Source: a virus. Taken from it: a DNA stretch of 39,809 nt. The translations under genes were made by a program, and so were the position numbers. Positions 1 to 39,809 of this stretch are shown here, piece by piece (within the stretch, counting starts at the first letter, position 1; each line of letters begins with the position of its first letter). The notes under the pieces were generated by a model. It was not told the origin of the DNA. It made no database searches and worked only from the letters and a program-made list of their open reading frames with translations. The stretch lies in IMG/VR virus record IMGVR_UViG_3300031351_000003, positions 1 through 39,809 of that record; one strand, written 5' to 3'.

Positions 1-12
1 ACCCGTCCGACA

Positions 13-39
13 ACAACCACATACCGATCGCCTGGTTGT
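13..39 (-). terminator. possible terminator of the leftward operon
   Basis: A 7-bp inverted repeat (ACAACCA and TGGTTGT, 13-nt loop) lies just past the stop codon of the leftward NADAR gene. There is no clear T-run on the leftward strand, so this is only a weak terminator candidate. Confidence 0.25.
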
Positions 40-57
40 ACCACACCACTTTGAAAC

Positions 58-540
58 TCATGATTCTCCAATCCGCTCCGCGAACTCATCGCGGAGCGTC
101 ATCAGCAACCGCCCGAGGTGGTTTTCGCCCCGAGCACGGCACGCCGGACGGCCGCAGCAGCAGTCCCCCCACGTCTGGTCGTGCCAGCTGTTGCCCTCCA
201 CCAGCACCGCCGGTGCGGTCGCCAGCAACGCGGCCATCCGCACCGGCGAAGCAGCGAACTTCGCCCGCAGCACCCCGGCCATCACCTCGAAGCGCAGCCG
301 GACATCCCAACCGTCGCGCAGCTGCAGCCGCCGGCCGCGCAGCCTCGCCCCCTGCGGCGTCGCCACCCGAGCGATCTCCTCCCGGACGAGAAGGTCGTCG
401 ACCTTCCCGGCCTGGAACGCATGCTCCGCGGTCGGGTAGGTGACGCCCTCCCACCGCACCGGCCAGTGGTGGAAGTTGCTCAGAAACGCCCAGGGGCCCG
501 TGAACCGGGCGATCACGTCGCCCGGTGCGGGCAGATGCAC
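58..540 (-). CDS. NADAR-family N-glycosidase (YbiA-like)
   Basis: The 160-aa product matches the NADAR family, enzymes that cleave N-glycosidic bonds of ADP-ribosylated substrates or riboflavin intermediates. Visible hallmarks are GPWAFLSNF near the N terminus, TAEHAFQAGK about 30 residues on, and the C-terminal LVEGNSWHDQTWG followed by NHLGRLLMTLR. The length is typical. I chose the GTG at 540 because the homologous region begins right after it; the open frame extends upstream to 807 but looks non-coding. It is the last gene of a leftward cluster. In other systems NADAR proteins reverse guanine ADP-ribosylation made by DarT toxins, so an anti-defence role is plausible for a phage, but that is inference. 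The CCCGRPAC cysteine cluster before the last motif is notable. Confidence 0.85.
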   Translation of the reverse strand: MHLPAPGDVIARFTGPWAFLSNFHHWPVRWEGVTYPTAEHAFQAGKVDDLLVREEIARVATPQGARLRGRRLQLRDGWDVRLRFEVMAGVLRAKFAASPVRMAALLATAPAVLVEGNSWHDQTWGDCCCGRPACRARGENHLGRLLMTLRDEFAERIGES

Positions 541-569
541 TCGGGCCGGGCGGGGCGCCAGCGCGCCGC

Positions 570-785
570 TCACGACCCACCGCCAACGGGCTGAGCGGGC
601 GGGCACTGAAGCTTCGAAGGCGCCACCCGGCGCAGACACCGCCTGCACGCCGGCAGCCGCTCGGCAAGCTCGTACTCGTTCTGGGTGCCCGTGCCACGCC
701 AGTCGTCGAACAGCGCGGGGGCGATGCCGCACTCCGCGACCCCCTGGAGGCCGAACCCGTACCGGCGCAGCGCATGCACCACCAC
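570..785 (-). CDS. small hypothetical protein with a CxxC pair
   Basis: I do not recognise the family. The frame encodes about 71 residues from one of three consecutive GTG codons (777-785). It has an ALFDDWRG stretch in the middle and a CRRC motif near residue 47-50, with further cysteines at 19 and 61, so zinc binding is possible. It ends 29 bp before the NADAR start and is probably co-transcribed with it. The frame stays open upstream to 965, through the 806-894 direct repeat, so the true start is uncertain. Confidence 0.45.
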   Translation of the reverse strand: MVVHALRRYGFGLQGVAECGIAPALFDDWRGTGTQNEYELAERLPACRRCLRRVAPSKLQCPPAQPVGGGS

Positions 786-805
786 GCCCCGGCGCAGATA
801 CCGCC

Positions 806-894
806 ACTCGACACCCCAGACATGCGGGCGCGGCCGGCCACGTTCTGATGGGCGGAGCGGGGGATACTCGACACCCCCGATGCGCGGGCGCGGC
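806..894 (-). repeat. two 29-bp direct repeats flanking a 31-bp spacer-like segment (mini-CRISPR-like)
   Basis: Positions 806-834 and 866-894 are direct copies with 25 of 29 bases identical and a 60-bp period. Read leftward, each copy starts GCCGCGCCCGC and ends GGGGTGTCGAGT. Repeat length, spacer length and the short CCCG/CGGG stem in one copy resemble type I-E CRISPR units of actinobacteria. The intervening 31 bp (835-865), plus 5 flanking bases, match 32568-32603 of the tail-tip gene exactly. With only two imperfect repeats and no cas genes, the CRISPR reading is a hypothesis. A local duplication combined with capture of tail-gene DNA is the alternative. Confidence 0.55.
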
Positions 895-906
895 AGCCTG
901 CCGATC

Positions 907-1227
907 TCATCCACCGTCGGCCACCCCCTCCGGGGGCTGCCGGTGCTGGCCGGCCGGCCCCTCATCCGGGACGATCATGGCCAGACGCTCCAGCGACCAC
1001 CAGTGGCGCAGCGACGCGACCTGAACCGCCAGATGCTCGACCTGCACCGTCAGCGACGCGACCCGCTCCATCGGCGTGTCGACCGCCATCGGCCGGTCCC
1101 CGGCCGCCACCAGCGCGGCAATCATGTCCAGCTGGCCACGGCACGCCCGAACAGCAGCGTCGATCCGCCCCTGGTGCGCCGCCACCTGGTCGGCGATCTC
1201 ATGCGGTTGCAGAATCACGGGGCCCAC
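907..1227 (-). CDS. hypothetical protein, helical/coiled-coil
   Basis: A 106-aa product of unknown family. The GTG start at 1227 is supported by GGAGGT four bases upstream on the leftward strand. The middle, roughly residues 10-85, is alanine- and valine-rich with heptad-like spacing (for example VASLTVQVEHLAVQVASL), so a coiled coil is likely. It overlaps the preceding leftward gene by 13 bp, which suggests translational coupling. No catalytic motif is visible. Confidence 0.6.
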   Translation of the reverse strand: MGPVILQPHEIADQVAAHQGRIDAAVRACRGQLDMIAALVAAGDRPMAVDTPMERVASLTVQVEHLAVQVASLRHWWSLERLAMIVPDEGPAGQHRQPPEGVADGG

Positions 1228-1394
1228 GGTGACCTCCGCCCGCCGTCCCGGCGGGTCTGGCACGCGGCCAGCCGTCCCCGGTCGAAGCCCGGCGGGATGC
1301 TGTGACACCGCCCGGCCGCCTTGAACATCGCGTCGATGTAACGGCACCAGCGCCGGTACCGGCGCTCTCTGCTGATCCGGCTCCGCCCGCTCAC
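1215..1394 (-). CDS. small basic hypothetical protein
   Basis: A 59-aa, Arg-rich product with three cysteines and no recognised domain. The GTG at 1394 is preceded by GGAGG at a normal distance, which makes it a better start than the in-frame GTG five codons earlier. It is the first gene of the leftward operon and overlaps the next gene. It lies opposite the rightward early genes, so it is probably expressed from the divergent region at 1395-1509. Confidence 0.5.
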   Translation of the reverse strand: MSGRSRISRERRYRRWCRYIDAMFKAAGRCHSIPPGFDRGRLAACQTRRDGGRRSPWAP

Positions 1395-1509
1395 AGGTCC
1401 TCCCTTCACGAAACGTCAACGCAGCGTATCACCCGACGCGCACGTGACGGAACGAAAACGCGGTATCAACAGCCCCGGCGAGCCGAACGAACAGCGTAGG
1501 ATCCCCGCC
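1395..1509. promoter_or_regulatory. divergent promoter region
   Basis: This intergenic stretch separates the leftward cluster from the rightward early genes. On the leftward strand an extended -10-like TGATACGCT ends near 1424. On the rightward strand TAGGAT sits about 8 bp before the ATG at 1510, which would give an almost leaderless transcript. No good -35 is visible for either, so the assignments are tentative. Confidence 0.35.
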
Positions 1510-1713
1510 ATGGCTACGACAAACATCGACACACCATGGATGACCTTCCGGGAGGCCATGGCCTACCTCAAGGTCACCGAACCGACCCTGCGCCGCTACG
1601 TCGCAGACGGGACCGTGCAAGCCCACCGCATCGGCCGCGTCACGCTGCGGTTTTCTCGGCGCGACCTCGACGCCGCCATGATCCCCCAACCCCCGGGCGG
1701 CAAGGCAGAGTAG
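1510..1713 (+). CDS. excisionase-like / MerR-type HTH DNA-binding protein
   Basis: A 67-aa protein with one winged-helix domain of the excisionase/helix_turn_helix_17 type. WMTFREAMAYLKVTEPTLRR is the HTH, and GTVQAHRIGRVTLRFSRRDL is the wing with the usual arginine-rich end. ATG 1510 fits the domain start; the open frame reaches 1444, but the extra 22 residues have no family character. Such proteins act as recombination directionality factors or small regulators. No integrase is in the window, so its partner is unknown. It lies 88 bp upstream of the replication gene. Confidence 0.75.
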   Translation: MATTNIDTPWMTFREAMAYLKVTEPTLRRYVADGTVQAHRIGRVTLRFSRRDLDAAMIPQPPGGKAE

Positions 1714-1801
1714 AGACCCCACGGCGCAGCCAGACACGCGACCAGTGGCGCGGCCAGGGCCCCACCAGCCCTCCCCCGCGGCCGGGAGAAGGGACCTCTA
1801 C

Positions 1802-3439
1802 ATGCGCGAAGCCGACCCCGCAACACCCGCCAACCAGGACACACCGTGGGGCGACCAGCCGGCATGGGTCGTCGTTGCCGACCGCGCCGGCTTCATCGCC
1901 GGCTACGAAGCATGGCTCGCCGACACCGACACCCCGGACGCCGCACACGCCTGGGAAACCATCGTCGCCATCATGCTGCGCACCGGGCACCGGGCACACG
2001 CCGACGACATCGCCGCGGTCGCCGACCACGGGCGTACCCTGCCCGTCGACCAGCCCGACACCGCACCGGCCACCGGCGCGGCAGCCTGGGGCCGCTGGAC
2101 CCACGCCGTCGGATCCGCGGTCATCGCCGGCGTCAAACTCACCCCGGACATCCTGTGGTCCACCTCCCCCCTGCTCAACACCATCTGCGCCAGCGCGGAA
2201 GCCCTCCGCGCCAGCCCGGAGGCCACCCTCGGCGTCACCATCGCCCGCGTCCTGTCCGCCGTATCCACCGCCGTGAAACTCCCCGCCCTCGTCGGCGGTA
2301 AAGGAAGCCTCAACTACGGTGCCGTGCTCGTCGGGCGCTCCGGCGCCGGCAAAGGCGTCGCCATCTCGGCCAGCCGGCACGCCGTGCAGGTCATCGGCGA
2401 AGCCGACTGGATCCCCATCGGCTCCGGGGAAGGCCTCAGCCACATCTACGGCTACCGGCCCCGCCCCACCCGCGCCGAACCCAACCCCGGCATCGAACGG
2501 ATCCGCCAGGCAGCCATCGTCATCACCCCAGAGATCGACAGCGTGTTCGCCCAGCAGTCCCGCCGCGGATCCACCCTCGGCCCCCAGCTGCGCATGGCCC
2601 TGTCCGGCGAGCAGCTCGGCGCCCAGTACGTCGACCCGCAGAAACGCATCATCATCGACGAACACAGCTACCGGCTGGCCTTCGTCGCCGGCGCCCAACC
2701 CGACCACACCGCCGGACTGCTCACCGGCCCCGAAGCCAGCGGCGGCACCCCCCAGCGGATCATGTGGTTCCCCGCATGGGACCTGCAAGCCCCCGAAGGG
2801 CGACGACCGAAACCACCTCCCAGCTCCCAGCTCGACATCACCGAAATTCCCATCCCGCCCATGCGCGACGGCGTCCAGGTCTGCGACACCGCCCGCGACG
2901 ACGTCGACCGCACCGCCCAACAGCGCCTACGCACCGGCCACCGCACCGACCATGACCCCGACGACCCCGACAGCGACCCGCTCGACTCTCACCGCGGCAT
3001 CCTCAAGCTCCGCGTCGCCCTCGCCATCGCCCTCCTCACCCGCCGCCGCCTGGAGATCACCGACCAGGACTGGGGGCTCGCCGAACTCGTCATGCAGATC
3101 TCGGGACGCACCCGCCGCTACTGCCTCGACGTCATCCGCAACGAAGCCGACAAGGCCAACGAGGCTAAGGCCAGGGCGGAAGCGCAGCGGGACGCGATCG
3201 TCGAGCAGGGACGCGACGAGCGGGTCCGGCGGCGCGTCGGCGGGGCGGTCCTCAAACGCCTGACCGCCGCGGGCGGTTCGCTCACCGCCGCCGCCCTGCG
3301 CAGGGCGATAGCGCAGCGGGACCGGGGGTGGCTCGACGTAGTCGTCGCCGACCTGGTCGGCAAGGGGATCATCGCCGAAGACATCGATGAGTATCAGGGG
3401 CAGCAGCGCACAACATATCGAGTGCAGTCGAAGGACTGA
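1802..3439 (+). CDS. P-loop replication protein (DUF3987-like helicase/primase C-domain)
   Basis: This 545-aa protein probably acts in phage DNA replication. A Walker A motif GRSGAGKG is at about residues 178-185 and a Walker B-like AAIVITPEID at about 237-246, followed by a Gln/Ser-rich motif and FVAGAQPDH. This arrangement is seen in DUF3987-type ATPases of phages and integrative elements. The last 100 residues are charged and end in a winged-helix-like segment. There is no primase domain at the N terminus. ATG 1802 has a strong GGGAGAAGGGA upstream; an earlier in-frame start at 1745 does not. An A+T-rich, palindrome-bearing region directly follows, which suits a replication module. Confidence 0.7.
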   Translation: MREADPATPANQDTPWGDQPAWVVVADRAGFIAGYEAWLADTDTPDAAHAWETIVAIMLRTGHRAHADDIAAVADHGRTLPVDQPDTAPATGAAAWGRWTHAVGSAVIAGVKLTPDILWSTSPLLNTICASAEALRASPEATLGVTIARVLSAVSTAVKLPALVGGKGSLNYGAVLVGRSGAGKGVAISASRHAVQVIGEADWIPIGSGEGLSHIYGYRPRPTRAEPNPGIERIRQAAIVITPEIDSVFAQQSRRGSTLGPQLRMALSGEQLGAQYVDPQKRIIIDEHSYRLAFVAGAQPDHTAGLLTGPEASGGTPQRIMWFPAWDLQAPEGRRPKPPPSSQLDITEIPIPPMRDGVQVCDTARDDVDRTAQQRLRTGHRTDHDPDDPDSDPLDSHRGILKLRVALAIALLTRRRLEITDQDWGLAELVMQISGRTRRYCLDVIRNEADKANEAKARAEAQRDAIVEQGRDERVRRRVGGAVLKRLTAAGGSLTAAALRRAIAQRDRGWLDVVVADLVGKGIIAEDIDEYQGQQRTTYRVQSKD

Positions 3440-3446
3440 GCAGTGG

Positions 3447-3472
3447 CCGGGGGTGTACATGTACACCCCCGG
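3447..3472. promoter_or_regulatory. 26-bp perfect palindrome (operator and/or terminator)
   Basis: A perfect 26-bp palindrome with core GGTGTACATGTACACC lies 7 bp after the replication gene stop. As RNA it would form an 11-bp stem with a CATG loop, followed by CTTGTTTT, so it could end transcription. The same core recurs at 3618-3633, which points to a protein-binding site. Both roles are possible. Confidence 0.7.
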
Positions 3473-3813
3473 CTTGTTTTCAACAACATTCTAAGATCAT
3501 CTATCTCTGTCACAGAACTAAGATCATCAGTGTTCTTACCTCATAGTATTTACTCTTATTAATATACAATTGTTGATTATATATAAGGATGATCAACTTC
3601 TGATTGAAAAATCCAGAGGTGTACGCGTACACCCCTGCCATATGGCCTCTGACCTGCGGATACACTGGTGTACACGAAAACTGGGGACGTACCCCCTTGG
3701 TTCATCGATGGAGTGGCGCAGGTCACATCGAGTAACATCGATAGAATCGACCACCGGCCACCACCCCACCCCCGACCTACTGCTCATCACACACAGTCAC
3801 GACAGGAGCAGCC
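3473..3813. other. A+T-rich intergenic island, possible replication origin or control region
   Basis: These 340 bp have no gene. From about 3475 to 3612 the base composition drops to clearly A+T-rich (runs such as TATTAATATACAATTG and TTATATATAAGG) in an otherwise very G+C-rich sequence. It contains a TAAGATCATC direct repeat, GTGTAC palindromes, and several ATCGA motifs near 3705-3750. Position after the replication gene, an easily melted segment and repeated palindromes are what an origin would show, but no test is possible here. Confidence 0.5.
3614..3637. promoter_or_regulatory. second GTGTAC palindrome
   Basis: A 24-bp palindrome with a single mismatch pair and perfect 16-bp core GGTGTACGCGTACACC. 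It shares the outer GGTGTAC/GTACACC half-sites with the 3447-3472 palindrome. A half-site GGTGTACAC and a degenerate GGGGACGTACCCCC follow within 70 bp, so the region has up to four related sites. Confidence 0.65.
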
Positions 3814-4227
3814 GTGCCCACCGAACCCAGCCACGTCACCGCAGCCGCCGCCCAGCTGTGGCAAGCCACCACCACCCTGGCCGTCACCATCACCGCCACC
3901 CACGCCGCCGCGGCCCTCTCCAGCCACCTCGACGCCGCCAACGGCACCCCCAGCCCCGAGACCGTCAACCGCCACCTGGTCACCATCGAGGCCGAAGCCG
4001 CCCACTTCGCATTCGCCACCTCGGCGCCCCTGATCCGCCAGGCCACCGCCCTCACCCGCGCCACCGTCCGACTCCTCGACGCCGGCGGCACCACCCCCCG
4101 CGGGTGCCAGATCCTGATCAACCACCTCGACAACCTGGAGGTGCACATCCGCGCGGCGTCTGCTAGCATCGACCGCGACGCCAACACAGGTAGCGCAAAA
4201 CCTGAATCCAACTGCGTACAGTTGTAG
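3814..4227 (+). CDS. hypothetical protein
   Basis: A 137-aa Ala/Thr-rich protein, predicted mostly helical, with no recognised domain. The GTG start at 3814 has AGGAG about 6 bp upstream. It is the first gene after the A+T-rich control region and heads the rightward early run. Its C-terminal coding sequence contains a likely promoter for the next gene. Confidence 0.6.
   Translation: MPTEPSHVTAAAAQLWQATTTLAVTITATHAAAALSSHLDAANGTPSPETVNRHLVTIEAEAAHFAFATSAPLIRQATALTRATVRLLDAGGTTPRGCQILINHLDNLEVHIRAASASIDRDANTGSAKPESNCVQL
4141..4169 (+). promoter_or_regulatory. likely promoter inside the end of the preceding gene
   Basis: GTGCAC, a 17-bp spacer, then TGC-TAGCAT gives an extended -10 promoter about 60 bp before the HTH gene at 4230. 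A CAACTG/CAGTTG inverted repeat lies between promoter and gene. Confidence 0.45.
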
Positions 4228-4229
4228 AC

Positions 4230-4751
4230 ATGGCGATCAAGATCAAAAACCCCGTGTACCGAGGTCACGTCGTCGCCCGGCAAGCCACCGGCGAAGCCAA
4301 CCCCCCGCCCGCCATCATCGAAATGCGCGACGTATGGCACCGCCCGCCCCTCGGCCCGCCCCTGGCCGGCAACCGGGCCACCCTCGGCCCCCGCGGACAC
4401 ATGAAATCCCAGAGCCGCGAAGCGAAAGCCCGCCGACGCGACCTGTGCCTGCGGGCGCTCGCCCTGCGGGCACAAGGACTTTCGATCCAGGCCATCGCCG
4501 CCCGGATCGGCGTGTCCACCGCCCTGGCTGGAAGGTGGCTGGTCGGCGTGTACCCGCCGTCGGTGCTCGAACGGCCGCACCCGAGGCGCGGCGGTGGGCT
4601 GCCGCGCAACCGGGCGCCGCGGTTCTTGAGTGAGCGTCCGGAGCGGTACGTGGTCGTCTACCCGCCGGATGGTGGCGAGCCGTACGGGGTGCTCATCCCT
4701 TCGGAGGATGCGCTTGACCGTCCGGAGGATGGTGTGAGCGTTTCTGAATGA
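4230..4751 (+). CDS. HTH-domain hypothetical protein
   Basis: A 173-aa protein whose middle (roughly residues 58-105) is a homeodomain-like HTH: LRAQGLSIQAIAARIGVSTALAGRWL fits the resolvase/Trp-repressor type helix-turn-helix. The C-terminal part has YVVVYPPDGGEPYGVLIPSE. The N-terminal 57 residues have no recognised fold and no strong Shine-Dalgarno precedes 4230, so a start at the internal ATG 4401 is possible. It is probably a DNA-binding regulator of the early region. Confidence 0.55.
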   Translation: MAIKIKNPVYRGHVVARQATGEANPPPAIIEMRDVWHRPPLGPPLAGNRATLGPRGHMKSQSREAKARRRDLCLRALALRAQGLSIQAIAARIGVSTALAGRWLVGVYPPSVLERPHPRRGGGLPRNRAPRFLSERPERYVVVYPPDGGEPYGVLIPSEDALDRPEDGVSVSE

Positions 4752-4810
4752 TACGGTCGTCGGGCTGACATCCAACCCCACTCCCCACCAGGGGGAACGG
4801 AGTCAATCCG

Positions 4811-5518
4811 ATGACAAATGTCGATGTCAAGGCTGGGTCGCCGGAGGTCGGCTACAGCGCTGGCGACCACATACGCGACTGGTGGGCCGGCATCCGGGCC
4901 GCCGCCGTCATGGACCGTGGTGGCCAGCGGGGCGCCAACCTTCCCGCCCGGGCCCGGCTCACCTGGCCGATCCTGGAATGGGAGCTACGCGCCCAGCACG
5001 CCGGCGCCCCACCGGCCCGCCCCGGCTGGCTGGTCGTGCAGGCGACCACCTGGTCGACGTTCGCGCCCAGAGTCGTCCCGGCCTCTCAGGGGGCCGTAGC
5101 CGGTATCGGGCATGCCATCCCCCCACCCGGGGGGCGTTGGACGCTCAGCGGGCTCGCTGGGGCCCTTCCTGAAGCGGTCCTGCGTAAGCTCCTGGGCGCC
5201 GAAGGGGACGCGCGGCGCATCCTGGAAGCCGCCGGCGGTGGCCGCGGGCACATCGCCCGCACGGTCCGCCCCAACGGCCGGATCGACGTCGCAGCCACCG
5301 ACCACGGCATGTACGCCCTCGCCCTGTGCACCAGGTGGCCGCTCCCGGCCCTCCTGGAGACCATCGGAGGGCGCATCCACGACGACGCGCCCGGCCGCTA
5401 CGCGGTGATCCGCGACGAGCTGGACCGGCTGTGCGTACGCGGCCCCATCCCCACCGCCAAGGCCGATGCGGCCCTACGCCGCCTCGCCAGGGCCGCAACC
5501 CGAAGGAGATACCCGTGA
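4811..5518 (+). CDS. hypothetical protein
   Basis: A 235-aa protein of unknown function. Features are a Trp-rich N-terminal third (IRDWWAGIRAAAV, LTWPILEWELRAQ), then a Gly/Ala-rich segment and a basic C terminus. ATG 4811 follows a GGGGGAACGGA stretch. Its stop overlaps the next start (GTGA), so the two are translationally coupled. No signal peptide or membrane segment is seen. Confidence 0.6.
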   Translation: MTNVDVKAGSPEVGYSAGDHIRDWWAGIRAAAVMDRGGQRGANLPARARLTWPILEWELRAQHAGAPPARPGWLVVQATTWSTFAPRVVPASQGAVAGIGHAIPPPGGRWTLSGLAGALPEAVLRKLLGAEGDARRILEAAGGGRGHIARTVRPNGRIDVAATDHGMYALALCTRWPLPALLETIGGRIHDDAPGRYAVIRDELDRLCVRGPIPTAKADAALRRLARAATRRRYP

Positions 5519-6096
5519 CAACGGAAACCCGCGCCGGGGAATACCTCGCCGCCGTCAACCGGATCACCGCGGCCCGTGACCGTAGGGTCCTCGCCCTGCA
5601 GCGCCGGATCGACGAGATCAACGCCCACTGTCAGCGGCTGTTGGGCGCCTTCTCTGCCGCCTACCGCAACGACACCTTCGTCCAGGAGCTGCCCGCCGTG
5701 CCTACGCCCGAGCCCACCGGCCCCAACGGCCTCCGCGACACCATCCAGGACATGCTGACCGCCGCCGCGGCGGCCGCACCGACCGAGCCACTGTCCGACG
5801 TCATCGACCTGTTGCAGGCCTACGACCCCGCGGCGGCGCCGCCCTGGCGCGACCTCGACGACGATGCCGACGACGGATTGGTCCGATCGCTCACCGACGC
5901 CCGCTACAACCGCGCCATCGACCTCGCCGCCGCCCTGCCCGAGGAGTTCTTCCCAGCCATTTTGGGCATCATCCGCGCCGTGAACCTGTGGCGCACCTGG
6001 GTCGACACCGCCGACGCGCTCACCGAGTCCGGTGAGCGGCGCCTGGTCGACGCTGCCCAGTCCATCACCGCCGAGCTGCACTGTGGTACCGCATGA
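5515..6096 (+). CDS. hypothetical protein
   Basis: A 193-aa protein, mostly helical with acidic segments (for example DLDDDADDGL around residue 114), family not recognised. I chose GTG 5515 because AAGGAGA precedes it and it overlaps the previous stop by four bases; the open frame upstream to 5326 is a shadow. It ends ATGA with the next gene. Confidence 0.65.
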   Translation: MTTETRAGEYLAAVNRITAARDRRVLALQRRIDEINAHCQRLLGAFSAAYRNDTFVQELPAVPTPEPTGPNGLRDTIQDMLTAAAAAAPTEPLSDVIDLLQAYDPAAAPPWRDLDDDADDGLVRSLTDARYNRAIDLAAALPEEFFPAILGIIRAVNLWRTWVDTADALTESGERRLVDAAQSITAELHCGTA

Positions 6097-6329
6097 CCGA
6101 CACCGACCGCCGCGCCACCAAGCCGCGCCCCATCTGCCCCGCCTGCTCTCGGCTCCGGGACCGGTGGCTGTTCAGCCGTCCGCAGGACCGGCTGGCCGGT
6201 CTGGTACGGGCCGCGACGGACACCGCAGACGCCCGGCAGTGCACCCGGGAGCTGGCGTCGGCCCGGGTCCCCGTGCGACGCGTGGCGTGCGTACGAGACC
6301 GCCGCCGCGACCGCCCCGCGGGGCGGTGA
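6093..6329 (+). CDS. small Arg-rich protein with CPAC motif
   Basis: A 78-aa basic product coupled to the gene before by an ATGA overlap. CPAC near residue 15 and further Cys residues at about 50 and 65 could hold a zinc ion, but no known zinc-ribbon spacing is clear. It ends 6 bp before the sigma-factor gene and is probably part of the same operon. Confidence 0.45.
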   Translation: MTDTDRRATKPRPICPACSRLRDRWLFSRPQDRLAGLVRAATDTADARQCTRELASARVPVRRVACVRDRRRDRPAGR

Positions 6330-6335
6330 GGGTCG

Positions 6336-6974
6336 GTGACCGCCGCGACCGTGAGGGTCCCGGCGACGGTGCCGGCCCCGCGCCAGCCACTCGACCGCGC
6401 CGAGGGCTGGCGGCTCCTCGCAGCCGCCGCCGGCGGGGACATGGACGCCTACGCGCAGCTGTGGGAGCGCTACTATCCGGCGGTATGGCGGTACGTGTCG
6501 TCCCGCACCCACGGGCAGGTACACCTGGCCGAGGACCTGGTCGCGGACGTGTTCGCCCGGGCCCTGGCCGCCCTGCGCAAGCGCCCGCCCCGGGACATCG
6601 GCCAGGACGTAGGCGCCTGGTTCATGACGATCGCGAAGCACCGGGTGGCCGACCACTACAATTCGGTGCCGGTCCACTGCTCGGCGGGCCCGGTCGGGGT
6701 CGGCTTCGACCGGGCCGACGCGGCGTGGGAGGCCCGCCCCGCCGAGGTCGCGGCGGTCGGCGAGGCCCGCCGGGTCCTGGCGGCCGCGCTCACCCGGCTG
6801 ACCGTCGCGCAGCAGCAGGTGATCGCCGCGCGGTACGTCGCCGGGCTGTCGGTCACGGAGACCGCGACCCGGCTCGGCATGACTGAGGTGGCCGTGAAGT
6901 CCGCGACGATGCGGGCGTGTCACCGGCTCGCCTATCTGATCGACGGCGTGTGGAAGGGGGCGCTGTCATGGTGA
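6336..6974 (+). CDS. ECF-type RNA polymerase sigma factor
   Basis: This 212-aa protein has the two-domain layout of group 4 sigma factors. Region 2 is at about residues 36-110 (AYAQLWERYYPAVWRYV, AEDLVADVFARALAAL, VGAWFMTIAKHRVADHY). Region 4 is at about 150-203 (LTVAQQQVIAARYVAGLSV then ETATRLGMTEVAVKSATMRA). No anti-sigma gene follows. A phage-encoded ECF factor could redirect host polymerase to phage promoters; the repeated TGCTACCGT sites downstream are candidates, by inference only. The GTG start gives a normal length. Confidence 0.85.
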   Translation: MTAATVRVPATVPAPRQPLDRAEGWRLLAAAAGGDMDAYAQLWERYYPAVWRYVSSRTHGQVHLAEDLVADVFARALAALRKRPPRDIGQDVGAWFMTIAKHRVADHYNSVPVHCSAGPVGVGFDRADAAWEARPAEVAAVGEARRVLAAALTRLTVAQQQVIAARYVAGLSVTETATRLGMTEVAVKSATMRACHRLAYLIDGVWKGALSW

Positions 6975-7054
6975 CGGGCGACGGCGCCGTCGAGCTGTCC
7001 TCAGACGGCCCCGCCAGCTGGTACGCCCGCCCCGGCAGCCACGATGGCCCGTAG
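6968..7054 (+). CDS. possible 28-aa coupled peptide
   Basis: An ATG at 6968 overlaps the sigma-factor stop and opens a 28-codon frame ending at 7054, where it overlaps the next start at 7044. The tight packing suggests a translated small gene, but the sequence has no motif and could be chance. Confidence 0.3.
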   Translation: MVTGDGAVELSSDGPASWYARPGSHDGP

Positions 7055-7265
7055 GACCGCCCACCCCGACGCGACGCGGGCGGTCGCCCTGGCCGCCTGC
7101 GCCGTCGTCGTGGAGATCGTGTGCCTCGCCGCCGGCTGGCGCACCCCGGCCCGCGCCGCATTCGCCACCGGCGCCGTGCTCTGGGTGTACGCCATGGCCC
7201 GGCTCGCCCTCGACCTGCTCTTCCCACCGCTTGGAGAGGTCCCCACCGATGCCCACCGACCATGA
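7044..7265 (+). CDS. small membrane protein, two TM segments
   Basis: A 73-aa protein with hydrophobic stretches at about residues 13-31 and 36-60 and a short basic N terminus, so probably two membrane helices. No known family is recognised. The end of its frame overlaps the ribosome-binding site and start of the LacI-type gene. Confidence 0.5.
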   Translation: MARRTAHPDATRAVALAACAVVVEIVCLAAGWRTPARAAFATGAVLWVYAMARLALDLLFPPLGEVPTDAHRP

Positions 7266-7677
7266 CCACGTCGCCCCGACCCTCGCCGACGTCGCCACCG
7301 CGGCCGGGGTCTCCCCCGCCACCGCCAGCCGGGCGCTACGTCCCATCGGCGTCGAACAGGTCCAGGAAGACACCCGCCGGCATGTGCAGGAGACCGCCGC
7401 CCGAATCGGATACCGCCGCCGCAAAGCCCACTACGGCTACAACCGCCCCGCCGACACCGCCACCCCGACAGCCCCCGACCTGACCCCGACCGGCTGGATC
7501 GTCGCCCGCACCCGCGGCGCAGCCGGAACCTTCCCGACCGGCCCCATCCACGCCGACCCGGCCGCCGCCGCCCGCCGGGCCCGCGAACGCAACCGGACAG
7601 AGGTCGCCAACGGCTTCCCCGGCGACACCTGGGGGGTGCACGCCCTCATCCGGATCCCCGGCGGTGGTGCGTCGTGA
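7249..7677 (+). CDS. LacI-type HTH protein without ligand domain
   Basis: A 142-aa protein whose N terminus is a LacI-family DNA-binding domain: TLADVATAAGVSPATASRAL is the classic HTH, followed by a hinge-like VQEDTRRHVQETAARIGYRR. The roughly 270-residue sugar-binding core of LacI regulators is absent; only about 75 unrelated residues follow. ATG 7249 has GGAGAGG about 10 bp upstream. Probably a phage DNA-binding regulator. It is coupled to the next gene by GTGA. Confidence 0.7.
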   Translation: MPTDHDHVAPTLADVATAAGVSPATASRALRPIGVEQVQEDTRRHVQETAARIGYRRRKAHYGYNRPADTATPTAPDLTPTGWIVARTRGAAGTFPTGPIHADPAAAARRARERNRTEVANGFPGDTWGVHALIRIPGGGAS

Positions 7678-8315
7678 CCGACCGGTGGATCATCGCCGGT
7701 ACCCCGATCAACCAGCCGTACCCGTGCCGCTGCAAGCTCGACAACCGCGACGGGTACTGCTGGATGCTCAACCCCGGCGCCGTCGACTGGGCGACCCGCC
7801 AGCACGCCCCGGTCTGCCGCTGCTGGGGCCAGGACCCCGACCGGGCCGAAGAGACCTGCTGCCGCACCAGCCCGGACAGTATCGCCCTGTTCCACCGGAT
7901 CCGCCCCGGCCGGGACGTTGACAAGAACCCTGACCCCCCGGCGCCGGCAGTCGTGGAACCAGACACCGGCGACATCTACGTGCCGCCGGCCGCGGACCCG
8001 GACCCAGTCGAAGACGTCGACATCGACCAGGTCACCTCCGGGCTCGTCCGCGACCGCATCGCCGCGATCCTGGCCACCTGCACCTGCAAGACACCCTGGG
8101 ACGACGACCGGTCGAAACGCCACCGGGGCTACCACTGCCCGGACTGCCACACATCCTGGACAAGCGCCAGCCTGGCGGAGATGCACCGGCGCGACGTCTT
8201 CGCCCGGTGCCGGGAACCGGCGACGATCTGTGACGTCGGCACCGGCGAGCCGCTCCTGGTCGCGACCCGGGTTGCCGGCGGGCTGACGGTGTGGTCGGCC
8301 AGGACCAGGGGCTGA
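7674..8315 (+). CDS. Cys-rich hypothetical protein, putative zinc-ribbon
   Basis: A 213-aa protein with two cysteine clusters: CRCK...C...CRC...CC in the first 65 residues, and CTCK...H...CPDCH near residues 137-160. The second spacing suits a zinc ribbon. An acidic, proline-rich linker joins them. Function unknown; nucleic-acid binding is a reasonable guess. The GTG start overlaps the LacI-type gene. A structured, promoter-bearing intergenic region follows. Confidence 0.55.
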   Translation: MTDRWIIAGTPINQPYPCRCKLDNRDGYCWMLNPGAVDWATRQHAPVCRCWGQDPDRAEETCCRTSPDSIALFHRIRPGRDVDKNPDPPAPAVVEPDTGDIYVPPAADPDPVEDVDIDQVTSGLVRDRIAAILATCTCKTPWDDDRSKRHRGYHCPDCHTSWTSASLAEMHRRDVFARCREPATICDVGTGEPLLVATRVAGGLTVWSARTRG

Positions 8316-8356
8316 CCGCGACCTGCGGTAGGCTCGCCGGCACAGGGGATCTGGGT

Positions 8357-8420
8357 TGCGCGGACCATTCCGCGCATACGGGTACAGCGACGGCCGGGGT
8401 ACGTGCACCCCGGCCGTCGC
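8357..8420 (+). terminator. tandem hairpins, likely terminator
   Basis: Two perfect inverted repeats stand back to back: TGCGCGGA/TCCGCGCA (8 bp, 4-nt loop, 8357-8376) and a 14-bp stem with a 6-nt loop (8387-8420, starting GCGACGGCCGGGGT). There is no T-run, which is common for actinobacterial terminators. They separate the early genes from 8571 onward. Confidence 0.6.
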
Positions 8421-8452
8421 CGCATCCACGGCATGTCAGACCACATAGGGGG

Positions 8453-8481
8453 TTGACACCCTTGCGGTCGCCCCCCACGCT
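8453..8481 (+). promoter_or_regulatory. possible promoter upstream of 8571
   Basis: A consensus TTGACA is followed after 17 bp by CACGCT, a weak -10 hexamer. It lies right after the tandem hairpins and 90 bp before the next start, so it is well placed to restart transcription. Confidence 0.4.
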
Positions 8482-8570
8482 GGACTCAGAGCGCGGCGCT
8501 GACGTGAGGGTAGGGCTCCGTCGGCGCCGCTGCTACGGAAAGACCATACCCCACCGAAACGAGCGGAATC

Positions 8571-9335
8571 ATGACAAACATTGAAGCGCGTCGGCGGCGC
8601 CCCGCGCTCGGCCGGGACGCCCTGCTGGCGCTCGACGTCGCAGCGACCGGCCTCGCCATCGTCGCCATCCTCACCATCGCCATCCTGCCCCCCTGGGTGT
8701 CCATCGCCCTGGTCACCTGCTCCGCCGGCGGATTCCTGACAGCCCACCTGGGCTTGCGGCACGTGGCCGCCGCCCAGGACGCCGCCATGGCCGACACGGC
8801 CGCCATGATCTCCGCCGCGGCGCGTCCCACGGTCGACGATGTCCCCCGGATCGCCATCGAGATCAGCGACGACGACCCGGACGACTACAGCAACACCAGC
8901 GACGGCGAAGACACCACCCCGCTGCCCGCCACCCCACCCCCGCCGGTACCGAAGACCGCCATCCGCCGCCACTACCGCGCTCCGCAGCGCTCCACCATCC
9001 CGAAGATGGCCACCCTGGCCAGCGGTGTCGAGCTTTCCCGCTCGACCGTCGAGCAGTACTGGAGCGAGTACGTCGCGAACCGCGCGCCGGGCGCGGACCC
9101 CGAAGACGTCGACGAGGCGTGCTCCCGGCTCGTCTGCCTGACCACCCTGGAGGTGGACGCCCTCCTGCCCGCGGGCTGCGTGTGGCTCCTCGACTCCAGC
9201 AGGATCATCGGACCGGCGGAAGCCGACATCGGCCTGCCGGTCGTCAGCGCCGCCGCCCGCGCCGGCCTGATCCGTAGGGCCATCCGGGCGGTGGAGCCCC
9301 GCGCCGCTGGGATCGTCGCCGGAATCCGCCCGTGA
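8571..9335 (+). CDS. membrane-anchored hypothetical protein
   Basis: A 254-aa protein with two adjacent hydrophobic helices at about residues 17-62 (LLALDVAATGLAIVAILTIAIL and the following stretch). Next come an acidic linker with many Asp residues and a Pro run (PPPPVP near 123), then a cytoplasmic or external C-terminal domain without known motifs. Function not recognised. It overlaps the next small gene by GTGA. Confidence 0.55.
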   Translation: MTNIEARRRRPALGRDALLALDVAATGLAIVAILTIAILPPWVSIALVTCSAGGFLTAHLGLRHVAAAQDAAMADTAAMISAAARPTVDDVPRIAIEISDDDPDDYSNTSDGEDTTPLPATPPPPVPKTAIRRHYRAPQRSTIPKMATLASGVELSRSTVEQYWSEYVANRAPGADPEDVDEACSRLVCLTTLEVDALLPAGCVWLLDSSRIIGPAEADIGLPVVSAAARAGLIRRAIRAVEPRAAGIVAGIRP

Positions 9336-9559
9336 TGGACGTCGTCGCGCTGTACGGGATCGCCGCTGTCGTATCGACGCCGGTCCTGGCCATGATCTGG
9401 CTGGCTTGGCATCTTGCCCGGCCGGCGTGTGTCGACGAGATGTGGCGCGAGGTTGCACTGTGGACCGTTCGTGCTACCGTCACAGGCGACAGTCCGTTGT
9501 CACCCGCAACGGCGGTACCGTACCCCGGTGGGCGTCACGCCCGTCACGACAAAGTGTAG
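9332..9559 (+). CDS. small membrane protein
   Basis: A 75-aa product with one hydrophobic helix at about residues 3-27. Translation may begin at GTG 9332 or at ATG 9335. Its 3' half carries the promoter of the LPVTG gene, so the coding role of that half is less certain. Confidence 0.4.
   Translation: MMDVVALYGIAAVVSTPVLAMIWLAWHLARPACVDEMWREVALWTVRATVTGDSPLSPATAVPYPGGRHARHDKV
9453..9480 (+). promoter_or_regulatory. promoter with TGCTACCGT extended -10
   Basis: TTGCAC, 16-bp spacer, TACCGT preceded by TGC. The same nine bases recur before the scaffold and capsid genes. Two small hairpins (9493-9509 and around 9530) lie in the 5' leader before the gene at 9569. Confidence 0.55.
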
Positions 9560-9568
9560 GAGATTCGC

Positions 9569-10507
9569 ATGCGCAAGCTGCTTGCTGCGGCCGGAACCGG
9601 CGCGCTGCTCGCACTCACCCTGCCCGCTGCGGCACAGGCCACCGGCCCTGCCCCCAACCAGTGGGACGGCAACGTCACCGTCACCGGCGCCAGTGCCTAC
9701 GACGGCAAGTGCGTTCCCTGGAACGTCAAGACGGTCGACATCGCCTGGACGTTCGCCCGCAACGGCAACGACGCCGGCAGCAAGTACAACATCGCCGCCG
9801 TCAACGGCGCCGGCGTGAAGCTCAAGCCCGCCAAGGACATCGAGGCGAACCACGAGGCCACCGGCGTGCAGCCCGGCGCCAAGCCCGGCGAGACGTACAC
9901 CATCACGGCGGTCGGCGGCACGTCGACCAACACGGCCAGCGGGACGTACACCGTCCCGCAGCACTGCAACGCCTGGACTTCGGACCGGGTCAGCCTGACC
10001 GGTGTGGTGCGCCCGGCCCCCGCTGGTGACTGCCTGACCGACATCAAGAACCTGCGGGTCGTCTGGACGCTGAAGCTGCTCAACGGCGATGCGATCACGG
10101 TCGGCGGTACCAGCGTCGGCCTGGACCCCAGCAGGATCGTTAAGGGCGCCAAGATCGCGAGCAAGGGGCAGAGGCTCACCGGCGCACAGAAGGGCGTCCA
10201 GCCGGGCGACAGCGTCACGCTGCGCGTCACGGGCAGCTACGCCGTCAACTGGGTCGAGGCCACGGTGCCCGTGCCGGCGCTCTGCCCCAGCCCGTCCAGC
10301 GGCACCCCGGCCACGGGAGGCGCCCCGACCGGGTCCGGCTCGCCCTCGATGCCCCCGATGGTCAACGTCAGTGACAACGGCAGCCTGCCCGTCACCGGCT
10401 GGCCGCTGACCCTGACCATCGTCGGCGGGGTGCTCCTGCTCCTGACCGGCACCCTCCTGGTCGCCGTGACCTGGCGCCGCCGGGACCGCATCCGGTTCCA
10501 GGCGTAA
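9569..10507 (+). CDS. secreted cell-wall-anchored protein (LPVTG sortase signal)
   Basis: A 312-aa protein with an N-terminal signal peptide (basic MRK, hydrophobic core, AQA cleavage site near residue 24), then two related domains of about 110 residues with paired cysteines, and a Ser/Pro/Gly-rich stalk. A complete sorting signal follows: LPVTG at 273-277, a hydrophobic helix and the basic tail WRRRDRIRFQA. It should be exported and attached to peptidoglycan by a host class E/A-type sortase. This is a host-altering cargo gene rather than a virion gene. Superinfection exclusion or altered surface adhesion are possible roles, by inference. It has its own promoter and terminator. Confidence 0.8.
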   Translation: MRKLLAAAGTGALLALTLPAAAQATGPAPNQWDGNVTVTGASAYDGKCVPWNVKTVDIAWTFARNGNDAGSKYNIAAVNGAGVKLKPAKDIEANHEATGVQPGAKPGETYTITAVGGTSTNTASGTYTVPQHCNAWTSDRVSLTGVVRPAPAGDCLTDIKNLRVVWTLKLLNGDAITVGGTSVGLDPSRIVKGAKIASKGQRLTGAQKGVQPGDSVTLRVTGSYAVNWVEATVPVPALCPSPSSGTPATGGAPTGSGSPSMPPMVNVSDNGSLPVTGWPLTLTIVGGVLLLLTGTLLVAVTWRRRDRIRFQA

Positions 10508-10515
10508 CCCCGAAC

Positions 10516-10562
10516 GTGCCCGGCACCAGGCGCGCACCTTCCCCCCGCCAGGTGCCGGGCAC
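10516..10562 (+). terminator. terminator of the LPVTG gene
   Basis: A perfect 12-bp stem, GTGCCCGGCACC and its complement, with a 23-nt loop begins 9 bp after the stop codon and ends 3 bp before the tRNA-like gene. Confidence 0.6.
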
Positions 10563-10565
10563 CCC

Positions 10566-10647
10566 GCCCCTGTAGCTCAGCGGCCAGAGCGCACCCGGCC
10601 TGTGATCAGCGCCGGTTGGGTCCCGGGTTCGAATCCCGGCAGGGGCA
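10566..10647 (+). tRNA. tRNA-like gene with an abnormal anticodon arm
   Basis: The 7-bp acceptor stem (GCCCCTG/CAGGGGC), D arm (GCTC...GAGC) and T arm (CCGGG-TTCGAAT-CCCGG) are all intact. Between D and T arms there are 32 nt, against about 22-23 in an ordinary class I tRNA. No standard 5-bp/7-nt anticodon arm can be drawn. The best fold is CCGGC/GCCGG closing an 11-nt loop that contains CTGTGAT, which would fit a His GTG anticodon. It may be a variant phage tRNA, a decayed tRNA or a tRNA mimic. CCA is not encoded. Confidence 0.6.
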
Positions 10648-10722
10648 CGTCGACTGGGGAAGGGGTAGCCCCCACCCCGGTCGGCTCCAACACACCCCCC
10701 AACCCCACGGGAGGACAACACG

Positions 10723-10902
10723 ATGGGCAAGCACGACCAAGGCGGCTTCCACGCCGGAAACCGCTACAAGCAGCGGCGGCCGGACTCGGAGTGGTTCCCG
10801 CCGCGCGAGTCCGAGCAGCCCCCGACGTCGCCCGGGGCAACCCCCGATCGCGGCACCCGCGGCATCCGCCGTGTCCGCGGCGAGGGCAGGAAGGGCAACT
10901 GA
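10723..10902 (+). CDS. small basic hypothetical protein (59 aa)
   Basis: A short gene with GGGAGGA upstream of its ATG and a TGATG overlap with the next gene. The product is hydrophilic and Arg/Gly/Pro-rich, with start GKHDQGGFHAGNRYKQRR and tail RRVRGEGRKGN. No family recognised. The strong ribosome site and coupling support it. Confidence 0.6.
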   Translation: MGKHDQGGFHAGNRYKQRRPDSEWFPPRESEQPPTSPGATPDRGTRGIRRVRGEGRKGN

Positions 10903-11063
10903 TGAAAGCCGACTACGGGACCCCGGAGTGGCGGCGGGAGCACGAGCAGCTCAACCGGGAGCAGGTCGCCAAGCTCAACAAGACGGCCAAGGCCGACCGG
11001 CAACGTCATTTGACAAACAAATTCGGACCGAAATCCGACAAACCGCCGAAGGACAAGAAGTGA
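10902..11063 (+). CDS. small Lys-rich hypothetical protein (53 aa)
   Basis: ATG 10902 overlaps the previous stop and the gene ends overlapping the GTG of the next one. The product is charged and probably one helix (WRREHEQLNREQVAKLNK) with a lysine-rich tail. Its function is unknown. Confidence 0.55.
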   Translation: MKADYGTPEWRREHEQLNREQVAKLNKTAKADRQRHLTNKFGPKSDKPPKDKK

Positions 11064-11545
11064 AGCTCATCCTCCGCGAGCTTGGCCAGGCCGAGGTCGA
11101 GGTCGACGAGGCCGAGTACTGCCTGGCCCTGGCTGACGGCGACGTCGACCAGCTGCTCGACGTGTACGCGTCCGGCATCGACAGTGAGATCGAGATCGTC
11201 GAACCGGACGGGACCGTCCGCAGCTACGCCACGGGCGAAGAGATTCGTTACTCCGACGTCGTCGTCCCAGCTCCGGCGGAGCAGGGCGACCAGCCGGAGG
11301 GGGCCGAGCTGACCCGTGAGCGGCTCGCCGACCGGTACTGGGGGCGTCACCCCGGGACGATCCACCTGATGAAGCAGTTCGCCTGTGCCCACCTGCAGGA
11401 ACCCTTGCGGGCGTTGTCGTTCCAGTGTGTCTACCTGGGCGTCCGGATGGCTGACACGCTGTTGGACGGTCCGGAGTTGACTGCCGGCCTACGCAAGCTT
11501 CTGGAAGCGAAGGACTGTTTCGTCCGCGGCGCCATCGACGATTGA
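11060..11545 (+). CDS. hypothetical protein with a conserved helical C-terminal domain
   Basis: A 161-aa protein. The N-terminal 75 residues are acidic and beta-like (ILRELGQAEVEVDEAEYCL, IEIVEPDGTVRSY). The C-terminal half is helical, with MKQFACAHLQEPLRALSFQ and RKLLEAKDCFVRGAID. The last motif is of a kind found at the end of many small actinophage and actinobacterial proteins of unknown role, and loosely resembles the C-terminal helix of Acb2-type cyclic-nucleotide sponges; that comparison is weak. GTG 11060 is coupled to the preceding gene. Confidence 0.55.
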   Translation: MKLILRELGQAEVEVDEAEYCLALADGDVDQLLDVYASGIDSEIEIVEPDGTVRSYATGEEIRYSDVVVPAPAEQGDQPEGAELTRERLADRYWGRHPGTIHLMKQFACAHLQEPLRALSFQCVYLGVRMADTLLDGPELTAGLRKLLEAKDCFVRGAIDD

Positions 11546-11571
11546 CGCCAGTGGATAGGTGACGGTATTGT
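11542..11571 (+). promoter_or_regulatory. promoter before the terminase genes
   Basis: TTGACG, an 18-bp spacer and TATTGT overlap the stop of the preceding gene. Transcription from here would produce a 5' leader with two hairpins (11578-11640) before the small terminase. Confidence 0.5.
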
Positions 11572-11577
11572 CACTGC

Positions 11578-11640
11578 GCTGTCCTCAACAGCAGCCGACA
11601 CCCCCGACCCGCCCCCAACCGGGCCACCGGGGGTGTCGGC
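11578..11640 (+). other. tandem hairpins in the terminase leader
   Basis: A 5-bp hairpin (GCTGT/ACAGC, 11578-11592) is followed by a 13-bp perfect stem (starting GCCGACACCCCCG, 11594-11606 with 11628-11640). This small-then-large order repeats that at 8357-8420. It could be a terminator of upstream transcription or an attenuating leader structure. TACAGT at 11650 could be a second -10 giving a near-leaderless mRNA. Confidence 0.5.
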
Positions 11641-11661
11641 GTCTTCGGATACAGTGACGTC

Positions 11662-12138
11662 ATGAATGCGTCGCCTGGAACGCCCCGCCGACGTGGCGCT
11701 CTCACGCCACGCCAACGCCGCCAAGAGGCCATCAAGCTGTACGACTCCGGGATGGGTACTGTGGACATCGCCGAGAAACTCGGCATGCCCCGCGAAGAGG
11801 TCCAACGGCTGGCAGCTGAGGCCCTCCGGGAACACTTCATCACCCCCGCCGACATGCCGGCGGTACGCGCCCGCCAGCTGCGCATGCTGCGCCGCGCCTA
11901 CGTGCACGCCAACGAGGTCCTCGACGCCGGCGGCAGCGGTGAACTGGCCCTCAAGGCCATCGACCGCATCGCCCGGCTCCTGGAGCGCGAATCCCATCTG
12001 CTCGGGCTCGACGCGCCCGTCCGCGTCGACTCGGCGGTGGCCGCGGTGGCGACGGCCGACCGGGACCTGGAGCGGCTCATCGGCGAGACCCGGGCGAGGA
12101 TCGAGGCCGAGGAGCAGGCCATCAACCAGGACACCTGA
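11662..12138 (+). CDS. terS: small terminase subunit-like protein
   Basis: A 158-aa protein directly before the large terminase. It has an N-terminal HTH (LYDSGMGTVDIAEKLGMPREEV, about residues 29-50), a helical middle and an acidic C-terminal helix (RLIGETRARIEAEEQAI), the usual layout of phage small terminases that bind the packaging site. Identity rests on layout and position rather than on a signature motif. The next start follows after 2 bp. Confidence 0.65.
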   Translation: MNASPGTPRRRGALTPRQRRQEAIKLYDSGMGTVDIAEKLGMPREEVQRLAAEALREHFITPADMPAVRARQLRMLRRAYVHANEVLDAGGSGELALKAIDRIARLLERESHLLGLDAPVRVDSAVAAVATADRDLERLIGETRARIEAEEQAINQDT

Positions 12139-12140
12139 CC

Positions 12141-13805
12141 GTGTCCGCCCCACCCACCCTGGTCGACCCGTACCACCCCGAGGTCACCGCCGGGAACTTC
12201 GACGTCGGGCGGTGGATCGCGCAGTTCGACGAGCGGCTGTTGAGGCTGCCGGAAGGCCGACGGCTGCTCACCAGGCTCGACCCCATGCTGTTCGCCCTGG
12301 TGTACCTGCGCCACCACCTGGCCAGCGACGACACCGGCGGTGAGATCACCTACGCGGACTGCCACTTTGCGTGGTACCGGCTCATGCGCACCTGGGTGCG
12401 TCGCGAGCGGTCGCCGCGGGGCTGGCGGCACGCGTTCGCGGCGCCACGGTCCGCCGCGAAATCCACCCACTGGTTCCTGTTCGCCCCGGTGTGGGCCGGT
12501 GCTCACGGCCACGCCCGGTTCATCGCCGCGTTTGCGGACTCCGGCACTCAGGCGGAGATGCACCTGCAGACGTTCCGGTCCGAACTTGCCCACAACCCGT
12601 TGCTGCGCAGCGACTACCCGGAGTTCTGCCGCGCGATGCGCAAGCCGACCGGACGTACGGTTGCCGACAACGAGGGCATGTACCAGTGCTGCAACGGGTT
12701 CGTCTTCGCGGCCAGAGGTGCCGACACGGCCACCCTCGGCATGAAGGTGTCCGAGCGGCGTCCGGACGTGCTCCTGCTCGACGATGTGGAGAAGCACGAG
12801 GCGCTGTACAGCCTCGATATGGTTGCCAAACGTAAAGAGACGATCGTCAATGCAATCTTCCCGCTGAACGAGCGCGCGAGGGTCGTCATCGTCGGCACCG
12901 TCACCCGCCCCGGCTCGCTCGTGCACCAGCTGGTGCAGATCGCCGACCGGCAGGCCGAACCGACCGGCGACCACGCCTGGATCCGCGAAGAGCGGATCGT
13001 CGCCCACCACCACCTACCGATCGTCGACGGCCGGGACGGGCGCCGCTCGATCTGGCCGGCCAAGTGGCCGCTCGACTACCTCGAATCCATCGAGGGAACC
13101 AGAAGTTACGATTTGAACTTCCGGTGTGACCCGTCCGAAACCGACGGCGAGTACTGGTCGTCCACCGACTTCCTGCGCGGCGTCCCCGGCCCCATCGGGC
13201 GTATCTACTGCTGGGTCGACCCGCCGGTCACCACCAAGAAAGGCTCCGACCCGGCCGGCATCGCCATCGTCGGCTACCTGCCCGAAGGCATTGTCGACGC
13301 CGACGAGGCGGTCGAAGGGCTGCCCGCCGAGCACCAGCGCCTGGTCAGGGCCCGGCTGAAGCTGCAGCGCCGTGGCGGCCGGTCGCTGCCTGGCGCGATC
13401 GTGCTGCACGCCGAGGAGGTGCGCCTGACCGGCCGGCCGCTGATGCGGCACGTCGCCGCGACGATCACCCGGTTTTCGGCAGCGAGCGGCTGGCGGGTCC
13501 GCGGTGTCCTGGCCGAAGCCAACCAGGGCGGTGACCTGTGGACCGAGGCCGCCGAGGACCTGGCGCTGCCGTTCCGCACGTTCACGTCGAGCGCCCCGAA
13601 GGACGTGCGGTTCAAGCTGGCGCTCGACTACTACCAGGCGGGCCGGGTGGTGCATGTCGGCCCGCTGCCCGCACTGGAGCGCCAGATGCTGGCGTGGCCG
13701 AGGGTCTCTCATGATGATGTGATCGATGGCGCGACGCAGGGCATTCTGGCGTTTCTGGAGCCGGTGGCGCCGGGGAAGCGATCGAAGACGATCTTCCCTT
13801 CATGA
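12141..13805 (+). CDS. terL: large terminase subunit
   Basis: A 554-aa packaging motor. A deviant Walker A, APRSAAKST, is at residues 101-109. Walker B, VLLLDDVE, is at about 210-217, with the downstream coupling motif VIVGTVT. The C-terminal nuclease part has WVDPPVTTKKGSDPAGIAIVGY near residue 355 and a late acidic HDDVIDGATQ motif near 530, consistent with an RNase H-like fold. The GTG start gives a normal length. A strong palindrome follows the stop. Confidence 0.88.
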   Translation: MSAPPTLVDPYHPEVTAGNFDVGRWIAQFDERLLRLPEGRRLLTRLDPMLFALVYLRHHLASDDTGGEITYADCHFAWYRLMRTWVRRERSPRGWRHAFAAPRSAAKSTHWFLFAPVWAGAHGHARFIAAFADSGTQAEMHLQTFRSELAHNPLLRSDYPEFCRAMRKPTGRTVADNEGMYQCCNGFVFAARGADTATLGMKVSERRPDVLLLDDVEKHEALYSLDMVAKRKETIVNAIFPLNERARVVIVGTVTRPGSLVHQLVQIADRQAEPTGDHAWIREERIVAHHHLPIVDGRDGRRSIWPAKWPLDYLESIEGTRSYDLNFRCDPSETDGEYWSSTDFLRGVPGPIGRIYCWVDPPVTTKKGSDPAGIAIVGYLPEGIVDADEAVEGLPAEHQRLVRARLKLQRRGGRSLPGAIVLHAEEVRLTGRPLMRHVAATITRFSAASGWRVRGVLAEANQGGDLWTEAAEDLALPFRTFTSSAPKDVRFKLALDYYQAGRVVHVGPLPALERQMLAWPRVSHDDVIDGATQGILAFLEPVAPGKRSKTIFPS

Positions 13806-13807
13806 TC

Positions 13808-13884
13808 GAAAACCTCGAGGTTTTCCAGCCAAGAGGCGCGGTCGCGCGCCGTGCCGGGGCAGGCAGGGCATGCCCCGGCACGGC
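13808..13884 (+). terminator. palindrome and hairpin after terL
   Basis: An 18-bp perfect palindrome (GAAAACCTCGAGGTTTTC, 13808-13825) lies 2 bp after the stop. A 14-bp perfect stem with a 9-nt loop (13848-13884, starting GCCGTGCCGGGGCA) follows. Together they probably terminate terminase transcription and insulate the non-coding region. Confidence 0.65.
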
Positions 13885-14015
13885 GTGGCTGGGCGCGGCG
13901 AGGTGAGGCGGGCGCGGCAAGGCTCGGCGTGACAAGGCAAGGCGCGGCGAGGCGGGGCAGCCAGGGCATAGCAGGGCAAGGCGGGGCGAGGTGTGGCATG
14001 GCGAGGCGGGGCGGC
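13885..14015. repeat. degenerate pentanucleotide satellite (GGC-rich)
   Basis: About 130 bp read as 5-bp units of the form AGGCR (for example AGGCAAGGCGCGGCGAGGCG) with many substitutions. G-run spacing would allow G-quadruplex formation on the rightward strand. No supported gene covers it on either strand; a long leftward open frame here is a by-product of the repeat. Confidence 0.6.
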
Positions 14016-14049
14016 GTCTTCCGAGGTGCCGGACGGTAGAGTCGCCACC

Positions 14050-14224
14050 GTCCGGCCGCGAGCGGTCCGACACGGTTCCCTGTATACTTAACCGCTCGCG
14101 CCCTGGTCAGAGCCGGTTTCGTAGCTTGACACGTTCATAGTCCGGCCGATAAGTTGATCACTGCCGTGAGGTGCTCGCAGCGGCCCGTAAACCCGCAGCT
14201 CAACGGCCCCGGACTTCCGGAGCC
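14050..14224 (+). promoter_or_regulatory. leader-like segment upstream of the CRISPR array
   Basis: It contains a 10-bp inverted repeat (14057-14066 with 14091-14100) whose loop holds TATACTTAA. A TTGACA (14126-14131) is followed after 17-18 bp by ATAAGTT, which could drive rightward transcription into the array about 60 bp later. GTCCGGCCG occurs twice. The segment is less G+C-rich than its surroundings, as CRISPR leaders often are. Confidence 0.5.
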
Positions 14225-14496
14225 GTCTTCCTGGTCTTCGTGACCGGGCTCAATTGCAGGCAGCCGGACTCGCGGGCGTCGGCCATGAGCCCCGCGTCTT
14301 CCTGGTCTTCGTGACCGGGCTCAATTGCAGGAGGTTGGTGAGCGTCGCTTCGGCCAGGCGGGTCTTGAGTCTTCCTGGTCTTCGTGACCGGGCTCAATTG
14401 CAGGACGGCGGCCATCGTCCCGTCCGCCTCGACCCTACCGTCTTCCCGGTCTTCGTGACCGGGCTCAATTGCGGGGCGACCGGGCTCAGTTGCGGG
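14225..14496 (+). CRISPR. phage-borne mini-CRISPR array: 4 repeats, 3 spacers
   Basis: Repeats of 36 bp start at 14225, 14296, 14369 and 14440. Each begins GTCTTCC and ends CTCAATTGC(A/G)GG. The first three are identical; the fourth has two substitutions. Spacers are 14261-14295 (35 nt), 14332-14368 (37 nt) and 14405-14439 (35 nt), all unrelated to each other. Each repeat can form a CCTGGTC/GACCGGG stem. In the fourth, T to C turns a G-U pair into G-C. A 19-bp degenerate 3' fragment (14478-14496) follows, marking this as the old, leader-distal end. The ATTGCAGG end resembles the ATTGAAA(C/G) ends of many type I and III repeats. No cas gene is in the window. Confidence 0.88.
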
Positions 14497-14528
14497 TAGC
14501 ACACGGGTCGGGGTGGTGGCGCCGGGGC

Positions 14529-14608
14529 AACGGGTCACCCCCCGGCCGGTACGGGCCCGTACCGGCCCCTACCCGTTACGCTGTCGATCGAGACCACCGG
14601 ATCGACAG
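14529..14608. promoter_or_regulatory. nested palindromes before the portal gene
   Basis: A 24-bp perfect palindrome (14544-14567, core TACGGGCCCGTA) is bracketed by AACGGGT (14529) and ACCCGTT (14571), so arms nest around one centre region. TACGCT at 14577 looks like a -10 used elsewhere in this genome. A 9-bp hairpin (CTGTCGATC/GATCGACAG, 14581-14608) lies next to the portal ribosome-binding site. It is probably a promoter with operator or a terminator/leader. Confidence 0.5.
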
Positions 14609-14622
14609 TGCAGGGGGTAGCC

Positions 14623-16245
14623 GTGACGGCGACAGCGGATCTCCTGGCCGGCTATCGCGAACTCAACGACTCCCGCGACGCATTGAACATCGCCGACGAC
14701 TTCTACGAGGGCGCCGGCATCGAGGTCTTCGCCAACCGGCGCGTCAAGCGCCTGTTCGCCCGGCTCGGCGTGGAGACCGTCGAGGACTTCGCATACGCCG
14801 CCATCCCCGTCAAGGTCATCTCAGCCGGTTTGCGCCAGCTCCTCCCCGCCGTCAGCACCGCCACCGGAACCCCCGCCGAGCAGGCAGAACAGCGCCTACA
14901 CGACCTCATCGAACGCAACGAGCTGGGCCCAGAGCTGCGCCACCTGTGGAAGCTCGTCAGCCGCTACGGTGACGCCTACCTGCTCGTCTGGCCCGTCCGT
15001 GACGAGCGGGACCGGATCGTCGACGTCGACATCGTCGTCAACTCGCCCCACACCACCCGGGCCATCTACGACCCGGAGCAGCCGCTACGCATCGCCTACG
15101 TGATCCGCTCATGGCAGCAGGGCGCCGCGGTCCGCGCGAACATCTACTACTCCGACCGGGTCGAGAAGTGGTGGTGCCCGCCCGGCTGCCGCCCGGACAA
15201 CCCGGAGCTGTGGGAGCGCTGGCCGGAGGACCCCGACGACATCCCGGTCGAAGGCGGCCGGGTGCCGTTCTTCCACTTCCGCAACGACCGCCCGTACGGC
15301 GCCCCGGAGCATGAGGCCACCTACGGGCCCCAGCGCCTGCTCAACAAGCTTGTGTCGAGCCTGGGGGCGATCACGGACTTCCAGGTGGCGCCGCAGCGTT
15401 ACTACATGGCCGACGCGAAGGTCGACGACCCGCTGCAGAACTTCACCGACCCGGACGAGCCTGACGACGACGATGAGGATCCGCAGGGCGAGACGGATTC
15501 GCCGCTGTCCAGCGACCCGCAGTCCGTGTGGAAGCTGTACGGGCGCAACGCCGGCCAGTTCGAGCCGGCCGACCCGGAGCGGATCCTCAAGCCGTTCGAC
15601 CGGTGCATCCAGGCCATGTCGGAACTGTCCGGGATCCCCCGGCACCACTTCGGATGGGGCACCGGCGAGACGCCCAGCGGCGCGGCCCTGCGTACCCTCG
15701 ACCGGCCGCGGGTCGAGATCGTCGACGACCGTAAGGATGCCTACGGCCCCACCCTGCGTGGCGCCTACGAGTACGCCCTGGCCCTGCTCGGCGTCACTGA
15801 TGTGCGGGTGGCGGTCCGCTGGAGACCCACCATGGTGATCACCGACCTGGAGGGTTGGCAGATCGTCGCCGCGAAGGTGGCTAGTGGTGTGCCGGCCCGT
15901 CACGCACTCATCGAGGCCGGGTATCTGCCGGAGAACGTTGATGCGTGGCTGCAGGACGCGTCCGGGTCGAGTGTGGAACACCGGCTGCAGCTTCTGCAGC
16001 TCCTCATCACGGTCGCTGGCGGTGGGAAGCCGGCCGCCGCGCCGGCCGCCGCGCCGGCCGCCGGTGCTCAACCGTCTGCCGACGCGCCGCTCGCCGGTGC
16101 CCAGTCGCCCGCCAAACCGCCGCCCGCCGACGCGCCGCTCGCTGACGCCCGGCCGCCGCAGGCCGACACCACGATCATCACGCCGGAACTCGCCGCCAGA
16201 CTGCTCGACCGGATCCTGGCCGGCATGGACGACACCACCAGGTAG
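14623..16245 (+). CDS. portal protein (SPP1 gp6-like)
   Basis: A 540-aa protein that should form the dodecameric ring at the capsid vertex. Typical features are the helical N terminus, IPVKVISAGLRQLL, a KLVSRYGDAYLLVWP segment, VPFFHFRN, and the late LSGIPRHHFGWGTGETPSGAALR motif found in actinophage portals. The last 70 residues are an Ala/Pro-rich low-complexity tail, with a 27-bp near-repeat encoding ADAPLA(G/D)A, before a short helix. GTG 14623 with GGGGG upstream is preferred to the GTG five codons earlier. Confidence 0.85.
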   Translation: MTATADLLAGYRELNDSRDALNIADDFYEGAGIEVFANRRVKRLFARLGVETVEDFAYAAIPVKVISAGLRQLLPAVSTATGTPAEQAEQRLHDLIERNELGPELRHLWKLVSRYGDAYLLVWPVRDERDRIVDVDIVVNSPHTTRAIYDPEQPLRIAYVIRSWQQGAAVRANIYYSDRVEKWWCPPGCRPDNPELWERWPEDPDDIPVEGGRVPFFHFRNDRPYGAPEHEATYGPQRLLNKLVSSLGAITDFQVAPQRYYMADAKVDDPLQNFTDPDEPDDDDEDPQGETDSPLSSDPQSVWKLYGRNAGQFEPADPERILKPFDRCIQAMSELSGIPRHHFGWGTGETPSGAALRTLDRPRVEIVDDRKDAYGPTLRGAYEYALALLGVTDVRVAVRWRPTMVITDLEGWQIVAAKVASGVPARHALIEAGYLPENVDAWLQDASGSSVEHRLQLLQLLITVAGGGKPAAAPAAAPAAGAQPSADAPLAGAQSPAKPPPADAPLADARPPQADTTIITPELAARLLDRILAGMDDTTR

Positions 16246-16258
16246 GAGGAGATCGGCC

Positions 16259-19200
16259 GTGGGGCGACTGTGGGAGGAATGGCGCCACCCGCGCGACGAC
16301 AAGGGCCGCTTCGCCCGCCGCGGCGGCCAGTCGCGCCGGTGGATGGAACAGGCCCTGGGGCAGATGGAAGCCCTGGGCAAGCTGTCCGGGCCCGGCTTCC
16401 AGTCGCACCAGGGTGACATCGACCTGCGTCCGCGCACCCCGGAACAGCGCCGCGGCGGCGTGATCGACCTGGGCGCGATCGCCGCGAGCACACCGAAGCC
16501 GCCGCATGCGCCGAACCCCAAGGCCGCCGACCGGGTGGAACGCGCCGCCGCCGACCTGGGCGCCGCCAAAGGCGTCAGCGCTGAGGCCAAGGAGTCCCGG
16601 CACGCCGCCGACCGCCTGGCCCCGGTGGCCCGGGACCTACGCGCCGGGCGCCTGGATGCGAAGACCGCCTCCAACCGGGTCGCCGCGATCCGGGCCGGGG
16701 TCGGCGGCCGGGTGGCTGCGGAGCACCTGCAGAACCTGGACACGGAACTTGCCGGCGGGCCGGCGCCGGTCCTGCGGGCGCCGGAGCGGCACACCGTGCG
16801 GTACCGCACCCCCCAGGAGGCGCGCCAGGCGGTCAACAGCCTGGAGCGCGACGGTGGCGCCCTCCCGGCGCCGACGATGACGCGTCTGGCCTACGAGGCG
16901 GATCGGCGTCTGCTGGTCAAGCAGGTGGCCGGGCCGAATGCCCGTTCGTACAGCGACCAGCAGCGTGCGGCGACCGTGCGGCGCATGCTGCAGCTGCAGG
17001 AGGATCACGGCGGCGGTAACTCCGAGCAGTCGGCGATGCTGCGTGGGTTGCTGGACCGCTACGACCAGCCGGGCGCCGGGGCGCAGGTGCGCCGTTCGGG
17101 TACGGGCGGGGTGCCACCGGTGGTGGTGGAGCGTCCGCGCCGGCAGGAGTGGGGCGAGACGACGGCGCCGGCGCCGCATCTGGCGCCGCGCCGGGCGTCT
17201 TCTGCCCGGGTGACGTCGGTGGAGTCCCCGACCGGGCGTCAAGGCGCTGCCGCTATTGACAGGGGTGTTGACGCCCGCCAGGCTGGCGGGATGACCCCAC
17301 CCACCCAGACCCTGCCCAAGCAGGCCACCAACCGGGAACGGGCCCAGACCCAGTACGCCCGCGACCGGGCACAGTTCGAGGGCAAGTCCCGGGCGTGGCT
17401 GCTCAAGCAGGCCCGCGACCGCTACCGGATCGAGGTCCCCCGGGGCGAGTCCGACGAGCGCATCGTCGACGCGCTCACCAGGGCGAGCATCATCGAGAAG
17501 ATCGAAAAGCAGCCCCCCGGATCCACCCCCGGGCAGGCCCCGGAGCTGAGAAGTGATCTACAGGCCCTCGGACGCGGCACGCTCAACGACCGCAAACACC
17601 GGGGCGACACCGTCGCCGGGCTGGCCGACCTCGCTGACCTGTACGAGCAGTCCCGGCAGGCGTCGAAGACCGGCACCGTGCCGCCGTTCACGGTGAACGT
17701 CGCGCGGCAGATCGTCGCCCGCGAAGGCCTCGACGTCCGGAACGCCCCCGGCCAGAAGCGCATGCGCCAGCTGCTGGGCATGCCGGAGCAGCCGACCGGT
17801 GAGCAGGAGAGCCTGCACGCCAACGAGCTGGGCTTCGGTGACGTGGTGTCCCTGGGCGGGTTCGGTGGTCATGTCGCTTCGGTCGTCGAGCACGACGACG
17901 GCAAGGTGTCGATCACCATGTTCGGGCCTATCGGGCAGACGTACACGATCCCTGGCGACCGGCAGGTCAAGGCGCGTCTGGCCGAGCGGCGCGGCCTGGC
18001 CGGCATGACGCAGGGTGTTCGCCGTGAAGCCGGTGTCCGCTCTTTGGGTACCGGCAAGGAGGGCAGTGTCACCTTCCGCCCCGGCCAGACCGCCAAGGTG
18101 CGCCCGCCTGAGGTGGGCACCTCAGAGCCGCCGACGAAGCCGGCATCTGCCGACACCGGCGTGGCGAAGACCGCGAGCGCCACCCCGCCAATTCTGGGGC
18201 GTAAGGCTGTCGAGCAGCTTTCCCCCGGGGACCGGGTCAAGCGCAGCGGAGGCATCGTTGAGGTCACCGAGGTGCCTCAGGTCGGCACCAGCAAGGCGCA
18301 CGGCAAATCTGTGAAGATCACTTACGTGGACGAAAACGGCAAAACCGGCTCGGTCATCGTCCCCCACGGGCGCGGCATCGACGTTGTGTCCACCCGGATA
18401 TCCCGCGGAGACACCCAGACTGACACCACGCCGAACCCGCAGGCCGCCGACGCCATCGACGCCATCCGCGGCAGCCGGGACTGGGGCAACGGCGACATCG
18501 TTCTCGGTGAGGCATTCCGCCGCGCCGTGACCGGCGACGCCGGACCCATCGCCACCCGCGAGCCAACCAGGACGCAAGAACGTGACATCGACCAGGCTTT
18601 ACGAGCCGTGGCTAACGAGCTCGGCATTGACGAAGACCGCGCCTACGATCTCACCAGCGCGGACGTCGACGCGGCCGTACTCACCCGCGCGGCCGCCAAA
18701 ACACGCGGCGCCACCCCACCCGCCCCGGCGGCGTCACAAACCGCGGGCGCCCGCCTGGCCGCCGAGCGGGGCATCACCCCGGACGCTGAGATGTCGGCCA
18801 CTGACATTGTCCAATCACCGGACGGCGCCGCCTGGCAGGTTCGCATCCCCACCAGCGATCCGGGTCGGTACGTCGGGCCGAGTTTCAAGACGAAAGCCGA
18901 AGCGGAACATTTCGTCATCACCGCACGCAAGTCCCGTACCGAGTTCGACCAGATGAGGGCGCAGCGGCCGGCCACCACCCCTACGGCCCAACCCCAGCCG
19001 ACCCCGGCCGACGTCACCGCAGCCCGCACCGCGCTGACCCAGGAGATCAACACCAAGGTGCGCCGCGAGGCCGCCCTGGCCGACATCGCCCAGCAGGCCA
19101 ACGCCACCGCCGCCGCGGACTGGCGCCAACGCCTCGAAACGACCCCCGAAGGTGACCGGCTCGCCGACCGCATCGGCACGGTCAGCGGCGACATCGCCCG

Positions 19201-20491
19201 CCACGACGCAACCGCGGCGGACCTTGACCAGACCTTCAACGACCTGCGCCAGATTGCCGACGATCCCGCCGTCGACCCGGCCCGGCGGCAGGCCGCCGCC
19301 GACCTGGCTGACCGGGTGGGGAAGGTGCAGGTGCCGGACGTCACCGCCCAGCGCCGGGACCTGCTGGCCTTGAGCGGCGACGCATCCACCCTGGAGGCGT
19401 TCGACAGGCGCAAGGCGGAGGCGATCAAGACCCAGCAGGGTGGCATCGACCGGGTCCGTGAGACCGCCGCGAAGAAGGCCCGCACCGCCCTGGTCGAGCA
19501 GTTCGGCGGCGACCCCAACTTCGAGCAGGGCATGACGTCCGAAGAGCGCGGATGGGTCAACGACTACGTCGACAAGGCCACGATAGCCGCGATCCGTGCC
19601 CACCAAGTCGAGGCGACCAAGCGCCGTAGCCGCGACGCGAACGACGTCGCCGCGGTGGTGCGCACCGATCAGGGGCGGGCATCGGTCGGCGCCATCCAGC
19701 AGCAGATCTCCGCGGAGGTGCGCCGGGACACCGAGCAGCAGCAGATGTACACCTACCAGGCGCAGGACGCGAAGGCGCACCTGCAGGGCCTGGTGGAGCG
19801 TCGTAAGGCGCAGGCCGCTCGCCGCGCGGAGGAGGCAGCCCGGGGGGCGGCCCGCCGTGAGACGAACGCAACCCCCGTCGAGCTGGACGTGAGGGAACTG
19901 GGGCGGGTCGAGCGGGAGCTGGTACCCCTGATCCAGGAGTCGGATGCGCGCGTGGCCGCCGACTTCCCCCCGGCGGCCGACTTCAAGAAGGAGGTCGCCC
20001 GGCGGAAGCGGGCGCTGCAAATCCCGGCCGACTCGTCGATCAAGAAGCTGCCGTACGAGAAGCAGCACTTCGCCCGACAGGCCGCGACGGCGGTCAACAA
20101 CGAGGCGGCCGCTTCAGCGATCGCCCGAAGGCAGCAGGGCCGCATCGCGGTGATCGAGCAACGCCTGGCCGACCCGTCGCTGCGGCCGGCGACCCGGGAG
20201 AAGCTGCAGCGGACTTTGAACGCGTACCGCAACGGCTACATGCCCGGAACGGGTATGCAGGCACCTGTGACGGATGCCGATGTGGCCGCGATCGTGGCGC
20301 GTCGAGACCTGCGCGTGGGGGCGTGGCAGGCCGCGAACGTCGCGGTGCCGGGTGAGCGGGGCGGCCCGCTGGATCCGGCGCTGCTGGCCGGGCTGAACGA
20401 CGAGGAGGCCCGTGTCGTGTCGGAGCTGAACGACATGATCGGCCACAACGCCGCGGTGCACCTGGTCAACCAGTTGCGAGACCGCCGGTAG
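16259..20491 (+). CDS. very large hypothetical protein between portal and scaffold
   Basis: A 1410-aa protein. GTG 16259, after GGAGGAGA, is the start; the open frame continues upstream inside the portal gene as a shadow. It begins EWRHPRDDKGRFARRGG, a short motif common at the start of proteins encoded after actinophage portals. Two small beta-barrel-like segments lie at about residues 535-565 and 654-700 (SPGDRVKRSGGIVEV). The C-terminal third, about residues 915-1325, is charged and strongly helical, probably coiled coil. No MuF, protease or lysozyme signature is seen. It may be a minor head or ejected protein; the function is not known. Confidence 0.7.
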   Translation: MGRLWEEWRHPRDDKGRFARRGGQSRRWMEQALGQMEALGKLSGPGFQSHQGDIDLRPRTPEQRRGGVIDLGAIAASTPKPPHAPNPKAADRVERAAADLGAAKGVSAEAKESRHAADRLAPVARDLRAGRLDAKTASNRVAAIRAGVGGRVAAEHLQNLDTELAGGPAPVLRAPERHTVRYRTPQEARQAVNSLERDGGALPAPTMTRLAYEADRRLLVKQVAGPNARSYSDQQRAATVRRMLQLQEDHGGGNSEQSAMLRGLLDRYDQPGAGAQVRRSGTGGVPPVVVERPRRQEWGETTAPAPHLAPRRASSARVTSVESPTGRQGAAAIDRGVDARQAGGMTPPTQTLPKQATNRERAQTQYARDRAQFEGKSRAWLLKQARDRYRIEVPRGESDERIVDALTRASIIEKIEKQPPGSTPGQAPELRSDLQALGRGTLNDRKHRGDTVAGLADLADLYEQSRQASKTGTVPPFTVNVARQIVAREGLDVRNAPGQKRMRQLLGMPEQPTGEQESLHANELGFGDVVSLGGFGGHVASVVEHDDGKVSITMFGPIGQTYTIPGDRQVKARLAERRGLAGMTQGVRREAGVRSLGTGKEGSVTFRPGQTAKVRPPEVGTSEPPTKPASADTGVAKTASATPPILGRKAVEQLSPGDRVKRSGGIVEVTEVPQVGTSKAHGKSVKITYVDENGKTGSVIVPHGRGIDVVSTRISRGDTQTDTTPNPQAADAIDAIRGSRDWGNGDIVLGEAFRRAVTGDAGPIATREPTRTQERDIDQALRAVANELGIDEDRAYDLTSADVDAAVLTRAAAKTRGATPPAPAASQTAGARLAAERGITPDAEMSATDIVQSPDGAAWQVRIPTSDPGRYVGPSFKTKAEAEHFVITARKSRTEFDQMRAQRPATTPTAQPQPTPADVTAARTALTQEINTKVRREAALADIAQQANATAAADWRQRLETTPEGDRLADRIGTVSGDIARHDATAADLDQTFNDLRQIADDPAVDPARRQAAADLADRVGKVQVPDVTAQRRDLLALSGDASTLEAFDRRKAEAIKTQQGGIDRVRETAAKKARTALVEQFGGDPNFEQGMTSEERGWVNDYVDKATIAAIRAHQVEATKRRSRDANDVAAVVRTDQGRASVGAIQQQISAEVRRDTEQQQMYTYQAQDAKAHLQGLVERRKAQAARRAEEAARGAARRETNATPVELDVRELGRVERELVPLIQESDARVAADFPPAADFKKEVARRKRALQIPADSSIKKLPYEKQHFARQAATAVNNEAAASAIARRQQGRIAVIEQRLADPSLRPATREKLQRTLNAYRNGYMPGTGMQAPVTDADVAAIVARRDLRVGAWQAANVAVPGERGGPLDPALLAGLNDEEARVVSELNDMIGHNAAVHLVNQLRDRR

Positions 20492-20499
20492 GGTGTGGT

Positions 20500-20540
20500 C
20501 GCCAATGGTCGGGTCCTGGTGGGGGGCCCGGCCATTGGCG
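20500..20540 (+). terminator. strong hairpin after the 1410-aa gene
   Basis: A 17-bp stem with two G-U pairs and a 7-nt loop (left arm starts CGCCAATGG) lies 9 bp after the stop codon. A smaller GCCCCCG/CGGGGGC hairpin (20587-20613) and a TAGGGT -10-like box (20569-20574) follow before the next gene. Confidence 0.6.
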
Positions 20541-20643
20541 TATTTACGGCCGGCTGTCCGATGTGGGGTAGGGTGCGTATGGAAGAGCCCCCGCGCGTGC
20601 GACCGCCGGGGGCATGGATTCGACCTAACGCGGAGGTCTCCTC

Positions 20644-21423
20644 GTGTCGCAGCTTATCCCGTCCGCCGCCGGCGGGCACGGCGAGGCGCCGTCGCCGTTC
20701 GAGTTCGACGGTGAGCGCATCGGTGTTGTCCTGGTCGACGGGGAGCCGTGGTTTGTCGGCTCCGACCTGGCGCGGATCTTGGAGTATGGCGATGCCACTC
20801 ACGCGCTGCGATCGGTTCGTGACAGAAACAAGGGTCTCCACAAAATGGAGACCCCCTCTGGCCTGCAAGAAAAGCTCTGCGTCAATGAGCCCGGCCTCTA
20901 TCAGCTGATCATGCGCTCCCGGTCGGAACGCGCCGAAGCGTTCCAGGACTGGGTGACTGACGAGGTGTTGCCTCGGATCCGCAAGACCGGCGGCTACGGC
21001 ACTCCGCCGCCACCTGCCCTGCCGGCTGACTACGCAAGCGCCCTGCGCGCCCTGGCCGACACTGTCGAGCGCGCCGAGATCGAGCAGCGCCGCGCCGAAC
21101 TGGCCGAGTCCGACAACCGCACGCTGGAAGCCCGCGTCGAAATCGCCGCACCGAAGGTGGAGGTGTACGACGCCCTGTACAGCACCGAGGGGTTCCAGCC
21201 GTTCGACGCGTTCGCCAAGACGGGCAGGCTCCCCGGGCCCATAACCCTGCGGAACTGGCTGCGGGGGAAAGGGATCATCCGCCTGGACGGGCTCCCGAGG
21301 CAGGAGTACGTCACCAGCAGACGCTGGTTCGTGGTCCGCGGGGTGCGGGACCTGTACGTGACGCGTCGTGGCCAGATTGCGATCCTCCAGCTCTGGAACC
21401 ACGGCCGGACAGACGAGACGTGA
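20644..21423 (+). CDS. BRO-N domain antirepressor-like protein
   Basis: A 259-aa two-domain protein. Residues about 15-110 are a Bro-N domain (EPWFVGSDLARILEYGDATHAL, then NEPGLYQLIMRSRSERAEAF and WVTDEVLPRIRKTGGYG). Residues about 160-250 match the phage antirepressor (ANT/KilAC) domain with LRNWLRGKGII and VTRRGQIAIL. Such proteins bind DNA or repressors to favour lytic growth. Finding it inside the head module, with its own upstream terminator, suggests an independently regulated insert. GTG 20644 follows GCGGAGG. Confidence 0.85.
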   Translation: MSQLIPSAAGGHGEAPSPFEFDGERIGVVLVDGEPWFVGSDLARILEYGDATHALRSVRDRNKGLHKMETPSGLQEKLCVNEPGLYQLIMRSRSERAEAFQDWVTDEVLPRIRKTGGYGTPPPPALPADYASALRALADTVERAEIEQRRAELAESDNRTLEARVEIAAPKVEVYDALYSTEGFQPFDAFAKTGRLPGPITLRNWLRGKGIIRLDGLPRQEYVTSRRWFVVRGVRDLYVTRRGQIAILQLWNHGRTDET

Positions 21424-21432
21424 TCAGGCGGG

Positions 21433-21479
21433 TTGACGGCGATACAGGGGTGTCAGTACAGTGTTGCCGTTGACACCCC
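21433..21479 (+). promoter_or_regulatory. promoter with overlapping operator
   Basis: TTGACG (21433-21438), an 18-bp spacer and TACAGT (21457-21462) form a good promoter. A 9-bp inverted repeat, GGGGTGTCA (21447-21455) and TGACACCCC (21471-21479), brackets the -10, which is the position expected for a repressor site. Confidence 0.6.
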
Positions 21480-21495
21480 ACGATCGGAGCAGACG

Positions 21496-21816
21496 ATGAC
21501 CATCGAGGCCTACGGACAGCGGTACTCCACCCAGCCGTATCCCACCCAGCCGTACAGCACCATGCCACACCCCACCCGGCTCGACCAGGGCATCGCCCAC
21601 GCCGTCGCCACCGGCTGGCGCGTCGAGTCCCGCAGCCACACCCAGGCCGTGCTCGTCGCCGGGCAGCGCTGCAACCACCTGCTCCACCTCGGCCTGACCC
21701 TCGCCACCTGCGGGTTCTGGGCCCCCGCGTGGGCCCTGATGGCCCTGGTCGCCAGGGAGCACCGCATGGTGCTCACCGTCGACCCGTGGGGTCGCATCGC
21801 GATGCTCACCGCCTGA
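21496..21816 (+). CDS. small membrane protein
   Basis: A 106-aa protein with a Tyr/Pro/Thr-rich N terminus (two YPTQPYST-like units), then a soluble segment and one long hydrophobic stretch (about residues 57-83). It ends with MVLTVDPWGRIAML. Similar small proteins with a single hydrophobic hairpin are frequent in actinobacteria, but I cannot name a function. It overlaps the LuxR-type gene by TGATG. Confidence 0.55.
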   Translation: MTIEAYGQRYSTQPYPTQPYSTMPHPTRLDQGIAHAVATGWRVESRSHTQAVLVAGQRCNHLLHLGLTLATCGFWAPAWALMALVAREHRMVLTVDPWGRIAMLTA

Positions 21817-22277
21817 TGGACGAGACTGCCGGGCGTGACCCCCGCGCCCTGACCGCCCGCCAGGTCGAGGTCCTCATCCTGGCCGCCGAAGGTTGCTCGA
21901 ACGGCGAGATTGCGCAAAGGCTCGGCCTGGGCATTGACACGGTCAAGACGCATCTGAGTCGTGTCTTCGTGATCCTTGGGGCCAAGGACCGCACCCACGC
22001 GGTCGCGCTTGCCCTGCACGCTGGGGTCATCCCGTTGCAGCCCGGGCAGGTGCCGCCGGTCACCGCGCCGGCTGCCGGTGAGATGTTCCGCCACGTTGAC
22101 GTCGGCTGGCATGCAGCCGTCACCCTGATCAACGGCCAGGTGTGGGACTGCCGGATCGTCGCGATCGACTCGGGGTCGATCGTGGTTGCGCTCCCCCCGT
22201 TTGGTGAGCAGCGTCGCCTGCGTCGCCTGGACGTGGTGAGGATTGAGCGTCCACCACGGTTGGTGCGGGTCGCGTAG
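21816..22277 (+). CDS. LuxR/GerE-type HTH regulator
   Basis: A 153-aa protein. Residues about 11-73 are a full GerE HTH: ALTARQVEVLILAAEGCSNG, EIAQRLGLGIDTVKTHLSRV, then AKDRTHAVALALHAGVI. Unusually, the HTH is N-terminal and followed by a small beta-rich domain (VDVGWHAAVTLINGQVWD), with no receiver or signal domain. Probably a phage transcription factor co-expressed with the membrane protein ahead of it from the 21433 promoter. Confidence 0.75.
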   Translation: MDETAGRDPRALTARQVEVLILAAEGCSNGEIAQRLGLGIDTVKTHLSRVFVILGAKDRTHAVALALHAGVIPLQPGQVPPVTAPAAGEMFRHVDVGWHAAVTLINGQVWDCRIVAIDSGSIVVALPPFGEQRRLRRLDVVRIERPPRLVRVA

Positions 22278-22321
22278 CGGGTCGCCACTGGTGCCGTACG
22301 CTCCTGACGGAGGTGGTCGGC

Positions 22322-22432
22322 GTGGCGCGAGGCAACATCGCCAACTTCGGCGGCAAGAAGGCGAAGCCGTTCACGAAGAAGAGCGGCAAGGGCGGCAAGA
22401 AGAGCGGCAAGGGCAAGAAGGGCCGCTGCTGA
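22322..22432 (+). CDS. 36-aa Lys/Gly-rich basic protein
   Basis: A tiny gene with an excellent GGAGGTGG ribosome site before GTG 22322. The product has repeated KSGKGGKK-like units, about 14 lysines in 36 residues, and ends RC. It resembles histone-tail-like DNA condensing peptides in composition. First of four small very basic proteins before the scaffold gene. Confidence 0.55.
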   Translation: MARGNIANFGGKKAKPFTKKSGKGGKKSGKGKKGRC

Positions 22433-22483
22433 CGTACTGGCCGGGTCACGGGGGCCCAGCCGTTGCCTGTGGAAGGGGGCGCT

Positions 22484-22720
22484 GTGGGGATCAAGTACCG
22501 GTACAACGTCCTGGTCGATCCCTGGCCGCGGCGCTGGTATCACGGGTGGGCGTCGCGGGCACAGCGGCGGCATTTCACTGCCGATCCGAAGCTGCACAAG
22601 TACGTGGGTGGCATGGACTTCTGGACGCCGCAGGCCGGCAAGCGCACGTTGAGCGGCAAGTTAGAGCGGTTGCCGAACCGCCTGCATCCGAAGCGTCGCC
22701 GTCGCCGGCCACGCAGGTAG
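22484..22720 (+). CDS. 78-aa basic protein with Arg-rich tail
   Basis: GTG 22484 has GGAAGGGGG upstream. The product starts with an aromatic segment (YRYNVLVDPWPRRWYHGW) and ends in an almost pure arginine tail. Nucleic-acid binding is likely from composition. No named family. Confidence 0.55.
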   Translation: MGIKYRYNVLVDPWPRRWYHGWASRAQRRHFTADPKLHKYVGGMDFWTPQAGKRTLSGKLERLPNRLHPKRRRRRPRR

Positions 22721-22798
22721 TTGACGCGCGGAAGATTGACGAGTCAAACGTATCTTGGCGTACATCCCGGCATCTACCGACACCCCCCGATGGCCGGG

Positions 22799-22804
22799 TA
22801 CGCT
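22799..22804 (+). promoter_or_regulatory. possible -10 box TACGCT
   Basis: TACGCT lies 17 bp before the ATG at 22822, with CCGACA 16 bp further upstream as a poor -35. The same hexamer occurs before the portal gene and, on the leftward strand, near 1424. Weak evidence. Confidence 0.3.
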
Positions 22805-22821
22805 GGCGCCGGGGTGATCTC

Positions 22822-23013
22822 ATGGTCAGCGCGCGAGGTGGCAAGTACGGATTCGTCTACCGCAACCGGTGGGACGTCTACCGGGCGCTGCGCCGCAAGG
22901 GCATGACCAAGACGCGCGCCGCCAAGATCTCGAACGCGGGGCGTACCCACGTGCAGCGGTCGCGCATGGCCAGGAAGGCCGCAAGGACCCGCAAGCTCCG
23001 CGGCGGCCGGTAG
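22822..23013 (+). CDS. 63-aa basic phage protein (Ku-/Rho-like short helix family)
   Basis: ATG 22822 starts a short basic protein. Its core WDVYRALRRKGMTKTRAAKISNAG matches a pattern common in actinobacterial and phage small proteins (ALxxKGMSKxRAAxISNAG), whose function is unknown. The tail is Arg/Lys-rich. Third member of the basic-protein cluster. Confidence 0.6.
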   Translation: MVSARGGKYGFVYRNRWDVYRALRRKGMTKTRAAKISNAGRTHVQRSRMARKAARTRKLRGGR

Positions 23014-23022
23014 GGAGTGGTC

Positions 23023-23178
23023 ATGGCAATGAGCAAGTTCGACCGGCTCGCGGCGAAGGTCGGCTCCCGCCGGCTGGCCGGCTGGATCACGACACACAAC
23101 CCGAAGGTCCGCGCCCGCGCGATGGCCACGCGCAAGCGCAAGGCCGCTGCGAGGAAGGCTCGCGCCCGCCGTCGGTAA
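23023..23178 (+). CDS. 51-aa histone-like basic protein
   Basis: ATG 23023, ten bases after the previous stop, with GGGAGTGG upstream. The last 20 residues (TRKRKAAARKARARRR end) are Ala/Lys/Arg as in H1-like tails. It is probably DNA- or RNA-binding, and could accompany packaged DNA or the scaffold. Confidence 0.55.
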   Translation: MAMSKFDRLAAKVGSRRLAGWITTHNPKVRARAMATRKRKAAARKARARRR

Positions 23179-23200
23179 GGGGTCGGCTTGGCGTCACGCC

Positions 23201-23229
23201 TTACAGCTCACGATCACCGATGCTACCGT
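23201..23229 (+). promoter_or_regulatory. promoter before the scaffold gene
   Basis: TTACAG, a 17-bp spacer and TACCGT preceded by TGC share the TGCTACCGT block with 9472-9480 and 24066-24074. Confidence 0.45.
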
Positions 23230-23261
23230 GGCCTGACCTTGGCAGCGGAAGGTGAATCGAC

Positions 23262-24044
23262 ATGCATGGACTGATCGGCTGGGTCGACGGCAGGCCCGTC
23301 TACCGGCTTGCTGGCGCCGACGGCATCGACTTCCTCTTCGAAGACGATGACGGTGCCGACGACACCGATGACGGTTCCGGCGACGGCGACGACGACACCA
23401 CGTACATCCCCAAGGGCGGCAACGCCCAGCGCCGGCAGGACGACACCGATGCCGACGACTGGAAGCCGCCGTCCCGCGAGGAGTGGGAAAAGCTACGGCG
23501 CACCGCGAAGACGGCCACTGCGCAGGCCGTGCAGCGCAAGCGGCTGTTGCGGGAGCAGGGCATCAACCCGCGCACCGGGCGCCCATTCAGTGCGGGCGAG
23601 GCGGTCGAGGCGCTGGCGCAGAGTGACGACCGCAGCGAGGCGCTCGCGGCGGCCCGCGAGGATGCGCAGCGTGACACCCGCTACCGGTCGGCGCTCGCGA
23701 CGGCTGAGCTGAAAGCCCGGCTGACCGGCGCAGGGTGGGTCGGCAACGACCTGAAGCTGGTGCGCCGCCTGATCGACATGGACGCGATCGACGTCGAGGT
23801 CAGCGACGACGGGGACGTTGCGATCGAAGGCCTGGACGAGCAGATCGAGCGCATCCGCGCCGAGGTGCCCGGCTGGTTCCGGCGCCGGCGCACCTCGGCC
23901 GGCCGTAGCGGTGGTGGCGACGACGGTGCCACCGGTGCCGCGGAGGTCGACGGTGGTGACACCGGGCGCCCGGCGGCCAGGAGGCAGAAGAGCTGGAAGG
24001 ATGCGCTGGGCTCCCAGTTCGATGGGACCAGCCGACGTCGATAG
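23262..24044 (+). CDS. putative scaffolding protein
   Basis: A 260-aa protein right before the major capsid gene. It has a very acidic N-terminal region (Asp run at about residues 28-45), a long charged helical middle (about 65-150, for example WEKLRRTAKTATAQAVQRKR) and a basic C-terminal tail. Low complexity, high charge and position are typical of head scaffolds; the basic tail would contact the capsid protein. Sequence alone does not prove the role. Confidence 0.65.
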   Translation: MHGLIGWVDGRPVYRLAGADGIDFLFEDDDGADDTDDGSGDGDDDTTYIPKGGNAQRRQDDTDADDWKPPSREEWEKLRRTAKTATAQAVQRKRLLREQGINPRTGRPFSAGEAVEALAQSDDRSEALAAAREDAQRDTRYRSALATAELKARLTGAGWVGNDLKLVRRLIDMDAIDVEVSDDGDVAIEGLDEQIERIRAEVPGWFRRRRTSAGRSGGGDDGATGAAEVDGGDTGRPAARRQKSWKDALGSQFDGTSRRR

Positions 24045-24074
24045 TTGATCTTATATGGGTGATCGTGCTACCGT
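24045..24074 (+). promoter_or_regulatory. promoter of the major capsid gene
   Basis: TTGATC right after the scaffold stop, an 18-bp spacer, then TACCGT preceded by TGC. The 11-base block GTGCTACCGTC is identical to that upstream of the LPVTG gene. It leaves a leader of about 100 nt before the capsid start. Confidence 0.55.
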
Positions 24075-24109
24075 CCGTACAGACGTGAGGCGATCGCGGT
24101 CGTGTCAAG

Positions 24110-24184
24110 CCCGTGGGGTACGGGCGGAAGGGCTCCGGCGGTAGAGCGGGTCTTCGATCAGCATCTACAGCTAGGAGCCCTTCC
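24110..24184 (+). promoter_or_regulatory. leader RNA structure hiding the capsid ribosome-binding site
   Basis: After a small CCCGT/ACGGG hairpin (24110-24124), an 11-bp perfect stem pairs GGAAGGGCTCC (24126-24136) with GGAGCCCTTCC (24174-24184). The right arm contains most of the AGGAG Shine-Dalgarno (24173-24177) and ends at the base before the GTG start. Folding would block ribosome entry, so capsid translation may be conditional. Confidence 0.6.
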
Positions 24185-25225
24185 GTGCTCTCCCATGACA
24201 GTCCCATCGGCGTCTACGTCGAAGAGGATGCTCCCCGGGTCATCGGGGTCCTCCCCGACGGCACCGAGATCATCGCCCTGGCCGGTTCCACAAATCAGGA
24301 CATTTCCGACTGGATCCCCATCGAGTACGACGATGAGGTCGTCCAGCGGGTCTACCAGGAGTCCGCCGTCGAGCGGTACGGCGCCCGTGTCCCGATGAGA
24401 TCCAAGACGAAGAGTGTGCCGCGGTCGAGCGGCATCACGGTGTCGGCCGGCACCACGTACACCTCCGACACGAGCACCAACGACGAGATCACCCTCACGG
24501 CGCGCCGGTTCATCGCCCGGGTGACGTTCGACGAGGACGACCTGGCCGACGCTGAGGGCCGCCTCGACGTGATCGGTACGAAGGGCCTGGAATGGGCCAT
24601 TTCGTACGCCGACACGTTCGACAACGCCTGCCTGGCCGTCACCGGTGACGAGAACGGGACGACCGTCCCGGTCACCAGCGTCTACAAGACGCTGCGTACG
24701 ACCGACTCCGACGTCAGCTACACCGCCGACGACAACTACCTGACCTGGGACGACGACTACACGGCGATTGCGAGCACCCCAGACGGGACGTCGCTGTACG
24801 AGAAGTTGTCGGCCACCTTCAAGGCGGTCGAGACCGGCAAGTACTGGAGCCAGGCGGACGCGCTGGTCATCGCCCACCCGGGGTGGCGCGACGCGCTGCG
24901 GGTGTGCACCGACGCCCAGGGCCGGCCGATTTTCGTGCCGGGCGGCAGCGGAACGCCGGACATGCTGTTCAACACGCCGATCGCCTGGAGTCGTGGTTGC
25001 AAGACCTCGGCCACGGTGAGCGGCAGCCCGACCGGCAACGACCTGCTCATCTACGTCAACCGGCGGTATCTGAAGCGCGGCGACCGGTCCGGTCCTGAGA
25101 CGCTGGTCGATGAGGCCAGGGCCCAGGACGACACCGATGACGCTGCGGTCAAGTTCCGCACGCGGCGCGGTTTCAAGCTGTCGCACCCGGCGGCGGCGGC
25201 TGTCCTGGAACGGCTGACCGACTGA
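24185..25225 (+). CDS. major capsid protein, HK97-like fold
   Basis: A 346-aa protein following the scaffold. Features fit an HK97-type capsid: an extended N-terminal segment, ALAGSTNQDISDWIPIEYDD, a beta-rich E-loop region (RRFIARVTFDEDDLADAEG), LEWAISYADTFDNACLAVTG, and a P-domain with LVIAHPGWRDALRV followed by GRPIFVPGGSGTPDMLFNTPI, which is very typical of siphovirus capsid proteins. It ends KFRTRRGFKLSHPAAAAVLERL. GTG 24185 has AGGAG seven bases upstream. A strong terminator follows. Confidence 0.88.
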   Translation: MLSHDSPIGVYVEEDAPRVIGVLPDGTEIIALAGSTNQDISDWIPIEYDDEVVQRVYQESAVERYGARVPMRSKTKSVPRSSGITVSAGTTYTSDTSTNDEITLTARRFIARVTFDEDDLADAEGRLDVIGTKGLEWAISYADTFDNACLAVTGDENGTTVPVTSVYKTLRTTDSDVSYTADDNYLTWDDDYTAIASTPDGTSLYEKLSATFKAVETGKYWSQADALVIAHPGWRDALRVCTDAQGRPIFVPGGSGTPDMLFNTPIAWSRGCKTSATVSGSPTGNDLLIYVNRRYLKRGDRSGPETLVDEARAQDDTDDAAVKFRTRRGFKLSHPAAAAVLERLTD

Positions 25226-25231
25226 TTGAGC

Positions 25232-25274
25232 TGCGCACCCCCCTGGCACCGCTAGCCTGCCGGGGGGGTGCGCA
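25232..25274 (+). terminator. terminator after the capsid gene
   Basis: A 17-bp stem (one G-U pair, starting TGCGCACCCCCC) with a 9-nt loop begins 7 bp after the capsid stop. Attenuation here would keep capsid message in excess of downstream connector message. Confidence 0.7.
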
Positions 25275-25317
25275 ACCAGGACCCCACCGAGGCAGCCACT
25301 ACCCAGCCGGAGCCGCT

Positions 25318-25818
25318 GTGAACATCGAAGCTTTGCGCTATATGAATAAGACTGAGCTGCAGCGGGAGGCGGCCCGGCGGGGGCTGGACGCATCCGGCAC
25401 GCGCCCCATCCTGATCGACCGCATCACCGCCGCCATGACCTCCACGGACGCCGGTGTGGACACGCCGGCCGTGGACAGCGCCCCTGAGGGTGCCGGTCCG
25501 GAAGACGTCGACCCCGAAGACGTCGACCTCGAAGACGTCGACCCCGAGGACGTCACGGCTGGCGACTCCGAAGACCTCGACGTCCAACGATTCGAGATCA
25601 TCTCCGGTGGCCGCGAGTGCCGCACCACCTACCCGCTCACCCCGACCAGCTTCCGCCGCGGATGCCTGGACGAGGAGACGCGCAAGGCCCTGTTCGCCCG
25701 GGCGGTCGACGACGCTGCCGCCGCCGGCATCACCGCACACCGCCCGCGCCTGGCCGGCGTCGCCCTGGACGTCGCCCACATCATCCTGGCCATCCCCCGC
25801 GCCGCACGGAGACCGTGA
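25318..25818 (+). CDS. SAP/HeH-motif protein with acidic repeats
   Basis: A 166-aa protein. Residues 9-40 (MNKTELQREAARRGLDASGT, then RPILIDRITAAM) form a SAP/HeH-like helix-extension-helix, seen in Rho N-termini and DNA-binding proteins and in several phage head proteins. Residues 60-75 are tandem PEDVD units made by a 15-bp repeat. The C terminus has a helical domain. It lies between capsid and the first connector, where head-decoration or head-completion proteins are found. It overlaps the next gene by TGATG-like coupling. Confidence 0.55.
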   Translation: MNIEALRYMNKTELQREAARRGLDASGTRPILIDRITAAMTSTDAGVDTPAVDSAPEGAGPEDVDPEDVDLEDVDPEDVTAGDSEDLDVQRFEIISGGRECRTTYPLTPTSFRRGCLDEETRKALFARAVDDAAAAGITAHRPRLAGVALDVAHIILAIPRAARRP

Positions 25819-26258
25819 TGGCCTGGGCCACCCTGGCGGAGATCACCGAGTACCCCGGCGGTGACCAGGTCACCACCGCCCACCTTGCTCTGGCGCAGGA
25901 CCTGGTCGAGATCTTCGCCGGGGTCACCGAAGACGCCTCCGACCAGGACCTGGTCAGCTCCCGTGACCTCCGGCTGCTCAACCGAGCCGTGATATACGAA
26001 GCAATCTTCGTAAGTGATCATCCGGAAGTTCTCACCGTCCACGACGTCGAGTCGGCATCCGGCGACGGCATCAGCGCGCAGTACCGCACCGCCAACGCGC
26101 AGTTCATCGCCCCGCTCGCCGACCGATGCATCAACCGGCTCTCCTGGCGCCAGCGCGGCCTACGCGTACGCCGGCGGGGCGCCCGCTACGACCTCGACGA
26201 CCGCGGCAACCGCGACAGCGCCGTCCGCGACGACGACCGCCTGTGGACACCGCTGTGA
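25818..26258 (+). CDS. head-tail adaptor (connector) protein
   Basis: A 146-aa mainly helical protein. The start MAWATLAEITEYPGGDQVTT, a helix pair and AQFIAPLADRCINRLSWR are like the gp6/gp15-type adaptors that bind the portal. Identified chiefly by position (first of four connector-sized genes) and size. ATG 25818 overlaps the previous stop; the following gene starts inside its end (GTGA). Confidence 0.65.
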   Translation: MAWATLAEITEYPGGDQVTTAHLALAQDLVEIFAGVTEDASDQDLVSSRDLRLLNRAVIYEAIFVSDHPEVLTVHDVESASGDGISAQYRTANAQFIAPLADRCINRLSWRQRGLRVRRRGARYDLDDRGNRDSAVRDDDRLWTPL

Positions 26259-26593
26259 CCAGGCCATTCGCCACCGGGACGTACACGCTGCTGCGCGGCA
26301 ACACCACCGACGACTACGGCGACGACCAGGACGTCGCCACCGTGGTCAGCGGATACAGCTCCCTGGTCGGGTCGGTCGTCGAGCAGAGCCAGGCCAGCCG
26401 GCGGCGTGTCGACGGAACGCCGCGGGACGTGCGCCGCTACGTCGGCCGGTTCGCCGCATCGGTGCCGTTCACGGCCGACGACCGGCTGCGCGACGACGCC
26501 ACCGGCGACGTGTACGTGGTCGTCGAGATCCGCAAGCAGGCCAATCCCGTAACGGGTGAGACCCATAGACTGATCCTTACCAAGGTCACATGA
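26255..26593 (+). CDS. head-closure (stopper) protein
   Basis: A 112-aa beta-rich protein with pattern VEQSQASRRRVDGTPRDVRRYVGRF, then DDRLRDDATGDVYVVVEIRKQ and HRLILTKV, which is the usual layout of phage head-tail joining proteins (DNA present in head is locked by this ring). GTG 26255 is coupled to the adaptor gene. The assignment is from size, fold pattern and order. Confidence 0.65.
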   Translation: MTRPFATGTYTLLRGNTTDDYGDDQDVATVVSGYSSLVGSVVEQSQASRRRVDGTPRDVRRYVGRFAASVPFTADDRLRDDATGDVYVVVEIRKQANPVTGETHRLILTKVT

Positions 26594-26672
26594 CGGTGGG
26601 ACGCCCGTCAGGCCCCGTCAACGGGCCGGGCGAACCACCAGCCCGCCGAGGTCAATGAGGGGGTGACGGTAC

Positions 26673-27071
26673 ATGCCGGGGACCGGGGTCCACGAGGATC
26701 CGACCTGGTCGGCGAAGTTCGGCGCCATCGTGCGCCACCACCGCCGCACCACCACAGAGATGATCACGCTCGACGCGATCGCCAACTGCCCCATCGGTAT
26801 CTCCACCGAAGGTCATCTCGCTGGTGAACTGTCGTCGACGATCCACACCGAACCCGGCACCAAGGCCGACTACGTCGTCATCGGCACCCAGTACTGGGAC
26901 ACCGTCGAGTACGGCAGCCCCGAGCACGACATCACCCCGACCTGGAAGCGCGCCCTGTGGTGGCCGGGCGCCGAACACCCAGTCTCTCGCGTACACCACC
27001 CGGGCACCCCCGAGCAGGCGCCGATGCGCCGGGCGCTGCGCCGGGCACGAGCCCTGCGGGCCCTGTCATGA
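26673..27071 (+). CDS. neck / minor tail connector (HK97 gp10-like)
   Basis: A 132-aa protein whose HHRRTTTEMITLDAIANCPI, then ADYVVIGTQYWDTVEYGSPEH and a basic C terminus resemble HK97 gp10-like neck proteins, where a YGT..H motif is common. ATG 26673 follows GAGGGGGTGA. The 79 bp before it hold only the ribosome site and a weak inverted repeat. It ends overlapping the next ATG. Confidence 0.6.
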   Translation: MPGTGVHEDPTWSAKFGAIVRHHRRTTTEMITLDAIANCPIGISTEGHLAGELSSTIHTEPGTKADYVVIGTQYWDTVEYGSPEHDITPTWKRALWWPGAEHPVSRVHHPGTPEQAPMRRALRRARALRALS

Positions 27072-27508
27072 CCGCGCTGATGTCGGCCGAACTGGTCGCC
27101 GTGCTGTGGCTGAAAGGCGTGCCCGGGATCGACGCGACGAAGGTAGCGACCATGCTGCCGCGGGACGTCACCGCCTGGTCGTCGACCGGGTTCGTGCAGG
27201 TCGGCGCAGTGCTCTCGGACAGCGCGGCGCCCGAGTCCAGGGTGCGCATCGCGGGGATCAGCGTGCACCTGTGGGCCGTCAACCAGGACTCCGGCAAGCC
27301 GCCCTGGGGCAAGGCCGCGAACCTCGGTGAGCTGGTCGTGGCGGGCTGCGAGGCACCCGGGCAGCAGCGGGCGGTCACGAAGACCGGATACGCCCCAGTG
27401 CGGGTGATGGATGCGGAGGCGACCGGGCCCCGCCGGCTGCCCGGCGACGAAGGGGCGTACGCCCACTACCAATTGGACCTCACCCTGATGTGGTCCGCGA
27501 CCAGCTAG
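27068..27508 (+). CDS. tail terminator protein
   Basis: A 146-aa protein before the major tail gene. GTGFVQVGAVLSDSA-like and AGISVHLWAVNQDSGKPPWGKA, ending AHYQLDLTLMW, suit the tail-terminator (gpU/gp17-like) fold, with a beta-sheet that closes the tail tube. Identified by order and general pattern. Confidence 0.65.
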   Translation: MTALMSAELVAVLWLKGVPGIDATKVATMLPRDVTAWSSTGFVQVGAVLSDSAAPESRVRIAGISVHLWAVNQDSGKPPWGKAANLGELVVAGCEAPGQQRAVTKTGYAPVRVMDAEATGPRRLPGDEGAYAHYQLDLTLMWSATS

Positions 27509-27517
27509 GAGGGTGTC

Positions 27518-28102
27518 GTGGGTGTCGTAACCCCGTACCAGGTGATTGTTGGCCCCGCCGATCTGTACCTCGGCGACTACGGAGCGACCGAGCCGGCCGA
27601 CACGGCGGTCAACTCGACGCCGGCCGCATCGGCGTGGGACCCGCTGGGTTCCACCCAGGACGGTACGACCCTGAACGTGGAGCAGTCGTTCTACACGGTC
27701 AGCGTCGACCAGATCAATGACCCGGTCGGGAGCGTTCCGACGTCCCGCGCGGTCAAGGTGCAGACCAACCTGGCCGAAGCGACGCTGGAGAACCTCCAGT
27801 ACGCCCTCAACGACGGGGCGACGATCAGCAGTGGCAGCGGGTACCGGTCGCTGGAGCCGGAGGCCGACGGTGACGAGATGCACCCGACGTACAAGGCGCT
27901 GCTGGTGCACGGGTACGCCCCGGCGGACGCCGATGGCACGTCCCGGCGCCGCATGATCGTCATCCGGAAGGTCTTGAACGTCGACAACGTCGGCGTCCCG
28001 TACAAGAAGGACGGCACCACGGTGGTCCCGGTGACGCTGCTGGGGCACTACGTGTCCAGTTCCACCAAACCGTACAAGATCATCGACGAGGTCAGTGCCT
28101 GA
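27518..28102 (+). CDS. major tail (tube) protein
   Basis: A 194-aa protein preceding the tail chaperones. It begins VTPYQVIVGPADLYLGDYGA and has KVQTNLAEATLENLQYALND and VPYKKDGTTVVPVTLLGHYV, typical of actinophage tube proteins. GTG 27518 has AGGAGGG upstream. Codons 81-93 (27759-27795) match CRISPR spacer 2 in reverse complement at 29 of 37 bases. The gene has its own terminator. Confidence 0.82.
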   Translation: MGVVTPYQVIVGPADLYLGDYGATEPADTAVNSTPAASAWDPLGSTQDGTTLNVEQSFYTVSVDQINDPVGSVPTSRAVKVQTNLAEATLENLQYALNDGATISSGSGYRSLEPEADGDEMHPTYKALLVHGYAPADADGTSRRRMIVIRKVLNVDNVGVPYKKDGTTVVPVTLLGHYVSSSTKPYKIIDEVSA

Positions 28103-28128
28103 CCGCCAGGCACCCGACCGTCAGGACC

Positions 28129-28152
28129 GGGCGCCCCGTCACAGGGGCGCCC
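28129..28152 (+). terminator. terminator after the major tail gene
   Basis: A perfect 9-bp stem GGGCGCCCC/GGGGCGCCC with a 6-nt loop lies 26 bp after the stop, as is common after abundant tail-tube genes. Confidence 0.6.
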
Positions 28153-28176
28153 AACCCCCACCACCAGGAGGCAACG

Positions 28177-28518
28177 ATGGCCGTCAAGCCCGTCAAGGTC
28201 AAGCGGCGTACCGACGTCGCAGCGAAGGCCCCCAGGGAGCCGCTGTTCTACCTGCCCGACCCGGACGACCCCGACCAGGAGATCGAGTACACGATCCCCG
28301 TCGAGATCCCCCCGCGGTACACCATGGCCTACCTGCGGGACCTGCGCACCAAGACCCCCGAGCAGGCCCTGTCCATCATGCTCGACCGGGTCCTGGGCCG
28401 CGGCGCGGTCGACGCCCTGTCCGAATCCGACGACGTCACATCGGAAGATCTCGCAGCCATCATGCGGATCATCGAGAAGAAGACCACCGCGGCCGTCGAG
28501 GTCATGCAGGGAAACTGA
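28177..28518 (+). CDS. tail assembly chaperone (short form, G-like)
   Basis: A 113-aa protein that guides tape-measure and tube assembly. It starts MAVKPVKVKRRTDVAAKAP, with an acidic body and terminal helix EDLAAIMRIIEKKTTAAVEV. The last codons hold the slippery heptamer GGGAAAC just before the TGA. A fraction of ribosomes should slip -1 to make the longer G-T form. ATG 28177 is preceded by AGGAGG. Confidence 0.82.
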   Translation: MAVKPVKVKRRTDVAAKAPREPLFYLPDPDDPDQEIEYTIPVEIPPRYTMAYLRDLRTKTPEQALSIMLDRVLGRGAVDALSESDDVTSEDLAAIMRIIEKKTTAAVEVMQGN

Positions 28519-28548
28519 CGCGCCACCCGAGGTCCGTCCTCGGGTGGC
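28509..28548 (+). promoter_or_regulatory. programmed -1 frameshift signal
   Basis: GGGAAAC (28509-28515) is in the correct X XXY YYZ phase of the chaperone gene. Six bases later an 11-bp perfect stem (28522-28532 with 28538-28548, starting GCCACCCGAGG, 5-nt loop) could stall the ribosome. Confidence 0.88.
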
Positions 28549-28892
28549 TGGTCCAACGAGCAGGGAGGGTCTCATGGGTCCCGGACCACTGGGACGACAT
28601 CCTCTCGGACCTGTCGGTGTTCCACCGGGTCGACCTCGCGGACCCGGAAGCCGTTTTGGACATGTGGTCGTCGCAGACCCTGTTCGGCGTCATCCAGCGG
28701 CTGCCGCACTACCGCGGGGTGCTACGCGACCTGGTGTTCACCGCTCAGGACGCCCAGCAGAACGCCCAGCAGGCAAGACGAAGCCCTGTCGGGGTGCCGC
28801 CGGGCACCGCGGCACAGGCCCCGGTGCCGCTCACCCCTGCCCAGGCCGGCGGCGGGCTGCCGCCGGCCCTGGCCCAGTTCGTCGACCGCTGA
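28515..28892 (+). CDS. tail assembly chaperone frameshift extension (T-like)
   Basis: This is the -1 frame reached from the slippery site; the full G-T protein spans 28177-28892. It adds about 125 residues: a Trp-rich start (VSWVPDHWDDILSDLSVFHRV), LADPEAVLDMWSS and an Ala/Pro-rich C terminus. No independent ribosome site is clear, so expression by frameshift fits. The tape measure follows after 12 bp, the normal order. Confidence 0.82.
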   Translation: MTRHPRSVLGWLVQRAGRVSWVPDHWDDILSDLSVFHRVDLADPEAVLDMWSSQTLFGVIQRLPHYRGVLRDLVFTAQDAQQNAQQARRSPVGVPPGTAAQAPVPLTPAQAGGGLPPALAQFVDR

Positions 28893-28904
28893 CCGGAGGG
28901 CACG

Positions 28905-31616
28905 ATGCCGCGTAGGGGCTTCCGGATCGCTGAGGGGTACCTCGCGGTCTACGCCGACCGGTCGAGCGCCGACCGGGAGGTCGACGGATTCATCCGCGAC
29001 GTCAACGGCCGCCTGCACGACCAGCGGGGGCGCTACGTCGCCGAGGGCAGGCGGCACGGCAAGGCGTACGGCGACGGGCTCGCCGACGGCGAGGAGAAGT
29101 CGCGGTTCAGGCCGGCGCTGCGCAAGCTGCTGAACATCGGCGGGCGGATCGCCGCGGTCTTCGGCAAGATCTTGATGCCGGTCGCGATGCTGACCAAGTT
29201 CGGGCTGCTGGCCGGGCTGGCGGCTACCGCGGTGGCCGGTCTGACCGCCGCCGTCGCGAAGTCCATCCCCTCGATCGTTGGCCTGGGCAACGCACTGGTC
29301 GTCTCGACCGGGGTGCTTGTAGCGGTCCCGGGGGTGATCGCCACCGCGGTCACGGCTCTGGTGACGCTGAAGATCGGCCTGTCCGGGGTCGGCGACGCGT
29401 TCAAGGCGGTGATGTCGGGTGACGTCGACAAGTTCAACGAGGCGTTGAAGCAGCTCTCCCCGAACGCTCAGGCGTTCATGAAGGCACTGAAGCACCTCTG
29501 GCCCGAACTTGACAAGGTCAAAAAGGGCATCCAGGACATGCTGTTTTCCAAGTTGGACAAGCAGCTGCAGAACTTATCGAAGCACACCATCCCGGCCGTC
29601 GGCACCGGAATGAAAGAACTGGCCGCTTCCATCAACTTGTTACTGAACAAGGCCCTTGACAAACTGGCCAACAAGGTCACGGCGGGTGACATATCCGAGA
29701 CGTTCGACAACATGTCACAGGCGCTCGCCGGACTGGATCGGGCGATCGGCCCGGTTGTCGGCGCGCTGGTGTCCATTGTCAAGGTGGGTTCGCAGGTCCT
29801 GAAAGAGCTGGCCGGTCCGATCGCCGAGGTGCTCGACGACTGGGGCAACCGCATTCAGATCATGGCCAACCAGGGAACCCTACGGGCCATGTTCTACGAG
29901 GGCATCGACGCCCTCAAAGCGCTCGGCGGGCTCGTGAAGGACGTCTTCGGGATCATCTCCGGCGTGGTGAAAGCAGCCGGCTCGTCCGACGGGCTGTTCG
30001 GGTTCTTCACCCGGCTCCACGAGTACATCGACTCGGTGCAGGGCCAGAACGCCCTGATTTCGTTCTTCCAGTCGATGAAACAGATCTCCGACGCGCTCGC
30101 CCCGGTCCTGCCCGCCCTGGGCGATGCTCTGGGGCTGGTCGCCCGTGGCATCGCCGATATCGCACTGGCGTTCGCTCCGTACCTGCCGGACCTGACCAGA
30201 GCGCTCGGTGAGGCGCTGGCGGCGCTCGAACCGGCGATCACCGCTCTCGCCCCGCTGCTGGGGGTCATCGCGATCGGGCTGCAGCCGCTGGCGACGATCC
30301 TCCGGGACCTTGTCACAGCCGCCGCGCCGGGCCTGGAGGCCGCACTCGGGGGGATCGTCGGCGCGTTGACCGCGCTCGCCCCGGTCGCCGCCCCGGTCGG
30401 AAAGGCGATCGGGGACATCTTCACGGCGATCGCCCCGCTGCTGCCCACACTGGCGTCGCTCGCGGCGGTGCTGCTGCAGATCGCGGCCACGGCCCTGACC
30501 AGCCTGGCCACCGCGCTGATGCCGGTCATCTCGGTCCTGGCGGGCGCGTTCACCAACGCCCTGCAGATCCTGCTGCCCCCGCTGGCGCAGATGGCCAACG
30601 CGGTCCTGCCGCTGTTCGCGCAGGCCGGCGCGCAGGTCGCGCAGGCGTTCATCCCGCTCGCGCCGGTGATCGCGCAACTGGTCACCGAAGGCCTCGCCGC
30701 GATGATGCCGTACATCCCGCAGATCGTCGCCGGGTTCATCTCGCTACTGCCGGTCGTCACGCAACTGGCCGGGCAGCTCGGTCAGGCGCTGCTGCAGGCA
30801 CTGTTGAACCTCGTCCCGATCCTGCCGGACCTGGTGAAGTCGGGCATGGAGCTGGTATTGGCGTTCATCTCGCTGATGCAGGCGATCATGCCGTTGCTGC
30901 CGCAGCTGGTGCCGCTGATCCAGATGGTGTTGGAGACGGCGTTGAACGCCAACACCCTGCAGCTGATCCTCATGATGCTCGGCGGCTACCTGGTCATCAT
31001 CACCGGCATCATCATGACGACCACCGCGATCATCAACGGCCTGGTGTGGATCTTCAAGGCTGCATGGAACGCCGCGAAAGACCTCGCTGGCGCCATCGGC
31101 GGGTACATCGCAGACTCGTTCAGAAAGTTGAAGAACTTCGGCTCCGACGCCCTCCATGCGCTGGGCAACCTCAGCAGTACCCTCCGCGAGGCCGGGAAAG
31201 ACCTGATCCGCGGCCTGATCCACGGCATCGAGGCGATGTGGGGTGCGCTGAAAGACAAACTCAGCAAGCTCACCAGCATGCTGCCCAGCTGGAAGGGTCC
31301 GGAGGCGAAAGACCGGCGGATACTGGAGCCGGCCGGCCGGGCCATCATGCAGGGCCTGGAGTACGGCATCACCGCCCGCGTACCCAACCTCCGGCGACTG
31401 CTCGGGGATGTCACCAACACCATCGCGGCCGCCGGCGGCGGGCAGGGCGGGGCCGGCGTGGGCGGGGCCGGCGTGGGCGCCGGCGGGGTGTCCATGCAGT
31501 TCGCCGCGGGGTCGATCGTCCTGGACGCCAGCAAGATCAAGAGTCTTCAGGACCTGCTGGACCTCCTGGCCGCGCTCAAGTCCACCTCCCGGCAGTACGG
31601 AGGAACCATCGCATGA
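28905..31616 (+). CDS. tape measure protein
   Basis: A 903-aa protein, long, helical and Ala/Leu-rich, that sets tail length. The N terminus holds GYLAVYADRSSADREVDGFIRDV, typical of actinophage tape measures. Several hydrophobic helices lie in the first third and at about 350-700, many in repeated units of the LxPLLPxLxxL kind. There is no lysozyme or peptidase domain. The C terminus has a Gly-rich stretch. At roughly 1.5 angstrom per residue the tail would be near 135 nm, an estimate. Confidence 0.88.
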   Translation: MPRRGFRIAEGYLAVYADRSSADREVDGFIRDVNGRLHDQRGRYVAEGRRHGKAYGDGLADGEEKSRFRPALRKLLNIGGRIAAVFGKILMPVAMLTKFGLLAGLAATAVAGLTAAVAKSIPSIVGLGNALVVSTGVLVAVPGVIATAVTALVTLKIGLSGVGDAFKAVMSGDVDKFNEALKQLSPNAQAFMKALKHLWPELDKVKKGIQDMLFSKLDKQLQNLSKHTIPAVGTGMKELAASINLLLNKALDKLANKVTAGDISETFDNMSQALAGLDRAIGPVVGALVSIVKVGSQVLKELAGPIAEVLDDWGNRIQIMANQGTLRAMFYEGIDALKALGGLVKDVFGIISGVVKAAGSSDGLFGFFTRLHEYIDSVQGQNALISFFQSMKQISDALAPVLPALGDALGLVARGIADIALAFAPYLPDLTRALGEALAALEPAITALAPLLGVIAIGLQPLATILRDLVTAAAPGLEAALGGIVGALTALAPVAAPVGKAIGDIFTAIAPLLPTLASLAAVLLQIAATALTSLATALMPVISVLAGAFTNALQILLPPLAQMANAVLPLFAQAGAQVAQAFIPLAPVIAQLVTEGLAAMMPYIPQIVAGFISLLPVVTQLAGQLGQALLQALLNLVPILPDLVKSGMELVLAFISLMQAIMPLLPQLVPLIQMVLETALNANTLQLILMMLGGYLVIITGIIMTTTAIINGLVWIFKAAWNAAKDLAGAIGGYIADSFRKLKNFGSDALHALGNLSSTLREAGKDLIRGLIHGIEAMWGALKDKLSKLTSMLPSWKGPEAKDRRILEPAGRAIMQGLEYGITARVPNLRRLLGDVTNTIAAAGGGQGGAGVGGAGVGAGGVSMQFAAGSIVLDASKIKSLQDLLDLLAALKSTSRQYGGTIA

Positions 31617-31996
31617 CCACCGCGAAGAGACCCCCGGCGGACGCCGAGACGGCACGCCGGACAAGCCGGGCCGACGCCACCGCCGACGCCATCCAGGCCG
31701 CCCTCACCGCGGCCGGCGGCGCCGTCACCTGCCAGACCCGCCGCGGGCAGGACGTCACCATCCGCGAGGTCCGCCGCTGCACCGGCGACGGCACCACCTG
31801 GGTGGAGGTGTGGCTCGGCGGTGACGTGGAAGGCGGAGACCCGCACTTCCGGATCTTCAACCCCCCACAGCTGGTCGAAGACCCCCACGGGGACGTCGTC
31901 CATGCCGGGCGGCGATTCCGGCACGACCCGGTCGCGGCCCTCGCCGAGGTGGTCGCCAGCAACGGCGGGGCCAGAAGGAAGGGACGCCGCCGGTGA
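31613..31996 (+). CDS. small tail-region hypothetical protein
   Basis: A 127-aa protein coupled to the tape measure (ATGA) and to the next gene (GTGA). An Ala-rich, basic N terminus is followed by a beta-rich domain (TWVEVWLGGDVEGGDPHFRIF) and a basic tail. Not recognised; its position suggests a tail component or chaperone. Confidence 0.5.
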   Translation: MTTAKRPPADAETARRTSRADATADAIQAALTAAGGAVTCQTRRGQDVTIREVRRCTGDGTTWVEVWLGGDVEGGDPHFRIFNPPQLVEDPHGDVVHAGRRFRHDPVAALAEVVASNGGARRKGRRR

Positions 31997-34900
31997 CCGT
32001 CAACCTCGCATACTCGACCGTCGACGTCTCCCTGACCCTGCAGGACCTGTACTGGGCAAACATAGTGGCCGGGTCCGGGACGTTCGGCGGGTCCGCCGGA
32101 CCGGCCGACCTGCTGTGGGGGCAGGGCCTGTGGGTTGGGCACTACTACATCGCGAAAGAGCTGTTCCTGTCGTTCTCGTTCTCGCTGGTTGCCGACGAGG
32201 ACGCCATCTCCGCGTCGGTCCGGCTGTCGGCGACCTCCGCCCTGAACACCGCGGTCTCCCGAACCCTCGACATCGCCGAGTACGCCTGGTCCGGCGGGTA
32301 CAGCACCAGCGACTGGCGCACCCCAGCCCAACTGGCCGCCCTGTCACCCCTCGGGGTGGTTGAAAACGCCCAGAACGCCGGATCCCGATACATGGAAGCC
32401 GGCTCCGACCTGCTCACGGCCAGGGTCGCCACCGGCACCTCCCCGCTGAAGCTGGTGCTGTACTCCAACCGGTGGGCCGGGGCGATCACCCCGACCGTCG
32501 ACGAGACCTGCACGATCGCCGGCACCGCCACCGCCGGCACCAGCTACGACCCGTGTCTACGCTGGCTGAGTATCCCCCGCTCCGCCCATCAGAACGTGGC
32601 CGGTGCGCAGGTCCAGCTGTCGGACTACTCGTGGGCGTACCTGCAGTCGGACGGCGCCGCCGCCCCAACCATCACGCTGCGCCGCTGCACCACCGGCGGG
32701 AGCGTGACGACGCTCGCGACCGTCCCGACCGGCGTCAGTTCCACAGACTTCGCCGTCCCGGGCAGCATGCAGGCGCTGGCGCTCACCGTCGACGCGTCGG
32801 ACAACCTGTACGTGATCGGCGCGCAGGGCTCCAACCGGGCCGCGCTCGCCGCCAGGGCGTACGTGAAAGGCGCCGGCACCACCTGGACGGCGCAGACCCT
32901 GCTGGCGTCCGCCCTGCCCGCGTACACCGGCGCCGGGGTCAACCAGGCGGCGGCGGCGTGGCACAACACCGGCACGTCGGGAACCATCCTGGCGGTCGCG
33001 ATGCGCGGGGTCGGCTGGGGCGCTGTCACCCCCGACCAGGATGCCCAGTACGCCCTGCTGAACTGTGCGTCTCTGCTCGCCGGATCCGGGACGCTGTTCC
33101 GGGGGTCCGGATCGGCCCTGGGGGTGCTGGTCCCGACCGGCGCCGACACGTCGAACGACTACACCCACCCGTGCAACCAGTCCGGCACCTCCCTGGATGT
33201 CGTCGCAGCCCCGGACGACCCGCTGCGCGGGTACGTCCAGACCGTGACCAGGGTCGGGCAGCCAGGTGACGACGAACCGACCGGGGTGTACCGGTACGTG
33301 CTGGCCGCCGGGGGCACCGGCATCCCCTACTACGTTCAGATGAATTCCGCATGGGGTGTGAAAGACCCCATGGCGAAGGCCCGCGTCTTGACCCCTGGGC
33401 AGGGGATCGCACTCGCGGTCTCGGCCGACTCGGACACCCTGTGGGGTATCTGCCTGGCTGCGTCGCAGAACATCGGTACTGGCGGCGGATACACCGAGTT
33501 GACATACGTGGCCATGAGCAACTATGGAATCACGTCAATGCCGGACGAGGCCGACCTGGCGGTGTCGTCGGCGTGGGACGCCCACTACGACCCGATCGAC
33601 AACAAGCTGTGGATCTACTACGTCGACGTGGCGGACGACCGGCGGATCCTACGGACCGGCATCGACCTGAACACCTGGCTGCCGACGATGGAAGAGACCG
33701 AGGTCGCCGCCAGCGTGGGCAGCGCGGGATCGACCGTCACGTCCCTGCGGGTGGCCCGCGGCTATGCCACCGGTGACGCGGTCCTGGTACACCTCGCCCT
33801 GGACACCTCCGGGACACCGTCGTCCCAGCTGGTCGTCGACAGCCTGAACAAGGCCCCGACCGCGCCGACGCTCACGCCGAAGGTGAATTTCGACGCCGAC
33901 GACGACGCCGACTTCGAGTGGACGTTCAACGACCCAAACAGTTCGGACTCGCAGAGCGCATACCAGCTGCAGATCGTCGACGTCTCCGACGGCAGTCTCG
34001 ACGTCAACCCCGGGAAGACCACCTCCGGGACCGAGTCGTACACCCTGTCCGGCGGCACCATCGCCAACGAGGGCTCCTACCAGTGGCGGGTCAGGACGTA
34101 CGACTCCGACGACCAGGTCAGCCCCTGGTCGACATACGGGACGTTCCAGACCTCGGCCAGCGGGACCGTCACGATCACCGACCCCGCGAGCGACAACCCG
34201 GCCGGGGTCATCACCAACGACTACACGATCAGCTGGTCGGTCGCCGGAACCACCCAGGCCGACTACCGGGTCGTCACGACCCGTACCGACACCTCCGCAG
34301 AACTGGACGACAGCGGGTGGGTCTCCTCGGCCAGCACCAGCTACACGGTCGAGGGGATGCTGTCGGACGTCGAGTACCAGGTCGCCGTCACCGTTCGCAA
34401 CGCCGCTGAGGTCGAGTCCGGCACCGGCACCAGGCTGATCACCCCGGTGTACTCCTCGCCGGACGTACCGACCCTCGCCCTGGTCGGCTACGGCGGGACG
34501 CTGCAACCCTCCCCGTACCTGGGTGGGTACATCGAGGTCGACGTGACCAACCCCGCGCCGTCCGGGGACCGGCCCGATCCGACATCCAACACGATCTACC
34601 GGCGCCAATCCGGGGCCACCTCGTGGACTGCCATCGCATCGGTCGACCCGGACGCGACCTACCTGGACTACGCCGCCGGGTCCGGGACCACCTACGAGTA
34701 CCTGGTGCGGGCCGTCGCGGACGACGGGTCGTACACCGACTCCGAGACGGACACCGCCAGCATCACCTTGCGTGGGGTGTGGCTGCACGACCCGCTCGAC
34801 CCTGCCGGGACCGTTATCCGGCTGCCGTACGGGAAAGCCTCACGTAGCGCCAAGGTCGACCCGACGATGGGCGGGACGCTCTACGTCGGGCGGACCTACC

Positions 34901-35169
34901 CGGTGGTGGACTGGGGCGAGACCCAGCAGGACCAGTACCAGATCACCGCGGTCGTCCCGTTCGGGACCGACGAGTACGGCGGGGACTGGGCGGTCGATGT
35001 CGCCGCGGTCCGGGCGTTCGCCACCCTGCGCCGCACCATCTGCATGCGCGACAGTCGGGGCCGGCGGGTGTTCGGGGTACTCAGCGGCTTCGGGGAGCGC
35101 GACACCGAGGCCGGGACCGAGGTCAGTTTCACCGTGTCCGCGGTCGACCATGACGAGGATGTGACCTGA
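31993..35169 (+). CDS. large tail-tip / minor tail protein with FN3-like domains
   Basis: A 1058-aa protein. The first 600 residues are beta-rich with a repeated pattern of Ala/Val/Thr strands (for example TVDASDNLYVIGAQGSNRA), possibly a propeller. Residues about 620-905 form three FN3/Ig-like modules (YQLQIVDVSDGS, YRVVTTRTDTS, YEYLVRAVADDGS). The C-terminal 150 residues are a distal-tail-like domain. It probably forms the tail tip and binds host surface sugars or proteins. Codons 192-204 contain the 36-bp sequence that recurs in inverted orientation at 834-869. Confidence 0.75.
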   Translation: MTVNLAYSTVDVSLTLQDLYWANIVAGSGTFGGSAGPADLLWGQGLWVGHYYIAKELFLSFSFSLVADEDAISASVRLSATSALNTAVSRTLDIAEYAWSGGYSTSDWRTPAQLAALSPLGVVENAQNAGSRYMEAGSDLLTARVATGTSPLKLVLYSNRWAGAITPTVDETCTIAGTATAGTSYDPCLRWLSIPRSAHQNVAGAQVQLSDYSWAYLQSDGAAAPTITLRRCTTGGSVTTLATVPTGVSSTDFAVPGSMQALALTVDASDNLYVIGAQGSNRAALAARAYVKGAGTTWTAQTLLASALPAYTGAGVNQAAAAWHNTGTSGTILAVAMRGVGWGAVTPDQDAQYALLNCASLLAGSGTLFRGSGSALGVLVPTGADTSNDYTHPCNQSGTSLDVVAAPDDPLRGYVQTVTRVGQPGDDEPTGVYRYVLAAGGTGIPYYVQMNSAWGVKDPMAKARVLTPGQGIALAVSADSDTLWGICLAASQNIGTGGGYTELTYVAMSNYGITSMPDEADLAVSSAWDAHYDPIDNKLWIYYVDVADDRRILRTGIDLNTWLPTMEETEVAASVGSAGSTVTSLRVARGYATGDAVLVHLALDTSGTPSSQLVVDSLNKAPTAPTLTPKVNFDADDDADFEWTFNDPNSSDSQSAYQLQIVDVSDGSLDVNPGKTTSGTESYTLSGGTIANEGSYQWRVRTYDSDDQVSPWSTYGTFQTSASGTVTITDPASDNPAGVITNDYTISWSVAGTTQADYRVVTTRTDTSAELDDSGWVSSASTSYTVEGMLSDVEYQVAVTVRNAAEVESGTGTRLITPVYSSPDVPTLALVGYGGTLQPSPYLGGYIEVDVTNPAPSGDRPDPTSNTIYRRQSGATSWTAIASVDPDATYLDYAAGSGTTYEYLVRAVADDGSYTDSETDTASITLRGVWLHDPLDPAGTVIRLPYGKASRSAKVDPTMGGTLYVGRTYPVVDWGETQQDQYQITAVVPFGTDEYGGDWAVDVAAVRAFATLRRTICMRDSRGRRVFGVLSGFGERDTEAGTEVSFTVSAVDHDEDVT
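32568..32603. repeat. 36-bp exact copy of 834-869 (inverted)
   Basis: These 36 bases (starting GAGTATCCCCCGCTCC) are found exactly, on the opposite strand, at 834-869. Here they are in frame as SIPRSAHQNVAG, while at 834-869 the frame differs, so the shared DNA is not a shared protein domain. Confidence 0.9.
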
Positions 35170-36308
35170 TGCAGCGGATCGCCGTCCCGACCGGGTCGCA
35201 CAACCCGGACGGCCACACCGAGGCCGAGATCCTCGACGCGCTCCACGCCGTGTCCGGCTCGCGGATGTTGACGTTCCGCTACGACCTGCTCGACTCGGAC
35301 AACACCTACCTGCAGGCACTGGACGGCCTGGTCGAGCAGGGCAAGGTCAGCCAGGACTGGCTGGCCGACGTCAAGCGCAAGGCGACGTTCACGATCCGCG
35401 ACACCGGCGTGATCAACTACCTGTCTGATCGGATCAAGCCGTGGGTGCGCCTGCACCTGCCGCCGTACGGCACCGACGACTGGGTGGAATGGCCGCAGGG
35501 CGTGTTCCTGCTGTCCAGCCCGAAGCGCAGCGACGACGCGGCCGGGACGGTGACCCGCCAGGTCGACGCCTACGACCAACTGCAGGTGTTGCTGGACGAC
35601 AAGGTCTCGGTGCGGTACACGGTGACGGCCGGGACGGTGTACACCACCGAGGTGGCCACCCTGTTGTCGTCGTTCACCAGCAACATCACTCCGTCGGCGG
35701 CCACGGTGCCTGCAGACTTGGAGTGGGACCCGGGCACCACCAAACTGAAGATCATCAACGAGTTGCTGGGCGCGGTCAACTACGAGTCGCTGTCGTTCGA
35801 CGAGAACGGGGTCGCCATAGTCCGCCCATACACATCGCCGACCGAACGGGCCGCGGAATACACCTACGCCGATAATCAGATCGGGGTCATCGTCCCCGGA
35901 GTCGACCAGATGCTCGACCTGTTCGGCGTGGCCAACCAGTGGACGCTCGTCGTATCGGAGCCCGACCAGGACCCGATCTCCTCGACGTACACCAACAACG
36001 ATCCCGGCAGTCCGTTGTCGACCGTGAACCGCGGCCGGACCATCGTCGATTTTCGCGACCAGCAGAAAGCCGCCGACCAGGCAACCCTTGACGATCTTGC
36101 TGCGCGGCTCGCATTCGAGGCTAGCCAGGTCTACGAGGCCCTGGAGTTCACATCGGCATTGATGCCGATCCACTCCGGAAACGACATCCTGCGGTTTGAA
36201 TATTCCCGATTCGCGGTCGCCGCGAAATACGCTGAGCAGTCCTGGGTGATGGACCTTGCGGCCGGGGCCACGATGAAACACCGTATCCGCCGAGTCGTTA
36301 ACGTCTGA
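35169..36308 (+). CDS. minor tail protein (Siphovirus Gp37/ReqiPepy6-like)
   Basis: A 379-aa protein. Start MQRIAVPTGSHNPDGHTEAE, then VNYLSDRIKPWVRLHLPPYG-like strands, and WPQGVFLLSSPKR with RQVDAYDQLQVLLDD, typical of the baseplate/upper tail proteins of actinophages (often annotated as prophage tail or Gp37-like). The C-terminal half is helical with RFEYSRFAVAAKYAEQSW. It overlaps the preceding gene by TGATG. Confidence 0.7.
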   Translation: MQRIAVPTGSHNPDGHTEAEILDALHAVSGSRMLTFRYDLLDSDNTYLQALDGLVEQGKVSQDWLADVKRKATFTIRDTGVINYLSDRIKPWVRLHLPPYGTDDWVEWPQGVFLLSSPKRSDDAAGTVTRQVDAYDQLQVLLDDKVSVRYTVTAGTVYTTEVATLLSSFTSNITPSAATVPADLEWDPGTTKLKIINELLGAVNYESLSFDENGVAIVRPYTSPTERAAEYTYADNQIGVIVPGVDQMLDLFGVANQWTLVVSEPDQDPISSTYTNNDPGSPLSTVNRGRTIVDFRDQQKAADQATLDDLAARLAFEASQVYEALEFTSALMPIHSGNDILRFEYSRFAVAAKYAEQSWVMDLAAGATMKHRIRRVVNV

Positions 36309-36321
36309 TACGGAGATTACG

Positions 36322-36972
36322 ATGGATGCGCTGGAATTTCTGGAATCAGTGGCCGGGTACACCGAGGCGCGAAACAGGCCGACACCACAAGTGAAATTGG
36401 GTACGGTCGACGCCGCGTACGACCCGGACACCTACCCGGCCACGCTGCCGAAGATCACCTTCGATGGTGAGTCGACGTTGAGCGGGAAACGGTACCCCGT
36501 GATCGGGTCGTACTGGCCGCACCCGTCCGACCGGGTGGTGTTGCTGCCGACCGGGACCACCTACGCGATCCTCGGCTCGGTCGACCAGGATGCGTCGACC
36601 CGAGTTGGTGGATCCCTGGTCGTGACCGGGTCGATCACCGCCGGGTCGATCGCTACCGACGGCTACACCGCCGCGACCTTGCAGAACAGCTGGGCGGCCT
36701 GGGGGGGCGGGTTCGCCACCCCCGGGTACATCAAGATGCCTGATGGGACGGTGAAGCTGCGTGGCCTCGCAGCTGGCGGGTCGAAGACCTCCAACACGAT
36801 CTTCACGCTGCCGAGCGGGTACCGCCCGAGCGGCACCAACCGGATGTTTCCGGTGGCCGCGTCCGACACGGTCGGGCTCGTGACGATCGCACCGGCGGGT
36901 GCGGTGACGCTGTACGTCGGCACCGCGACGTGGGTCTCCCTCGATGGAGTTTCGTTCGTAACCGGCGTCTGA
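36322..36972 (+). CDS. minor tail protein / receptor-binding-like
   Basis: A 216-aa protein. The first half has a beta-rich domain (ITFDGESTLSGKRYPVIGSY, then VVLLPTGTTYAILGSVDQD). After a repeated GSITAGSIATDGYTAATL linker, the C-terminal 100 residues (GYIKMPDGTVKLRGLAAGGS) look like the knob seen on phage tail appendages. Probably the last structural tail gene. Confidence 0.7.
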   Translation: MDALEFLESVAGYTEARNRPTPQVKLGTVDAAYDPDTYPATLPKITFDGESTLSGKRYPVIGSYWPHPSDRVVLLPTGTTYAILGSVDQDASTRVGGSLVVTGSITAGSIATDGYTAATLQNSWAAWGGGFATPGYIKMPDGTVKLRGLAAGGSKTSNTIFTLPSGYRPSGTNRMFPVAASDTVGLVTIAPAGAVTLYVGTATWVSLDGVSFVTGV

Positions 36973-37021
36973 CAGCCGGTGACCACACCCCATGTGCTTT
37001 GATCACTGTAAGGAGGACAGC

Positions 37022-37054
37022 ATGGGGACAGTAGTTACCGGGCATCGGTCATGA
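37022..37054 (+). CDS. 10-aa leader peptide
   Basis: ATG 37022 after a near-perfect AAGGAGG opens the frame MGTVVTGHRS, ending in TGA that overlaps the next ATG (37051). The next gene has no good ribosome site of its own, so translation may be coupled through this peptide. Confidence 0.45.
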   Translation: MGTVVTGHRS

Positions 37055-37482
37055 ACGCGCGAGACCTGGTCGAGGCGACAGCCCTTGTGGTTGCAACTAC
37101 AGGCGTGACCGTCGGCGGCGGAATGGCCGCCCTGTGGCGCACCAGCCGGCGCATGCAGGACATCCGCACCGCCCTGCTCGGCGAACCCGGCCGGGAAGTC
37201 GCCGGCGTCCGGATCCCGCCAATCCCATCGATCGGCGAACGCCTCACATCCCTGCAGCAGGAGCAGGGGCGCCTGGCCGACGAGCAGGGGCGCCTGGCCG
37301 ACGAGCAGCGCGACCAGGGCGCCCGCCTGGCCGTCGTGGAAGGCGAATGTAGGGCCAACGGTGGTGGCAGCATGTACGACCGAGTGACCCTCACCAGTGG
37401 TCTGGTTCAGGAGATCCGCGAGACGATGTTGCGTCACGTGGCACTCCCGTCAGAACGAGCACACGGAGGCAACGATGCGTGA
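37051..37482 (+). CDS. membrane-anchored coiled-coil protein (holin-associated)
   Basis: A 143-aa protein with one N-terminal membrane helix (about residues 6-27), then a coiled coil (about 65-95) containing two identical EQGRLAD units made by a 21-bp duplication, and a soluble end. Such DUF2746-like proteins often sit next to holins in actinophages. It probably contributes to lysis timing. Its end overlaps the next start. Confidence 0.6.
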   Translation: MNARDLVEATALVVATTGVTVGGGMAALWRTSRRMQDIRTALLGEPGREVAGVRIPPIPSIGERLTSLQQEQGRLADEQGRLADEQRDQGARLAVVEGECRANGGGSMYDRVTLTSGLVQEIRETMLRHVALPSERAHGGNDA

Positions 37483-37714
37483 ACCGGTACGGATCTTCAC
37501 CGCGCTGGTCGCGGCGGTGGTCGCCGCGATCGGCGCCCTGACTGCGTCCGGCGTTCTGCCGACCTCGGTTGCCGTGGTCTTGACCGCGGTCAGTGTCGGG
37601 CTCACCGCCGCTGTCGGGGAGTACACCCGCGCCCGGGTCACCCCGACCGCCGACCCGCGCGACAACACGGGCCGGCAGCTGGTCCCGGCCGGGCACCAGC
37701 CAGACCTGCCGTGA
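37475..37714 (+). CDS. holin-like small membrane protein
   Basis: A 79-aa protein with two hydrophobic helices (about residues 6-28 and 30-50) and a hydrophilic, Pro-rich C terminus; GGAGG precedes ATG 37475. Size, topology and position after the tail genes fit a class II holin. No endolysin is present up to the window end. Confidence 0.65.
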   Translation: MREPVRIFTALVAAVVAAIGALTASGVLPTSVAVVLTAVSVGLTAAVGEYTRARVTPTADPRDNTGRQLVPAGHQPDLP

Positions 37715-38703
37715 CCGTGCCGCGGGTCTTCGGCTGGCTCGCGGACCGCGGCGGATGCGGCTGGTACCGGATCATGCAGCCCCTCGCGGAGCTGCAGCAG
37801 CAGGGGCTGGCGCGTTGCCGCTGGGACGTCCGGGTCACCTACGGGGACATGGCCGGGTACGACGTGGTCATCGGCCAGCGGGTCTCCGAGCCGTCCCCGT
37901 CGCGGCTGTGGCGACGCCTGGCCGCCGACGGGCGGCACCTCCTGGTGTACGAGGTGGACGACGACCTGTGGCGCGTCGACCCGGGGAATCCGACCTACGG
38001 GTACTACACGAATCCGGAGGTCCGCGACAGGATCACCCACAATGTTGCCGTCGCCGACCTGGTCACCGTCACCACGGACGAGCTTGCCGAGCGCGTACAG
38101 ACGATCAACCCGAGGGCGCGGGTCGTGGTACTGCCGAACTGGGTGGACCAGGCCCTGCTGAGCATCCCCCGCCCCGAGGCGGGCGAACACCCGATAGTCG
38201 GCTGGTCCGGGTCGAGCACGCACCGCGCCGACATCGGGCACGTCCGCGAGCCCCTCCAGCGGGCCCTACGTAAGCTCGATGCGCGTGTTGTCTCGTTCGG
38301 TGCGGACTACCTGGCCAGCGGGATACCCGGGGCGCAGCACTGGCCTTGGGTGGGTGACTTCGGGCAGTACTACCAGCGATTGGCCGGGTTCGAGGTCGCC
38401 TTGGCACCGCTGAAGCCGACCGTCTTCAACCGGTCGAAGTCGCCCTTGCGGGCGACGGAGCTGCATGCGCTCGGGATCCCAGGGGTGTACAGCCGGCGGG
38501 GACCGTACGGCGCCGTGGTGTGCGACGGGGTTACCGGGCTGCTGTGCGACCGGCCCTCGGACTGGCCACGGGCCGTGCAGCGGCTGGTGCAGGATGTCGA
38601 GCTGCGTACACAACTCGGGAAGGCCGCTCGGGAGCGGGCGCGAGGGTGGACGATCCAGCAGCACGCGCCGCAGTGGCTGCGTGCCTACCAGGAGGCTATG
38701 TGA
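37711..38703 (+). CDS. glycosyltransferase, GT-B (family 4-like)
   Basis: A 330-aa protein. N-terminal motif GWLADRGGCGWYRIMQPLAE, acceptor-domain VYEVDDDLWRVDPGNP, and a C-terminal donor domain with VGWSGSSTHRADIGHV, EVALAPLKPTVFNRSKSPLR and ATELHALGIPGVYSRRGPYG followed by a GxTGLL loop. This is close to the set found in many tailed phages. Probably transfers a sugar to a virion or host-surface acceptor; the substrate is unknown. It is coupled to the holin (GTGA) and to the next gene. Confidence 0.78.
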   Translation: MTVPRVFGWLADRGGCGWYRIMQPLAELQQQGLARCRWDVRVTYGDMAGYDVVIGQRVSEPSPSRLWRRLAADGRHLLVYEVDDDLWRVDPGNPTYGYYTNPEVRDRITHNVAVADLVTVTTDELAERVQTINPRARVVVLPNWVDQALLSIPRPEAGEHPIVGWSGSSTHRADIGHVREPLQRALRKLDARVVSFGADYLASGIPGAQHWPWVGDFGQYYQRLAGFEVALAPLKPTVFNRSKSPLRATELHALGIPGVYSRRGPYGAVVCDGVTGLLCDRPSDWPRAVQRLVQDVELRTQLGKAARERARGWTIQQHAPQWLRAYQEAM

Positions 38704-39431
38704 TGGACGGCAGCAACGCCTTAGTCGCGGTGGTACCCACCCGCGGGCGGCCCCAGGCGGTACCGGCGCTCGTCGAAGCGTTCCATGACACCTGCGAGGC
38801 CAACACCCTCCTGGTGCTCGCGGTCGACAACGACGACCCGCAACGCCAGGAGTATGAGGCGGCAACCCAGAAGCTTCCCCCCACCCCCATGGCCATGGTG
38901 GCGCTCAGCGGCAACGGCGGCAACGGCATGGTCCGTGCGTTGAACAACGTCGCCGCGCTGTTCGCCGGCGCCGACGACCCTGCCGCCGCGGTCGCATTCC
39001 TGGGCGACGACCACCGCCCCCGCACGGTCGGCTGGGACGCCAGGTACCTGCAGGCGCTGGCCGGCGGTGCCGCCATGGTCTACGGCAACGACCTGATCCA
39101 CGGCGAGGGCCTACCAACCCAGATTGCCATCCGCTCCGATGTCATCCGGGCACTCGGCTGGATGGCGCCCCCCATGCTGCGCCACCTGTACGTCGACAAC
39201 GCCTGGAAGGACCTCGGCGCCGCGGCCGGACCGGGCGCCCTGGTCTACCTGCCGGACGTCACCGTCGAACACCTGCATCCGATCGCAGGGAAGGCCGAGT
39301 ACGACGCCGGGTACGAGCGGGTCAACGCCCCGGCGATGTACGAGGCGGACCGGGCCGCCTACGAGCGCTACCGCGCCGAGCAGCTGGCGGCGGACGCCGC
39401 TACGATCCGGCGGGTGGTGACGCATGGCTGA
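38703..39431 (+). CDS. glycosyltransferase, GT-A (family 2-like)
   Basis: A 242-aa protein. VAVVPTRGRPQAVPALVEAF is the typical N-terminal strand and loop, LVLAVDNDD the nucleotide-binding loop, and VAFLGDDHRPRTVGWDARYL carries the DDH-type metal-binding motif (position of DxD). YGNDLIHGEGLPTQIAIRSD and HLYVDNAWKDLG follow. It should use a nucleotide sugar. Overlaps with both neighbours suggest one glycan-modification operon. Confidence 0.75.
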   Translation: MDGSNALVAVVPTRGRPQAVPALVEAFHDTCEANTLLVLAVDNDDPQRQEYEAATQKLPPTPMAMVALSGNGGNGMVRALNNVAALFAGADDPAAAVAFLGDDHRPRTVGWDARYLQALAGGAAMVYGNDLIHGEGLPTQIAIRSDVIRALGWMAPPMLRHLYVDNAWKDLGAAAGPGALVYLPDVTVEHLHPIAGKAEYDAGYERVNAPAMYEADRAAYERYRAEQLAADAATIRRVVTHG

Positions 39432-39809
39432 GTGGCGTCTACAGCCCGGCACCCCGGAATGCACCACCCGGGAGTGGTACGCGGCCCGCGACCGGGCCCC
39501 GCACCTGGAGCAGGAGAACCACCGCACCCGGCTGCGTGTCACCGCGGACGAGGTCGACCGGGTGGCGTCGCCGCGCGGCTACCGGACGGTGGTCGACCTG
39601 GGGGCCGGTGACGGCGGCCTGCTGTCGCTGCTCCCGACCCCCTACCGGGCGTGGGGGTACGACCTGCAGCTCAGCAACATCACCGGGGCTGGTGAGCGGG
39701 GGGTGGATGTCCGCCTGGCCGACATCCTCACCGACCCGATCGACTGGGGGCAGGTCGCTGTCGCAACCGAACTGCTCGAACACCTGATTGACCCGCACGG
39801 GCTGGTGCG
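39424..39809 (+). CDS. SAM-dependent methyltransferase (3' end outside window)
   Basis: The frame from ATG 39424 runs open to the window edge (128 codons). VVDLGAGDGGLLSLLP (about residues 56-71) is a class I methyltransferase motif I, RAWGYDLQLSN the second strand, and VATELLEHLIDPHGLV the motif near the active site. With the two glycosyltransferases it suggests methylated sugar decoration. Truncated only by the window. Confidence 0.75.
   Translation, partial: MAEWRLQPGTPECTTREWYAARDRAPHLEQENHRTRLRVTADEVDRVASPRGYRTVVDLGAGDGGLLSLLPTPYRAWGYDLQLSNITGAGERGVDVRLADILTDPIDWGQVAVATELLEHLIDPHGLV

Follow-up and report, generated by a model that had tools for sequence, protein, structure and literature searches.

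A cas-less CRISPR array in an actinobacterial tailed phage carries a spacer homologous to the tail tube genes of related phages

A CRISPR array between the terminase and portal genes

The window, i.e. the whole 39.8-kb stretch of DNA analysed here (39,809 nucleotides), is an IMG/VR virus record (IMGVR_UViG_3300031351_000003) with a GC content of 69.5%; no end repeats were reported for it. Between the genes for the terminase large subunit (TerL) and the portal protein lies a CRISPR array (14225-14475), which consists of four regular direct repeats of 36 nt with three unique spacers between them. The region contains the following features.

12141..13805, + strand: terminase large subunit, TerL (PHROG 38, E=1.4e-49)
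14126..14155, + strand: candidate leader promoter (TTGACA-N18-TAAGTT), the end of which lies 70 nt upstream of repeat 1
14225..14260, + strand: CRISPR repeat 1, 36 nt, with the hairpin CCTGGTC-TTCGT-GACCGGG (7 bp)
14261..14295, + strand: spacer 1, 35 nt, without a match
14296..14331, + strand: CRISPR repeat 2
14332..14368, + strand: spacer 2, 37 nt, antisense to the tail tube genes of the phage family
14369..14404, + strand: CRISPR repeat 3
14405..14439, + strand: spacer 3, 35 nt, without a match
14440..14475, + strand: CRISPR repeat 4, terminal and slightly degenerate, followed by a partial repeat-like stretch (GCGACCGGGCTCAGTTGCGGG)
14608..16245, + strand: portal protein (PHROG 104 and Pfam SPP1_portal)

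Repeats 1 to 3 are identical (GTCTTCCTGGTCTTCGTGACCGGGCTCAATTGCAGG), and repeat 4 has two changes. Subtype I-G (formerly I-U) and type III were considered as possible CRISPR types: the repeat is 36 nt long with a central hairpin, and its 3' end, GGCTCAATTGCAGG, bears a loose resemblance to GGCCTCATTGAAGC of a type I-U array (PMC5944118). Neither a Cas1 search nor PADLOC and Pfam scans of 42 ORFs revealed cas genes in the window, which may be an incomplete contig; a CARF match obtained with PADLOC was discarded, as it covered only a LuxR-type HTH segment. Rfam contained no RNA family matching this array or the array of a relative described below.

The array sits in a gap of 802 nt between the TerL and portal genes. 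Since the same gap has a median length of only about 20-30 nt in 105 loci of related phages, most of which have no more than a few tens of nt there, the array is part of an acquired insert. The candidate promoter in its leader is one of three TTGAC.-N16-18-TA...T sites on both strands of the whole window, and it was not called in a stricter sigma-70 scan. The degeneracy of the last repeat favours transcription in the + direction. The array is probably transcribed on the + strand, in which case the transcript of spacer 2 would be antisense to tail tube mRNA.

Two perfect palindromes, of 24 nt at 14544-14567 (just after the array) and of 28 nt at 3446-3473, might serve as operators or mark the ends of transcription. 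A GC-rich tract of imperfect 5-nt repeats of the GGCRA-GGC type occupies 13864-14012, between TerL and the leader of the array.

Similarity of spacer 2 to the phage's own tail tube gene

Spacer 2 resembles a site in the phage's own late genes, which are relevant here as follows.

27518..28102, + strand: tail tube (major tail) gene, homologous to the one targeted (PHROG 2175, 885 and 117; Pfam Phage_TTP_17 just under the cut-off)
27759..27795, - strand: self site resembling a protospacer (29/37; mismatches at spacer positions 6, 7, 8, 9, 28, 29, 35 and 36)

The first-pass annotation had reported that the reverse complement of spacer 2 aligns to this gene, and recomputing the alignment gave the same coordinates and counts: 29 of the 37 bases are identical at 27759-27795, with an exact run of 18 nt from 27769. 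The next best site for spacer 2 anywhere in the window reached 23/37. The 18-nt run had been judged to be beyond chance, and the maximum obtained with 1000 shuffled versions of spacer 2 in the window was 26/37. When 1000 real 37-mers of the window were compared with the rest of the window, eight reached 28/37 and six reached at least 29/37; these six most likely stem from the array, from its protospacer site and from the 36-nt repeat at 834/32568 (see below).

The reverse reading of spacer 2 encodes KTRLAEATLTN(L), which is the most conserved motif of the tail tube family: when the window's tail tube protein is aligned with its counterparts in Microbacterium and Streptomyces phages, the pattern T.LAE..L.N is invariant. 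The peptides encoded by spacer 2 and by the phage's own gene have LAEATL in common, in frame, as had been noticed at first reading. The phage's own orthologous locus is altered, with mismatches at 8 of the 37 positions; those at positions 6-9 are consecutive and lie near the 5' end of the guide.

Spacer 2 is closer to tail tube genes of related phages

Searches with single sequences found no close relatives of this phage, and the 80 relatives used here were retrieved by a profile search of IMG/VR. Their best matches to spacer 2 are all located at the homologous codons of the tail tube gene and reach 32/37 in three loci (L045, L046 and L027) and 30/37 in many others, compared with at most 25-26/37 for shuffled spacers searched against the relatives. 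At the peptide level, the relatives are identical at 11 of 12 residues (KTTLAEATLTNL), above all shuffles. Across the first nine bases of the guide, the closest relatives show just one or two mismatches, and the self site fits less well. In addition, the best match to spacer 2 among 50,697 annotated phage records (INPHARED, 2.3 Gb) lies in Microbacterium phage Isperia, in its major tail gene, the product of which is a homologue of the window's tail tube protein. The initial proposal that the spacer came from a related phage and that the phage's own copy is different is thus supported by the strong matches of the relatives at the same tail tube codons and with the best INPHARED match in a homologous major tail gene.

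Since several relatives (up to 32/37) are closer to spacer 2 than the phage's own copy (29/37), the spacer is of foreign origin. Judged by homology, it was taken from another, unsampled phage that is related to this one, namely from its tail tube gene at the codons for KTRLAEATLTNL. The check suggested in the first-pass annotation, a perfect protospacer in the tail tube gene of a relative together with a consistent PAM, did not succeed in either collection: INPHARED contained no perfect protospacer for spacer 2 in its 50,697 phage records, and the exact core of the spacer (32 of the 37 bases) with its synonymous versions, used as a pattern in IMG/VR, gave no match in a search that may leave out near-identical records. 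No PAM could be derived from the imperfect matches. Three relatives of the tail tube gene were found in bacterial genomes, none of which was informative on the host.

Searches with the other spacers and the repeat

A target family was identifiable for one of the three spacers only. Pattern searches of IMG/VR for perfect or synonymous protospacers of spacers 1 and 3 gave none (near-identical records may be left out there as well), comparison with annotated phages gave no convincing match, and similarity to 1.1 Mb of sequence from the relatives was at chance level, also for the encoded peptides. The exact repeat was absent from IMG/VR, INPHARED and PLSDB, with weak matches only in the phage and plasmid searches, and one strict pattern of the repeat found no match in 84,980 species genomes (GTDB). 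In Rhodococcus phage Reynauld (OR159659; L237:1498-1533), a 25-nt stretch is 96% identical to the repeat and includes the hairpin; we rejected it as an array, as it occurs alone. This stretch lies just before a small gene and may be a chance hairpin or a solitary repeat unit.

An independent array in a related phage

A scan of about 2.3 Mb of the relatives' loci for arrays identified one further array, in the phage G005 (IMGVR_UViG_3300044466_000036); the other array-like repeats in the relatives turned out to be low-complexity or tandem repeats. The tail tube protein of G005 is 47% identical to that of the window, and its terminase about 50%. Its array (L136:7050-7321) is located about 1.2 kb upstream of the terminase gene and contains five copies of GTCCGCCCCACGCACGTGGGGGTGTTCC and 4 spacers with a period of 61 nt. 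The G005 repeat is identical at 23 of 28 positions to that of an array on a Streptomyces californicus plasmid (NZ_CP070247), which also has a 61-nt period and is situated beside a complete type I-E operon. The 28+33-nt architecture is thus common to the G005 array and such Streptomyces plasmid type I-E arrays, whereas the window's array differs from them in having a 36-nt repeat and spacers of 35-37 nt and is not type I-E-like.

Spacer 3 of G005 matches its own genome at 27/33, with a run of 21 nt, at L136:10967 in a stretch without a clear gene. This match is less exceptional against real 33-mers of the G005 genome, among which such a value is uncommon but not unique, than against shuffles, and we therefore regard it as supporting and not as decisive.

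Proposed function of the array

Virus-borne mini-CRISPR arrays are already known, and the array described here is in an actinobacterial tailed phage. The Sulfolobales portogloboviruses SPV1 and SPV2 carry mini-CRISPR arrays without cas genes, and mutated orthologous loci in the carrier prevent self-targeting (Medvedeva et al. 2019, PMC6858448). According to a 2024 review, most spacers of virus-borne cas-less arrays target related viruses (PMC11656645). Like those of SPV1 and SPV2, the array of the window is a short intergenic viral array without cas genes and with a promoter-like leader (here a candidate), it has a spacer against a close relative (here by homology), and the carrier's own orthologous locus is altered at the matching site. 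It differs from them in that it belongs to a bacterial tailed phage and not to an archaeal virus, that no exact protospacer was found and the repeat could not be matched to a host, and that it targets a structural gene, that of the tail tube, which is located at a distance from the array. With its three spacers, it lies outside the strict mini-CRISPR definition of Medvedeva et al. 2019 (one or two spacers, as in SPV1 and SPV2), and it is therefore placed in the wider class of cas-less phage-borne arrays. Phage-encoded complete CRISPR-Cas systems, such as the type I-F system of ICP1 and those of huge phages, likewise have spacers against competing mobile elements, and they differ from the window in having cas genes.

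We consider it likely that this cas-less array lets the actinobacterial tailed phage use host Cas proteins against a competing relative, its own gene being spared by mismatches. The array transcript would be processed by a CRISPR-Cas system of the host, and the guide loaded into the host Cas complex. The resulting crRNA would then guide this complex to a relative infecting the same cell, at its tail tube gene or mRNA, while the phage's own gene, which differs at 8/37 positions including four consecutive ones (6-9), would escape. The outcome would be CRISPR-mediated exclusion of the competing phage. If the host system were of type I, seed mismatches of this kind would be expected to prevent cutting, as they usually do in that type. 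Cutting of competitors as envisaged in the first-pass annotation would require a Cas system of the host, since none is encoded in the window, and for such use there is strong published precedent (PMC6858448). Inter-phage exclusion via host Cas proteins is thus what we infer, and it is well supported.

An origin of spacer 2 in a related phage would be equally explained if the array were passive cargo, that is, a fragment of a host CRISPR array that was gained by recombination and whose spacers are the host's memory of related phages, useless to the phage itself. The degenerate last repeat and the two spacers without a known target fit this explanation, which we nonetheless regard as unlikely: three repeats are intact, a candidate promoter is present at a suitable distance, a second relative has an independent array of another type, and a functionless insert of 800 nt would be expected to be lost from a compact genome. 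Still less probable is that the repeats act as an RNA anti-CRISPR, i.e. sequester the Cas proteins of the host as decoy crRNAs in the manner of Racrs, the spacer content being incidental. Phage-borne repeats without cas genes are known to behave in this way (PMC10651486, PMC11656645), and they are common to Racrs and the present array; Racrs, however, are solitary repeat units, whereas here four repeats alternate with regular spacers of 35-37 nt, one of which is clearly phage-derived.

The 18 consecutive paired bases and the antisense orientation to the phage's own late mRNA could also point to self-regulation, in which imperfect pairing of the crRNA with the tail tube gene or mRNA of the phage itself would adjust expression of that gene without any cutting. 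This is highly improbable in our view, as spacer 2 fits the relatives better than the self site (32/37 vs 29/37), which argues for a foreign origin, and mismatches are concentrated towards the 5' end of the guide. Finally, a GC-rich spacer might resemble a conserved run of codons by chance, for the GC content of 69.5% raises background similarity and 8 of 1000 real 37-mers attain 28/37. Shuffled spacers never exceeded 26/37, however, the relatives' matches coincide in codon position within homologous genes, and a phage collection of 2.3 Gb yielded a tail tube homologue as the best match. That the matches lie at this position in homologous genes refutes a chance match for practical purposes, and its probability is negligible.

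Exclusion of a competing relative by means of host Cas proteins, our preferred reading, would extend beyond the archaeal viruses, whose cas-less arrays are the best studied in inter-virus exclusion. A spacer traceable to a tail tube gene of the phage's own family and the independent array of a different CRISPR type in a relative suggest repeated use of the strategy among these phages. The proposal is testable in tractable laboratory systems of Streptomyces or Microbacterium.

A second CRISPR-like unit and other genes in the window

At 834-869, the window contains a perfect 36-nt inverted copy of 32568-32603, a part of the phage's own minor tail gene. This copy is flanked by two 29-nt repeats, which are 25/29 identical and 60 nt apart, so that the whole unit extends over 806-894. 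Since the copy in the tail gene aligns with homologues (IPRS..VAGAQV), the one at 834-869 is secondary. Apart from the main array, the repeat pair at 806-894 is the only such pair in the window. Of eight relatives examined for such pairs, seven lack them, and G005 has three in addition to its array, two of these being simple tandem repeats. The unit may be what is left of a CRISPR element with a single spacer directed at the phage itself; against this, its repeats have only a weak resemblance to type I-E repeats, and a plausible ORF on the minus strand overlaps the region. Instead of a CRISPR-like unit whose spacer matches the phage exactly, the copy may be an in-frame insertion into a small ORF. 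That the phage has two CRISPR-like elements of opposite logic, the array at 14225-14475 being directed against rivals and the unit at 806-894 providing a crRNA-like guide to its own late gene (as autoregulation or as a tolerated self-spacer), seems quite improbable.

Several further genes of the window deserve mention. The gene at 58-807 (- strand) encodes a protein with a NADAR domain (Pfam PF08719, E=5e-20) and a relationship to N-glycosidases, which has a sub-threshold match to NCBIfam DS32_2_antiphage and is a possible defence or counter-defence gene. A Bro-N/KilAC antirepressor gene is present among the structural genes at 20644-21423, and no integrase was seen in the window. The gene at 9569-10507 (+ strand) codes for a protein that is predicted to be secreted: it starts with a signal-like segment and ends in an LPVTG-hydrophobic-RRRDR tail, which corresponds to a cell-wall sorting signal; such a product is unusual for a phage and is a candidate surface exclusion protein.
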